41,027 nucleotides of DNA. Source: Streptomyces ossamyceticus. Its GTDB lineage: Bacteria > Actinomycetota > Actinomycetes > Streptomycetales > Streptomycetaceae. The position numbers and the translations under genes were made by a program. The notes under the pieces are model-generated. The model was not told where the DNA came from. It saw nothing but the letters and a program-made list of their open reading frames with translations, and ran no database searches. Every line of letters starts with the position of its first letter. Position 1 is the stretch's first letter. Shown one piece after another: positions 1-41,027 of the stretch. The stretch is from the NCBI RefSeq assembly GCF_001418475.1, contig NZ_LIQX01000008.1:1-41027 (forward strand), read 5' to 3'.

Positions 1-148
1 GGGCCTGGGTCGGCGTCTGCGGCTGAGCGGCCGGCGGCGGCTGCGCCGGGTGAGCCGGACCGGGCTGTCCGGGAGGACCGGGCGGGGTCGCGGACGGCGG
101 GTCCTGCGGCTAGGGCTGGGCCGGGGCACCCTCGGGACGTTCGGTCAT
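1..148 (-). pseudogene. N-terminus of a Pro-rich protein interrupted by an in-frame TAG
   Basis: On the reverse strand an ATG at 148 follows a good GAGGAG ribosome binding site (about 151-160) and reads MTERPEGAPAQP, then meets TAG at 112-110. The same frame continues after the TAG without another stop to the window edge as a Pro/Gln/Ala-rich stretch (PQDPPSATPPGPPG and so on). This composition is typical of the disordered N-terminal tail of actinobacterial membrane proteins. The composition runs unbroken across the stop, which suggests a single-base mutation (for example CAG or TGG to TAG) or a sequencing error rather than two genes. No alternative ATG or GTG is visible in this frame downstream within the window. 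The rest of the gene lies outside, so its family cannot be named. Confidence 0.55.
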
Positions 149-237
149 CGGCTTCTCCTCATTTCGGGGGTAGGGGGTGCTCCGGACGGGGGCGCCGGCC
201 GTCGTCCCTGGGGCGGTTGTCGGGGCCCGGTGCTTTC

Positions 238-711
238 ATGGAAGTCATGACCAGCGCGAGTGTCGTCGTGGAGCGGCGGGTCGCCGCCTCCCAGGGGCGG
301 GTGTGGGAGGCCCTGACGGACCTCGCCGGCATGGAGCGGATGCTCAGCGGCGTCGTCCGGGTGGAGGTCCTCACCGGCGGGGTGTTCGGGGTCGGCACGC
401 GGTGGCGGGAGACCCGCCGCATGTTCGGCAAGGACGCCACCGAGGAGATGGGCGTGACCGTGAGCGAACCGCCCGAGCGCTATGTGGTGGAGGCGGAGTC
501 CCATGGTTCCCTCTACGTCTCCACGTGGGAGCTGCGGCCCGACGGCCCCGCGTCGACGACCATCCGGATGATGTTCACGGCAGTGCCGACCGGTGCCGTC
601 TCCGGTCTCCTGGCCAAGGTGCTGGGCGGCGTCGGTGCCCGTGCGGTGCGCAGGGCCGTCGCGAAGGACCTCGACGACGTGGCCGGGTGGCTGGAGGGCC
701 GCAGGGGCTGA
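238..711 (+). CDS. SRPBCC (START-like) family protein
   Basis: About 157 residues from ATG 238, or 154 from ATG 247; neither start has an ideal ribosome binding site. The N-terminal strand VVVERRVAASQGRVWEAL followed by DLAGMERML is the usual opening of the polyketide-cyclase/SRPBCC helix-grip fold. GTRWRETR in the middle and a long C-terminal helix (VRRAVAKDLDDVAGWLEG) complete it. Such proteins bind small hydrophobic ligands in the cytoplasm; the ligand here cannot be inferred. The gene stands alone, divergent from the broken gene at the left edge and convergent with the membrane protein gene ending at 761. Confidence 0.8.
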   Translation: MEVMTSASVVVERRVAASQGRVWEALTDLAGMERMLSGVVRVEVLTGGVFGVGTRWRETRRMFGKDATEEMGVTVSEPPERYVVEAESHGSLYVSTWELRPDGPASTTIRMMFTAVPTGAVSGLLAKVLGGVGARAVRRAVAKDLDDVAGWLEGRRG

Positions 712-760
712 GTCCGCCCCTGCCGGCCGTCCGGTCTGCCTCCCGACCGCGCTCGTCGTC

Positions 761-2350
761 TCACGAGTTGATGCCGAGACCCTTGGTCACGTAGGCGCAC
801 TCGGTGTAGATGTAGCCCGACTGCAGCTTGGCGGTGTCCGAGGCGGGGCTGGAGGAGGTGCCGCCCTTCGGCTTGTGCAGGAAGTACGTGGTGCCGACCG
901 GGAGGGTGATCGTGCGCTGCGGGTACTTCTTGCCGCCGCTGCACGGCTTGAAGTTGGGGTCGATGGTGCGGCTCCAGTCGTAGCTGGTGCAGCCGCCGCA
1001 GCCCTTCAGGGTGAAGGTGCCGGTGACCGGGCCGGTGTACATGACCTGGATCTCGTCGGGGCTGTCGTTCTTCACCGTGACGGTGATGCTGCCGCCCGTA
1101 CGGGTCGTGGGCAGCTTCTTGCCCGCCGCCGGCACCTCCTGCGCGATCTCCGCGGCGATCGCGATCTTCTTGGCGCGGGGCGCGTTCTTGTGCTTCTTGT
1201 TGGCCTTGACGAAGTCGTTCATCGAGGTGACCGCGTCGGCGAACTCGCCGTCCTCGTACTGGGACACGCCGCAGGTGTAGACGCCGGTGGAGGCGGACCG
1301 GTCGGCGCGGGCGGCGTCGTCGGCGAGGGCCTTGTCGACGCCCGCCTTCTCGCCGGGCAGGCCCTTGACCTGGAGGCTGAGGGACTCCAGCTGCTCCACG
1401 GCGTTGCACGGGTCGTCACCACCGACGGCCTTGATCGCCTTGTCGACGGCCGTCCTGACGTCGGGCTCGACCTTCGCCGCCTGCTCGGAGTCGGGGAACT
1501 CGTTCAGCAGGTCACGGAAGTGGTCGGTCCAGTCGCCGGTGCCGCTCGCGAGGGTGCCGGAGGCGCACTCGTACAGGGACGTCGCCAGCCGGTCGTCGGG
1601 CCAGGTGGCCAGGGAGCCGACGTTCTTCTTGCTCAGGGTCTGCGGGACCGTGCGCAGGTACTCGAGCGGGGCGATCGCGTCGCAGTACTCCTGGTCCTCG
1701 TAGGGCGCGCCGACCGTCGTGTAGAAGGTCTTCAGCCGGTCCGGGACCTTCTCCGCCGCCCGCGAGTCGGGGTGGTCGGTGCTGAGGTCGTCGTAGGCGC
1801 TCAGCGCCCTGCGGTACTCGGACTGGGTGGTGCTGAAGGACTCGCCGGAGGCCTTGCGCACAAGGTCGTCGGCGGTGTCCAGACGGTCCAGGAGCATCTG
1901 CTCGGTGGCCTCGTCCCGCGCGCTCTCGTAGAGCAGGGAGCCGGCGACGGGGACGCCGAGGAGCAGGACGCCGAGCGCGATCGCGAGCGGGGACTGCGCG
2001 GGCCACACCAGCCGGTTGCGCAGGCCGACCATGGCGCCGTGGACGGCCGTGAGAACGAGGAACAGGCCGTAGACGACGAGGGTCGTGCCGGACACGCCGT
2101 CGGGGTCGGCCGGCAGCACCGTGAAGAGCAGGACGCCGGTGGCCACCCAGCACAGCAGCGTCAGCAGGGGCCGGCGCACGAGGGCGTAACCGAGGCCGAG
2201 ACCGCTGAGGTTGAGCAGCCCCACGCCGATGGCGCGCCAGGGGTCGGCCGGGCCGGGCGGCGGCGCGGACGGCATCGGCGGCACCACATAGCTGTGGCTC
2301 CAGCCGTCCTGGTCTCTCGTTCCGTATGGACCGTACTGGTCTCCGGACAT
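761..2350 (-). CDS. Polytopic membrane protein with cysteine-containing C-terminal domain
   Basis: 529 residues from ATG 2350, preceded by GGGGGGA. An upstream in-frame TTG at 2368 has no supporting site. A Tyr/Gly/Pro-rich N-terminus (about residues 1-40) is followed by about four hydrophobic segments (roughly 40-150). Next comes a long soluble region with repeated helical, TPR-like patterns (YRRALSAYDDLSTDHPDSR, YEDQEYCDAIAPLEYL, SQYEDGEFADAVTSMNDFV). The last 110 residues or so form a beta-rich domain opening with GSITVTVKNDSPDEIQVM and containing GCGGCT, PCSGG and YTECAYV. I do not recognise a named family. The TPR-like spacing and late cysteines suggest protein-protein contacts, possibly outside the membrane, but topology is not certain. 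A candidate promoter lies at 2368-2396. Confidence 0.8.
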   Translation of the reverse strand: MSGDQYGPYGTRDQDGWSHSYVVPPMPSAPPPGPADPWRAIGVGLLNLSGLGLGYALVRRPLLTLLCWVATGVLLFTVLPADPDGVSGTTLVVYGLFLVLTAVHGAMVGLRNRLVWPAQSPLAIALGVLLLGVPVAGSLLYESARDEATEQMLLDRLDTADDLVRKASGESFSTTQSEYRRALSAYDDLSTDHPDSRAAEKVPDRLKTFYTTVGAPYEDQEYCDAIAPLEYLRTVPQTLSKKNVGSLATWPDDRLATSLYECASGTLASGTGDWTDHFRDLLNEFPDSEQAAKVEPDVRTAVDKAIKAVGGDDPCNAVEQLESLSLQVKGLPGEKAGVDKALADDAARADRSASTGVYTCGVSQYEDGEFADAVTSMNDFVKANKKHKNAPRAKKIAIAAEIAQEVPAAGKKLPTTRTGGSITVTVKNDSPDEIQVMYTGPVTGTFTLKGCGGCTSYDWSRTIDPNFKPCSGGKKYPQRTITLPVGTTYFLHKPKGGTSSSPASDTAKLQSGYIYTECAYVTKGLGINS

Positions 2351-2367
2351 GTCGGATCCCCCCGTCA

Positions 2368-2396
2368 ACTACACCCGCATGCCTACGAATTGTCAG
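2368..2396 (-). promoter_or_regulatory. Candidate promoter for the membrane protein gene
   Basis: Reading the reverse strand, CTGACA (2396-2391) and TGTAGT (2373-2368) are separated by 17 nt, close to the vegetative sigma pattern. The -10 is imperfect. A transcript starting about 7 nt downstream would have a short leader just covering the GGGGGGA site before ATG 2350. Confidence 0.35.
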
Positions 2397-2632
2397 TGTA
2401 CGGCTGAAACCAGATGCCGCGACAGCCGATTCCGGTCGCTCGACGAAGATCGATGACCTTTCGTGACCATCGGCGGGGCAACGCTCCGGGCTGATCGCCC
2501 GTCCCGGGCCGAGTCAGCCCTGTGGCCTGCCGGAGCGCATCGGGAGCGGACCGCCGAGCGGTGTCGCCACGGGTTCGGCCACCCGGCGGGCGGGGGCCGC
2601 TCGGACGACGGCCACGGTCGCCGCCGCGCGGG

Positions 2633-2666
2633 CGTCACCCCTCCGCCCGCTGGCGGAGGGGTGACG
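2633..2666 (-). terminator. Hairpin terminator after the DUF1996 gene
   Basis: Perfect 15-bp inverted repeat (arms 2633-2647 and 2652-2666) with a 4-nt loop, beginning 22 nt beyond the stop codon at 2689. There is no T-tract, which is common for Streptomyces terminators. Confidence 0.75.
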
Positions 2667-2688
2667 GTGCGTCAACGGCTCCGCGGCC

Positions 2689-4794
2689 TCAGCGGATCGC
2701 TCCGCGCCGTACACGGCGGAGCAGGACGACACCGCAGAGGGCGAGGACACCGCCGAGTGCGGCCGGCCACATCTCGGCACCGGTGTCGGCGAGGTCACCC
2801 GCGGCCGACTGGGAGCCCGTGGATCCCTCGGAATCCTGGGAGCCGGCCTGGCCCGCGCCCGCCGCCGAGGGGATGTTCCCGGCCGGGGTCTGGTCGGCGG
2901 CCTCGTCGTCCTTGCCGTCGCCCCCGCTCTGCCCGGCGTCCTTGTCGCGCTCGCGCTGGGTCGCCTTGGGCGAGGCGAGGGTCTTGGGCGTGTCGGCCTT
3001 GTCCGTGGGCTCGCCGACGTCGCCGTCCTCGCCCTGGTTCTGGCCCTGTCCCTTGTCCTGGTCCTGGTTCTGGCCCTCCTGGTCGCCCGGCGGCTCCTGG
3101 TCCTGGCCCTGGTCCTGGCCCTGGTCCTGGTCCTGGCCCTGGTCCTGACCTTGGTCCTGGCCATCGCCCTGGTTCTGGTCACCGCCGTCGCCCTGGTCAC
3201 CGCCGGGCTGCTCCTGGTCCTGACCCTGGTCGCCGCCGCCACCCTGGTCGCCGCCGAGGTCCGCCGCGTCGCATTCGCGGCCCTCGTTGATGCAGTCGAC
3301 CATCTCGCGCATCAGGCCCTCGTCGAAGACGTTGATGAAGTCGCCGTGGTCGGTGATCGGCTTGTGGACCTGCTCGGGGAAGGAGTCCACCGCGAACAGC
3401 GGGGTCGTACGGCCGCCGTCCTGGAGGCTCGGCGCGTCGACGTCGTAGACGATGCGCTGGACGAGCTGCGGAATGGCCCGGAAACCGCCGGGGCAGCTGC
3501 CGTCGGCGGCGGCGAAGGCCACGTGCGTGCGGTGGTTGGCGCTGTCGATGTTGCGGCCGTCCCAGCAGCTCTGGAACTTGAAGGTGCGCACGACGTCACT
3601 GCCGTCGGGGCAGAGCGGGTACTTGTCCTTCAGCTGCCGGTCCTCGAACCCGGTACAGCTCCACGAGGCGTTGGCGTTGGCGGGGCCGTTCACGAACGCC
3701 TTGGCGTCACCGGTGATGATGCGCAGCAGCCGCGGCATCTCGGCGACCTCGCCCTTCGGGCTGCCCACGAAGGTCATGGTGACCTGCTTGGGGGTCACGA
3801 TCTCACCGGCGTTGCCCTCGATGCCGCCGCCGGGCGAGTTGGCGTCCTGCTCGACGGTGCCGTTCTGCAGACGCAGCACCGGCCAGAAGTAGGACGACTT
3901 GTCGTCCTGGTTCGCGCAGCTGGTCTCGGCGGCCGCGAGGTCCTCGTCGCTGGCGAAGGCGTTGTTGGCCTGGTTGCCGACGTAGTCGTGGAAGTGGTGG
4001 GCACCGTTGCTGACGCCGGGGGCGACGATGACGTTGTCCGAGTTGAACACGCCGTTCGCGTTCACCCCGCAGGCGGTGGTGAAGGAGCCGCGGGAGGCGT
4101 TCTGCCCCTGGGCGCCGCCCTGCCCGCCCGGCTGGACGGAGGTGATGTCGGCGAAGTCCGCGGCCACCGGACCGTTGCCGGCCTGACCGCCATTGCCCTG
4201 CTGACCCTGCTGACCCTGCTGACCGTTCTGACTCTGCTGACCGTCCTGGCCCTGCTGGTCGCCCTGGTCCTGGCCGGCACCGTCGCCGTTCTGGTCGCCG
4301 TCGCCCTGGTCGCCCCCGTCGTCGTTGCCTGTCTCGCGCAACGTGCAGGACGCGAGCGAGTCGAGCCCCTCGGGGCGGTCCCCGACGCGGTCGATGGCGA
4401 TCGCGATGCGCTCGATCGTCGCGGCCCGCTTCTCCTTCAGCGGGTTCATGATGGCGTTCTCCGCGAACCCGCCGTCCTGCTGCTGGGCCTGCGCGGAGTT
4501 CTGCAGCCGCTGGTACGCCTCGGCTGTCTGCCGGTCGAGCGCGGCGAGTTCGTTGTCCACGTCCCCCCGCGCGCCCTCGGGCACGTCGGTCAGCTCACTG
4601 CCGACATCCGGGCAGTCGATCGTCGCGGCAGCGGAGTTGGCCCACTGGCCGGACTCCTCGCCGCCGCCGTCCTCGGTGGCCGACGCGTAGACGTTCGCGG
4701 CCACGAGCCCGCCTCCGCCCAAGATCAGCGCGATCGCGGCGGAGGTCGCGCGCCGTGCTCCTGTCGGGCGTCTGCGCCTGGTGGTGCGTCCCAC
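2689..4794 (-). CDS. Secreted DUF1996 protein with LADTG sortase signal
   Basis: 701 residues from GTG 4794, with AGGAG six bases upstream. An Arg-rich N-terminus and the hydrophobic segment [20 protein letters not shown] form a signal peptide. A helical region (about 45-150) and a Gln/Asp/Gly low-complexity linker follow. The DUF1996 domain then contains [46 protein letters not shown] and HRTHVAFA. A second long QDQGQDQ-type linker leads to a C-terminal LADTG (about 668-672), a hydrophobic helix and an Arg-rich tail. That is the arrangement recognised by class E sortases (LAxTG) in Streptomyces, so I infer covalent attachment to the cell wall. DUF1996 has no settled function; fungal members occur with carbohydrate-binding modules. 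The promoter region carries a 9-bp palindrome. Confidence 0.9.
3040..3240. repeat. Low-complexity hexamer-like repeat inside the DUF1996 gene
   Basis: The + strand shows repeated CTGGTCCTGGCC-like units encoding the (Gln-Asp-Gln-Gly)n linker on the reverse strand. The unit is imperfect and the reading frame stays open. Such a tract could vary in length between strains by slippage. Confidence 0.75.
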
Positions 4795-4835
4795 GGTGAC
4801 TCCTACAACGTCGTGGTCGGTCCGGGCATATAAAA

Positions 4836-4873
4836 CCCCGGCCTTATACGGAGCCGGAGGCCGGGGTGTTCAA
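4836..4873 (-). promoter_or_regulatory. Promoter with overlapping palindrome upstream of the DUF1996 gene
   Basis: On the reverse strand TTGAAC (4873-4868) and TATAAG (4848-4843) are spaced by 19 nt. A perfect 9-bp inverted repeat (4836-4844 and 4858-4866, 13-nt spacer) fills the spacer and reaches the predicted start point. In that position it would act as an operator rather than a transcribed terminator, although the reverse strand does show TTTTATAT just after it. Confidence 0.45.
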
Positions 4874-5031
4874 GCGACTCACGGATTCACAGGAAACTCA
4901 TGGGAATCGGCATGTCGGAGGCGTTCGGGGCCTGGTGGGACGCCTTCCCGGCCGTACGGGCGGCGGCACCGCCTGTCACAGGGCGTGACCCCCTCTCGCC
5001 TCCTGGCGCGGGGCAGTGTAGACATGGGCAC

Positions 5032-7797
5032 ATGGTCCGTCTCCTGGGTCGATCCCGTGCTCAGTCGACCCGCCGCCCCCATGGTCAGCGCGAGCAGGGC
5101 CGGGACGACGGCGCCCGGCGCGCACCGCACGGATCCGCCGCCGAGGGGCAGGGACCCCGCTGGCGGCCTCTCGCGGGGCTGCGGTCGGCGCTGAGCGGGC
5201 GCAGTGTCGCCGGGCAGGTGTTCCTGCTGCAGGTCGTGATCGTGCTGGTGCTGGTCGTGTCGGCCGTGGTGGCGCTGGTCCTCCAGGTACGGCACGACAG
5301 CACCAAGGAGGCGAAGAACCGTTCCCTCGCCGTCGCCGAGACGTTCGCCAACGCCCCGGGCACCCGCGAGGCGCTGAGTTCCAACGATCCGACGGCGGTG
5401 CTCCAGCCGAGGGCGGAGGCCGCGCGGACCCAGTCCGGGGTGGACTTCATCGTCGTGATGAACACCGACGGGATCCGCTACACCCACCCGAAGCCCGACC
5501 GTATCGGCAAGCAGTTCGTCGGCAGCCTCGAACCGGCGCTGAAGGGCGAGTCCTTCACGGAGGAGATCACGGGGACCCTCGGACCGCTCGTCCAGGCCGT
5601 CGTGCCGGTCAAGGACCCGGACGGGAAGGTCGTGGGCCTGGTCTCGGCCGGGATCACCACGGAGAAGGTGGGCGGGGTCGCCGAGCAGCAGCTGCCGCTC
5701 GTGCTGGCCGCCGCGGCCGCCGCGCTCGTCCTCGCCACGGCGGGCACGGCGCTGGTCAGCAAGCGGCTGCTGCGGCAGACCCATGGCCTCGGCCCCTCCG
5801 AGATGACCCGCATGTACGAGCACCACGACGCCGTGCTGCACGCCGTACGGGAGGGCGTGATGATCGTCGGCGGCGGGAGCCGGCTCCTCCTCGCCAACGA
5901 CGAGGCGCACCGCCTGCTGGACCTGCCCGAGGACGCCCAGGGGCAGGACGTCTCGGCTCTGGGCCTGGAGGCGCCCATGGCGGAACTGCTGGCCTCGGGC
6001 CGGGTCGCCAACGACGAGGTGCATCTGGTGGGCGACCGGCTGCTCGCGGTCAATCAGCGGCCCACCGATCTCCAGGGCGAGCCTTCGGGCAGTGTCGCCA
6101 CGCTCCGGGACTCCACCGAGCTGCGCGCCCTGTCGGGCCGGGCGGAGTCCGCGCGGGGCCGTCTGAAGCTGCTGTACGACGCCGGGGTGGGCGTCGGCAC
6201 CAGCCTGGACGTGACCCGTACCGCCGAGGAGCTGGCCGAGGTGGCCGTCCCCAGGTTCGCGGACTTCGTGACGGTGGACCTGGCCCCGGCGGCCCTCAGC
6301 GGTGAGGAACCGGAGACGGTCACCACCCTGCGGCGCACGGCGCTCAGCGGGATCCGCAAGGACGCGCCCCTGTACAAGGTGGGCGAGAAGATCGACCTGG
6401 TCGCGTCCTCCCCGCAGGCCCTCAGCATCGAGAGCGGCCACTCGGTCCTGGAGGCCGACCTCAGCAGGTCGCCCGGGTGGCAGGCGCAGGACCTGGAGCG
6501 GTCGGCGCAGGTCGTCGAGTACGGCATCCACTCGCTGATCGCCGTGCCGCTGCGCGTGGGCCCCCTGGTGATGGGCGTGGCCACCTTCTGGCGCTCTCAG
6601 AAGCCGGAGCCGTTCGACCAGGAGGAGCTGGCCCTCGCCGAGGAGCTCGTCGCCCGGGCGGCGGTCTCCATCGACAACGCGCGGCGCTACACCCGCGAGC
6701 ACACCATGGCCGTGACGTTGCAGCGGAGCCTGCTGCCGCGCAGCCTGCCCGAGCAGAGCGCGCTGGAGGTCGCCTACCGGTATCTGCCCGCGCAGGCCGG
6801 GGTGGGCGGCGACTGGTTCGACGTGCTGCCCCTGTCGGGCAGCCGGGTCGCGGTCGTCGTCGGTGACGTCGTCGGGCACGGGCTGCACGCGGCGGCCACG
6901 ATGGGGCGGCTGCGGACCGCCGTGCACAACTTCTCCGCGCTGGACCTGCCGCCCGACGAAATCCTCGGGCTGCTCGACGAGATGGTCAGCCGCATCGACC
7001 AGGACGAGGCGGAGGACGGTACGGCCCCGATCACCGGCGCCACCTGTCTGTACGCGATCTACGACCCGGTGTCGCGGTGCTGCACGGTCGCCCGGGCCGG
7101 TCATCCGCCGCTCGCGGTGGCCCGGCCCGACGGCCGCGTCGACTTCCCGGACGTACCGGCCGGTCCCCCGCTCGGGCTCGGCGGTCTGCCGTTCGAGACG
7201 GCCGACCTGGACCTCGCGGAGGGCAGCCGGCTGGTGCTGTACACCGATGGGCTGGTCGAGGACCGGGGCCGGGACATCGACGACGGTCTGGAGCTGCTGC
7301 GCACCGCGCTGACCGGCCCCGACACCTCCCCGCAGGGCACGTGCCGGGCCGTCCTCGACGCGCTGCCGCCGAGCCGGGCGAGCGACGACATCGCCCTGAT
7401 CGTCGCCCGTACGCGGGCGCTGGACACCGGCCGGGTCGTCGACTGGGAGGTGCCCGCCGACCCGGCGGCCGTCGGCCGGTGCCGCGCGGACGCCACGCGG
7501 ACGCTCGCCGCATGGGGGCTGGACGACCTGGTGTTCACCACGGAGCTGATCCTCAGCGAACTGGTCACCAACGCCATCCGGTACGGCAGCGGCCCCATCC
7601 GCGTCCGGATGATCCACGACCGCAACCTGATCTGCGAGGTCACGGACAGCAGTCACACCTCCCCGCACCTGCGGTACGCGGCGACGACCGACGAGGGCGG
7701 ACGCGGCCTCTATCTGATCGCCCAGCTCACCCAGCGCTGGGGCACCCGCTACTCCCCCACCGGCAAGACCATCTGGACCGAGCAGGCACTGCCCTGA
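5032..7797 (+). CDS. SpoIIE-family serine phosphatase with CitA/DcuS-like sensor, PAS, GAF and ATPase domains
   Basis: 921 residues from ATG 5032. A transmembrane helix (VFLLQVVIVLVLVVSAVV) precedes an extracytoplasmic sensor containing AARTQSGVDFIVVMN, RYTHPKPDRIGKQFVG and LVSAGI, the pattern of CitA/DcuS PDC sensors. A second helix (about 220-245), a PAS domain (LHAVREGVMIVGGGSRLLLAN), a GAF domain (about 370-535), a PP2C/SpoIIE phosphatase (GGDWFDVLPL, VGDVVGHGLHAAATMGRLR, YTDGLVEDRGRDID) and a C-terminal RsbW-like ATPase (ELVTNAIRYG) follow. It should dephosphorylate anti-anti-sigma factors and possibly bind a sigma factor, controlled by an external ligand. An alternative start at 4900 has AGGAAA upstream, but the extra residues look non-coding towards the end. 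TAGACA at 5019-5024 would make 5032 leaderless. Confidence 0.85.
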   Translation: MVRLLGRSRAQSTRRPHGQREQGRDDGARRAPHGSAAEGQGPRWRPLAGLRSALSGRSVAGQVFLLQVVIVLVLVVSAVVALVLQVRHDSTKEAKNRSLAVAETFANAPGTREALSSNDPTAVLQPRAEAARTQSGVDFIVVMNTDGIRYTHPKPDRIGKQFVGSLEPALKGESFTEEITGTLGPLVQAVVPVKDPDGKVVGLVSAGITTEKVGGVAEQQLPLVLAAAAAALVLATAGTALVSKRLLRQTHGLGPSEMTRMYEHHDAVLHAVREGVMIVGGGSRLLLANDEAHRLLDLPEDAQGQDVSALGLEAPMAELLASGRVANDEVHLVGDRLLAVNQRPTDLQGEPSGSVATLRDSTELRALSGRAESARGRLKLLYDAGVGVGTSLDVTRTAEELAEVAVPRFADFVTVDLAPAALSGEEPETVTTLRRTALSGIRKDAPLYKVGEKIDLVASSPQALSIESGHSVLEADLSRSPGWQAQDLERSAQVVEYGIHSLIAVPLRVGPLVMGVATFWRSQKPEPFDQEELALAEELVARAAVSIDNARRYTREHTMAVTLQRSLLPRSLPEQSALEVAYRYLPAQAGVGGDWFDVLPLSGSRVAVVVGDVVGHGLHAAATMGRLRTAVHNFSALDLPPDEILGLLDEMVSRIDQDEAEDGTAPITGATCLYAIYDPVSRCCTVARAGHPPLAVARPDGRVDFPDVPAGPPLGLGGLPFETADLDLAEGSRLVLYTDGLVEDRGRDIDDGLELLRTALTGPDTSPQGTCRAVLDALPPSRASDDIALIVARTRALDTGRVVDWEVPADPAAVGRCRADATRTLAAWGLDDLVFTTELILSELVTNAIRYGSGPIRVRMIHDRNLICEVTDSSHTSPHLRYAATTDEGGRGLYLIAQLTQRWGTRYSPTGKTIWTEQALP

Positions 7798-7858
7798 GGC
7801 ACCGGGTCACCGGGCGGTCGGGGGCACGGATCACATCGCGTCGAGGAGAGACAACGGC

Positions 7859-8746
7859 ATGCGTATCGGACTGCTCGGAACAGGGCCGTGGGCGGAGATG
7901 GCGTACGCCCCCGCGCTGAGCGCGCACTCGGAGCTTGACTTCGCCGGTGTGTGGGGCCGGCGCCCGGAGGCGGCCAAGGAACTCGCCGACCGGCACGGCG
8001 GGCTGCCGGTGTACGAGGACGTGGACGCGCTGTTCGCCGATGTGGACGCGGTCGCCGTCGCCCTGCCGCCGTCGGTCCAGGCGCCGCTGGCGGTGCGGGC
8101 CGCGCGGGCGGGCTGTCATCTGCTGCTCGACAAGCCGCTCGCCACGGACGTCGCCGAGGGGCGGGCCGTCGTCGAGGCCGTCGAGCGGGCCGGGGTGGCC
8201 TCGGTGGTCTTCTTCACCGCCCGCTTCCAGACCGCGATCGAGGCGTGGATCACCGAACAGGCCGACGCCGGCGGCTGGTTCACGGGCCGCGCGGAGTGGC
8301 TGGGATCGCTGTTCGACGGCGACAGCGACAGCCCGTTCGCGGCGTCACCGTGGCGGCGGGAGAAGGGCGCCCTGTGGGACGTGGGCCCGCACGCCCTGTC
8401 GGTGCTGCTGCCCGTGCTCGGGGACGTGGAGGAGGTCACCGCCGTGCGCGGGGCGAAGGACACGGTCCATCTGGTCCTCGCCCACACCGGTGGGGCGTCG
8501 AGCACGGTGACGCTCAGCCTGTCCGCGCCGCCCGCGGCCTCGGGGGCGACCGCCGAGTTCCGGGGCCGGGCCGGGGCGACCGTCCTGCCCTCGTCGGACG
8601 AGGGGGGTGTGGTGCCGGCTCTGGTGCGGGCCGGTGACGCCCTGCTGGCCGCGGCCCGCGGCGGCCGGCCGCATCCGTGCGACGCGGCGTTCGGTCTACG
8701 GGTGACGGAGGTACTGGCCGCCGCCGAGGGGCAGTTGGCTCCCTGA
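7859..8746 (+). CDS. Gfo/Idh/MocA family NAD(P)-dependent oxidoreductase
   Basis: 295 residues from ATG 7859 with GAGGAGA upstream. The N-terminus MRIGLLGTGPWAEMAYAPAL is the Rossmann dinucleotide-binding loop. VDAVAVALPPSVQAPLAVRAARAGCHLLLDKPLA carries the conserved E/D-K-P signature (here DKP). The C-terminal half is the alpha/beta domain with WDVGPHALSVLLPVLG, where the GPH/GxH motif holds the usual catalytic histidine. Substrates in this family are mostly sugars, inositols or dihydrodiols; nothing here decides which. It follows the phosphatase gene by 61 bp on the same strand, but a functional link is not evident. Confidence 0.88.
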   Translation: MRIGLLGTGPWAEMAYAPALSAHSELDFAGVWGRRPEAAKELADRHGGLPVYEDVDALFADVDAVAVALPPSVQAPLAVRAARAGCHLLLDKPLATDVAEGRAVVEAVERAGVASVVFFTARFQTAIEAWITEQADAGGWFTGRAEWLGSLFDGDSDSPFAASPWRREKGALWDVGPHALSVLLPVLGDVEEVTAVRGAKDTVHLVLAHTGGASSTVTLSLSAPPAASGATAEFRGRAGATVLPSSDEGGVVPALVRAGDALLAAARGGRPHPCDAAFGLRVTEVLAAAEGQLAP

Positions 8747-8878
8747 GGGAACCTCACGTGACGGAGCCTCACCCACCGGCCGTGTTCGGGTTTATGTTCG
8801 ACGACTTGCGGTCATCGTCCGGTGGCGGGCGTCGCGGGCACACCTTCGCCTGGCGCGTTTCGGTGAGGAGGTGCTCGG

Positions 8879-9667
8879 GTGAGCACGGACGGAACCGTCA
8901 CCGTGCCCCTGCGGGACAGGGTGGCGACAGCACAGCGGGATCAGGATGCGCGCACGGTCATGCGGCTGCGCCTGGGGGTCGGGATCATCGGTGTCCTGCT
9001 GCCCCTGGCGCTGCCGCTCGGCAACTGGATCGCCGCGCTGCTCGACGGCCGCACCGGGGACGACGTGTGGCCCGGTTCGATGAGCGGCGCGTACCACACG
9101 AGTATCCGGGACGTCTTCGTCGGCAGCCTCTGCGCCCTCGGGACCTTCCTGATCATCTACCGCTTCAACCGGATGAACGACGTGATGGGGACGGTCGCCG
9201 GGTGCTGCGCGCTCGGTGTCGCCCTCTTCCCGACGGCACCCGGTTCCGGCGCGGACTCCGGGCAGCTGACGGCCTCGGTGTTCCATCTGGTCTTCGCCGT
9301 CGGGCTGTTGACCTCGATGGCCGGGTTCTGCCTGCTGATGTACTGGGCGCCCGGCATCAAGGACCGGTCGTACGTCCGGCGGCCCTATCGGGTGGCCGGT
9401 GTGCTGATCCTCGTCTTCATGGCGCTCGCGGGCGCGGCGGCCGTCACCGGGGTCGGCGACGACTGGCCGGTCACACCCCTCTACCTGTGCGAGTGGCTGT
9501 CGGTGTGGTCCTTCGGCTTCGCGTGGACGGGGGCGGCGCTGTCCCTCGCCGAGGACATCGGACGGCTGTCGAGGACGAGGGCCGTGGTCGGTGCCGTACT
9601 GCGGTGGCTGCGATCGCTCGGCGGACTGCTCGGACGGGGGACGTCTCGGTCCCGTCCGGCGGTCTGA
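8879..9667 (+). CDS. Membrane protein, DUF998-like
   Basis: 262 residues from GTG 8879, with GAGGAG upstream. About six hydrophobic segments are visible: GVGIIGVLLPLALPLG, VGSLCALGTFLIIY, VAGCCALGVALFP, SVFHLVFAVGLLTSMAGFCLLMYW, VAGVLILVFMALAG and a last one around WLSVWSFGFAWTGAALSL. The charged N-terminus and Arg-rich C-terminal tail suggest both ends are cytoplasmic. The pattern resembles the DUF998 group of small integral membrane proteins, but I am not certain of the family. Function unknown. A strong hairpin terminator follows. Confidence 0.78.
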   Translation: MSTDGTVTVPLRDRVATAQRDQDARTVMRLRLGVGIIGVLLPLALPLGNWIAALLDGRTGDDVWPGSMSGAYHTSIRDVFVGSLCALGTFLIIYRFNRMNDVMGTVAGCCALGVALFPTAPGSGADSGQLTASVFHLVFAVGLLTSMAGFCLLMYWAPGIKDRSYVRRPYRVAGVLILVFMALAGAAAVTGVGDDWPVTPLYLCEWLSVWSFGFAWTGAALSLAEDIGRLSRTRAVVGAVLRWLRSLGGLLGRGTSRSRPAV

Positions 9668-9686
9668 GCCCGCCCGCACGGGTGGT

Positions 9687-9721
9687 GTGCCTCGCCGCCC
9701 GGGGTGCGGGCGGCGAGGCAC
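9687..9721. terminator. Bidirectional hairpin terminator between convergent genes
   Basis: Perfect 15-bp inverted repeat (9687-9701 and 9707-9721) with a 5-nt loop, lying between the convergent stop codons at 9667 and 9726. It can serve both genes. Confidence 0.85.
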
Positions 9722-9725
9722 GGCG

Positions 9726-10508
9726 TCAGACGCGGGCGCCGGTGAGGAAGCGGTCCAGCGTGGCGGTCAGTTCGGCCGGCTTCTCCACGGGCAGCTCGTG
9801 GCCGGCGTCCAGGATGCGCACCTCGGCGTCCGGGTACGCCTTCGCCATGCGCAGCATCTGGGAGACGGGCAGCTGGATGTCGTGGTAGCCGTGGACGAGG
9901 AGGGTGGGGACGCGGATCTCGCCGAGCCGGTCCAGGACGTCGAAGGCGCGCATGGCGCCGTACAGGGTCATGACGACCTCGCGCGGGGTCGCCGAGGAGG
10001 CGCGGACGTACTCACGGATCTCCTCGCGCGGGTAGCCGGGGGCGAAGGCGCGCTGGATGTTGGCGGCGACGAACAGTTTGAACGGCACCCGGGTCGAGAC
10101 GGCCATGAGCAGGCCCCGGCCGCGGCTGTAGGTCATCCGGCTGATGGAGTTGACCAGCACCAGGCGCTCCACGCGCTCGGGGTGGGCGAGGGCGATGGTC
10201 TGGGAGATCATGCCGCCCATGGAGTGCCCGACGAGGACGAACCGCTCGACCTCCAGGTGGTCGAGGAGCGCGAGGACGTCGTCGGCCAGTTCCGCGATGG
10301 TGCGCACCCCGGCGCCGGTGCTCTCACCGTGCCCGCGCAGGTCGAGGCGGATCACCCGGCGCTTCTCGGAGAAGTGGGCGAGCTGGTGGTCCCAGCGGTG
10401 GCGGTTCGCCGTCCAGCCGTGGATGAACACCAGGGGCACCCCGTCGCCGTCGCGGGGGCCCTCGTCGTCGTAGGTCAGGCTCGCTCCGGCGACTTCGAGC
10501 TGCGGCAT
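9726..10508 (-). CDS. Alpha/beta hydrolase
   Basis: 260 residues from ATG 10508. HGWTANRHRWDHQL gives the oxyanion-hole HG motif. LVGHSMGGMISQT holds the nucleophile elbow with Ser96. An acidic residue lies after LLVHGYHD, and the catalytic His is in DAGHELPVEKP. Length and layout fit small esterases, lactonases or haloperoxidase-like hydrolases of the cytoplasm. The substrate cannot be deduced. A 7-bp inverted repeat at 10530-10554, 22 bp upstream of the start, could be a repressor site. No regulator gene lies next to it. Confidence 0.88.
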   Translation of the reverse strand: MPQLEVAGASLTYDDEGPRDGDGVPLVFIHGWTANRHRWDHQLAHFSEKRRVIRLDLRGHGESTGAGVRTIAELADDVLALLDHLEVERFVLVGHSMGGMISQTIALAHPERVERLVLVNSISRMTYSRGRGLLMAVSTRVPFKLFVAANIQRAFAPGYPREEIREYVRASSATPREVVMTLYGAMRAFDVLDRLGEIRVPTLLVHGYHDIQLPVSQMLRMAKAYPDAEVRILDAGHELPVEKPAELTATLDRFLTGARV

Positions 10509-10529
10509 GGGTGCCTCCTGGATACGCTC

Positions 10530-10554
10530 CGGTTACTGCCCGGTACGGTAACCG
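10530..10554. promoter_or_regulatory. Inverted repeat upstream of the hydrolase gene (possible TetR-type operator)
   Basis: CGGTTAC at 10530-10536 and GTAACCG at 10548-10554 form perfect 7-bp arms around an 11-nt spacer that itself contains CGGTAC. The spacing and GTAAC core look like a dimeric helix-turn-helix repressor site. It lies where the hydrolase promoter should be. Confidence 0.4.
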
Positions 10555-10684
10555 CAGGTGTGGCCCTTCGTCACCGTCGTACGCGGGGGAAATCCGAGGT
10601 CCGTGGTTCTGCGGTGCCCCTCCGGGCGGCGCCCGCCGTGACCGGTCGTCGACAAATCCCGGGCACCGGGGCCGGTGGCGCTGC

Positions 10685-10690
10685 TAGCTT
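10685..10690 (+). promoter_or_regulatory. -10 element of a probable leaderless promoter
   Basis: TAGCTT separated by 6 nt from the GTG start of the DUF1152 gene; no Shine-Dalgarno sequence is present. No convincing -35 is visible. Confidence 0.45.
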
Positions 10691-10696
10691 CCCCCG

Positions 10697-11662
10697 GTGT
10701 TCTCCCTCCACGAGCCCGCGTTCTTCACCCGACTGAACGACGCCCGGCGTGTCCTCGTCGCCGGCGCCGGCGGCGGTTTCGACGTCTACGCCGGTCTGCC
10801 GCTGGCCCTCGCCCTGCGCTCGGCGGGCAAGGAGGTGCATCTGGCCAATCTCTCGTTCGCCGATCTCTTCGGCCTCGACCTGGACGTCTGGGTGGAGCAG
10901 GACGTCGCCGCCATCGGCCCCGACACCGCCTCCCGCGGCGACTACTTCCCCGAGCGCACCCTCGCTCGGTGGCTCGACCTGCACGGGATGCCCGCCACGG
11001 TGTACGCCTTCTCCCGTACGGGTGTGGCGCCGCTCAGGGACGCCTACCGCGCGCTCCTGGACCGTCTCGGCGGTGTGGACGCGATCGTGCTGGTGGACGG
11101 CGGCACCGACATCCTGATGCGCGGGGACGAGCACGGACTCGGCACTCCGGAGGAGGACATGGCGAGCCTCGGTGCCATCGCCGGTATGGACGAGGTCCCG
11201 GACCGGCTGGTGGCGTGCCTCGGCTTCGGTGTGGACGCCTACCACGGGGTCAACCACGCGCTGGTCCTGGAGAACCTGGCGGCGCTCGACCGGGACGGCG
11301 CCTATCTGGGCGCGTTCTCGCTGCCGCGCGACAGCCGTGAGGGCGCCCTGTACCTGGACGCGGTGGCCCACGCCCAGCGGTGCACGCCGGAGTATCCGAG
11401 CATCGTCAACGGTTCCGTGGCGGCGGCCGTGCGCGGCGACTTCGGGGACGTCCGCTTCACCGAGCGGACCCGCGACAGCGAACTGTTCGTCAATCCGCTG
11501 ATGGCCCTGTACTTCTGTGTGGACGCGGTCGGCCTCGCCCGCCGCAACCTGTATCTCGACCGGCTGGAGAAGACCGTCCTCACCCGGCAGATCAGCTCCG
11601 TCATCGAGCGGTTCCGGGACGAACTGCCCCGGCAGCGCCGACCGCGTGCCTTCCCGCACTGA
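10697..11662 (+). CDS. DUF1152 domain protein
   Basis: 321 residues from GTG 10697. The glycine-rich RRVLVAGAGGGFDVYAGLPLALAL near the N-terminus and IVLVDGGTDILMRGDEHGLGTPEEDMASL in the middle are hallmarks of DUF1152, found in bacteria and archaea. ACLGFGVDAYHGVNHALVLENLAAL and DSELFVNPLMALYFCVD are also family-like. The glycine loop suggests nucleotide or small-molecule binding in the cytoplasm; no reaction is known to me. There is no ribosome binding site. TAGCTT at 10685-10690 ends six bases before the GTG, so the mRNA is probably leaderless. Confidence 0.85.
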   Translation: MFSLHEPAFFTRLNDARRVLVAGAGGGFDVYAGLPLALALRSAGKEVHLANLSFADLFGLDLDVWVEQDVAAIGPDTASRGDYFPERTLARWLDLHGMPATVYAFSRTGVAPLRDAYRALLDRLGGVDAIVLVDGGTDILMRGDEHGLGTPEEDMASLGAIAGMDEVPDRLVACLGFGVDAYHGVNHALVLENLAALDRDGAYLGAFSLPRDSREGALYLDAVAHAQRCTPEYPSIVNGSVAAAVRGDFGDVRFTERTRDSELFVNPLMALYFCVDAVGLARRNLYLDRLEKTVLTRQISSVIERFRDELPRQRRPRAFPH

Positions 11663-11691
11663 GCAGGGGGAACGGATGACACACTGGCCGC

Positions 11692-12675
11692 ATGGAAGAA
11701 CGCGCATTCGGTAGGTCGGGTCAGCACGCGTCCGTGGTCGGGCTCGGTACATGGCAGCTGGGCGCCGACTGGGGAGACGTCGACGACAAGGAGGCCCTGA
11801 CGGTCCTGGAGGCGGCGGCCGAGGCGGGGGTGACCTTCTTCGACACCGCGGACGTCTACGGCGACGGGCGCAGCGAGCAGACCATCGCCACGTTCCTGCG
11901 CAGCCGGCAGGACCTGCATGTGTTCGTCGCGACGAAGATGGGCCGCCGCGTGGCCCAGATCCCCGAGAACTACGTCCTCGACAACTTCCGGGCCTGGAAC
12001 GACCGCTCCCGCCGCAATCTTGGTGTGGACCGTCTCGACCTGGTGCAGCTGCACTGCCCGCCCACACCGGTCTACTCCTCCGACGAGGTGTTCGACGCGC
12101 TCGACACCCTCGTCGAGGAGGAGCGCATCGCCGCGTACGGCGTCAGCGTGGAGACCTGCGCGGAGGCGCTGACGGCGATCGCCCGGCCGAACGTGGCGAG
12201 CGTGCAGATCATCCTCAACCCGTTCCGCATGAAGCCGCTCCTGGAGGTCCTCCCGGCCGCCGAGAAGGCGGGCGTCGCCGTCATCGCCCGGGTGCCGCTG
12301 GCCTCGGGGTTGCTGTCGGGCAAGTACACCAAGGACACGGTCTTCGCCCAGAACGACCACCGGACCTACAACCGGCACGGCGAGTCCTTCGACCAGGGCG
12401 AGACCTTCTCCGGTGTCGACTACGAGACGGGCGTCGAGGCCGCGGTGGAGTTCGCCGGGCTGGCACCCGAGGGCTTCACCCCGGCCCAGCTGGCGCTGCG
12501 CTGGATCATCCAGCTGCCGGGGGTCACCACCGTGATCCCGGGTGCCCGCACGCCCGAACAGGCGCGGGCCAACGCGGCCGCCGCCGCGCTGCCGGCGCTC
12601 TCGGACGAGACGCTCACCGCGATCCGGGACCTGTACGACCGCCGCGTCAAGGACCAGGTCGAGGGCCGCTGGTAG
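11692..12675 (+). CDS. Aldo/keto reductase
   Basis: 327 residues from ATG 11692. The (beta/alpha)8 catalytic tetrad is complete: Asp51 and Tyr56 in FFDTADVYGDGRSEQ, Lys82 in VATKMG, His121 in LVQLHCPP. The C-terminal cofactor region has PLASGLLSGKYT and TTVIPGARTPEQARAN, typical of the NADPH-preferring YhdN/YajO-like subgroup. It reduces aldehydes or ketones in the cytoplasm; physiological substrate unknown. It starts 29 bp after the DUF1152 gene. CACACT six bases before the ATG could be a weak leaderless promoter, so it may also be transcribed on its own. A strong hairpin follows at 12727. Confidence 0.92.
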   Translation: MEERAFGRSGQHASVVGLGTWQLGADWGDVDDKEALTVLEAAAEAGVTFFDTADVYGDGRSEQTIATFLRSRQDLHVFVATKMGRRVAQIPENYVLDNFRAWNDRSRRNLGVDRLDLVQLHCPPTPVYSSDEVFDALDTLVEEERIAAYGVSVETCAEALTAIARPNVASVQIILNPFRMKPLLEVLPAAEKAGVAVIARVPLASGLLSGKYTKDTVFAQNDHRTYNRHGESFDQGETFSGVDYETGVEAAVEFAGLAPEGFTPAQLALRWIIQLPGVTTVIPGARTPEQARANAAAAALPALSDETLTAIRDLYDRRVKDQVEGRW

Positions 12676-12726
12676 GTCCGACCTCCCCACGCGGTGGAGT
12701 CACGCCGCGGGACGGTCACTCGGGCG

Positions 12727-12766
12727 GACGCTCGGGAGGCGGCGCTCTCGCCGCCTCCCGAGCGTC
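12727..12766 (+). terminator. Hairpin terminator after the aldo/keto reductase gene
   Basis: Perfect 17-bp stem (12727-12743 and 12750-12766) with a 6-nt loop, about 50 bp past the stop at 12675. It may also stop transcription from the convergent gene ending at 12866. Confidence 0.85.
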
Positions 12767-12865
12767 GGTGTCCCACCGTGCCGCGTCGTGGGCGCCTCAC
12801 CGTGCCGCGTCGTGCTTCGTGGTGCGGCGTGGGGCCGCCCGGTGCGGGCGTCGTGCGGGTGGACG

Positions 12866-13294
12866 TCAGATGCGTCCGCCGGTGAGCCGGGTAAGCGGTC
12901 CGTGCACATGGCGTTCCGACCGGCGTCCGGCCAGGTAGGAGGCGGCGGTCAGCGCGGTCAGCCCCGCGCCCACACCCGCGGCGACGAGCTTGCGATGGGC
13001 GAGGACGGTCACCGCCGTCCTGGCGGTCGCGGCCACCTGACCGGAGGCCTGCACGACCGCCTGGCGGCCCGCCTCGACACCCTTGACCGCGCTGTGCACG
13101 GCGCTGTTCGCGGTGTCGGCCGCGCGTCCGGCCCCGTTCTTGGCGGCCGACGCGGTGTCACCCGCCTTGTCTGCGGCCTTCTTGGCGGTCCCGGTGGCCG
13201 GGGCGGTCGCCTTGCCGGCGGTCCGGCGCGCCTTGGCGGCGGCCGTCTCGGCGGACGAGGTGCTCTCGTTGGTGTCGTTGTTGGTTCGGCTCAT
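12866..13294 (-). CDS. Ala/Lys/Thr-rich LEA-like protein with C-terminal membrane segment
   Basis: 142 residues from ATG 13294; the ribosome binding site is weak. Residues 15-85 or so are an amphipathic Ala/Lys/Gly/Thr-rich helix with loosely 11-residue periodicity (AKARRTAGKATAPATGTAKK, ADKAGDTASAAKN, AADTANSAVHSAVKGV). This resembles late-embryogenesis-abundant or apolipoprotein-like repeats. A hydrophobic stretch LVAAGVGAGLTALTAASYLAG and the basic tail RRSERHVHGPL follow. I do not recognise a named family. A role at the membrane surface or in desiccation or osmotic protection is inference only. The low-complexity sequence makes the exact start uncertain. Confidence 0.7.
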   Translation of the reverse strand: MSRTNNDTNESTSSAETAAAKARRTAGKATAPATGTAKKAADKAGDTASAAKNGAGRAADTANSAVHSAVKGVEAGRQAVVQASGQVAATARTAVTVLAHRKLVAAGVGAGLTALTAASYLAGRRSERHVHGPLTRLTGGRI

Positions 13295-13442
13295 GGAAAC
13301 CGCGTTGCCGTTCACCGCGCGGGCAAACACATCGCGTCCACATCCATGGCCAACGCCTCGGTCGGGCACGGCCCCGCCGACCGCCCCGCCGACCGCGCCC
13401 CACCGCCCGCCGGGCGCGGCCTCCGACGGGGCACCCCCATGC

Positions 13443-13459
13443 CATAAGATCAGCTTATG
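13443..13459. promoter_or_regulatory. CATAAG-N5-CTTATG inverted repeat
   Basis: A perfect 6-bp inverted repeat with a 5-nt spacer in the AT-richer part of the divergent region between 13294 and 13552. It stands out against the GC-rich surroundings and could be an operator or overlap a promoter. Confidence 0.35.
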
Positions 13460-13482
13460 AGGTCATAGACCCGACCCGCGTA

Positions 13483-13515
13483 CCAGGTAAGGGTTGCCTC
13501 AGTTTAGGGTTGCCG
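13483..13515 (+). promoter_or_regulatory. Probable iron box (IdeR/DmdR1-type), two overlapping copies
   Basis: The 15-mer at 13485-13499 (AGGTAAGGGTTGCCT) agrees at 13 of 15 positions with the core of the IdeR/DmdR consensus AGGTWAGSCTWACCT. A second copy, 16 nt further on (13501-13515), agrees at 11 of 15. The shared TWAGGGTTGCC repeats make a tandem arrangement 37 bp before the fprA-type start, so I infer iron-dependent repression of that gene. Confidence 0.55.
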
Positions 13516-13551
13516 TCGAGTCGCTTGTCTCCGCTCGAAGGGAACCTGAAC

Positions 13552-14916
13552 ATGCCCCGCCCTCTGCGGGTAGCCATTGTCGGAGCCGGCCCGGCCGGTA
13601 TCTACGCCGCCGACGCGCTGCTGAAGTCCGGCGTTGCCGCCGAGCCCGGTGTCTCCATCGACCTCTTCGAGCGGATGCCCGCCCCGTTCGGACTGATCCG
13701 CTACGGCGTGGCCCCCGACCACCCCCGCATCAAGGGCATCATCACCGCCCTGCACCAGGTGCTCGACAAGCCGCAGATCCGTCTCTTCGGCAACGTCGAC
13801 TACCCGTCGGACATCAACCTCGACGACCTGCGTGCCTTCTACGACGCGGTGATCTTCTCCACGGGCGCCACGGCCGACCGGGCGCTCGACATCCCCGGCA
13901 TCGACCTCGACGGCTCGTACGGCGCGGCCGACTTCGTCTCCTGGTACGACGGCCACCCGGACGTCCCGCGCACCTGGCCGCTGGAGGCCGAGAAGGTCGC
14001 CGTCCTCGGCGTCGGCAACGTCGCGCTCGACGTGGCCCGTGTCCTGGCCAAGACGGCCGACGAGCTGCTGCCGACGGAGATCCCGCCGAACGTCTACGAC
14101 GGTCTGAAGGCCAACAAGGCGCTGGAGGTCCACGTCTTCGGCCGACGCGGCCCCGCGCAGGCGAAGTTCTCCCCCATGGAGCTGCGGGAGCTGGACCACT
14201 CCCCCAACATCGAGGTCATCGTGGACCCCGAGGACATCGACTACGACGAGGGCTCGATCGCGACCCGGCGCGGCAACAAGCAGGCCGACATGGTCGCCAA
14301 GACCCTGGAGAACTGGGCGATCCGCGACACCGGCGACCGCCCGCACAAGTTGTTCCTGCACTTCTTCGAGTCCCCCACCGAGATCCTCGGCGAGGACGGC
14401 AAGGTCGTCGGCCTGCGCACCGAGCGCACCGCCCTCGACGGCACCGGCAACGTCAAGGGCACCGGCGAGTTCAAGGACTGGGATGTCACCGCGGTCTACC
14501 GCGCGGTCGGTTACCTCTCCGACAAGCTGCCCAAGCTGCCCTGGGACCTCGAGTCGGGCACCGTCCCGGACGCGGGCGGCCGGGTCGTCCAGGAGACCGG
14601 CGAGCACCTGACGTCGACGTACGTCACCGGCTGGATCCGGCGCGGCCCCGTCGGCCTCATCGGGCACACCAAGGGCGACGCCAACGAGACGGTCGCCAAC
14701 CTGCTGGACGACTTCGCCAACGGCCGTCTGCAGGAGCCCTCCGCCCCGGCGCCGGAGGCCGTGGAGGCGTTCCTCGCGGAGCGCGAGGTGCGCTTCACGA
14801 CGTGGGAGGGCTGGTACAGGCTGGACGCCGCCGAGAAGGCGCTGGGCGAGCCGCAGAGCCGCGAGCGCGTGAAGATCGTCGAGCGTGAGGACATGCTGCG
14901 GGAGAGCGGCGCGTAA
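13552..14916 (+). CDS. fprA: FprA-type NADPH-ferredoxin reductase
   Basis: 454 residues from ATG 13552 with GAAGGGAA upstream, close to the length of mycobacterial FprA (adrenodoxin reductase family). The FAD motif is VAIVGAGPAGIYAADALL. ERMPAPFGLIRYGVAPDHP and GVGNVALDVARVLAKTADEL (NADPH site) follow, and GWIRRGPVGLIGHTKGDANE near the C-terminus is a strong family signature. It passes electrons from NADPH to ferredoxins, which may serve cytochromes P450 or iron-sulfur and siderophore metabolism. The tandem iron-box-like sequence in its promoter fits an iron-limitation role. The gene appears monocistronic. Confidence 0.92.
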   Translation: MPRPLRVAIVGAGPAGIYAADALLKSGVAAEPGVSIDLFERMPAPFGLIRYGVAPDHPRIKGIITALHQVLDKPQIRLFGNVDYPSDINLDDLRAFYDAVIFSTGATADRALDIPGIDLDGSYGAADFVSWYDGHPDVPRTWPLEAEKVAVLGVGNVALDVARVLAKTADELLPTEIPPNVYDGLKANKALEVHVFGRRGPAQAKFSPMELRELDHSPNIEVIVDPEDIDYDEGSIATRRGNKQADMVAKTLENWAIRDTGDRPHKLFLHFFESPTEILGEDGKVVGLRTERTALDGTGNVKGTGEFKDWDVTAVYRAVGYLSDKLPKLPWDLESGTVPDAGGRVVQETGEHLTSTYVTGWIRRGPVGLIGHTKGDANETVANLLDDFANGRLQEPSAPAPEAVEAFLAEREVRFTTWEGWYRLDAAEKALGEPQSRERVKIVEREDMLRESGA

Positions 14917-14936
14917 GGCTCCGCCGGGGGGCCGCG

Positions 14937-15006
14937 GGGGGACTGCCGATCGTGATTCGGCTGCAGATCGTCTGTGGCCGGTCGCGCAGTTCCCCGCGCC
15001 CCTGGG
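14937..15006 (+). repeat. Possible dispersed intergenic repeat
   Basis: The stretch with CTGTGGCCGGTCGCGCAG and TTCCCCGCGCCCCTG resembles a short sequence I recall recurring between genes in many Streptomyces genomes. Only one copy is present in this window, so the call rests on recall. It sits just after the fprA-type stop and may fold as a weak hairpin. Confidence 0.35.
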
Positions 15007-15059
15007 AGTGGGCGTCGAACCTTGAGAAAAGGGGTGCGCGGCGGTGACGTGGGAGTGTC

Positions 15060-15065
15060 TAGGCT
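15060..15065 (+). promoter_or_regulatory. -10 element of a probable leaderless promoter (GNAT gene)
   Basis: TAGGCT eight bases before GTG 15074; it decides between two in-frame starts. Confidence 0.4.
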
Positions 15066-15073
15066 TCTGCGGC

Positions 15074-15604
15074 GTGGACGACTTGACTGAAGGACTGCGG
15101 ATACGGCCGGGCGCCCTCACCGACGCGCCGGCCGTGCTGGACATGCTCGACGGGGCGGTGGCCTGGATGAACGCCCGGGGCAACACCGAGCAGTGGGGCA
15201 CGATCCCGTACTCGCGGCGGCCCGACGGGGTGGAGCGGATCGAGCGGTACATGACGGAGAACGCCCCGCACGTCGCGGAGCGGGACGGCACCCCCGTCGG
15301 CGCGCTGGTCCTGGACTCCGGGCCCAGCCCGCAGATGCCGATCTCCCCCGCCGACGAGCCCGAGGTGTACGTGCGGCTGCTGATCTCCGACCGGCGCCTG
15401 GCCGGGCAGGGCATCGGGGCGGCCCTGCTGGCCCACGCCGTCGAGGAGACCCGGCGGGCCGGTGTGGAGCTGCTGCGGGTCGACTGCTGGGCGGGCGGCG
15501 GGGGCGAACTCGTCGCGTTCTACGAGCGCAACGGCTTCACCCCCACCGACCGCTTCCTGTCCGGCACCTGGCCGGGACAGGTACTGGCCCGGCGGGTCCG
15601 CTGA
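15074..15604 (+). CDS. GNAT family N-acetyltransferase
   Basis: 176 residues from GTG 15074, read as MDDLTEGLRIRPGALTD. The acetyl-CoA loop is RLAGQGIGAALLAHAVEETR (the R/Q-x-x-G-x-G/A pattern), preceded by the strand EVYVRLLISD and followed by LLRVDCWAGGGGELVAFYERNGF. The acceptor is unknown. An upstream GTG at 15044 is in frame, but TAGGCT at 15060-15065 places a -10 element 8 nt before 15074, supporting a leaderless start there. Confidence 0.88.
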   Translation: MDDLTEGLRIRPGALTDAPAVLDMLDGAVAWMNARGNTEQWGTIPYSRRPDGVERIERYMTENAPHVAERDGTPVGALVLDSGPSPQMPISPADEPEVYVRLLISDRRLAGQGIGAALLAHAVEETRRAGVELLRVDCWAGGGGELVAFYERNGFTPTDRFLSGTWPGQVLARRVR

Positions 15605-15621
15605 CGGGCCCCAGGGAGGCA

Positions 15622-15627
15622 TAAGCT
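15622..15627 (+). promoter_or_regulatory. -10 element of a probable leaderless promoter (yciO)
   Basis: TAAGCT six bases before ATG 15634. The nearest GGGAGG is too far upstream (about 15 nt) to act as a ribosome binding site. Confidence 0.5.
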
Positions 15628-15633
15628 CGGAAG

Positions 15634-16254
15634 ATGGCCAAGTACATCGACGTGCACCCCGACAACCCCCAGCCGCGCGCCATCGGGCAGGTGGCCGAGA
15701 GCGTCCGTCAGGGTGGGCTCATCGTCTATCCGACGGACTCGTGTTTCGCGCTGGGCTGCCAGCTGGGCAGTCGTGACGGCATCGAGCGGATCCGTACGAT
15801 CCGCCGGCTCGACGACCGCCACCACTTCACCCTCGTCTGCCAGAACTTCGCGCAGCTGGGCCAGTTCGTGCACGTCGACAACGACGTGTTCCGCGCCGTC
15901 AAGGCGTCGACGCCCGGCAGCTACACGTTCATCCTGCCCGCCACCCGTGAGGTGCCGCGCAAGCTGCTCCACCCGAAGAAACGAACCGTCGGCGTGCGCA
16001 TCCCCGACCACCGGGTGGCCCAGGCGCTGCTCGCGGAGCTGGGTGAGCCGCTGGTCTCCAGCACCCTGCTGCTCCCCGACGAGGAGGAGCCGCTGACGCA
16101 GGGCTGGGAGATCAAGGAACGGCTCGATCACCAGGTCGACGCCGTGGTGGACTCCGGGGACTGCGGTACGGAGCCCACGACCGTGATCGACTTCTCCAGC
16201 GGCGAGGCCGAGATCATCCGCAAGGGAGCGGGCGACGTCTCCCGGTTCGAGTGA
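15634..16254 (+). CDS. yciO: YciO-family (YrdC/Sua5-like) protein
   Basis: 206 residues, the same length as E. coli YciO as I recall it. The opening YIDVHPDNPQPRAIGQ, then GGLIVYPTDSCFALGC, RHHFTLVCQ, SYTFILPATREVPRKLL, TVGVRIPDHRVAQALL, EPLVSSTLLLP and PTTVIDFSSGEAEIIRKGAGDV align throughout with that protein. The YrdC fold binds nucleotides and double-stranded RNA, and TsaC/Sua5 relatives make threonylcarbamoyl-AMP for tRNA t6A. YciO itself is a shorter paralogue whose role is unsettled, so I do not claim t6A synthesis. It convergently faces the DUF6745 gene. Confidence 0.9.
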   Translation: MAKYIDVHPDNPQPRAIGQVAESVRQGGLIVYPTDSCFALGCQLGSRDGIERIRTIRRLDDRHHFTLVCQNFAQLGQFVHVDNDVFRAVKASTPGSYTFILPATREVPRKLLHPKKRTVGVRIPDHRVAQALLAELGEPLVSSTLLLPDEEEPLTQGWEIKERLDHQVDAVVDSGDCGTEPTTVIDFSSGEAEIIRKGAGDVSRFE

Positions 16255-16290
16255 CCGGGGCGACCGGGGCGGGCGTCGGGCGGCGGGGGC

Positions 16291-17385
16291 TCAGGTCTGG
16301 CGCAGGGGCTCGTACTCCTCGGCGCTGAGCCCGAACGTCCAGGCCACTCCCTCGCGGGCCGTCCGCGTCGTCGGGGGCACCCGGAGCCAGTAGGTGCGGC
16401 TCGTGCCGTCGGGCTCCGGGGTGGAGTTGACGACCTCCACCATCACCACGTCCTCGTCGCCGGGCAGTTCCACGCGCCAGAGCACGCCCGTCTCGTCCCG
16501 GTCCACCGGCTTGGCGCCCGACTCCTCCAGGTAGCGGTCGTAGCCGTAGTGCTCCAGCATGACGCGGCGCAGCTCGGCGTTCTCCTCGTCGCGGATGCGC
16601 GCGGGCGTCAGCGTGGCCAGGGAGTCGAGGAACTCGCCTGGCACGGGCAGCCCGCGCCAGGCGTGCAGGGCGAAGCCGTCCGAGTAGGCGAGGGCGGGGC
16701 CGTCACCCCGGTCCAGCCGGCCCGCCTCGTCCCGGTGCAGTTCGGTGGGGCGCTCGGCGACGACCGCCACGTTCTCGTAGGGCCACCACCAGCCCGCCGT
16801 GCGGGCGACCTCGGCGAATCCGTCGAGGCCCGGGGTCGAGTCGGCCGTCGCGGGCCCCGCGTCCGTGTCGGGGGTGGGGCCGGTGCCGGTGCCGGTGGCG
16901 TCCAGGTCGTCGAAGGCGGCGAGCCAGGCCGCGTCGTGCTGGCCGAGGACCGCGTCCAGGAGGAGGAGCCGGACCCGGGTCTCCTCCTTGCGGTCGTCCG
17001 GGGCCAGGGCCTCGACCACGCCGGTGCGGACGCGGTCGACGAGCGGCCGGGTGGTGTCCCACAGGTCCGCGCCGGTCGACCGCCAGTGGTCGCTCCAGCC
17101 CGCCGGGCCCAGCCGGGCGTGCAGCAGGCCTCGCGCGGCGGCGACCGGGCGGTTGCGGACGGCGTCACGGACGCTCGCCCCGGTGCCGGTCACCGTCTCG
17201 CCGTCCTCGGCCGGTGTCCCCGACAGCAGGCGCACCGCCTCCAGGGGCGAGCGGGCCCACACGATCCGCTCGGGCTCCGGCAGCCCGGCCCGCCGGTAGG
17301 CGAGCCGTACGCCCGCCTCGGTCCGTGCCCTGTCGCCGGCTCCCGTGGCCGCCGCCACCGCACGCCAACTCGTCCGCTCCGTCAC
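16291..17385 (-). CDS. DUF6745 domain protein
   Basis: 364 residues from GTG 17385, chosen because AGGAGG lies 6 nt upstream; the in-frame ATG at 17406 would contain that site. The first 200 residues are variable, helical, with a Gly/Thr/Pro-rich break. The conserved part contains ARTAGWWWPYENVAVVAERP, LHRDEAGRLDRGDGPALAYSDG, FALHAWRGLPVP, DEENAELRRVMLEHYGYDRYL and a terminal beta-rich domain (VMVEVVNSTPEPDGTSRTYWLRVPP). This is the DUF6745 pattern as I know it; function unknown. It follows the small GEVTGHAH gene by 66 nt and probably shares its transcript, divergent from the STM4015-STM4011 operon. Confidence 0.82.
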   Translation of the reverse strand: MTERTSWRAVAAATGAGDRARTEAGVRLAYRRAGLPEPERIVWARSPLEAVRLLSGTPAEDGETVTGTGASVRDAVRNRPVAAARGLLHARLGPAGWSDHWRSTGADLWDTTRPLVDRVRTGVVEALAPDDRKEETRVRLLLLDAVLGQHDAAWLAAFDDLDATGTGTGPTPDTDAGPATADSTPGLDGFAEVARTAGWWWPYENVAVVAERPTELHRDEAGRLDRGDGPALAYSDGFALHAWRGLPVPGEFLDSLATLTPARIRDEENAELRRVMLEHYGYDRYLEESGAKPVDRDETGVLWRVELPGDEDVVMVEVVNSTPEPDGTSRTYWLRVPPTTRTAREGVAWTFGLSAEEYEPLRQT

Positions 17386-17451
17386 GCCGTTCCTCCTGGA
17401 TGTCATGTCCGATCCCGATGTCCTGTGCCCTGCTCCCTCGGCCGCCGCGGT

Positions 17452-17778
17452 TCAGTCCGCGACGATCCGCACCGAACCCGGCACGTACTCGCGCTGGCGC
17501 ACGACCCGGTACCAGCCCTTCGGCAGGGAGATGGGCGCGTGCTCCTCGTGGACGACCCGGGCGCCCTCCGGGACGTGCAGCAGCATCGGGCCGAAGGCGT
17601 CCGTCTCGCGGATGAGGCGGCCGGGGCCGACGACGGCGTGCGCGTGTCCGGTGACCTCGCCGAGGGCGAGGACGAGCCGGCCCCGTCCGTCGCGCGGTTC
17701 CGACGCGGCGTCACGCGCCGTGCCGGGCACGGCGGTCTCCGCGATCGGCGCGATGAGGACGTCTCCTTGCCGGTACAT
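17452..17778 (-). CDS. Small GEVTGHAH-motif protein
   Basis: 108 residues from ATG 17778, preceded by GGAGGGAG. MYRQGDVLIAPI, LALGEVTGHAHAVVG and HEEHAPISLPKGWYRVVRQREY are recognisable. Short proteins with this QGDVL, TGHAH and EEHAPI pattern occur in phage, plasmid and chromosomal loci and have no function I know of. The histidine-rich motifs (TGHAHAV, HEEHAP) could bind a metal, which is inference. It is the first gene of a two-gene unit with DUF6745 and starts 279 bp from the divergent STM4015 gene. Confidence 0.8.
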   Translation of the reverse strand: MYRQGDVLIAPIAETAVPGTARDAASEPRDGRGRLVLALGEVTGHAHAVVGPGRLIRETDAFGPMLLHVPEGARVVHEEHAPISLPKGWYRVVRQREYVPGSVRIVAD

Positions 17779-18056
17779 GGGTCTCCCTCCCGTCGGAGCA
17801 CTCGCTGTGCCCCGGATGGAAAGGACCGTAGAGGCAGGCACTGACAATCGCCCCGGACGCGGTGTCCTCGGCCCCTCCTTCAGCCCCTGTTCACGGGGCC
17901 TGTCCACAAGGAACGGGGTCCGCTGTCCGCGTTGTCAGAGGGGCTTGGTAGAACTCCCCTACCCGACGGCGCCGTGCGCGCCCCGGGGAGCAACGGGGGG
18001 ATCCGCGCACGGGCTCGGGTCCCGCCCACCGACATGGAACGAAGGGGCGGGCACAC

Positions 18057-19025
18057 ATGACCATCGGAAGCCACTTGCGGGAGTTCCACGACCTGCCCGT
18101 CGTCCAGTTCCCCGACTCCGTGAAGGGACCCGAGGGCACCGGTCAGCTGCCCGCTCCGGGGGAGGTCGCCTGGTCCGTCGCCGTGGACTCGTACGACAGC
18201 GAGGAGGCGTGGGAGGACGCCTTCGCGCGGTTCCTCGCCTCGATCGACACCACGAAGGTGCGGGCGCTCGTCGTGGGCGCGTGGAACGAGGCGTACGACA
18301 GCGGGCCCGAGCCGGTGATCGAGGCGCTGGTGGCGGCGAAGGACCGGCTGCCCGCGCTGCGCGCGCTGTTCCTCGGCGACATCGTGATGGAGGAGTGCGA
18401 GATCTCCTGGATCAACCAGGGCGATGTCGGCCCGCTGCTCGCGGCCTTCCCGGAGCTGGAGGAGTTCGGTGTGCGCGGCGGTCAGGGACTCGTGTTCCCG
18501 GCGCTTCGGCACGAGCGGCTGCGGAAGCTGACCGTCGAGACGGGCGGCATGCCCGTCGAGGCGGTGCGCGGTGTGGCGGCGAGTGATCTGCCGGCCCTCG
18601 TCCACCTCGACCTGTGGCTGGGCACGTCCGAGTACGGCGGTGACTCCGAGGTGGCCGACCTGGCGCCGATCCTGGCGGGCACCCGGCTGCCCTCCCTCAG
18701 GCATCTGGCGCTGCGCAACAGCGAGATGCAGGACGACATCTGCACGGCGCTGGCCTCCGCCCCGGTGGTGGCCCGTCTGGAGGTCCTCGACGTGTCGATG
18801 GGCGTCCTCACCGACGACGGCGCGACCGCGCTGCTCACCGGGCAGCCGCTCACCCACCTCACGACGCTGGACCTGCACCACAACTACCTCAGCTCGGCGA
18901 TACGCGACCGTCTGCGGGACTCCCTGGAGGCCGAGGGCGTCCAGGTCGACGTCGACCCGGACGACGCGGACTCCGACGAGGACGACGACGGCACGGTCTG
19001 GCGCTTCGTCGCGGTCGGCGAGTAG
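18057..19025 (+). CDS. STM4015-family leucine-rich-repeat protein
   Basis: 322 residues from ATG 18057. An N-terminal part (HLREFHDLPVVQFPDSV and an acidic helix) is followed by irregular LRR units: LPALRALFLGDIVM, FPELEEFGVRGG, LRKLTVETGGM, LPALVHLDLWLG, LPSLRHLALRNSEM, VARLEVLDVSMG and LTHLTTLDLHHNYLS. A very acidic tail (DVDPDDADSDEDDDG) ends in WRFVAVGE. This matches the STM4015 family, named after a Salmonella locus, which always travels with STM4011-STM4014 as far as I know. The LRR face could present or recognise the substrate of the downstream enzymes. It is the first gene of the operon; the next start is 46 bp away. Confidence 0.88.
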   Translation: MTIGSHLREFHDLPVVQFPDSVKGPEGTGQLPAPGEVAWSVAVDSYDSEEAWEDAFARFLASIDTTKVRALVVGAWNEAYDSGPEPVIEALVAAKDRLPALRALFLGDIVMEECEISWINQGDVGPLLAAFPELEEFGVRGGQGLVFPALRHERLRKLTVETGGMPVEAVRGVAASDLPALVHLDLWLGTSEYGGDSEVADLAPILAGTRLPSLRHLALRNSEMQDDICTALASAPVVARLEVLDVSMGVLTDDGATALLTGQPLTHLTTLDLHHNYLSSAIRDRLRDSLEAEGVQVDVDPDDADSDEDDDGTVWRFVAVGE

Positions 19026-19071
19026 CGGGCGCGGCACCGGATTTCGGGGGTACGAGGTGAGGGGGGTCGGT

Positions 19072-20238
19072 GTGTCCGTTCGGGCCGGCGCGGGTGCGGA
19101 CCCGTTCAGGTGGGCGGTCGTCGGCAACGGCGAGAACCGCAGGGTCGGGCTGTTCGTCGCGGCGGCCGAGGCCGCGGGCGTGGGGACGCCGCGGGTCGTC
19201 GAGTGGCGGGACGTCCTGCGCGACGGCGGCCACGAGTTCGCCGACGACGAGGTCGTACGGCTGGACTCGCCGGGCGAGAACGCCGAGGTGGACCGGCTGC
19301 TGCGCGGCGTCGACGATCCGACGCGTGTGGAGGGCTCGGCCACCTGGTACGGGCGCTTCCTGGACGCGGTCGGGTCGTTGCGGGGCGGGGTGCGGCTGGA
19401 CGAACCGGCGGATCTGGCGGTGCTGTTCGACAAGCGGCTCTGCCACGCCCGGCTCGACGCGGCGGGCGTCCCGGTACCGCCGTCGCCCACCTCGGGTGGC
19501 CACACTGCGGTGCGCGGCTGGGACGACGTACGGGCGCTGATGCGGGAGCACGGCATGCCGCGTGTCTTCGTGAAGCCCGCGCACGGCTCCTCCGCGTCCG
19601 GTGTGCTGGCCGTCGAGTCGTCGGCGAGCGGCCGGATCCGGGCCACCACCTCGGTCGAGGTGGCGGAGGACGGCCGGCTGCGCGCCCCGCTCCGGCTGCA
19701 CAACTCGCTGCGGGTGCGCCGCTACACCGACGAACGCGAGATCGCCGGCATCGTCGACGCCCTCGCACCGGACGGGCTGCACATCGAGCGGTGGCTGCCG
19801 AAGGCGTCCGCCCACGGCAGGTCCGCGGATCTGCGGGTGCTGGTCGTGGCAGGGCGGGCCACCCACGCCGTGGTCCGCACCAGCCGCTTCCCGATGACGA
19901 ATCTCCATCTCGGCGGCGCGCGGGGTGATCTGATGTCGGTCGTCGACGCGGCGGGCGACCGCTGGCGCCAGGCCCTCGACGTCTGTGAGCGGGCCGCCGC
20001 GTGCTTCCCGGACACCCTGAGCGTCGGGGTGGATCTCCTCCCCGCCATCGGCTGGCGCCGGTTCGCCGTCGGCGAGGTCAACGCCTTCGGCGATCTGCTG
20101 CCCCGGCTGACCGGTCTGCCCGGCGGCCCCGCGGAGGGCCTGGACACCTACACGGCGCAGATCGCGGCCGTACGGGACCGGTCGCCGTCGGCGCTCTCGC
20201 ACCACCCCCAGGCAAGGAAAGACCATGCACCCTTCTGA
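19072..20238 (+). CDS. STM4014-family protein with ATP-grasp features
   Basis: 388 residues from GTG 19072, with a GAGG/GGGGGG site upstream; GTG 19057 is an alternative. The N-terminal domain (RWAVVGNGENRRVGLFVAAAEAAG) resembles a pre-ATP-grasp fold. FDKRLCHARLDAAGVPVPPS, VFVKPAHGSSASGV (Lys168), HIERWLPKASAHGRSADLRVLV, GVDLLP (Asp321) and GEVNAFGDLLPRL (Glu335, Asn337) reproduce the lysine plus D/E/N Mg-ATP pocket of ATP-grasp ligases such as RimK. I therefore infer carboxylate-amine ligation or similar chemistry. The last 14 bp overlap the next gene, suggesting translational coupling. Confidence 0.85.
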   Translation: MSVRAGAGADPFRWAVVGNGENRRVGLFVAAAEAAGVGTPRVVEWRDVLRDGGHEFADDEVVRLDSPGENAEVDRLLRGVDDPTRVEGSATWYGRFLDAVGSLRGGVRLDEPADLAVLFDKRLCHARLDAAGVPVPPSPTSGGHTAVRGWDDVRALMREHGMPRVFVKPAHGSSASGVLAVESSASGRIRATTSVEVAEDGRLRAPLRLHNSLRVRRYTDEREIAGIVDALAPDGLHIERWLPKASAHGRSADLRVLVVAGRATHAVVRTSRFPMTNLHLGGARGDLMSVVDAAGDRWRQALDVCERAAACFPDTLSVGVDLLPAIGWRRFAVGEVNAFGDLLPRLTGLPGGPAEGLDTYTAQIAAVRDRSPSALSHHPQARKDHAPF

Positions 20239-21127
20239 CACGGCCCTCCGGCCGCCCACGGCCGACGCCGAGCCCGTCCCCCACACCGCGCCCGCGCCCG
20301 TGTCCCACCCCGCGCCCGACATGAACGAAGTGGTGGGCCGGGACGACCTGTTGCTGCTCACCCTCGACACCCTGCGGTACGACGTGGCGGTGGAGCTGGC
20401 CGCGGCCGGGCGACTGCCGAACCTGGCGGCCCGCCTGCCCGGCGGTGTCTGGGAGAAGCGGCACGCGCCCGGCAGCTTCACCTACGCCTCGCACCAGGCG
20501 ATGTTCGCCGGCTTCCTGCCGACCCCGGCGGCCCCGGGGCCGCATCCCCGGCTGTTCGCGAGCCGGTTCGCCGGCAGTGAGACGACCGCGGGCCGCACCT
20601 TCGTCTTCGACACCCCCGACCTGGTGTCGGCGCTCGCCGAGGGCGGCTACCGCACGGTGTGCGTCGGCGGTGTCGGGTTCTTCAACAAGCAGGGCGCGCT
20701 CGGCAGCGTCCTGCCGGGCCTGTTCCAGGAGAGCCACTGGGAACCGGAGTTCTCCGTCGCGTCCCCGACGTCCTTCGAGGCGCAGGTGGCCCGCGCCGAG
20801 GAGGTGGTGGCCGCACTGCCCGCCGAGCAGCGGCTGTTCCTGTTCCTCAACGCCTCGGCGCTGCATCAGCCGAACTGGTTCCATCTGCCGGGCGCCACCC
20901 GTGAGGCGGGCGACAGCCTCGCCACGCACGCGGCGGCCCTGGAGTACATCGACCGGCACATCGGGCGGCTGTTCGCCGCGATGAGCGCGCGGCGCCGCTG
21001 CTTCGCCGTCGTCTGCTCCGACCACGGGACGACCTACGGCGACGACGGCTACACCGGGCACCGGCTGGGCCACGAGGCCGTGTGGACCGTCCCCTACAGC
21101 CACTTCTTCCTGGAGCCGTCCGCATGA
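20225..21127 (+). CDS. STM4013/SEN3800-family hydrolase (alkaline phosphatase superfamily)
   Basis: 300 residues from ATG 20225 with AAGGAAAG upstream. The first 32 residues are Pro/Ala-rich and may be dispensable; ATG 20321 is an alternative. LLLLTLDTLRYDVA provides Asp48 and a possible Thr49 nucleophile. GSFTYASHQAMFAGFLP and CSDHGTTYGDDGYTGHRLGHE provide the remaining metal ligands (Asp-His and later His) of sulfatases and phosphopentomutase-like enzymes. No signal peptide is present, so it probably acts in the cytoplasm, unlike most sulfatases. There is no formylglycine CxPxR motif, so a phospho- rather than sulfo-hydrolase or transferase is more likely. The stop overlaps the next start by 4 bp (ATGA). 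Confidence 0.87.
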   Translation: MHPSDTALRPPTADAEPVPHTAPAPVSHPAPDMNEVVGRDDLLLLTLDTLRYDVAVELAAAGRLPNLAARLPGGVWEKRHAPGSFTYASHQAMFAGFLPTPAAPGPHPRLFASRFAGSETTAGRTFVFDTPDLVSALAEGGYRTVCVGGVGFFNKQGALGSVLPGLFQESHWEPEFSVASPTSFEAQVARAEEVVAALPAEQRLFLFLNASALHQPNWFHLPGATREAGDSLATHAAALEYIDRHIGRLFAAMSARRRCFAVVCSDHGTTYGDDGYTGHRLGHEAVWTVPYSHFFLEPSA

Positions 21128-22464
21128 CCGTGACCGCGCCCCCCGTTCGCCCGTACCAGCACTACGTGTACGCCTATCCGCACAAGACGGCGTACCGCAG
21201 GCTGCCCGAGCGGCCCCGCCTCGCCGACCTGTGGGCGGGCGAGTCGAAGGCGGCCCTGTCGCTGTACGCGCACATACCGTTCTGTGAGGTGCGCTGCGGG
21301 TTCTGCAACCTGTTCACACGGATCGGCGCCCCGGACGGGCTGACCGGGCGCTATCTCGACGCCCTGGAGCGGCAGGCGATCGCCGTCCGGGAGGCGCTCG
21401 GCGACACGGAGCCGGTGCGGTTCGCGAACGCCGCGTTCGGCGGTGGCACCCCGACGTTTCTGGAGGCCGCCGAGTTGGAGCGGCTCTGCGACATCGCGGA
21501 GCGGCACATGGGCGCGGACCTGCGGGCGATCCCGCTGTCGGTGGAGGCGTCCCCCGCCACGGCGACCACCGACCGGCTGTCGGTGCTGGCCGCACGGGGC
21601 ACGACGCGGCTGAGCCTCGGCGTGCAGAGCTTCGTGGAGGAGGAGGCGCGCGCGGCCGTGCGACCGCAGCGGCGTGCCGATGTGGAGGCGGCCCTGTCCC
21701 GCATCCGCGACACCGGCATCCCCGTCCTCAACATCGACCTGATCTACGGCATCGACGGGCAGACGGCGACCAGTTGGCGGCTCTCCCTGGACGCGGCCCT
21801 CGCCTGGCGGCCCGAGGAGATCTACCTGTACCCGCTGTACGTAAGGCCGTTGACGGGTCTGGGCCGGCACGCCGACGCCGCGACGGCCGACCGCGACTGG
21901 GACGAGGCCCGGCTGCGCCGCTACCGGGAGGGCCGCGACCATCTGCTCGCCCGGGGCTACGAGCAGGTGTCCATGCGGATGTTCCGCCGCGCGGACGCGC
22001 CGCCGCAGGGCCCGGACGACTACGCCTGCCAGACCGACGGCATGATCGGCCTGGGCTGCGGCGCCCGTTCGTACACGTCGAGGCTGCACTACTCCTTCGA
22101 CTACGCGGTGGCCATGCGGGAGATCCGCGGCATCATCGACGACTACACCGCCACCGAGGACTTCGGGCGGGCCGTGCACGGCCGCGAGGTCGACGAGGAC
22201 GAGGCGCGCCGCCGTCATCTGTTGCAGTCGCTGCTCCAGGCGCGGGGGTTGCCGGTGGCCGACTACCGGCGGCGGTTCGGCGCCGACCCGTACGACGACT
22301 TCCCGGCGGAGTTGGAGCGGCTGGCCGCACGCGGCTGGCTCGCCGGGGCGGGCGGGGAGGTGCTGAAGCTGTCCGACGAGGGGCTGGCGCACTCGGACGC
22401 CATCGGGCCCGACTTCTTCTCCCCCGCCGTTCGGGCCGCGATGGCCGACTACGAGCTGAAGTGA
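21124..22464 (+). CDS. STM4012-family radical SAM protein (HemN-like)
   Basis: 446 residues from ATG 21124, in an ATGA overlap with the previous stop. The iron-sulfur motif is CEVRCGFC (Cys54, Cys58, Cys61). HemN-like signatures follow: AAFGGGTPTFL, PLSVEASPATATTDRL, SLGVQSFVEEEARA, LNIDLIYGIDGQT, YLYPLYVRPLTGLGR, GLGCGARSYTS and a winged-helix-like C-terminus. HemN itself oxidises coproporphyrinogen III, but many HemN-like proteins do other radical chemistry. The operon context (no heme genes) argues for a different substrate. It should generate a 5'-deoxyadenosyl radical from SAM in the cytoplasm. Confidence 0.92.
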   Translation: MTVTAPPVRPYQHYVYAYPHKTAYRRLPERPRLADLWAGESKAALSLYAHIPFCEVRCGFCNLFTRIGAPDGLTGRYLDALERQAIAVREALGDTEPVRFANAAFGGGTPTFLEAAELERLCDIAERHMGADLRAIPLSVEASPATATTDRLSVLAARGTTRLSLGVQSFVEEEARAAVRPQRRADVEAALSRIRDTGIPVLNIDLIYGIDGQTATSWRLSLDAALAWRPEEIYLYPLYVRPLTGLGRHADAATADRDWDEARLRRYREGRDHLLARGYEQVSMRMFRRADAPPQGPDDYACQTDGMIGLGCGARSYTSRLHYSFDYAVAMREIRGIIDDYTATEDFGRAVHGREVDEDEARRRHLLQSLLQARGLPVADYRRRFGADPYDDFPAELERLAARGWLAGAGGEVLKLSDEGLAHSDAIGPDFFSPAVRAAMADYELK

Positions 22465-22472
22465 CGGCCGCC

Positions 22473-23357
22473 ATGGACCTGACGCTGCTGTACCGCGGCC
22501 CGCTCGCGTCGTGCGACTACGACTGCCCCTACTGCCCGTTCGCCAAGCGCCGCGACTCGACGGAGCAGTTGCGGGCCGACCGGGCGGCGCTGGAGCGGTT
22601 CACCGGCTGGGCGCGGTCGTCGACCGGCGACCGGCTGTCGGTGCTGTTCACCCCGTGGGGCGAGGGGCTGACGCGCTCCTGGTACCGGCGGGCGCTGGTC
22701 GAGCTGTCGCACGAGCCGCACATCGACCGGGTGGCGATCCAGACGAACCTCAGCTGCCGTACGGAGTGGCTGGCGGAGGCCGACCGGGACACGGTGGCGC
22801 TGTGGTGCACGTACCACCCGGGCCAGACCCCGTACGAACGGTTCCTCGGCAAGACCCGACGGCTCGCCGCGACGGGGGTCCGCTTCAGCGTGGGCGTCGT
22901 GGGCCTGCCGGAACATCTGGAGGAGGCCCGTCGGCTGCGCGGGGAGCTGCCCGAGGAGGTGTACCTGTGGGTGAACGCCGCCGAGGGGCACACCTACACC
23001 GACGAGGAGGCGGCGACGTGGACGGCGTTGGATCCGCTGTTCCCGTTCAGTCGTCACCCGCACCGGTCGGCGGGCCGCGCGTGCCGCACCGGCGCGACGG
23101 TGGTGTCCGTCGACGGTGACGGCACCGTCAGACGGTGCCACTTCGTCCGGGACGAACTCGGCAACCTCTACGACGGCTCCTTCCGTACGGCGCTCGCGCC
23201 CCGCGTCTGCCCACTGGCCGTCTGCGACTGCCACATCGGGTACGTCCATCTGGAGACCCTGCCGCTGTACGACGTGTTCGCGGGCGGCGTCCTCGAACGG
23301 ATACCCACGGCGCAGGCCCGCCTCGGGATGCCGCTCAGTCCTCGCGCTCGTAGGTGA
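22473..23357 (+). CDS. STM4011-family radical SAM protein
   Basis: 294 residues from ATG 22473. A GTG at 22461 overlapping the preceding TGA (GTGA) is an equally possible coupled start, adding four residues. MDLTLLYRGPLASCDYDCPYC carries Cys14, Cys18 and Cys21. VAIQTNLSC and VALWCTYHPGQTPYERFLGK form the rest of the radical SAM barrel. The C-terminal part has five more cysteines (204, 222, 246, 251, 253) in CRTG, RRCHF and VCPLAVCDCHIGY, which resembles a SPASM/twitch-type auxiliary iron-sulfur site. The 3' end overlaps the convergent gene at 23335 by 23 bp. It is the last gene of the STM4015-STM4011 operon. Confidence 0.9.
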   Translation: MDLTLLYRGPLASCDYDCPYCPFAKRRDSTEQLRADRAALERFTGWARSSTGDRLSVLFTPWGEGLTRSWYRRALVELSHEPHIDRVAIQTNLSCRTEWLAEADRDTVALWCTYHPGQTPYERFLGKTRRLAATGVRFSVGVVGLPEHLEEARRLRGELPEEVYLWVNAAEGHTYTDEEAATWTALDPLFPFSRHPHRSAGRACRTGATVVSVDGDGTVRRCHFVRDELGNLYDGSFRTALAPRVCPLAVCDCHIGYVHLETLPLYDVFAGGVLERIPTAQARLGMPLSPRARR

Positions 23358-23646
23358 GCGTGCAGCCGTCCGGGGTGGTGACCGTGAAGCGGTCGGCGGT
23401 GGCGTCGAGCCGGTAGCTGACCAGCTCGTCGCTGGATGTGCTCATGGTCAGCGTCGTCCCGTCGGGCATCCGGGCCGTGCCCACGTCCCACACCGGCAGG
23501 CCCCGGTCGCCGCCGCCCACCGCCCGGTAGCGGGATCCCGGACCGATGACCAGTCCGGCGGGATAGGCGCGAGCGCAGTCGGAGTCGGACACACGGCGCC
23601 AACGGCCCGTCAGGGGCCCCGGCTCGGACGCGCTCGGATCGGCCAT
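23335..23646 (-). CDS. Small conserved-looking protein, function unknown
   Basis: 103 residues from ATG 23646. Sequence GPLTGRWRRVSDSDCARAYP, SRYRAVGGGDRGLPVWDVG, SDELVSYRLDATADRFTVT and a final DGCTLTYERED suggest a small beta-barrel of the lipocalin or META-like type that folds around a ligand, but I cannot name a family. There is no signal peptide. TAGAAT (23661-23656 on the reverse strand) ends 9 nt before the ATG and there is no ribosome binding site, so the transcript is probably leaderless. It is convergent and overlaps the STM4011 gene by 23 bp. Confidence 0.75.
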   Translation of the reverse strand: MADPSASEPGPLTGRWRRVSDSDCARAYPAGLVIGPGSRYRAVGGGDRGLPVWDVGTARMPDGTTLTMSTSSDELVSYRLDATADRFTVTTPDGCTLTYERED

Positions 23647-23655
23647 AACTGTTCG

Positions 23656-23661
23656 ATTCTA
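23656..23661 (-). promoter_or_regulatory. -10 element TAGAAT for the gene starting at 23646
   Basis: A near-consensus -10 on the reverse strand, 9 nt from the start codon. TTGACG occurs only 8 nt before it and is too close to be its -35. Confidence 0.5.
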
Positions 23662-23850
23662 TGCGCGTACGTCAACCTGCGCATTACGCACAAGTATTAC
23701 CCGACCGGACTATTGCGGCACTTCTGCTTCCGGACGAAGTTGAGCAGGTACTCGAAACTGTCGCGTGCAGCCCACGCCCGGGGCGCGGAGACGGAATCGG
23801 TCGATCAGGGGGGCTCCTGTCACCCATGTCTCGGCCCCAGGAGGGCGACC

Positions 23851-26043
23851 ATGCAGAACGAAGCACCACAGATGTACGCCGCCGACCCACGGCTCGCGCC
23901 GAACGCCGTGAGCGTGACCCCGTCCGCGGTGCCCGTCGCGGCCCCGATCGCCGTCGAGGACGCCTCGCCGGCCGAGGGCGCCGCCGAGCGGGGCGACCGG
24001 CCCGTCCCGCTGCCGCCTCCGCCGCTGCGGCCCTGCCGCCCGGACTTCCGTGACGGCTGCTACCGGGTGACGTTCCGGCCCGCCCAGGCGTCCCTGCCGC
24101 ACCTCGTCGGCACGCTGCGCGTCGACCGCAAGGCGCCGGCCGCCGGCCCGGACGGGGTGATCGTCAGCGGGGACCTGTACCGGCAGCCGCCGTCCCTGGT
24201 CCCCGACCAGGGTTCGGGCGACGACCCCGCCGGGCTCGGCGGGGCCACCCTCACCGGCGGCGGGGAGTCCGTCGCGGCCGCGGCGAGCCGCCCCGGCACG
24301 CCCTCACCCCTCCTGCCGCGCATCCCGGTCTTCCCTCGGGACCGATACCACTCGTACCTGAAGGCGACACGCCTGGTCGTGCCCCTCTTCGGGCTGCCGG
24401 GCAGGCCGTGCCAGGTGACCCTCGACGTCGACGAGTTCGACTACACCCAGCCGCCGGCCGGCTCGTTCAAGGGGTCGTTCCCCTCATCGCCCAGCAGGTC
24501 CCTGCGGCTCGTCCTGACCCGCGTGCCGGGCTCCCCCCTGCCCCTGCCCGGTCTGGGCGGGCCTCGCTTCGAGGGCCGGGTGTTCGAGGGCGACGTGCTG
24601 CGCGGGACGGTCACCCTGACCTGGGTGTCGAGCTTCCTGCGCCGCGCCGTCCTGGAGATCGACACCCTGCGCGGCGCGGTCGGCCCCCAGCCGGTGCCCG
24701 CCGCGTCCGGCAGCGGGACGGAGTTCTTCGACACGGTGTACGCCACCGCCGGGTGGGACCTGGCGATCGACCGGGTCGAGGCGCAGGTCGACATCCCGGT
24801 GCCGGTCGGGGTGAACCCGACCGCCTGCTGGTCGGCGGCGAACCTGCACGCGCTGATGTCGGGCGTGCGCAAGCCGAGCACCGACCTCGATGCCGAGTGG
24901 CGCACCCACCTCGTGGTGGTGCCCGCCGCCCTGGGCTGCTCGCGCGGCGTGATGTACGACCAGATCGGTGTGCCGCGCGAGGGGTCGGCGAGCTTCAGCG
25001 ACGACGGCTACCCGAGCTCGGACTCGTCGAACTTCGGCCTCGCGGAGAACCAGCGGCAGCGCGACTTCCCGCGCGCCTATCTCCGGTCGGCGACCCATGA
25101 GGTGACGCACGCGTTCAACCAGATCCACCAGGAGTCGGAGACCGCCGCCGACAACTCGATCATGACGACGACGCCGAGCGTGGCCGACGTCCTCGGCGGG
25201 CCCGCCACCGGAGCGCCCGGTGTGTTCCCCGACCAGATCAACCTCGGCTTCAACCCCACCGTGCGCAACCATCTGGCCCATATGCCGGACCCGGTGGTGC
25301 GCCCCGGCGGCTGGCCGTTCGCGAGCTGGTTCCCCGCGGGGGCCCCGCAGGCGTCCGACCGCAATTTGTTCCGTTCGGACGAGCTGGACTTCGAGGTGTG
25401 GGCGGAGGCCGGGCGCGTCCCGCTCGGGGCGCCGGTCACCGTGTCCTGGCGGCTGACGAACACCTCGCAGGGCGAGCTGGTGGTGCCCACCGACCTGCGG
25501 ATGGAGGCGCTGTTCGCCACCATGTCGTGCCTCGACGAGTCCGGGGAGGAACGGCCGGTGCGGCCGTTCGTCATCACCTGCGAGTCGGCGAAGCTCGCCC
25601 CGCTGGCACCGGGGGAGTCGCTGAGCGCCGAGTACCGGGTGTTCTGGAGCTCCGACGGGTTCCCGCTGGAGCGGCCGGGGCGCCACAGGTTGACGGTGAC
25701 CGTCGCCTGGTCGGCGGGCGGGGTGCCGGTCGGGGTGACCGGCAGCTGCGAGGTGTGGGTGGACCGGCCGACGACCGACGCGGAGAACCGTGACGCCGCC
25801 CTCGTCATGCACCCCGAGGTCGGCAAGTGGGTCGTCCTGGGCGGCGGCGCCTACCACCTCCCCGAGGCGGTCGACCGGCTGCGCACCCTGGACGCCACCG
25901 GGTCCCCCTCCGTGGCCGGCGCCGCCGACACCGACCGCTCCCGCGTCGCGGACGCCTTCGCCGAGCTGAGCCTGATGCCCAGCCCGACGGACGTGAAGAA
26001 CGGCGGGAACGGGAACGGAAACGGGGAGGCCGACGGGAGGTAG
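23851..26043 (+). CDS. Metzincin-type metalloprotease-like protein
   Basis: 730 residues from ATG 23851 with GGAGGG upstream. The zinc motif HEVTHAFNQIH (His416, Glu417, His420, His426) follows HExxHxxGxxH with Asn for Gly. SIM at 436-438, twelve residues on, would be the Met-turn. The N-terminal 60 residues are Pro/Ala-rich. About 65-330 is beta-rich (FRDGCYRVTFRP, VDEFDYTQP, FEGRVFEGDVLRGTVTL). After the protease core a beta-sandwich-like region (VTVSWRLTNTSQGELVVP, LAPGESLSAEYRVFW) precedes an Asn/Gly-rich tail. No signal peptide is visible, unusual for a metzincin. It starts 205 bp from the divergent small gene and is not obviously part of the STM40xx operon. Confidence 0.8.
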   Translation: MQNEAPQMYAADPRLAPNAVSVTPSAVPVAAPIAVEDASPAEGAAERGDRPVPLPPPPLRPCRPDFRDGCYRVTFRPAQASLPHLVGTLRVDRKAPAAGPDGVIVSGDLYRQPPSLVPDQGSGDDPAGLGGATLTGGGESVAAAASRPGTPSPLLPRIPVFPRDRYHSYLKATRLVVPLFGLPGRPCQVTLDVDEFDYTQPPAGSFKGSFPSSPSRSLRLVLTRVPGSPLPLPGLGGPRFEGRVFEGDVLRGTVTLTWVSSFLRRAVLEIDTLRGAVGPQPVPAASGSGTEFFDTVYATAGWDLAIDRVEAQVDIPVPVGVNPTACWSAANLHALMSGVRKPSTDLDAEWRTHLVVVPAALGCSRGVMYDQIGVPREGSASFSDDGYPSSDSSNFGLAENQRQRDFPRAYLRSATHEVTHAFNQIHQESETAADNSIMTTTPSVADVLGGPATGAPGVFPDQINLGFNPTVRNHLAHMPDPVVRPGGWPFASWFPAGAPQASDRNLFRSDELDFEVWAEAGRVPLGAPVTVSWRLTNTSQGELVVPTDLRMEALFATMSCLDESGEERPVRPFVITCESAKLAPLAPGESLSAEYRVFWSSDGFPLERPGRHRLTVTVAWSAGGVPVGVTGSCEVWVDRPTTDAENRDAALVMHPEVGKWVVLGGGAYHLPEAVDRLRTLDATGSPSVAGAADTDRSRVADAFAELSLMPSPTDVKNGGNGNGNGEADGR

Positions 26044-26122
26044 CGCGAGAGAGTGCTCCGCGTCCCTCCACACCCCCGCCAGGGTGTAGCGGCGTCTCAT
26101 CACCGCTGTTCGTACCGGCGTC

Positions 26123-26815
26123 TCACACCCGCCAGGTGTACCGGCGCTCCGGGCGTCCCGCCACTCCGTAGCGGAGGGAGACGTCCGCGGTGCCGGTGGC
26201 GTGGAAGTACTCCAGGTAGCGGCGGGCGCTGACGCGGGAGATGCCGGCGAGGGTCGCGCACTCGGTGGCGGACAGGGTGCCGTCGGCGGCGCGCAGGGTG
26301 CGTTCGATGAGGTCGGCGGTCTCGACGCTCATGCCCTTGGGCAGGGCGCCGGCCGCCGGCGGCGCCGACGCCCCGGCGAGGACCCGGTCGACGTCGGCCT
26401 GGCTCTGCACGACCGCGGTGAGCAGCCGGCCCCGCTGGGCGGCGTACCGCTGGAGCCGGGAGCGCAGTTCCTCGAACTCGAACGGCTTGAGGAGGTAGTC
26501 GACGACACCGTGGCGGGCCGCGCCGCGCACGGTGTCGGCCTCCCGCGCGGCACTGATGACCATGACGTCGCAGTCGTGGCCGGCCGTACGCAGCCGGGGT
26601 ATGACGTCGAGGCCGAAGACGTCGGGCAGGTACAGGTCGAGCAGGACGAGGTCGGGGCGCAGTTCGTCGACGGCGGCGGCCGCCTGCTCCCCGGTGCTGG
26701 CGACGCCGACGACCCGGAACGGCTCGACCCGTTCGACGAAGGTGCGGTGGACCCTGGCCACCATGAAGTCGTCGTCGACGACGAGCACGTCGATCGCGGC
26801 CGGACCAGGACTCAT
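26123..26815 (-). CDS. CitB/DpiA-type response regulator
   Basis: 230 residues from ATG 26815, overlapping the kinase stop by 4 bp (ATGA). The receiver domain opens with IDVLVVDDDFMVARVHRTFVE, has the phosphorylated Asp in LVLLDLYLPDVFGLDV, and Lys in DYLLKPFEFEELRSRL. After a linker the C-terminal helix-turn-helix LSATECATLAGISRVSARRYLEYF ends with SLRYGVAGRPERRYTWRV, the DpiA/CitB output domain. It should activate the divergent tctCBA operon when phosphorylated by the adjacent kinase. Confidence 0.93.
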   Translation of the reverse strand: MSPGPAAIDVLVVDDDFMVARVHRTFVERVEPFRVVGVASTGEQAAAAVDELRPDLVLLDLYLPDVFGLDVIPRLRTAGHDCDVMVISAAREADTVRGAARHGVVDYLLKPFEFEELRSRLQRYAAQRGRLLTAVVQSQADVDRVLAGASAPPAAGALPKGMSVETADLIERTLRAADGTLSATECATLAGISRVSARRYLEYFHATGTADVSLRYGVAGRPERRYTWRV

Positions 26816-28542
26816 GGTGTCGCTCCTTCCGCCACCGCGTCGGCGAGGTGGCTGACGGTCATGCGGGCGGTGAACATGGCCCCGTCGGGGGTGTTGGTCA
26901 CCGAGATCTCGCCGCCGTGGCGTTCGCAGACCAGGCGGGTGAGGGCGAGACCGATGCCGCGTTCGCCCTCCTGGGCGGCCTTGGTGGTGAAGCCGTGGGA
27001 GAACACCTCGCGGGCGAGTTCGGGGGCGACGCCGGGGCCCGAGTCGCGGACGACGATCTCCACGCTGGAGGCGTCCTGGCGCAGTTCCACCTCGACCCAT
27101 GCCTCGCGGTCGCCGGGTTCGCCGGGGGCGGCCGCGGCGTCCACCGCGTTGTCGACGAGGTTGCCGACGACGGTGGCGACGTCGGCGGCGTCCTCCGGGG
27201 CGAGCCGGTCGAGCGCGGTGCTCTCGGAGATCCGCAGGCTCACCTTGCGTTCGGCGGCCAGTGACGCCTTCGCCATGAGGAGCGCGGCGACCGCGGTGTC
27301 CCGGACCCGGCGGCTGAGGGTCATGTCGAGGGACTGCCGGTGGCGGCTGAGCGCGCGGATGTAGCGGACCACTTCGTCCTGCTCGCCGATCTGGATGAGT
27401 CCCGAGATGGTGTGCAGCTGGTTGGCGAACTCGTGGGCCTGGGCGCGCAGCAGCTCGGAGGAGCTGCGGAAGGAGCCCATCTCCCGTTCCAGGCGGGCGA
27501 GTTCGGTGCGGTCGCGCAGGGTGGTGACCGAGCCGAGGTGGCGGCCGTCCTTGGTGACGGCCATCCGGTTCATCACGAGGACACGGCCGCGGCGTATGAC
27601 GACCTCGTCGCCCTTGTGGCCGGGGATCTCCTGCGCCCCGGTGAGAACGTCACTCAGTCGCCCCTCGACGCCCAGCTCGCTGAGGCTCTTGCCGACGCAG
27701 TCCACGGGCAGGTCGAGCAGGCGCAGGCCCACCTCGTTGACGAGGGTGACGCGGGCCTGCGGGTCCAGGGCGACGACGCCCTCGGCGATGCCGTACAGCA
27801 TGGCCTCGCGGTGTTCGGCGAGGCCGGCGATCTCGCGGGGTTCCAGGCCGAGGGTCTGGCGTTTGACGCGGCGGGCCAGCAGCCAGGAGCCGGCGATGCC
27901 GAGGCCGCTGGCGACGCCCAGGTAGGCGAGAAGGTACGAGGAGGCGCCGCTGAGGCGCTGCCACACGGTCGGGGAGGCCTCACCGACCATGACGGTGCCG
28001 AGGAGCACACCGAGGTTGTCGTCGGTGGCGCCGAGGACGGGCACCTGGGCGACCAGCTCGCGGCTGCCGTCGAGGGTGAGCGGGCCGGACCAGCCGCGGC
28101 CCCGGGCCGCGCCCTCGCCGAGCGGGAGCCGGTCGCCGAGGACGGTGGGGTCGGTGGAGCTGACGATCCTGCCGTCGGAGTCGGCGACGGTGACCGAGGT
28201 GACGCCCGACTGGGTCTGGGTGGAGTTCACCAGGGGGGCCAGGGCCTCCTGGGGCAGGGCGCGGGCGAGTCCGTCGCGGACCAGGGGGTTGGCGGCCAGT
28301 TGCTCGGCGAGGGCGGTGACGCGGCGGCCCTCGACGCGGTTGAACGTGGCCGCGGACTGGGTGAGGGAAACACCGGCGACCGCCAGCAGCACCACCACGA
28401 CGATGGCGAGCTGGAGGACCAGCATCTCGCCCGCGAGGGTATGGCGGCGGAACTCGGCGACCACGACGGACTCATCTCTCGTGCGGAGGCGATGCCCGGC
28501 GGCTCGGGCGTCGGCGGGTGCGGTGGGTGCGGTGGGTCGCAC
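26812..28542 (-). CDS. CitA/DcuS-type sensor histidine kinase
   Basis: 576 residues from GTG 28542, which has no clear ribosome binding site; a later start near residue 25 is possible. TM1 (LQLAIVVVVLLAVAGVSL), an extracytoplasmic PDC sensor (NSTQTQSGVTSVTVADSDG, STDPTVLGDRLPLGEG), TM2 (about 205-225), PAS (LYGIAEGVVALDPQARVTLVN) and the dimerisation helix RAQAHEFANQLHTISGLIQ with the phospho-His are visible. The ATPase has VGNLVDNAVDAA, RDSGPGVAPEL and GERGIGLALTR. It senses a di- or tricarboxylate, by family, and phosphorylates the CitB-like regulator encoded next to it. Confidence 0.92.
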   Translation of the reverse strand: MRPTAPTAPADARAAGHRLRTRDESVVVAEFRRHTLAGEMLVLQLAIVVVVLLAVAGVSLTQSAATFNRVEGRRVTALAEQLAANPLVRDGLARALPQEALAPLVNSTQTQSGVTSVTVADSDGRIVSSTDPTVLGDRLPLGEGAARGRGWSGPLTLDGSRELVAQVPVLGATDDNLGVLLGTVMVGEASPTVWQRLSGASSYLLAYLGVASGLGIAGSWLLARRVKRQTLGLEPREIAGLAEHREAMLYGIAEGVVALDPQARVTLVNEVGLRLLDLPVDCVGKSLSELGVEGRLSDVLTGAQEIPGHKGDEVVIRRGRVLVMNRMAVTKDGRHLGSVTTLRDRTELARLEREMGSFRSSSELLRAQAHEFANQLHTISGLIQIGEQDEVVRYIRALSRHRQSLDMTLSRRVRDTAVAALLMAKASLAAERKVSLRISESTALDRLAPEDAADVATVVGNLVDNAVDAAAAPGEPGDREAWVEVELRQDASSVEIVVRDSGPGVAPELAREVFSHGFTTKAAQEGERGIGLALTRLVCERHGGEISVTNTPDGAMFTARMTVSHLADAVAEGATP

Positions 28543-28628
28543 AATGATGGCGCTCGTGTGGGGTCAGGAGAAGAGAGGTGGGGGGAGAGTGCCCATAAGG
28601 TGACAGAGGCCGCGACCACAAAGACCAC

Positions 28629-28649
28629 AACGTTCGTTGCCTCCGCAAC
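28629..28649. promoter_or_regulatory. Candidate regulator site between citA-like and tctC genes
   Basis: The AT-richer centre of the divergent region holds a direct repeat GACCACAA/AGACCACAA just upstream, the palindrome AACGTT and the inverted repeat GTTGC-N4-GCAAC (28636-28649). This is where a CitB-type regulator would be expected to bind. The assignment is positional. Confidence 0.3.
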
Positions 28650-28730
28650 CGGTACACGCCCTCTCCGGGTGGGCACGCTGTGTCGCGGGTCACTCTCCTC
28701 CATCGACGTCCACGACAGGTGGTGACACTC

Positions 28731-29726
28731 GTGCGTCTGCGCACCCCTCGGGGGCGACACGCCCTCGCCCTGTTCGGTGCCGCCGCGCTCGTGTTCGTGG
28801 GGCCGCCGCTGCTGACGACCGGCGGCGGTGACACGGGCACGCAGATACCGGGCCTGCGCTTCATGGTGCCGAACACGCCGGGCGGCGGGTACGACATCAC
28901 GGCCCGCACCGCCGCGAAGAACGCCGAGGACGCGGGGCTCACCCACAACATCGAGGTGTTCAACCTGCCCGGCGCTGGCGGCACGGTCGGGCTGAGCCGG
29001 CTGGTCGGCGAGCACGGCAACGGCAGGCTCGCGATGTCGATGGGGCTCGGCGTCGTCGGTGCCGTCCGGTCCAACGACGCGCCGAAGACCCTCGCGGACA
29101 CCACTCCGATCGCCCGGCTCACCGAGGAGCAGGACGTCGTGGTCGTCGCCAAGGACTCGCCGTACCGGACGATCGACGATCTCATCGGAGCCTGGAAGGA
29201 GAGGCCCGGCAAGCTCCCCGTCGGCGGTGGGTCCGCGCCGGGCGGGCCGGACCATCTGGCGCCGATGCTGATGGCGCGGGCGGCCGGGATCGCGCCGCGG
29301 GACGTCAACTACATCCCCTTCGACGGCGGCGGTGAGCTGCTCGCCTCCATCCTCGGCGACAAGGTCGCCTTCGGGGTGTCCGGCGTCGGCGAGTACCTGG
29401 ACCAGATCAGGGCGGGCGAGCTGCGGCTGCTCGCGGTGACCGGCCCCGAGCGGGTGGCAGGGCTGGACGCGCCGACGCTCCAGGAGGCGGGCTACGACGT
29501 GAACTTCACCAACTGGCGCGGCATCGTCGCCCCGCCGGGTCTCACCGACGCCGAGCGGGCCAAGCTGACCCGGCTGGTCGAGGAACTGCATGACTCCCCG
29601 CAGTGGCGGCAGTCGCTGAAGCAGAACGGCTGGGACGACGCCTTCCTCACCGGCGAGAAGTTCGGCGAGTTCCTGGAGGCCCAGGACGAACGCGTGGTGT
29701 CGGTGCTGAAGGAGCTGGGACTGTGA
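28731..29726 (+). CDS. tctC: Tripartite tricarboxylate transporter substrate-binding protein TctC
   Basis: 331 residues from GTG 28731, with AGGTGG upstream. An Arg-rich start and hydrophobic ALALFGAAALVFVGPPLL form a signal peptide without a lipobox cysteine. LRFMVPNTPGGGYDITART, NLPGAGGTVGLSRL, VVVVAKDSPYRTIDDLI, GPDHLAPMLM and FDGGGELLASILGDKVAFGVSG are the Bug/TctC family signatures. It binds a carboxylate outside the membrane and hands it to TctAB. The start of tctB overlaps its stop (GTGA). Confidence 0.93.
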   Translation: MRLRTPRGRHALALFGAAALVFVGPPLLTTGGGDTGTQIPGLRFMVPNTPGGGYDITARTAAKNAEDAGLTHNIEVFNLPGAGGTVGLSRLVGEHGNGRLAMSMGLGVVGAVRSNDAPKTLADTTPIARLTEEQDVVVVAKDSPYRTIDDLIGAWKERPGKLPVGGGSAPGGPDHLAPMLMARAAGIAPRDVNYIPFDGGGELLASILGDKVAFGVSGVGEYLDQIRAGELRLLAVTGPERVAGLDAPTLQEAGYDVNFTNWRGIVAPPGLTDAERAKLTRLVEELHDSPQWRQSLKQNGWDDAFLTGEKFGEFLEAQDERVVSVLKELGL

Positions 29727-30298
29727 CGACGCCCCCCGCCGACCCGCCGCACTCCCCCGACACGCCACACCCCACCGACGCTCCCCCGGCGCCCGCGGCG
29801 GACCGCGGGTCGTGGCTGCGTAACCACTCCGAGCTCGGCGTCTGCGTGCTGCTGCTGGCGCTCGGTGTACTGGTTCTGACGGACGCGCTCACCATGGACG
29901 TCGACATCGCGCAGCGCGGGCCCGTCGGCCCGAGGACGGTGCCGGTGGTGGTCGGCGCCGGGCTGCTGCTGATCGCCGCGCTGCTCGCCGTGGATGTGCT
30001 GCGCGGCGGGCGGGGGCAGGCGGAGACCGGGGAGGACGTCGACCTGTCGGAGCCCGCGGACTGGCGTACGGTCCTGCTGCTCACCGGGGTGTTCCTCGGC
30101 TCGGCCGTCCTCATCGAACCGCTCGGCTTCCCCGCGGCGGGCGCCCTGCTGTTCTGGGGGGCGGCGTTCGCCCTCGGCAGCCGCCGCCACGACCGCGATC
30201 CGCTCGTCGCGGCGGTCCTCTCGCTCGTCACGTACGCCGTCTTCAACAACCTCCTCGGGGTGCCCCTGCCCGGCGGCCCGCTGATGGGAGCGCTGTGA
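29723..30298 (+). CDS. tctB: Tripartite tricarboxylate transporter small membrane subunit TctB
   Basis: 191 residues from GTG 29723, overlapping the tctC stop by 4 bp. A Pro-rich cytoplasmic N-terminus is followed by four hydrophobic segments: [48 protein letters not shown] and [15 protein letters not shown]. The end [20 protein letters not shown] is typical of TctB. It forms the permease with TctA. Confidence 0.92.
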
Positions 30299-30299
30299 C

Positions 30300-31808
30300 A
30301 TGGACGCCCTCGCCTCGCTCCTGGACGGCTTCGGTACAGCCCTGACGCCGGTCAACATCCTGTGGGCCGCGGTCGGGGTGCTCCTCGGCACGGCGATCGG
30401 GGTGCTGCCCGGCATCGGCCCGGCCATGGCGGTCGCGCTGCTGCTCCCGGTGACGTACGGGCTGGACCCGATCGGCGCGTTCATCATGTTCGCGGGGATC
30501 TACTACGGCGCGATGTTCGGCGGCTCGACCACCTCGATCCTGCTCAACACCCCCGGTGAGAGCGCGGCGGTGGTCGCGGCCATGGAGGGCAACCCGATGG
30601 CCAGGTCGGGGCGCGGCGCGCAGGCGCTGGCCGCCGCCGCGATCGGCCACTTCGCGGGCGGCATGGTGGGCACGGTCCTGCTGGTGGCGCTGGCGCCGAC
30701 GGTCGCCGAGCTGGCCGTGGACATCGGCGCCCCCGACTACTTCGCGATCATGGTGCTGGCGTTCATCGCCGTGACGTCCGTGCTGGGCTCGTCCCGGCTC
30801 CGGGGGCTCGCCTCGCTGCTGATCGGCCTCACCATCGGCCTGGTGGGACTGGACCAGATGACCGGGCAGCAGCGGTTGACGTTCGGTTCGCTCCAGCTCG
30901 CCGACGGTGTCGACGTCGTGATCGTCGCGGTCGGTCTCTTCGCGATCGGTGAGGCCCTGTGGGTCGCCGCCCATCTGCGGCGCAGGCCGGGCGAGCCGAT
31001 ACCGGTGGGCCGCCCGTGGCTCGGCCGCCCGGATCTGCGGCGGACGTGGAAGTCATGGCTGCGCGGCCCGTTCATCGGGTTCCCGTTCGGGGCGATCCCG
31101 GCGGGCGGCGCGGAGATCCCCACGTTCCTGTCGTACGTCACCGAGAAGCGGTTGTCGAAGCACCAGGACGAGTGGGGCAAGGGCGCCATCGAAGGGGTGG
31201 CCGGGCCGGAGTCGGCGGCGTCGGCCTCGGCGGCGGGCACCCTGGTGTCGATGCTGACGCTCGGTCTGCCCACGACGGCGGTGGCGGCGGTCATGCTGGC
31301 CGCGTTCCAGCAGTACGGCATCCAGCCCGGCCCCCTGCTGTTCGAGCGCGAACCCGACCTCGTGTGGGGTCTGATCGCGTCCCTCTTCGTCGGGATGGTG
31401 CTGCTGCTGGCGCTCAATCTGCCGCTGGCCCCGCTGTGGGCGAAGCTGCTGCGCATCCCCCGGCCCTATCTGTACGCGGGGATCATGTTCTTCGCGGCGG
31501 TCGGCGCGTACGCGGTCGGCGGCGAGGTGATCGACCTGGTGATCCTGCTGGTCATCGGTCTGATCGGCTTCGGCATGCGCCGTTACGGACTGCCGGTGCT
31601 GCCCGCCGTCATCGGGGTCATCCTCGGACCGGGCGCCGAACAGCAGCTGCGGCGCGCCCTGCAGATCAGCGACGGCAGTGTCACCGGCCTGGTGAACACG
31701 CCGTTCGCGGTGACGGTGTACGCGGTGATCGTGCTGCTGCTGGCCTGGCCGCTGCTGAAACGGCTCGTGGCCCGCACCCGCCCCGCCCACGGCGCCAGGA
31801 GCGCGTGA
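30300..31808 (+). CDS. tctA: Tripartite tricarboxylate transporter large permease TctA
   Basis: 502 residues from ATG 30300, one base after the tctB stop. [63 protein letters not shown] and [21 protein letters not shown] are diagnostic TctA motifs. About ten to twelve membrane segments are present. It is the conducting subunit for sodium- or proton-coupled uptake of tricarboxylates such as citrate. The divergent kinase/regulator pair suggests substrate-induced expression. Confidence 0.94.
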
Positions 31809-31846
31809 ACCGGGTGCGATCCGGCGTACTCAGGGGGCGGCCGGGT

Positions 31847-32371
31847 TCAGCCCGCGCCCCGCTCCGCCTCCTCGTGGAGGAACGCGCTGATCTGCCCGGC
31901 GAGGCTCTCCCGGACGCTGCCGGAGGCCGGGTCGAGGAACTCCTCGTCGACTCCGATGCCGCCGGACCACAGATGGCGGTCGGTCCACTCCTCGTCGGCC
32001 CGCAGCTGGACCTGGATGTCGAGCTGGAGGAGCTGGGCCTCGGGCGCGGCGGCGTACAGGACGGCCGTGGCGCGGCGCAGCGGGTAGAGGTCGAAGCCCT
32101 CGATGAACTTGGAGTTGCGCCAGTCCAGGAAGGCGCTCTCGCCGTCGGGGCCGGTGCGGATGTCGAGCTGCCCGTCCTCCAGGTGAAGGCCGACGTGGCC
32201 GGTGCCGCGGTTCTCCACGGTCACCCGGAACCGGAAGTACGTCAGGCCCTCGGCGGCGTCGTCACCGCCGCGCGGCGGTTCGGCGCGTTCCAGGCCGTGG
32301 ACGCGCACACGCAGGCCGGCCAGGTCACCGTCGTACTCCTGCCAGTCCCCGATCACGTTGGGCTCGCGCAC
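31847..32371 (-). CDS. Conserved-looking protein of unknown function
   Basis: 174 residues from GTG 32371, chosen for the GGAGAGG 6 nt upstream. VIGDWQEYDGDLAGLRVRVH, GLTYFRFRVTVENRGTGHVGLHLEDGQLDIR and FIEGFDLYPLRRATAVLYAA suggest a beta-sandwich of the kind seen in DUF4352-like proteins, followed by a C-terminal helix (VRESLAGQISAFLHEEAE). No signal peptide. I do not recognise a named family. It is convergent with tctA, 38 bp apart. Confidence 0.72.
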   Translation of the reverse strand: MREPNVIGDWQEYDGDLAGLRVRVHGLERAEPPRGGDDAAEGLTYFRFRVTVENRGTGHVGLHLEDGQLDIRTGPDGESAFLDWRNSKFIEGFDLYPLRRATAVLYAAAPEAQLLQLDIQVQLRADEEWTDRHLWSGGIGVDEEFLDPASGSVRESLAGQISAFLHEEAERGAG

Positions 32372-32716
32372 CGTCCACCTCTCCACGTCGGCGGGACGAC
32401 TCCCGCGCTCGCGCGCACCACAGTGCCACACCCGTCGGGGACGCCGGATTCACCCATCGCCGCCGGTCAGACGTGATCAAGCCGTGTGCAGCGACGATTC
32501 CCGCCAGGGGGTCCGGGCGGGGGTCCCCCACGTGCCGTACATCACGTCGGCCGCCCGCTGTGCGGAATGTGAGGGGGTGACCCCGCCCGCTGCGTCACAT
32601 GGCGACGACTTCCCCATTCCGTGGGCGAGCGTCGGCGCCGTACGCTACGTTCGATCACCGCCGGTCGCCGCACCATCGGCGAGATCGCGCGCAGGGGAAG
32701 GTCTGGGGAGCAGCGC
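32372..32716. other. Intergenic region with probable promoter of the acyl-CoA ligase gene
   Basis: 345 bp between divergent genes. Candidate -10 elements TACGCT (32641-32646) and TACGTT (32646-32651) lie about 70 bp before the ATG at 32717. No convincing small gene is present; open frames crossing it lack ribosome binding sites. Confidence 0.5.
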
Positions 32717-34633
32717 ATGAGCACGTTCGGCATTGCTCCGTCGGCGGCCCGGGCCATGACCGGGGGACTCGCCGACTCACTGTTCGAGACGGCGCAGCGC
32801 GATCCCGCGCTGCCGCAGATCGCCCGCCGCGAGACCGGCACCCCGGACACCTGGACGTCGCTCGGAGCTGCCGAGGTGCGGGACGAGGTGGTGAGCCTGG
32901 CCAAGGGGCTGGTCGCCTCCGGGATCCGGCCGGGCAACCGGGTGGCCGTGATGGCGCGGACCCGTTACGAGTGGACGGTGCTCGGCGTCGCGCTGTGGTC
33001 GGTGGGCGCGGAGATCGTGCCGATCTATCCGACGTCGTCACGCGACCAGGTGGAGTGGATCCTGCGGGACGCGACCTGTGTGGGTGTCGTCGTCGAGGAC
33101 GAGCAGGGCGTGATGACGGTCGGCTCGGTCTGCGCCAAGCTGCCGCTGCTGCGCCATGTGTGGCAGCTGGACGCGGACGCGCTGGCGCGGTTGGCCGAGG
33201 CCGGCCGGGACGTGCCGGACGCGACGGTGGACTCGTTGCGCCGCATCGTGATGCCCGACTCCACGGCGGTGATCGCGTACACCTCCGGCACGACCGGTCA
33301 CCCCAAGGGCTGCGCGCTGTCCCACCGCAGTCTCGCCAGCCCCTGCGACGTGCTGCTCGCCGGGTGGCGGCACACCGCGGCGGCGCCCGGTGAGCAGCCG
33401 GCGATCCTCGCGTTCCTGCCCTTCTCCCACGTCTACGGCCTGATGATCCAGGGGATGTGCCTGCGGGGCGGGATGCTGCTCGGCCATGAGCCGGAGCTGA
33501 CCGAGGAGGCGCTGTCGGCGGCGCTGCTGTCGTTCCGGCCCACGTTCCTGTACGGCGTGCCGTACGTCTTCGAGAAGATCTACAAGAACTTCCTGCGCAA
33601 GGCGCAGCAGGCGGGTCGGGGCGCCGTGTTCGAGCGTGCGGTGCGCACCGCGCAGGACTACGCGCTCGCCGCCGAACGGCACCGTCTCGACTCGGGTCCG
33701 GGCCCCGGTATGGATCTGCGGCTCCAGCACGCCTTCTACGACAAGACGGTGTACCGCAAGCTGCGTGCCGCGCTCGGCGGCCGGGTGCGCGGCGGCTGTT
33801 CCGGCGGCTCCCCCCTCAACCGCGACCTCGCGCTGTTCTACGCCGGGATCGGGATCCTCGTCCACGACGGGTACGGCCTGACGGAGACCGCGGGCGGCAT
33901 CACCGCGCAGCCCGTGGGCCGGGAGAAGTTCGGCACCGTGGGCCGGCCGCTGCCGGGCACCGAGATCCGGGTGGCACGGGACGGGGAGCTGCTGGTCAGC
34001 GGCCCTTCGGTGTTCCAGGGGTACGTCAACGACGAGGCGGGCACCCGGGCCGCTCTCCAGGACGGCTGGCTGGCCACGGGAGACATCGGGCGGCTGGACT
34101 CCGAGGGCTATCTGTCGATCACCGGGCGCAAGAAGGACATCATCATCACCAGCGGCGGCAAGGGCGTGGCCCCGGCGCCGTTGGAGGAACAGCTGCGGAT
34201 GCACCCGCTGATCCACCAGGCGGTGGTCGTGGGCGACAACCGGCCCTGTGTGGGCGCGCTGATCACGCTGGACCCGGAGTTCCTCGCGCACTGGCGGGGC
34301 GCGCTCGGCCCCGCGAACGAGCTGATGGGCCCGGAGGCACGGGAGGAGAACGCGCTGCGGCAGGAGGTGCTGCGGGCGATCGCCGGTGCCAACAGCACGG
34401 TGTCGCGCTCGGAGTCCATCCGGGTCTTCCGTATCCTCCCCGAGCCGTTCGACCTCGCCAATGGCATGCTGACCCCGTCGATGAAGCTGCGCCGCGACAC
34501 GATCGTGCAGCGGTACGCGGCGGAGATCGAGGCGATGTACGCGACATCCGCGCGGGCCGCCCGCCGCTCCGTGACGCAGGACTTCCCCGGCTGGGACGAC
34601 TCCGACGACGTCTTCCGCCGCCCGCGCCCCTGA
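32717..34633 (+). CDS. Long-chain fatty acid-CoA ligase (AMP-forming)
   Basis: 638 residues from ATG 32717 with GGGGAG upstream; an in-frame extension to 32621 looks non-coding. The adenylate-forming signatures are AYTSGTTGHPKGCALSHRSL (P-loop), GYGLTETAGG, TGDIGRLDSEGYLSITGRKK and DIIITSGGKGVAPAPLEEQL. Length and ENALRQEVLRAIAGANSTVSRSESIRVFRIL near the end fit the FadD15/FACL group acting on long-chain fatty acids. It activates fatty acids to acyl-CoA through acyl-AMP at the cytoplasmic membrane. The DUF4032 gene follows after 133 bp with its own promoter-like sequence. Confidence 0.93.
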   Translation: MSTFGIAPSAARAMTGGLADSLFETAQRDPALPQIARRETGTPDTWTSLGAAEVRDEVVSLAKGLVASGIRPGNRVAVMARTRYEWTVLGVALWSVGAEIVPIYPTSSRDQVEWILRDATCVGVVVEDEQGVMTVGSVCAKLPLLRHVWQLDADALARLAEAGRDVPDATVDSLRRIVMPDSTAVIAYTSGTTGHPKGCALSHRSLASPCDVLLAGWRHTAAAPGEQPAILAFLPFSHVYGLMIQGMCLRGGMLLGHEPELTEEALSAALLSFRPTFLYGVPYVFEKIYKNFLRKAQQAGRGAVFERAVRTAQDYALAAERHRLDSGPGPGMDLRLQHAFYDKTVYRKLRAALGGRVRGGCSGGSPLNRDLALFYAGIGILVHDGYGLTETAGGITAQPVGREKFGTVGRPLPGTEIRVARDGELLVSGPSVFQGYVNDEAGTRAALQDGWLATGDIGRLDSEGYLSITGRKKDIIITSGGKGVAPAPLEEQLRMHPLIHQAVVVGDNRPCVGALITLDPEFLAHWRGALGPANELMGPEAREENALRQEVLRAIAGANSTVSRSESIRVFRILPEPFDLANGMLTPSMKLRRDTIVQRYAAEIEAMYATSARAARRSVTQDFPGWDDSDDVFRRPRP

Positions 34634-34669
34634 CACCCGCCCCGACCTGCCTCTCCGGTTCACCTTCTG

Positions 34670-34726
34670 TTGACGAAACGGTCCTTCGAATGCGGAGATG
34701 CTTCAACGGGGCGGTGCGCCGCCCCG
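34670..34726 (+). promoter_or_regulatory. Promoter-like TTGACG and leader hairpin before the DUF4032 gene
   Basis: TTGACG at 34670-34675 is a good -35, but the matching -10 (around 34693-34699) is poor. An 8-bp hairpin with a TGCG loop (34707-34714 and 34719-34726) follows. AACGGGG at 34705 could pair alternatively with CCCCGTT at 34733-34739. It may be the terminator of the upstream ligase gene or a leader structure. Confidence 0.35.
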
Positions 34727-34766
34727 CGAGCACCCCGTTCGACCGTGAGACGAAGGCAGAGGACCC

Positions 34767-36014
34767 ATGGCACTGCAGATCAGCGCCACCAACCCGGAAC
34801 ACCCCGCGCTGCTCCTCGAACTGCCGTGGCACCTGCCCCTGGAGGAGTGGCCCGAGCACCATCTCGTACCGCTCCCCCGCGGTATCTCGCGGCACGTCGT
34901 GCGCTACGCCCGTGCCGGCGACGAGGTGATCGCCGTCAAGGAGCTCGCCGAGCGGCCCGCGCTGCGCGAGTACCAGCTGCTGCGCGACCTGGACCGGCTG
35001 GGCATCCCGGCCGTGGACGCCCTCGGCGTGGTCACCGGCCGCACCGACGAGGCGGGCGACCCGCTGGAGCCGGTGCTGATCACCCGGCACCTCGGCGGTT
35101 CGATGCCGTACCGCTCGATGTTCGAGACGACCATGCGTCCGGCGACGATGCACCGGCTGATGGACGCGCTGGCCGTGCTGCTGGTGCGACTGCATCTCAC
35201 GGGGTTCGCGTGGGGCGACTGCTCGCTGTCCAACACCCTGTTCCGGCGGGACGCGGGCGCGTACGCCGCGTATCTCGTGGACGCCGAGACCGGTGATCTG
35301 CACACGCAGCTCAGCACCGGGCAGCGGGAGTACGACCTCGACCTGGCCCGGGTGAACATCAGCGGGGAGCTGCTGGACCTGGAGGCGTCCGGGGCGCTGC
35401 ACCCGTCGGTGGACCCGATCGACTTCGGCAACGAGATCTGCTCCCGCTACCGACGGCTGTGGCAGGAGCTGACGCGCACCTCTGTCTACCCCGCCGGGAA
35501 GTACCACTACATCGAGCGCCGTATCCGCCGGCTCAACGACCTGGGCTTCGACGTGGCCGAGATGCAGATCGAGCACTCCTCCAACGGCGACACGGTCACC
35601 TTCGTGCCGAAGGTGGTGGACGCGGGCCACCACCAGCGGCAGCTGCTGCGGCTGACGGGCCTGGACACCGAGGAGAACCAGGCCCGCCGGCTGCTGACCG
35701 ACCTGGAGAGCTGGATGGCCACCCAGGACGACTACGCCCCCGGCGACCCCCTCGGCGCCCGCCCCGAGGTCCTGGCGCACCGCTGGGTCCGTGAGGTGTT
35801 CCGCCCGACCGTGCGGGCCGTGCCGCCGGACCTGCGCGGCACGATGGACCCGGCGGAGATCTACCACCAGTTGCTGGAGCACCGCTGGTATCTGTCGGAG
35901 CGGGCGCAGCACGACATCGGCCTGGACATCGCCGTGAAGGACTACATCGACAACGTCCTGCCGAAGGCGCGGGCGGCGCTGCCGCCGCCGATCGACGACG
36001 TCACAGCGATGTGA
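34767..36014 (+). CDS. DUF4032 protein with kinase-like fold
   Basis: 415 residues from ATG 34767 with AGAGGA upstream. VIAVKELAERPALREYQLL gives a candidate ATP-binding Lys58 and Glu68. GFAWGDCSLSNTLFRRD holds a catalytic-loop-like Asp151 and Asn156, and YLVDAETGD a DFG-like Asp172. This is the Kdo/LPS-kinase-like core. The C-terminal half is the DUF4032 domain (DFGNEICSRYRRLWQELT, HYIERRIRRLNDLGFDV, LEHRWYLSERAQHDIGLDI). Substrate unknown; aminoglycoside-like, sugar or protein phosphorylation are possible. Confidence 0.87.
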   Translation: MALQISATNPEHPALLLELPWHLPLEEWPEHHLVPLPRGISRHVVRYARAGDEVIAVKELAERPALREYQLLRDLDRLGIPAVDALGVVTGRTDEAGDPLEPVLITRHLGGSMPYRSMFETTMRPATMHRLMDALAVLLVRLHLTGFAWGDCSLSNTLFRRDAGAYAAYLVDAETGDLHTQLSTGQREYDLDLARVNISGELLDLEASGALHPSVDPIDFGNEICSRYRRLWQELTRTSVYPAGKYHYIERRIRRLNDLGFDVAEMQIEHSSNGDTVTFVPKVVDAGHHQRQLLRLTGLDTEENQARRLLTDLESWMATQDDYAPGDPLGARPEVLAHRWVREVFRPTVRAVPPDLRGTMDPAEIYHQLLEHRWYLSERAQHDIGLDIAVKDYIDNVLPKARAALPPPIDDVTAM

Positions 36015-36057
36015 GCGAGGCGACCGACGACGTCACGGCTGGGTGAGCCAAGCGCGG

Positions 36058-36945
36058 CTATGCCTCGGCGTCGGCACCGGGCGGGACGACCGCCACCGGG
36101 CACGGCGCATGGTGGAGGACGCCGTGGGCCACCGAGCCGATGCGGGCGCCGACAGCCGTGCGGCGGGCGCGGCGGCCCACCACCATCAGCTGGGCGTGCC
36201 CGGCGACGGACAGCAGGACCTGACCGGCGCTGCCGATCTCCACGTGTTCGGTGACCGGTACGTCGGGGAAGCGTTCCCGCCACGGCTGGAGCGCGGCGGC
36301 CAGCGCCTTCTTCTCGTACGGTTCGAGGCCGCCCGCCTCGTCGAGCAGCTTCAGCGAACCGGGGCTGTAGGCGTACAGCGGCGGCAGCGTCCACGCGCGG
36401 ACGGCCCGCAGGGAGGCGCCCCGGGCGGCCGCGGTCTCGAAGGCGAACCGCAGAGCGGCGGCGCTGTCCTGCGGTGTGCCGTCCTGGCCGACGACGACCT
36501 CGCGTCCGGCGGCCTCGGCGGAGGCCTCGTCACCGGCGCGGACGAACACGACGGGCCGCGGGGAGTCGACGAGGACCTGCTGTCCGACGGAGCCGAGGAG
36601 GAAGCCCACCACCGCTCCGTGGCCGCGCGAGCCGAGCACCAGGGTCTCGGCGTGCTCCGCCGCGACGGTCAGGGACTCCACCGGCGGCCCTTCGACCAGG
36701 TCCGTCGAGACCTCCAGGCCGGGATGCCGCTCGGTGACGCCGCGGACTGCCTCGGCGAGCGCGTCCCGCGCCCACCCGGCCTGTCCGTCCCGGTCCACGG
36801 TGATCGCCTCGTGGGGCTGCCACTGCCAGGCGTGCACCACCCGCAGCGGTACGTCCCGGCGTACGGCCTCCCGGCCGGCCCACGCCAGTGCGGCGAGGCT
36901 CTCGGGCGTACCGTCCACTGCGGCGGTGATCGGGCGCGTCGACAT
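36058..36945 (-). CDS. Universal stress protein with two Usp domains
   Basis: 295 residues from ATG 36945 with AAAGGTGG upstream. The first Usp domain opens with TAAVDGTPESLAALAWAGRE and has the ATP-binding loop GSRGHGAVVGFLLGSVGQQV. The second starts with REVVVGQDGTPQDSAAALRF and ends with the more divergent VGRRARRTAVGARIGSV loop. Such proteins bind ATP and accumulate under hypoxia, redox stress or dormancy in actinomycetes. The neighbouring redox-signalling cassette makes a shared condition plausible. It is divergent from the VOC gene and convergent with DUF4032. Confidence 0.93.
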   Translation of the reverse strand: MSTRPITAAVDGTPESLAALAWAGREAVRRDVPLRVVHAWQWQPHEAITVDRDGQAGWARDALAEAVRGVTERHPGLEVSTDLVEGPPVESLTVAAEHAETLVLGSRGHGAVVGFLLGSVGQQVLVDSPRPVVFVRAGDEASAEAAGREVVVGQDGTPQDSAAALRFAFETAAARGASLRAVRAWTLPPLYAYSPGSLKLLDEAGGLEPYEKKALAAALQPWRERFPDVPVTEHVEIGSAGQVLLSVAGHAQLMVVGRRARRTAVGARIGSVAHGVLHHAPCPVAVVPPGADAEA

Positions 36946-36991
36946 CGGCCACCTTTCTTCGTCTCATCAGGTTGACGGGCCCAGTCTTCAC

Positions 36992-36997
36992 TACGCT
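36992..36997 (+). promoter_or_regulatory. -10 element of a probable leaderless promoter (VOC gene)
   Basis: TACGCT six bases before ATG 37004. TTGACG at 36972-36977 lies only 14 nt upstream, a short spacing. Confidence 0.5.
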
Positions 36998-37003
36998 CGC
37001 GCC

Positions 37004-37357
37004 ATGGACCTGAACTGGGAGCAGGTAGTGGTGGACGCCGCCGATCCGGTGGCGCTCGGGCGCTGGTGGGCCGAGGCGCTCGGGTGGGTGGTCGTGAACG
37101 ACGCGCCGCAGGAGTACGAGATCCGCCCGGAGCCCGACCGCGTGCCCGGCCTGCTGTTCACTCCCGTCCCCGAGGCCAAGACCGTGAAGAACCGGCTGCA
37201 CCTCGACTTCCGCCCGGTGGACCAGGCGGCGGAGGTGTCCCGGCTGCTCGCTCTCGGCGCCCGCCACGCGGACGTCGGGCAGGGCGACGCGTCGTGGGTC
37301 GTGCTCATGGACCCGGAGGGCAACGAGTTCTGCGTCCTCTCCGGACGCCGCGGCTGA
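37004..37357 (+). CDS. VOC (glyoxalase/bleomycin-resistance-like) family protein
   Basis: 117 residues from ATG 37004. WEQVVVDAADPVALGRWWAEALGW opens a glyoxalase-like beta-alpha-beta module. LLFTPVPEAKTVKNRLHLDFRP and SWVVLMDPEGNEFCVLSG complete the vicinal-oxygen-chelate fold, with His and Glu as possible metal ligands. The length matches the many single-domain actinobacterial homologues without known substrate. It appears leaderless. Confidence 0.87.
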   Translation: MDLNWEQVVVDAADPVALGRWWAEALGWVVVNDAPQEYEIRPEPDRVPGLLFTPVPEAKTVKNRLHLDFRPVDQAAEVSRLLALGARHADVGQGDASWVVLMDPEGNEFCVLSGRRG

Positions 37358-37430
37358 CCGGCCGCTCGGCGCGGGCCGGGCGTACGTCGGAGTCGGCCGG
37401 CGGCTCGGCGCGCGCCGGGGCGCAGACCTC

Positions 37431-37465
37431 GAACCCGAGCGAACCCGAACGCCCGAACATACGAT
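37431..37465 (+). promoter_or_regulatory. 10-bp direct repeats and TACGAT -10 before the redox-signalling operon
   Basis: GAACCCGA recurs at 37431 and 37441 and CCCGAAC at 37452, one DNA turn apart, immediately before the -10-like TACGAT (37460-37465). The repeats occupy the -35 region and could bind an activator. Confidence 0.4.
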
Positions 37466-37493
37466 GAGCACATTGGTTCGGGGTGGGAGGCAT

Positions 37494-39170
37494 ATGACTC
37501 AGGCGGTCGGTCCGGCGCGGAACGTGATCCTCACCGTGGATGACGATCCGGGGGTGTCTCGTGCGGTGGCCCGGGATCTGCGACGGCGCTACGGCGAGTC
37601 GTACCGGATCGTGCGGGCCGAGTCCGGCGAGGCGGCCCTGGAGGCGCTGCGGGAGCTGAAGCTGCGCGGCGACCAGGTGGCGGTCGTCCTGGCCGACTAC
37701 CGGATGCCGCAGATGAACGGCATCGAGTTCCTCGAACAGGCGTTGGACGTCTATCCGGGGGCGCGCCGGGTGCTGCTCACCGCGTACGCCGACACCAGCG
37801 CGGCCATCGACGCGATCAATGTGATCGACCTCGACCACTATCTGCTGAAGCCGTGGGACCCGCCGGAGGAGAAGCTCTATCCGGTCCTGGACGATCTTCT
37901 CCAGGCGTGGCGGGCCGCCGACCGGACCTGCGTCGGCACGACGAAGGTGGTCGGGCACCGCTGGTCGGCGCGGTCCTCGGGCGTCCGGGAGTTCCTGGCC
38001 CGCAACCAGGTGCCGTATCGGTGGTTCTCGTCCGACGAGCCGGAGGGGCGGCGGCTGCTCGCCGCGGCCGGCGCGGACGGACAGCGACTGCCGCTCGTCG
38101 TCACCCCGGACGGCACTCCCCTGGTCGCGCCGGAGGACCCGGACCTGGCGGAGAAGGTCGGGCTGGCGACCACCCCGGCCGAGGACTTCTACGACCTGGT
38201 CGTCATCGGCGGCGGCCCGGCCGGGCTGGGCGCGGCCGTGTACGGGGCCTCCGAGGGGCTGCGGACGCTGCTCGTCGAGCGGTCGGCGACCGGCGGCCAG
38301 GCGGGGCAGAGCTCACGCATCGAGAACTACCTGGGGTTCCCCGACGGGGTGTCCGGCGCGCAGCTCACGGAGCGGGCCCGGCGGCAGGCCACCAAGTTCG
38401 GCGCGGAGATCCTCACCGCCCGTGAGGTCAGCGGCCTGGAGGTGAACGGGGCGGCGCGGACCATCCGTTTCTCGGACGGTTCGGCGGTCGCCGCGCACAG
38501 CGTGATCCTCGCGACCGGCGTGTCGTACCGGCAGCTCGCCGCGCCGGGCTGTTCCGACCTCAACGGCTGCGGGGTGTTCTACGGGTCGGCGCTCACCGAG
38601 GCCGCCGCCTGCCAGGGCCACGACGTGTACATCGTGGGCGGCGCGAACTCGGCGGGGCAGGCCGCGATGTATCTGTCCCGCGGCGCCAAGTCGGTGACGC
38701 TCCTGGTGCGCGGGGAGTCGCTGGCGGCGTCCATGTCGCACTACCTGATCCAGCAGCTCGCGGAGACACCCAACATCGTCGTGCGCACCGGCACGGTCGT
38801 GGAGGCCGCGCACGGCACCAACCAGCTGGAGCGGCTCACTCTCAAGGACGTCGCGAGCGGGCACGAGGAGCTGGTGGACGCGCAGTGGATGTTCGTGTTC
38901 ATCGGCGCCGAGCCGCTGACGGACTGGCTGGACGGAACCGTGCTGCGCGACGAGCGCGGCTTCATCCTGGCCGGGCCCGACATGACCGTCGACGGCAGTC
39001 CGCCGCCGGGCTGGGAGCTGGACCGGCCGCCGTACCACCTGGAGACCAATGTGCCCGGCGTGTTCGTCGCCGGGGACGCCCGGTACGAGTCCGCGAAGCG
39101 GGTCGCGTCCGCCGTGGGAGAGGGAGCGATGGCCGTCATGCTCGTGCACCGTTATCTGGAGCAGTCATGA
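37494..39170 (+). CDS. Receiver domain fused to thioredoxin-reductase-like flavoprotein
   Basis: 558 residues from ATG 37494, supported by GGGAGG; ATG 37464 has no such site. The receiver domain (1-130) has Asp16-18, phospho-acceptor Asp68 in VLADYRMP and Lys in YLLKPWD. About 145-215 is a thioredoxin-fold-like linker without cysteines. The flavoprotein then shows DLVVIGGGPAGLGAAVYGAS, GGQAGQSSRIENYLGFP, and an NADPH motif YIVGGANSAGQAAMYLSRGA. Where thioredoxin reductase has CAxC this protein reads GSALTEAAAC, so there is no redox disulfide. It is the first gene of an operon with a cyclic-nucleotide kinase and a UBP zinc finger gene; its stop overlaps an ATG (ATGA). Confidence 0.9.
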   Translation: MTQAVGPARNVILTVDDDPGVSRAVARDLRRRYGESYRIVRAESGEAALEALRELKLRGDQVAVVLADYRMPQMNGIEFLEQALDVYPGARRVLLTAYADTSAAIDAINVIDLDHYLLKPWDPPEEKLYPVLDDLLQAWRAADRTCVGTTKVVGHRWSARSSGVREFLARNQVPYRWFSSDEPEGRRLLAAAGADGQRLPLVVTPDGTPLVAPEDPDLAEKVGLATTPAEDFYDLVVIGGGPAGLGAAVYGASEGLRTLLVERSATGGQAGQSSRIENYLGFPDGVSGAQLTERARRQATKFGAEILTAREVSGLEVNGAARTIRFSDGSAVAAHSVILATGVSYRQLAAPGCSDLNGCGVFYGSALTEAAACQGHDVYIVGGANSAGQAAMYLSRGAKSVTLLVRGESLAASMSHYLIQQLAETPNIVVRTGTVVEAAHGTNQLERLTLKDVASGHEELVDAQWMFVFIGAEPLTDWLDGTVLRDERGFILAGPDMTVDGSPPPGWELDRPPYHLETNVPGVFVAGDARYESAKRVASAVGEGAMAVMLVHRYLEQS

Positions 39171-39202
39171 GAACCGCGCGGGCCTTCGGAGCGGTGTCGT
39201 GA
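39167..39202 (+). CDS. Possible 11-codon bridging minigene
   Basis: ATG 39167 overlaps the upstream stop (ATGA) and its own TGA at 39200-39202 overlaps the GTG start of the kinase gene (GTGA). It would encode MRTARAFGAVS. Terminating ribosomes could move from the flavoprotein gene to the kinase gene through it. A GGAG site inside it serves the kinase start as well, so it may equally be chance. Confidence 0.3.
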   Translation: MRTARAFGAVS

Positions 39203-40707
39203 GCGGGCAGCCGCTCGCCTGCGACCGGGCGGAGCTCGGCACGCTGTTCCTGTTCGAGAAGCTGTCGCCCGAGCAGTTGGACCGGCTGTGCCGTGAGGGC
39301 CGCGTCGAGCGGTTCGAACCCGGCTGGGTCTACCGCGAGGGGGAGCCCGCGACCTGCTTCTTCGTGCTCCTGCAGGGCACGCTGGTGATGTCGCGGCAGG
39401 TCGGCGACGACGACGTGGAGCTGAACCGCACCTCGCAGCGTGGGGTGTACGCGGGCGCGTTCCAGGCGTATCTGGGCGACCAGGCGGACCAGGCCCGCTA
39501 CAAGGGGTCGATGCGGGTCATCGAGCCGTCGCGGTTCTTCGTCCTGCCCTCGGCGTCGTTCGCGGAGATCATGCGCGAGTGGTTCCCGATGGCCGTGCAT
39601 CTGCTGGAGGGGTTGTTCTTCGGCAGCCAGAACACCCAGCGGACCATCGGACAGCGGGAGCGGCTGCTGGCGCTCGGCTCGCTGTCGGCGGGCCTCACCC
39701 ACGAGCTGAACAACCCGGCCGCGGCGGCCGTGCGGGCGACCTCCGCGCTGCGGGAACGGGTGGCCGGGATGCGCCACAAGCTGGGTGCCATCGCGTCCGG
39801 GGCGTACCGGCGCGAGACGCTGGAGTCGCTGGTCGAGCTCCAGGAGCGGACGGCCGAACAGGTCGCCAAGGCGACCCCGCTCAGCCCGCTGGAAGCGGCC
39901 GACCGGGAGGACGAGCTGACGGACTGGCTCGACGACCACGGCATCGCGGGCGGCTGGCAGCTCGCCCCGAACTTCGTGCAGGCCGGGCTCGACACCGCGT
40001 GGCTGGACCAGGTCGCGGCGGCCGTCGACGAGCACACCCTCGAGGGGGCGGTGCGCTGGCTCAACTACACGGTCGAGACCGAGCTGCTGATGAACGAGAT
40101 CGAGGACTCCACGACCCGGATCAGCCAGCTCGTCGACGCGGCGAAGCAGTACTCGCAGCTGGACCGGGCCCCCTACCAGAACGCCGATGTGCACGAACTC
40201 CTCGACAGCACGCTGCTGATGCTGTCCGGGAAGATCGGGGAGCGCATCCGGGTGGTGAAGGAGTACGACCGCACGCTGCCGAGGATCCCCGCCTACCCGG
40301 GCGAGCTGAACCAGGTGTGGACGAACCTCATCGACAACGCGGTCGCGGCGATCAACGACACCGGCGGCGAGGGCACGCTGACGGTACGCACGGCCCGCGA
40401 CGAGCGTGATCAGCTGCTCGTCGAGTTCCGCGACACGGGACCGGGCATCCCGCCCGCCATCCGCGGCCGTATCTTCGACCCGTTCTTCACCACCAAGCCC
40501 GTCGGGCAGGGCACCGGGCTGGGCCTCGACATCTCCTGGCGGATCGTCGTCAACAAACACCACGGGCACATCGAGGTCCACTCGGCACCCGGCGACACCC
40601 GCTTCCAGGTCCTGCTGCCGCTGACGGCGCCCGCACCGGACCTGGACCTCACCCTCGCCCCGGAAGCCGACGCCCCCGCATCCGACGATCCCGAGGAGAC
40701 GTCATGA
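39199..40707 (+). CDS. Histidine kinase with N-terminal cyclic-nucleotide-binding domain
   Basis: 502 residues from GTG 39199, with GGAG upstream. Residues 10-135 form a cNMP-binding beta-barrel (LFEKLSPEQLDRLCREGRVERFEPGWVYREGEPATCFFVLLQGTLVM). LGSLSAGLTHELNNPAAA carries the phospho-acceptor His168. A long helical insert follows before the ATPase domain (WTNLIDNAVAAINDTGG, FRDTGPGIPP, TTKPVGQGTGLGLDISW). It lacks transmembrane segments, so it senses a cytoplasmic ligand. Its likely partner is the receiver domain of the flavoprotein encoded just upstream. The stop overlaps the next start (ATGA). Confidence 0.92.
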   Translation: MSGQPLACDRAELGTLFLFEKLSPEQLDRLCREGRVERFEPGWVYREGEPATCFFVLLQGTLVMSRQVGDDDVELNRTSQRGVYAGAFQAYLGDQADQARYKGSMRVIEPSRFFVLPSASFAEIMREWFPMAVHLLEGLFFGSQNTQRTIGQRERLLALGSLSAGLTHELNNPAAAAVRATSALRERVAGMRHKLGAIASGAYRRETLESLVELQERTAEQVAKATPLSPLEAADREDELTDWLDDHGIAGGWQLAPNFVQAGLDTAWLDQVAAAVDEHTLEGAVRWLNYTVETELLMNEIEDSTTRISQLVDAAKQYSQLDRAPYQNADVHELLDSTLLMLSGKIGERIRVVKEYDRTLPRIPAYPGELNQVWTNLIDNAVAAINDTGGEGTLTVRTARDERDQLLVEFRDTGPGIPPAIRGRIFDPFFTTKPVGQGTGLGLDISWRIVVNKHHGHIEVHSAPGDTRFQVLLPLTAPAPDLDLTLAPEADAPASDDPEETS

Positions 40708-41027
40708 GCCTGCCCACCGGGATCGATCCCGCCGTGCCGCCCAGCGGAGCCGGCTGCGTGGAGTGCGACGCCGCCGGCGGCTGGTGGTTCCACCTGCGGC
40801 GCTGCGCCCAGTGCGGGCACATCGGCTGCTGCGACTCCTCCCCCGCGAAGCACGCCACCGCGCACGCCGCGGCCGCCGGGCACCCCTTCGTCCAGAGCTA
40901 CGAGCCCGGCGAGACCTGGTTCTGGAACTACGAGACGTCCGAGATGTACGAGTCGGGCCCCGACCTGGCGCCACCCCACAGCCACCCAGCGGACCAGCCG
41001 GCCCCGGGGCCCGCGGGCCGGCTGGGT
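40704..41027 (+). CDS. UBP-type zinc finger protein (3' end outside the window)
   Basis: 108 codons from ATG 40704 are present with no stop before the edge. GCVECDAAGGWWFHLRRCAQCGHIGCCD supplies Cys18, Cys21, Cys34, Cys37 and Cys42/43, and His39, His50 and His54 complete the zinc sites of the Zf-UBP domain, which in eukaryotes binds the ubiquitin C-terminus. FVQSYEPGETWFWNYETSEMY is conserved in bacterial members. A Pro/His-rich tail begins near residue 90. The gene is coupled to the kinase by an ATGA overlap, so it likely works in the same pathway. Its bacterial ligand is unknown. Confidence 0.9.
   Translation, partial: MSLPTGIDPAVPPSGAGCVECDAAGGWWFHLRRCAQCGHIGCCDSSPAKHATAHAAAAGHPFVQSYEPGETWFWNYETSEMYESGPDLAPPHSHPADQPAPGPAGRLG

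Follow-up and report, generated by a model that had tools for sequence, protein, structure and literature searches.

The STM4015-STM4011 operon of Streptomyces ossamyceticus: a leucine-rich-repeat protein with an invariant C-terminal glutamate beside an ATP-grasp protein and two radical SAM proteins

The ligase LysX links its substrate to the gamma-carboxyl group of the C-terminal glutamate in the EDWGE tail of LysW (passages of PMC10433800 and PMC9303977). The LysW-LysX and ArgW-ArgX systems and Vzb22 of Streptomyces resembled the locus analysed here in that a carrier-like protein with a C-terminal glutamate, usually after an acidic stretch, is encoded next to an ATP-grasp protein, as presented in passages of the same two papers. 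In pearlin (PEARL) pathways, e.g., tgl and tmo, C-terminal chemistry takes place on a gene-encoded carrier and includes a radical SAM step (passages of PMC9303977). Graspetide and other RiPP loci were likened to the present one by an ATP-grasp protein and a SPASM-like radical SAM protein next to a protein whose C-terminal part has an acidic stretch. The graspetide survey PMC8939145 contained none of the terms LRR, leucine-rich, Salmonella or HemN, and no published function for the STM4011-STM4015 families was found in the literature searched.

The window, i.e., the whole analysed stretch of 41,027 nucleotides of S. ossamyceticus, contained seven neighbouring genes, which were present at their ORF coordinates as first described:

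16291..17406, minus strand: DUF6745 protein, 371 aa (PF20530, 377 bits); accessory, paired with the GEVTGHAH gene
17452..17778, minus strand: GEVTGHAH protein, 108 aa (ATG at 17778; phrog_27831, E 1.4e-15); accessory
17779..18056, no strand: divergent intergenic region, 278 bp, presumably holding both promoters
18057..19025, plus strand: STM4015 family leucine-rich-repeat protein, 322 aa (NF038076, 404.8 bits, cut-off 275)
18948..18998, plus strand: acidic linker of STM4015 (DVDPDDADSDEDDDGTV), differing in length and sequence among relatives
18999..19022, plus strand: C-terminal tail of STM4015, WRFVAVGE, the proposed attachment site; last residue an invariant Glu
about 19057..20238, plus strand: STM4014 family ATP-grasp ligase (NF038074, 450.2 bits, cut-off 175)
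20225..21127, plus strand: STM4013/SEN3800 family hydrolase of the alkaline phosphatase superfamily (NF038075, 420.3 bits, cut-off 250)
21124..22464, plus strand: STM4012 family HemN-like radical SAM protein with CEVRCGFCN (NF006067, 645.1 bits, cut-off 380)
22473..23357, plus strand: STM4011 family radical SAM protein with a SPASM-like C-terminal region (NF038073, 417.1 bits, cut-off 200)

In a profile search, all five plus-strand proteins exceeded the NCBIfam curated cut-offs for STM4015, STM4014, STM4013, STM4012 and STM4011, and the family names given in the earlier note were all right. The longer minus-strand gene was also named correctly as DUF6745 (gathering score of PF20530 27 bits), and the 278 bp divergent region was confirmed. 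With the chosen starts, the junctions from STM4015 to STM4011 were a gap of 31 bp, overlaps of 14 bp and 4 bp and a gap of 8 bp, so the described tight packing, with three of four junctions overlapping or abutting within 8 bp, held. The start codon of STM4014 was uncertain (GTG at 19057 or GTG at 19072). A second in-frame ATG of STM4013 at 20321 agreed better with the profile start, and its use would turn the STM4014-STM4013 junction into an 82 bp gap. The mechanical ORF of the GEVTGHAH gene extended to 17907, beyond its ATG.

The order 4015-4014-4013-4012-4011 on one strand was identical in Salmonella and E. coli. Each of the two enteric loci carried a HAD hydrolase gene as an overlapping sixth member and lacked the DUF6745/GEVTGHAH pair, whereas the window had the pair and no HAD gene in its operon. 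The HAD hydrolase was found in some lineages only, since apart from the two enteric operons it was fused to STM4011 in Bacteroides and located near the Deinococcus taeanensis cluster. The five-gene set with its DUF6745/GEVTGHAH neighbourhood was confirmed as real and not due to chance, because it recurred in other genomes. Neither outcome named beforehand as contrary was seen: there were no matches to unrelated characterised families, and the neighbourhood was conserved elsewhere.

The last residue of STM4015 was Glu in all 140 distinct proteins, which came from 115 loci of five phyla. The C-termini were taken from 145 complete reading frames scoring above 150 bits in our own STM4015 profile, with two set aside: L221, which had an internal TGA, scored 187 bits in NCBIfam against the cut-off of 275 and was without the tail, and L222, which lay in the final bases of a contig and was also without it. 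The sample was mostly actinobacterial; outside Actinomycetota it held Methylobacterium, three Deinococcus, Paenibacillus, Salmonella, E. coli and Bacteroides. A leucine-rich-repeat look-alike (L226, 26 bits) in a genome without the operon had no such tail. As a base rate, 23 of 522 other ORFs ended in Glu, and the tail pattern occurred in none of the 522; these ORFs stemmed from the window and the actinobacterial loci and were chosen on the basis of length and codon composition.

The residue before the terminal Glu was always Gly, Ala, Ser or Thr. In 27 sequences made non-redundant at 60%, the terminal Glu was the sole invariant column outside the repeat body, and within the body a motif GD..EE.EISWI was very conserved. 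Position -6 was usually Phe or Tyr, but Methylobacterium, Salmonella and E. coli had Ser, Asn or His there; position -8 varied widely. The linker ahead of the tail was variable in length and sequence and usually acidic; non-acidic linkers existed, e.g., in L216, L220 and one copy each in L104 and L023. An artefact of gene overlap was considered and rejected. The last codon was GAG in 66 and GAA in 33 of 99 cases, and all three stop codons (TGA, TAG, TAA) followed. GAATGA, which allows an ATG overlap, was read in 27 of 99 ends. Because both Glu codons and all three stops were used, gene overlap does not in general dictate the terminal Glu.

This invariant C-terminal Glu tail of STM4015 was new in the present analysis. 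The last residues of STM4014, STM4013 and STM4011 varied (commonest residue in 35 of 109, 60 of 110 and 25 of 117), and STM4012 ended in Lys or Arg in 110 of 118. Invariant termini also occurred in the GEVTGHAH protein (Asp in 172 of 172 distinct relatives) and the DUF6745 protein (Thr, Ser or Ala in 145 of 145, mostly as ...P..[QE][TSA]), including phage-borne ones without a nearby STM gene, and an invariant C-terminus alone does not prove modification. The terminal Glu of STM4015, invariant in all 140 proteins, is the likely attachment point. Since the last residue was always the same and the neighbouring enzyme resembled ligases that attach small molecules to such an end, the five genes seem to assemble or alter something at the end of the tail.

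The resemblance of STM4014 to those ligases was seen with profiles; searching the PDB with STM4014 or STM4011 as single sequences gave nothing meaningful. LysX was the top-scoring solved structure for the STM4014 profile, weak at 2.5e-5, and 3vpd (5.1e-5), biotin carboxylase (5.8e-5) and RimK (1.8e-4) followed with similarly weak scores. The record of 3vpd is titled ribosomal protein S6 modification protein; we take it to be an ArgX-type enzyme. RimK acts on S6. The match to LysX covered the ATP site and the D.R...TN segment, single stretches having i-Evalues of 0.46 and 0.9. Scores against the family models rimK_fam (22.6 bits, cut-off 143) and LysX_arch (18.4 bits, cut-off 276) were below the cut-offs. 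The ATP-grasp residues were invariant in ten relatives. Weak matches to the STM4014 model, below its cut-off, also turned up in another 71 class genomes and in 5 of the 14 genomes used as controls.

The best PDB match of STM4013 was a nucleotide pyrophosphatase/phosphodiesterase. D48, T86, D266, H267, H279 and H283 were invariant in nine relatives, with Thr86 as the putative nucleophile. In the PDB, the STM4012 profile matched HemN (1.2e-52) and NocN (1.2e-32), the latter being a radical SAM methyltransferase. In STM4011, C14, C18 and C21 were invariant in ten relatives together with five further cysteines (C204, C222, C246, C251 and C253) within the SPASM-like C-terminal region, and this region matched residues 319-395 of the RiPP maturase SkfB (4.8e-4).

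STM4015 and STM4011 scored above their cut-offs in the same 31 of 246 class genomes, all Actinomycetota, with the genome lists compared by eye; STM4015 was above the cut-off in none of the operon-free genomes among them. Two to five STM4015 genes stood in tandem in 19 of 118 loci, with bodies 45-75% identical and all tails kept, and at these loci each enzyme gene was single. The tail was likewise retained in six copies that lay either on a different contig or some 100 kb from the operon; for one of them (L219), which started 0.7 kb from the contig start, the distance is unsure. A Bacteroides plasmid locus kept the STM4015 tail, while STM4012 was absent and STM4013 was only a remnant. The STM4013-STM4012 segment occurred in 154 of 5,426 complete E. 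coli genomes. STM4011 was confirmed in no viral contig.

When ORFs of at least 90 aa from 44 loci and the window were clustered, the 45 largest clusters comprised the families themselves, shadow ORFs on the antisense strand (judged by eye), genes shared through synteny of close relatives, and transporter-like genes of a generic kind. No further recurrent partner beside the core, including a product-releasing gene, was seen in these 45 clusters, which were not profiled. Nine proteins of the window were scanned, and no PEARL, peptidase or transporter was found among them. A defence system was also considered, for which PADLOC gave only weak matches (best 29 bits, STM4012).

It was proposed, at about even chances, that the operon encodes a protein-tethered pathway in which STM4015 is the carrier or substrate, STM4014 loads its terminal Glu, and the radical SAM enzymes and the phosphoesterase act there. 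The observed basis is the gene set, its strict co-inheritance in the 246 class genomes, the intact active-site residues, the invariant tail and the multiplication of the substrate-like gene alone. The repeat body of STM4015 would be the handle recognised by the enzymes, and the flexible, usually acidic linker with its short tail would expose the C-terminal Glu. STM4014, as an enzyme of the LysX/RimK type, would use ATP to activate the Glu carboxylate and attach an amino compound. STM4011, with its SPASM-like auxiliary cluster region, and the HemN-like STM4012 could then rework the attached unit or tail residues close to it, and STM4013 would take off or transfer a phosphate. We infer the ligation to Glu, the order of the steps and what kind of unit is added. 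Either the product would be released, as in LysW-type pathways, or the modified leucine-rich-repeat protein itself would be the product; that no releasing gene was seen among the 45 clusters tells against release. The earlier suggestion of ligation, radical and phosphoester chemistry on a substrate presented by the repeat protein agreed with these findings, and its unspecified site was narrowed to the invariant C-terminal Glu.

The tails of STM4015 shared with LysW the Glu, a small residue at -2 and, usually, an acidic stretch and aromatic residues, whereas the exact EDWGE motif was absent from STM4015 of the window. LysW is a small Zn-binding protein, and STM4015 is a leucine-rich-repeat protein of roughly 300 aa in one to five copies. 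The modifying enzymes also differed from those of the LysW pathway, being of radical SAM and alkaline phosphatase type, and a hydrolase that could release a product was not recognised next to the core.

It is doubtful, yet deserves weighing, that STM4015 is instead a RiPP-like precursor, its repeat body being the leader and its tail a core changed in place with no building block added. The radical SAM enzymes would then make cross-links or methylations and the ATP-grasp enzyme a side-chain amide or ester; the modified repeat protein may be the end product, each copy addressing a different partner. The several diverged copies per enzyme set, with tails retained even in distant copies, are in line with this, as are the aromatic tail residues, usable by SPASM-type enzymes, the likeness of STM4011 to SkfB and the lactam and lactone links made by graspetide ligases (passages of PMC8939145). 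However, the terminal Glu alone was invariant while -6 and -8 varied, and the nearest solved ligases included LysX and RimK, in a comparison that had graspetide ligases outside it. Graspetide precursors are short, with leader and core, whereas the putative precursor here is a folded repeat protein of about 280 residues or more. It is likewise unlikely that the Glu end serves for docking only, read by an enzyme pocket while the true substrate is a free small molecule or a protein bound to the repeats. The invariant C-termini of the GEVTGHAH and DUF6745 proteins even without a nearby STM ligase fit such a role, and the GD..EE.EISWI motif could be the binding site. Nevertheless, an exchange of Glu for Asp was found in 0 of 140 proteins, which would be unexpected for mere docking, and STM4015 suits a substrate better than a scaffold because its copy number alone varied. 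A part in tetrapyrrole or haem metabolism, to which the HemN match of STM4012 could point, is extremely improbable: STM4012 scored far below the cut-offs for HemN (126/325 bits), HemW (129/205) and HutW (130/400) and above its own (645/380), and its nearest solved relatives also included NocN.

That all seven genes belong to a single obligatory system in which DUF6745 and GEVTGHAH are essential is very improbable too. The pair was linked to the core in Actinomycetota, Deinococcota and Pseudomonadota; it lay divergently next to STM4015, convergently next to STM4011 or, as a third arrangement, in the same direction, and all 17 strong GEVTGHAH matches among the 246 class genomes lay within 7 kb of STM4011. 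In the co-occurrence survey called for earlier, 75 of the best 80 of 582 GEVTGHAH genome loci carried all seven genes, a linkage that applies to close relatives only; four of the other five were cut by a contig end, and L065 was without a recognisable STM4014. On the other side, 14 of the 31 class genomes with STM4011 above the cut-off had no strong GEVTGHAH match, and the pair was absent from the Salmonella, E. coli and Paenibacillus stretches examined. Both pair genes occurred in 58 of 80 viral (phage-like) contigs, with an STM gene in 0 of 80, and also without STM genes in stretches of Deinococcus ficus and Skermanella. Nine of 32 DUF6745 matches in the class-genome search had no adjacent GEVTGHAH match. 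Because the pair also occurs alone and the core also occurs without it, DUF6745 and GEVTGHAH are a separable, optional accessory pair; the earlier framing of them as integral parts was not supported. VWA proteins near the pair at two Deinococcus loci suggested a link.

The GEVTGHAH protein was a small beta protein with invariant His45, His47, His77, Glu79 and His80 (93 sequences) and had no match among Pfam and NCBIfam models. Its AF2 model (pLDDT 88.9) gave no Foldseek match below E 0.4; weak structural matches included several cupins (Z 2.0-2.5, rmsd 3.1-4.0 over 59-69 residues). For the AF2 model of DUF6745 (pLDDT 90.8), the PDB fold search gave no confident match and barely covered the N-terminal half. 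This lack of matches does not show new folds. The pair is perhaps a metal-binding partner or a regulator.

Five families with placeholder names sit in Streptomyces, Nocardia, Deinococcus and Salmonella, and the invariant tail gives these families of unknown function one directly testable site, the C-terminal peptide of STM4015. Returning to the protein-tethered pathway, we tentatively propose, at somewhat less than even chances, that the leucine-rich-repeat proteins make up a new class of carriers or substrates encoded by genes, in which an ATP-grasp enzyme loads the invariant Glu, two radical SAM enzymes modify the tethered unit and several diverged carriers, some of them located away from the operon, may serve one enzyme set. 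If true, this would add another carrier principle to those of thioester carriers, LysW-type carriers and pearlins, one that occurs in five or more phyla and extends to enteric bacteria. It would also point to a metabolite or protein modification that is made by radical chemistry and as yet unknown, and the terminal Glu tail would be a simple sequence feature by which further carriers could be found.

The five + strand and two − strand genes reported in the earlier note were confirmed at their positions in the window, which comes from a 9.3 Mb draft genome (G000, contig 787):

16291-17406, − strand, DUF6745 gene
17452-17778, − strand, GEVTGHAH gene (108 aa)
18057-23357, + strand, STM4015 (leucine-rich repeat, LRR, protein), STM4014 (ATP-grasp), STM4013 (alkaline-phosphatase-superfamily hydrolase), STM4012 (HemN-like radical SAM) and STM4011 (SPASM-like radical SAM)

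All five + strand proteins passed the curated NCBIfam cut-offs, in the order STM4015 to STM4011, and the longer − strand gene was assigned to DUF6745; the gene set belongs to already named families. The shorter − strand gene is named after the GEVTGHAH motif, and its best named matches were from Streptomyces. Its product matched no Pfam or NCBIfam model; it matched phrog_27831, an uncharacterised phage family. An L-threonylcarbamoyladenylate synthase-like (Sua5/YrdC) gene (15634-16254) adjoined the DUF6745 gene; L027, L032 and L057, which are close relatives, have this gene too.

The main finding concerned the C-terminus of STM4015. The 13 proteins first aligned, drawn from ten loci, all had Glu as their last residue, behind a mostly acidic linker containing gaps. 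Stepwise enlargement of the sample gave 99/99, then 131/131 once E. coli and more actinobacterial genomes were added, and finally 140 of 140 distinct proteins, the preceding residue being Gly, Ser, Ala or Thr in all of them. Once redundancy was reduced to 60% identity (27 sequences), the terminal Glu was the sole invariant column outside the repeat body. For comparison, Glu was the last residue in 23 of 522 ORFs from actinobacterial loci and the window, and the tail pattern occurred in none of these. A few linkers were not acidic (L216, L220 and one copy each in L104 and L023). The tail was absent from two STM4015-like frames, of which L222 ran into the contig end and L221 was interrupted by a stop and fell below the cut-off. 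The latter gene (L221:6960-8189, G436 contig 1), distant from the operon and with an internal TGA, is apparently a decaying copy.

Two to five STM4015 copies were present in 19 of 118 loci (five in L208), with bodies 45-75% identical and the tail in every copy, and each enzyme gene was single in these loci. Six additional copies lay on another contig or ~100 kb away; all six carried the tail, and their genomes also contained the operon. The copy in L219 may be nearer to the operon than it appears, because it is located near a contig start and the operon of its genome is split over contigs. In this pattern of copies, STM4015 behaves like a substrate.

The four enzymes look active from the residues they keep. 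STM4014 retained K166, D251-x-R253, T274-N275, D319 and N335, with E333 nearly invariant, and STM4013 retained D48, T86, D266, H267, H279 and H283, its nearest solved relatives being nucleotide pyrophosphatases. CxxxCxxC was kept in STM4012, nearest to HemN and NocN, and in STM4011, which also kept five C-terminal Cys in a region matching SkfB. The roles of these residues are presumed from general knowledge of the families.

When the PDB was searched with a profile built from ten STM4014 proteins, LysX ranked first (2.5e-5), followed by 3vpd (5.1e-5), a biotin carboxylase (5.8e-5) and then RimK, with two entries (~2e-4). The matches, individually weak, covered the ATP-binding part and the D-x-R ... 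R-x-S ... T-N segment. According to PMC10433800, LysX attaches an amino group to LysW (tail EDWGE) through the gamma-carboxyl of its C-terminal Glu, and a haloarchaeon in which Ala takes the place of the equivalent ArgW residue becomes dependent on arginine. Other papers describe negatively charged parts of LysW-like carriers as recognised by charge (PMC9303977) and term ArgX a RimK-like protein (PMC4490483). STM4015 is not of the LysW type, but it has tail features in common with LysW and ArgW, and by this analogy the STM4014 ligase would fit the STM4015 tail.

The same five-gene order was found on named plasmids of Methylobacterium, Deinococcus (three), Paenibacillus, Salmonella and Streptomyces (two) and, by our own profiles, in Nonomuraea. 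A Bacteroides plasmid carried STM4015, STM4014, an STM4013 remnant and STM4011; in this B. finegoldii plasmid (L017:9600-9965) STM4012 was missing and the remnant between STM4014 and STM4011 measured 183 bp. The STM4013-STM4012 segment was present in 154 of 5,426 complete E. coli genomes, and the single genome opened had all five genes. In one E. coli genome (NZ_OZ546938.1, hit H86) an IS1 element lay inside the segment. STM4011 exceeded its cut-off in 24/61 genus genomes, 5/198 of the phylum sample and 31/246 class genomes. STM4015 did so in the same 31 class genomes and in none of the 246 without STM4011, and STM4014 in 30 of the 31, the exception being G463, where the STM genes lie at contig ends. 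Of 14 control genomes, 2 gave a weak below-cut-off signal for STM4011 and 5 gave one for STM4014. The set is patchy in distribution yet passed on as one unit. A sixth, overlapping operon gene encoded a HAD hydrolase in Salmonella (L016:8834-9568) and E. coli (L194:10900-11598), and a HAD hydrolase-like region followed STM4011 within the same Bacteroides protein (L017:9965-11530), a hint that the pathway may include a further phosphate reaction.

The GEVTGHAH and DUF6745 genes form a module separate from the STM genes. Among 80 viral contigs (L114-L193) retrieved by the GEVTGHAH profile, both genes were present in 58 (56 at a stricter threshold), the available sequence of the other 22 stopped at most 0.8 kb after the GEVTGHAH gene, and STM genes were found in none. 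Stretches fetched from one plasmid each of Deinococcus ficus and Skermanella likewise contained the pair and no STM genes. Among the class genomes surveyed, each of the 17 strong GEVTGHAH matches (>100 bits) lay less than 7 kb from STM4011, six weak ones lay elsewhere, each beside a weaker DUF6745 match, and a strong match was absent from 14 of 31 genomes having STM4011. The pair was divergent beside STM4015 in 78 of the best 80 of 582 genome-contig loci, which describe close relatives (Streptomyces, Nocardia, Actinacidiphila), and on two plasmids, convergent beside STM4011 in four plasmid and eight other loci, and co-directional in Methylobacterium. Because it is linked in such differing arrangements, a functional but optional tie to the STM genes is suggested.

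AlphaFold2 models of both proteins were confident (pLDDT 88.9 for GEVTGHAH, 90.8 for DUF6745), and no confident PDB match was found for either. Since the GEVTGHAH model weakly matched small metal cupins (Z 2.0-2.5) and the protein has five invariant His/Glu residues, a metal-binding barrel is possible. Its relatives occurred in nine cyanophage records, mostly of Microcystis phage, and in the putative phage contigs the pair was frequent with highly conserved C-termini. A VWA-domain gene neighboured the DUF6745 gene in D. ficus (L018:8315-11222); in D. taeanensis (L021:174-2192) such a gene adjoined the STM cluster.

From the tail, the substrate-like copy pattern and the weak resemblance of STM4014 to LysX, a protein-tethered pathway was proposed, in which STM4014 would load STM4015 at its terminal Glu, and the group tethered there would be processed by the radical SAM enzymes and the phosphoesterase. 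The data themselves supply the strongest counter-argument: a fixed C-terminal residue can arise from other causes, because GEVTGHAH proteins ended in Asp in 172/172 and DUF6745 proteins in T/S/A in 145/145, many on contigs without STM genes. STM4012 ended in Lys or Arg in 110/118. The variable linker ahead of the STM4015 tail counts against a purely structural cause. No linked peptidase was recognised beside the STM operon, so the LRR protein may instead be modified permanently.

In the full-text literature, outside which most subscription journals lie, no published function was found for the five locus names, DUF6745 or the SEN/PRK/NF names, nor any paper on function combining ATP-grasp, radical SAM and leucine-rich repeat, or carrier protein and radical SAM. 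The mentions of STM4013 and STM4015 that were examined proved to be entries in tables, one dealing with sigma-54 binding sites and the other with positive selection. If true, the proposed tethered mechanism would be a novel form of carrier-protein biosynthesis.
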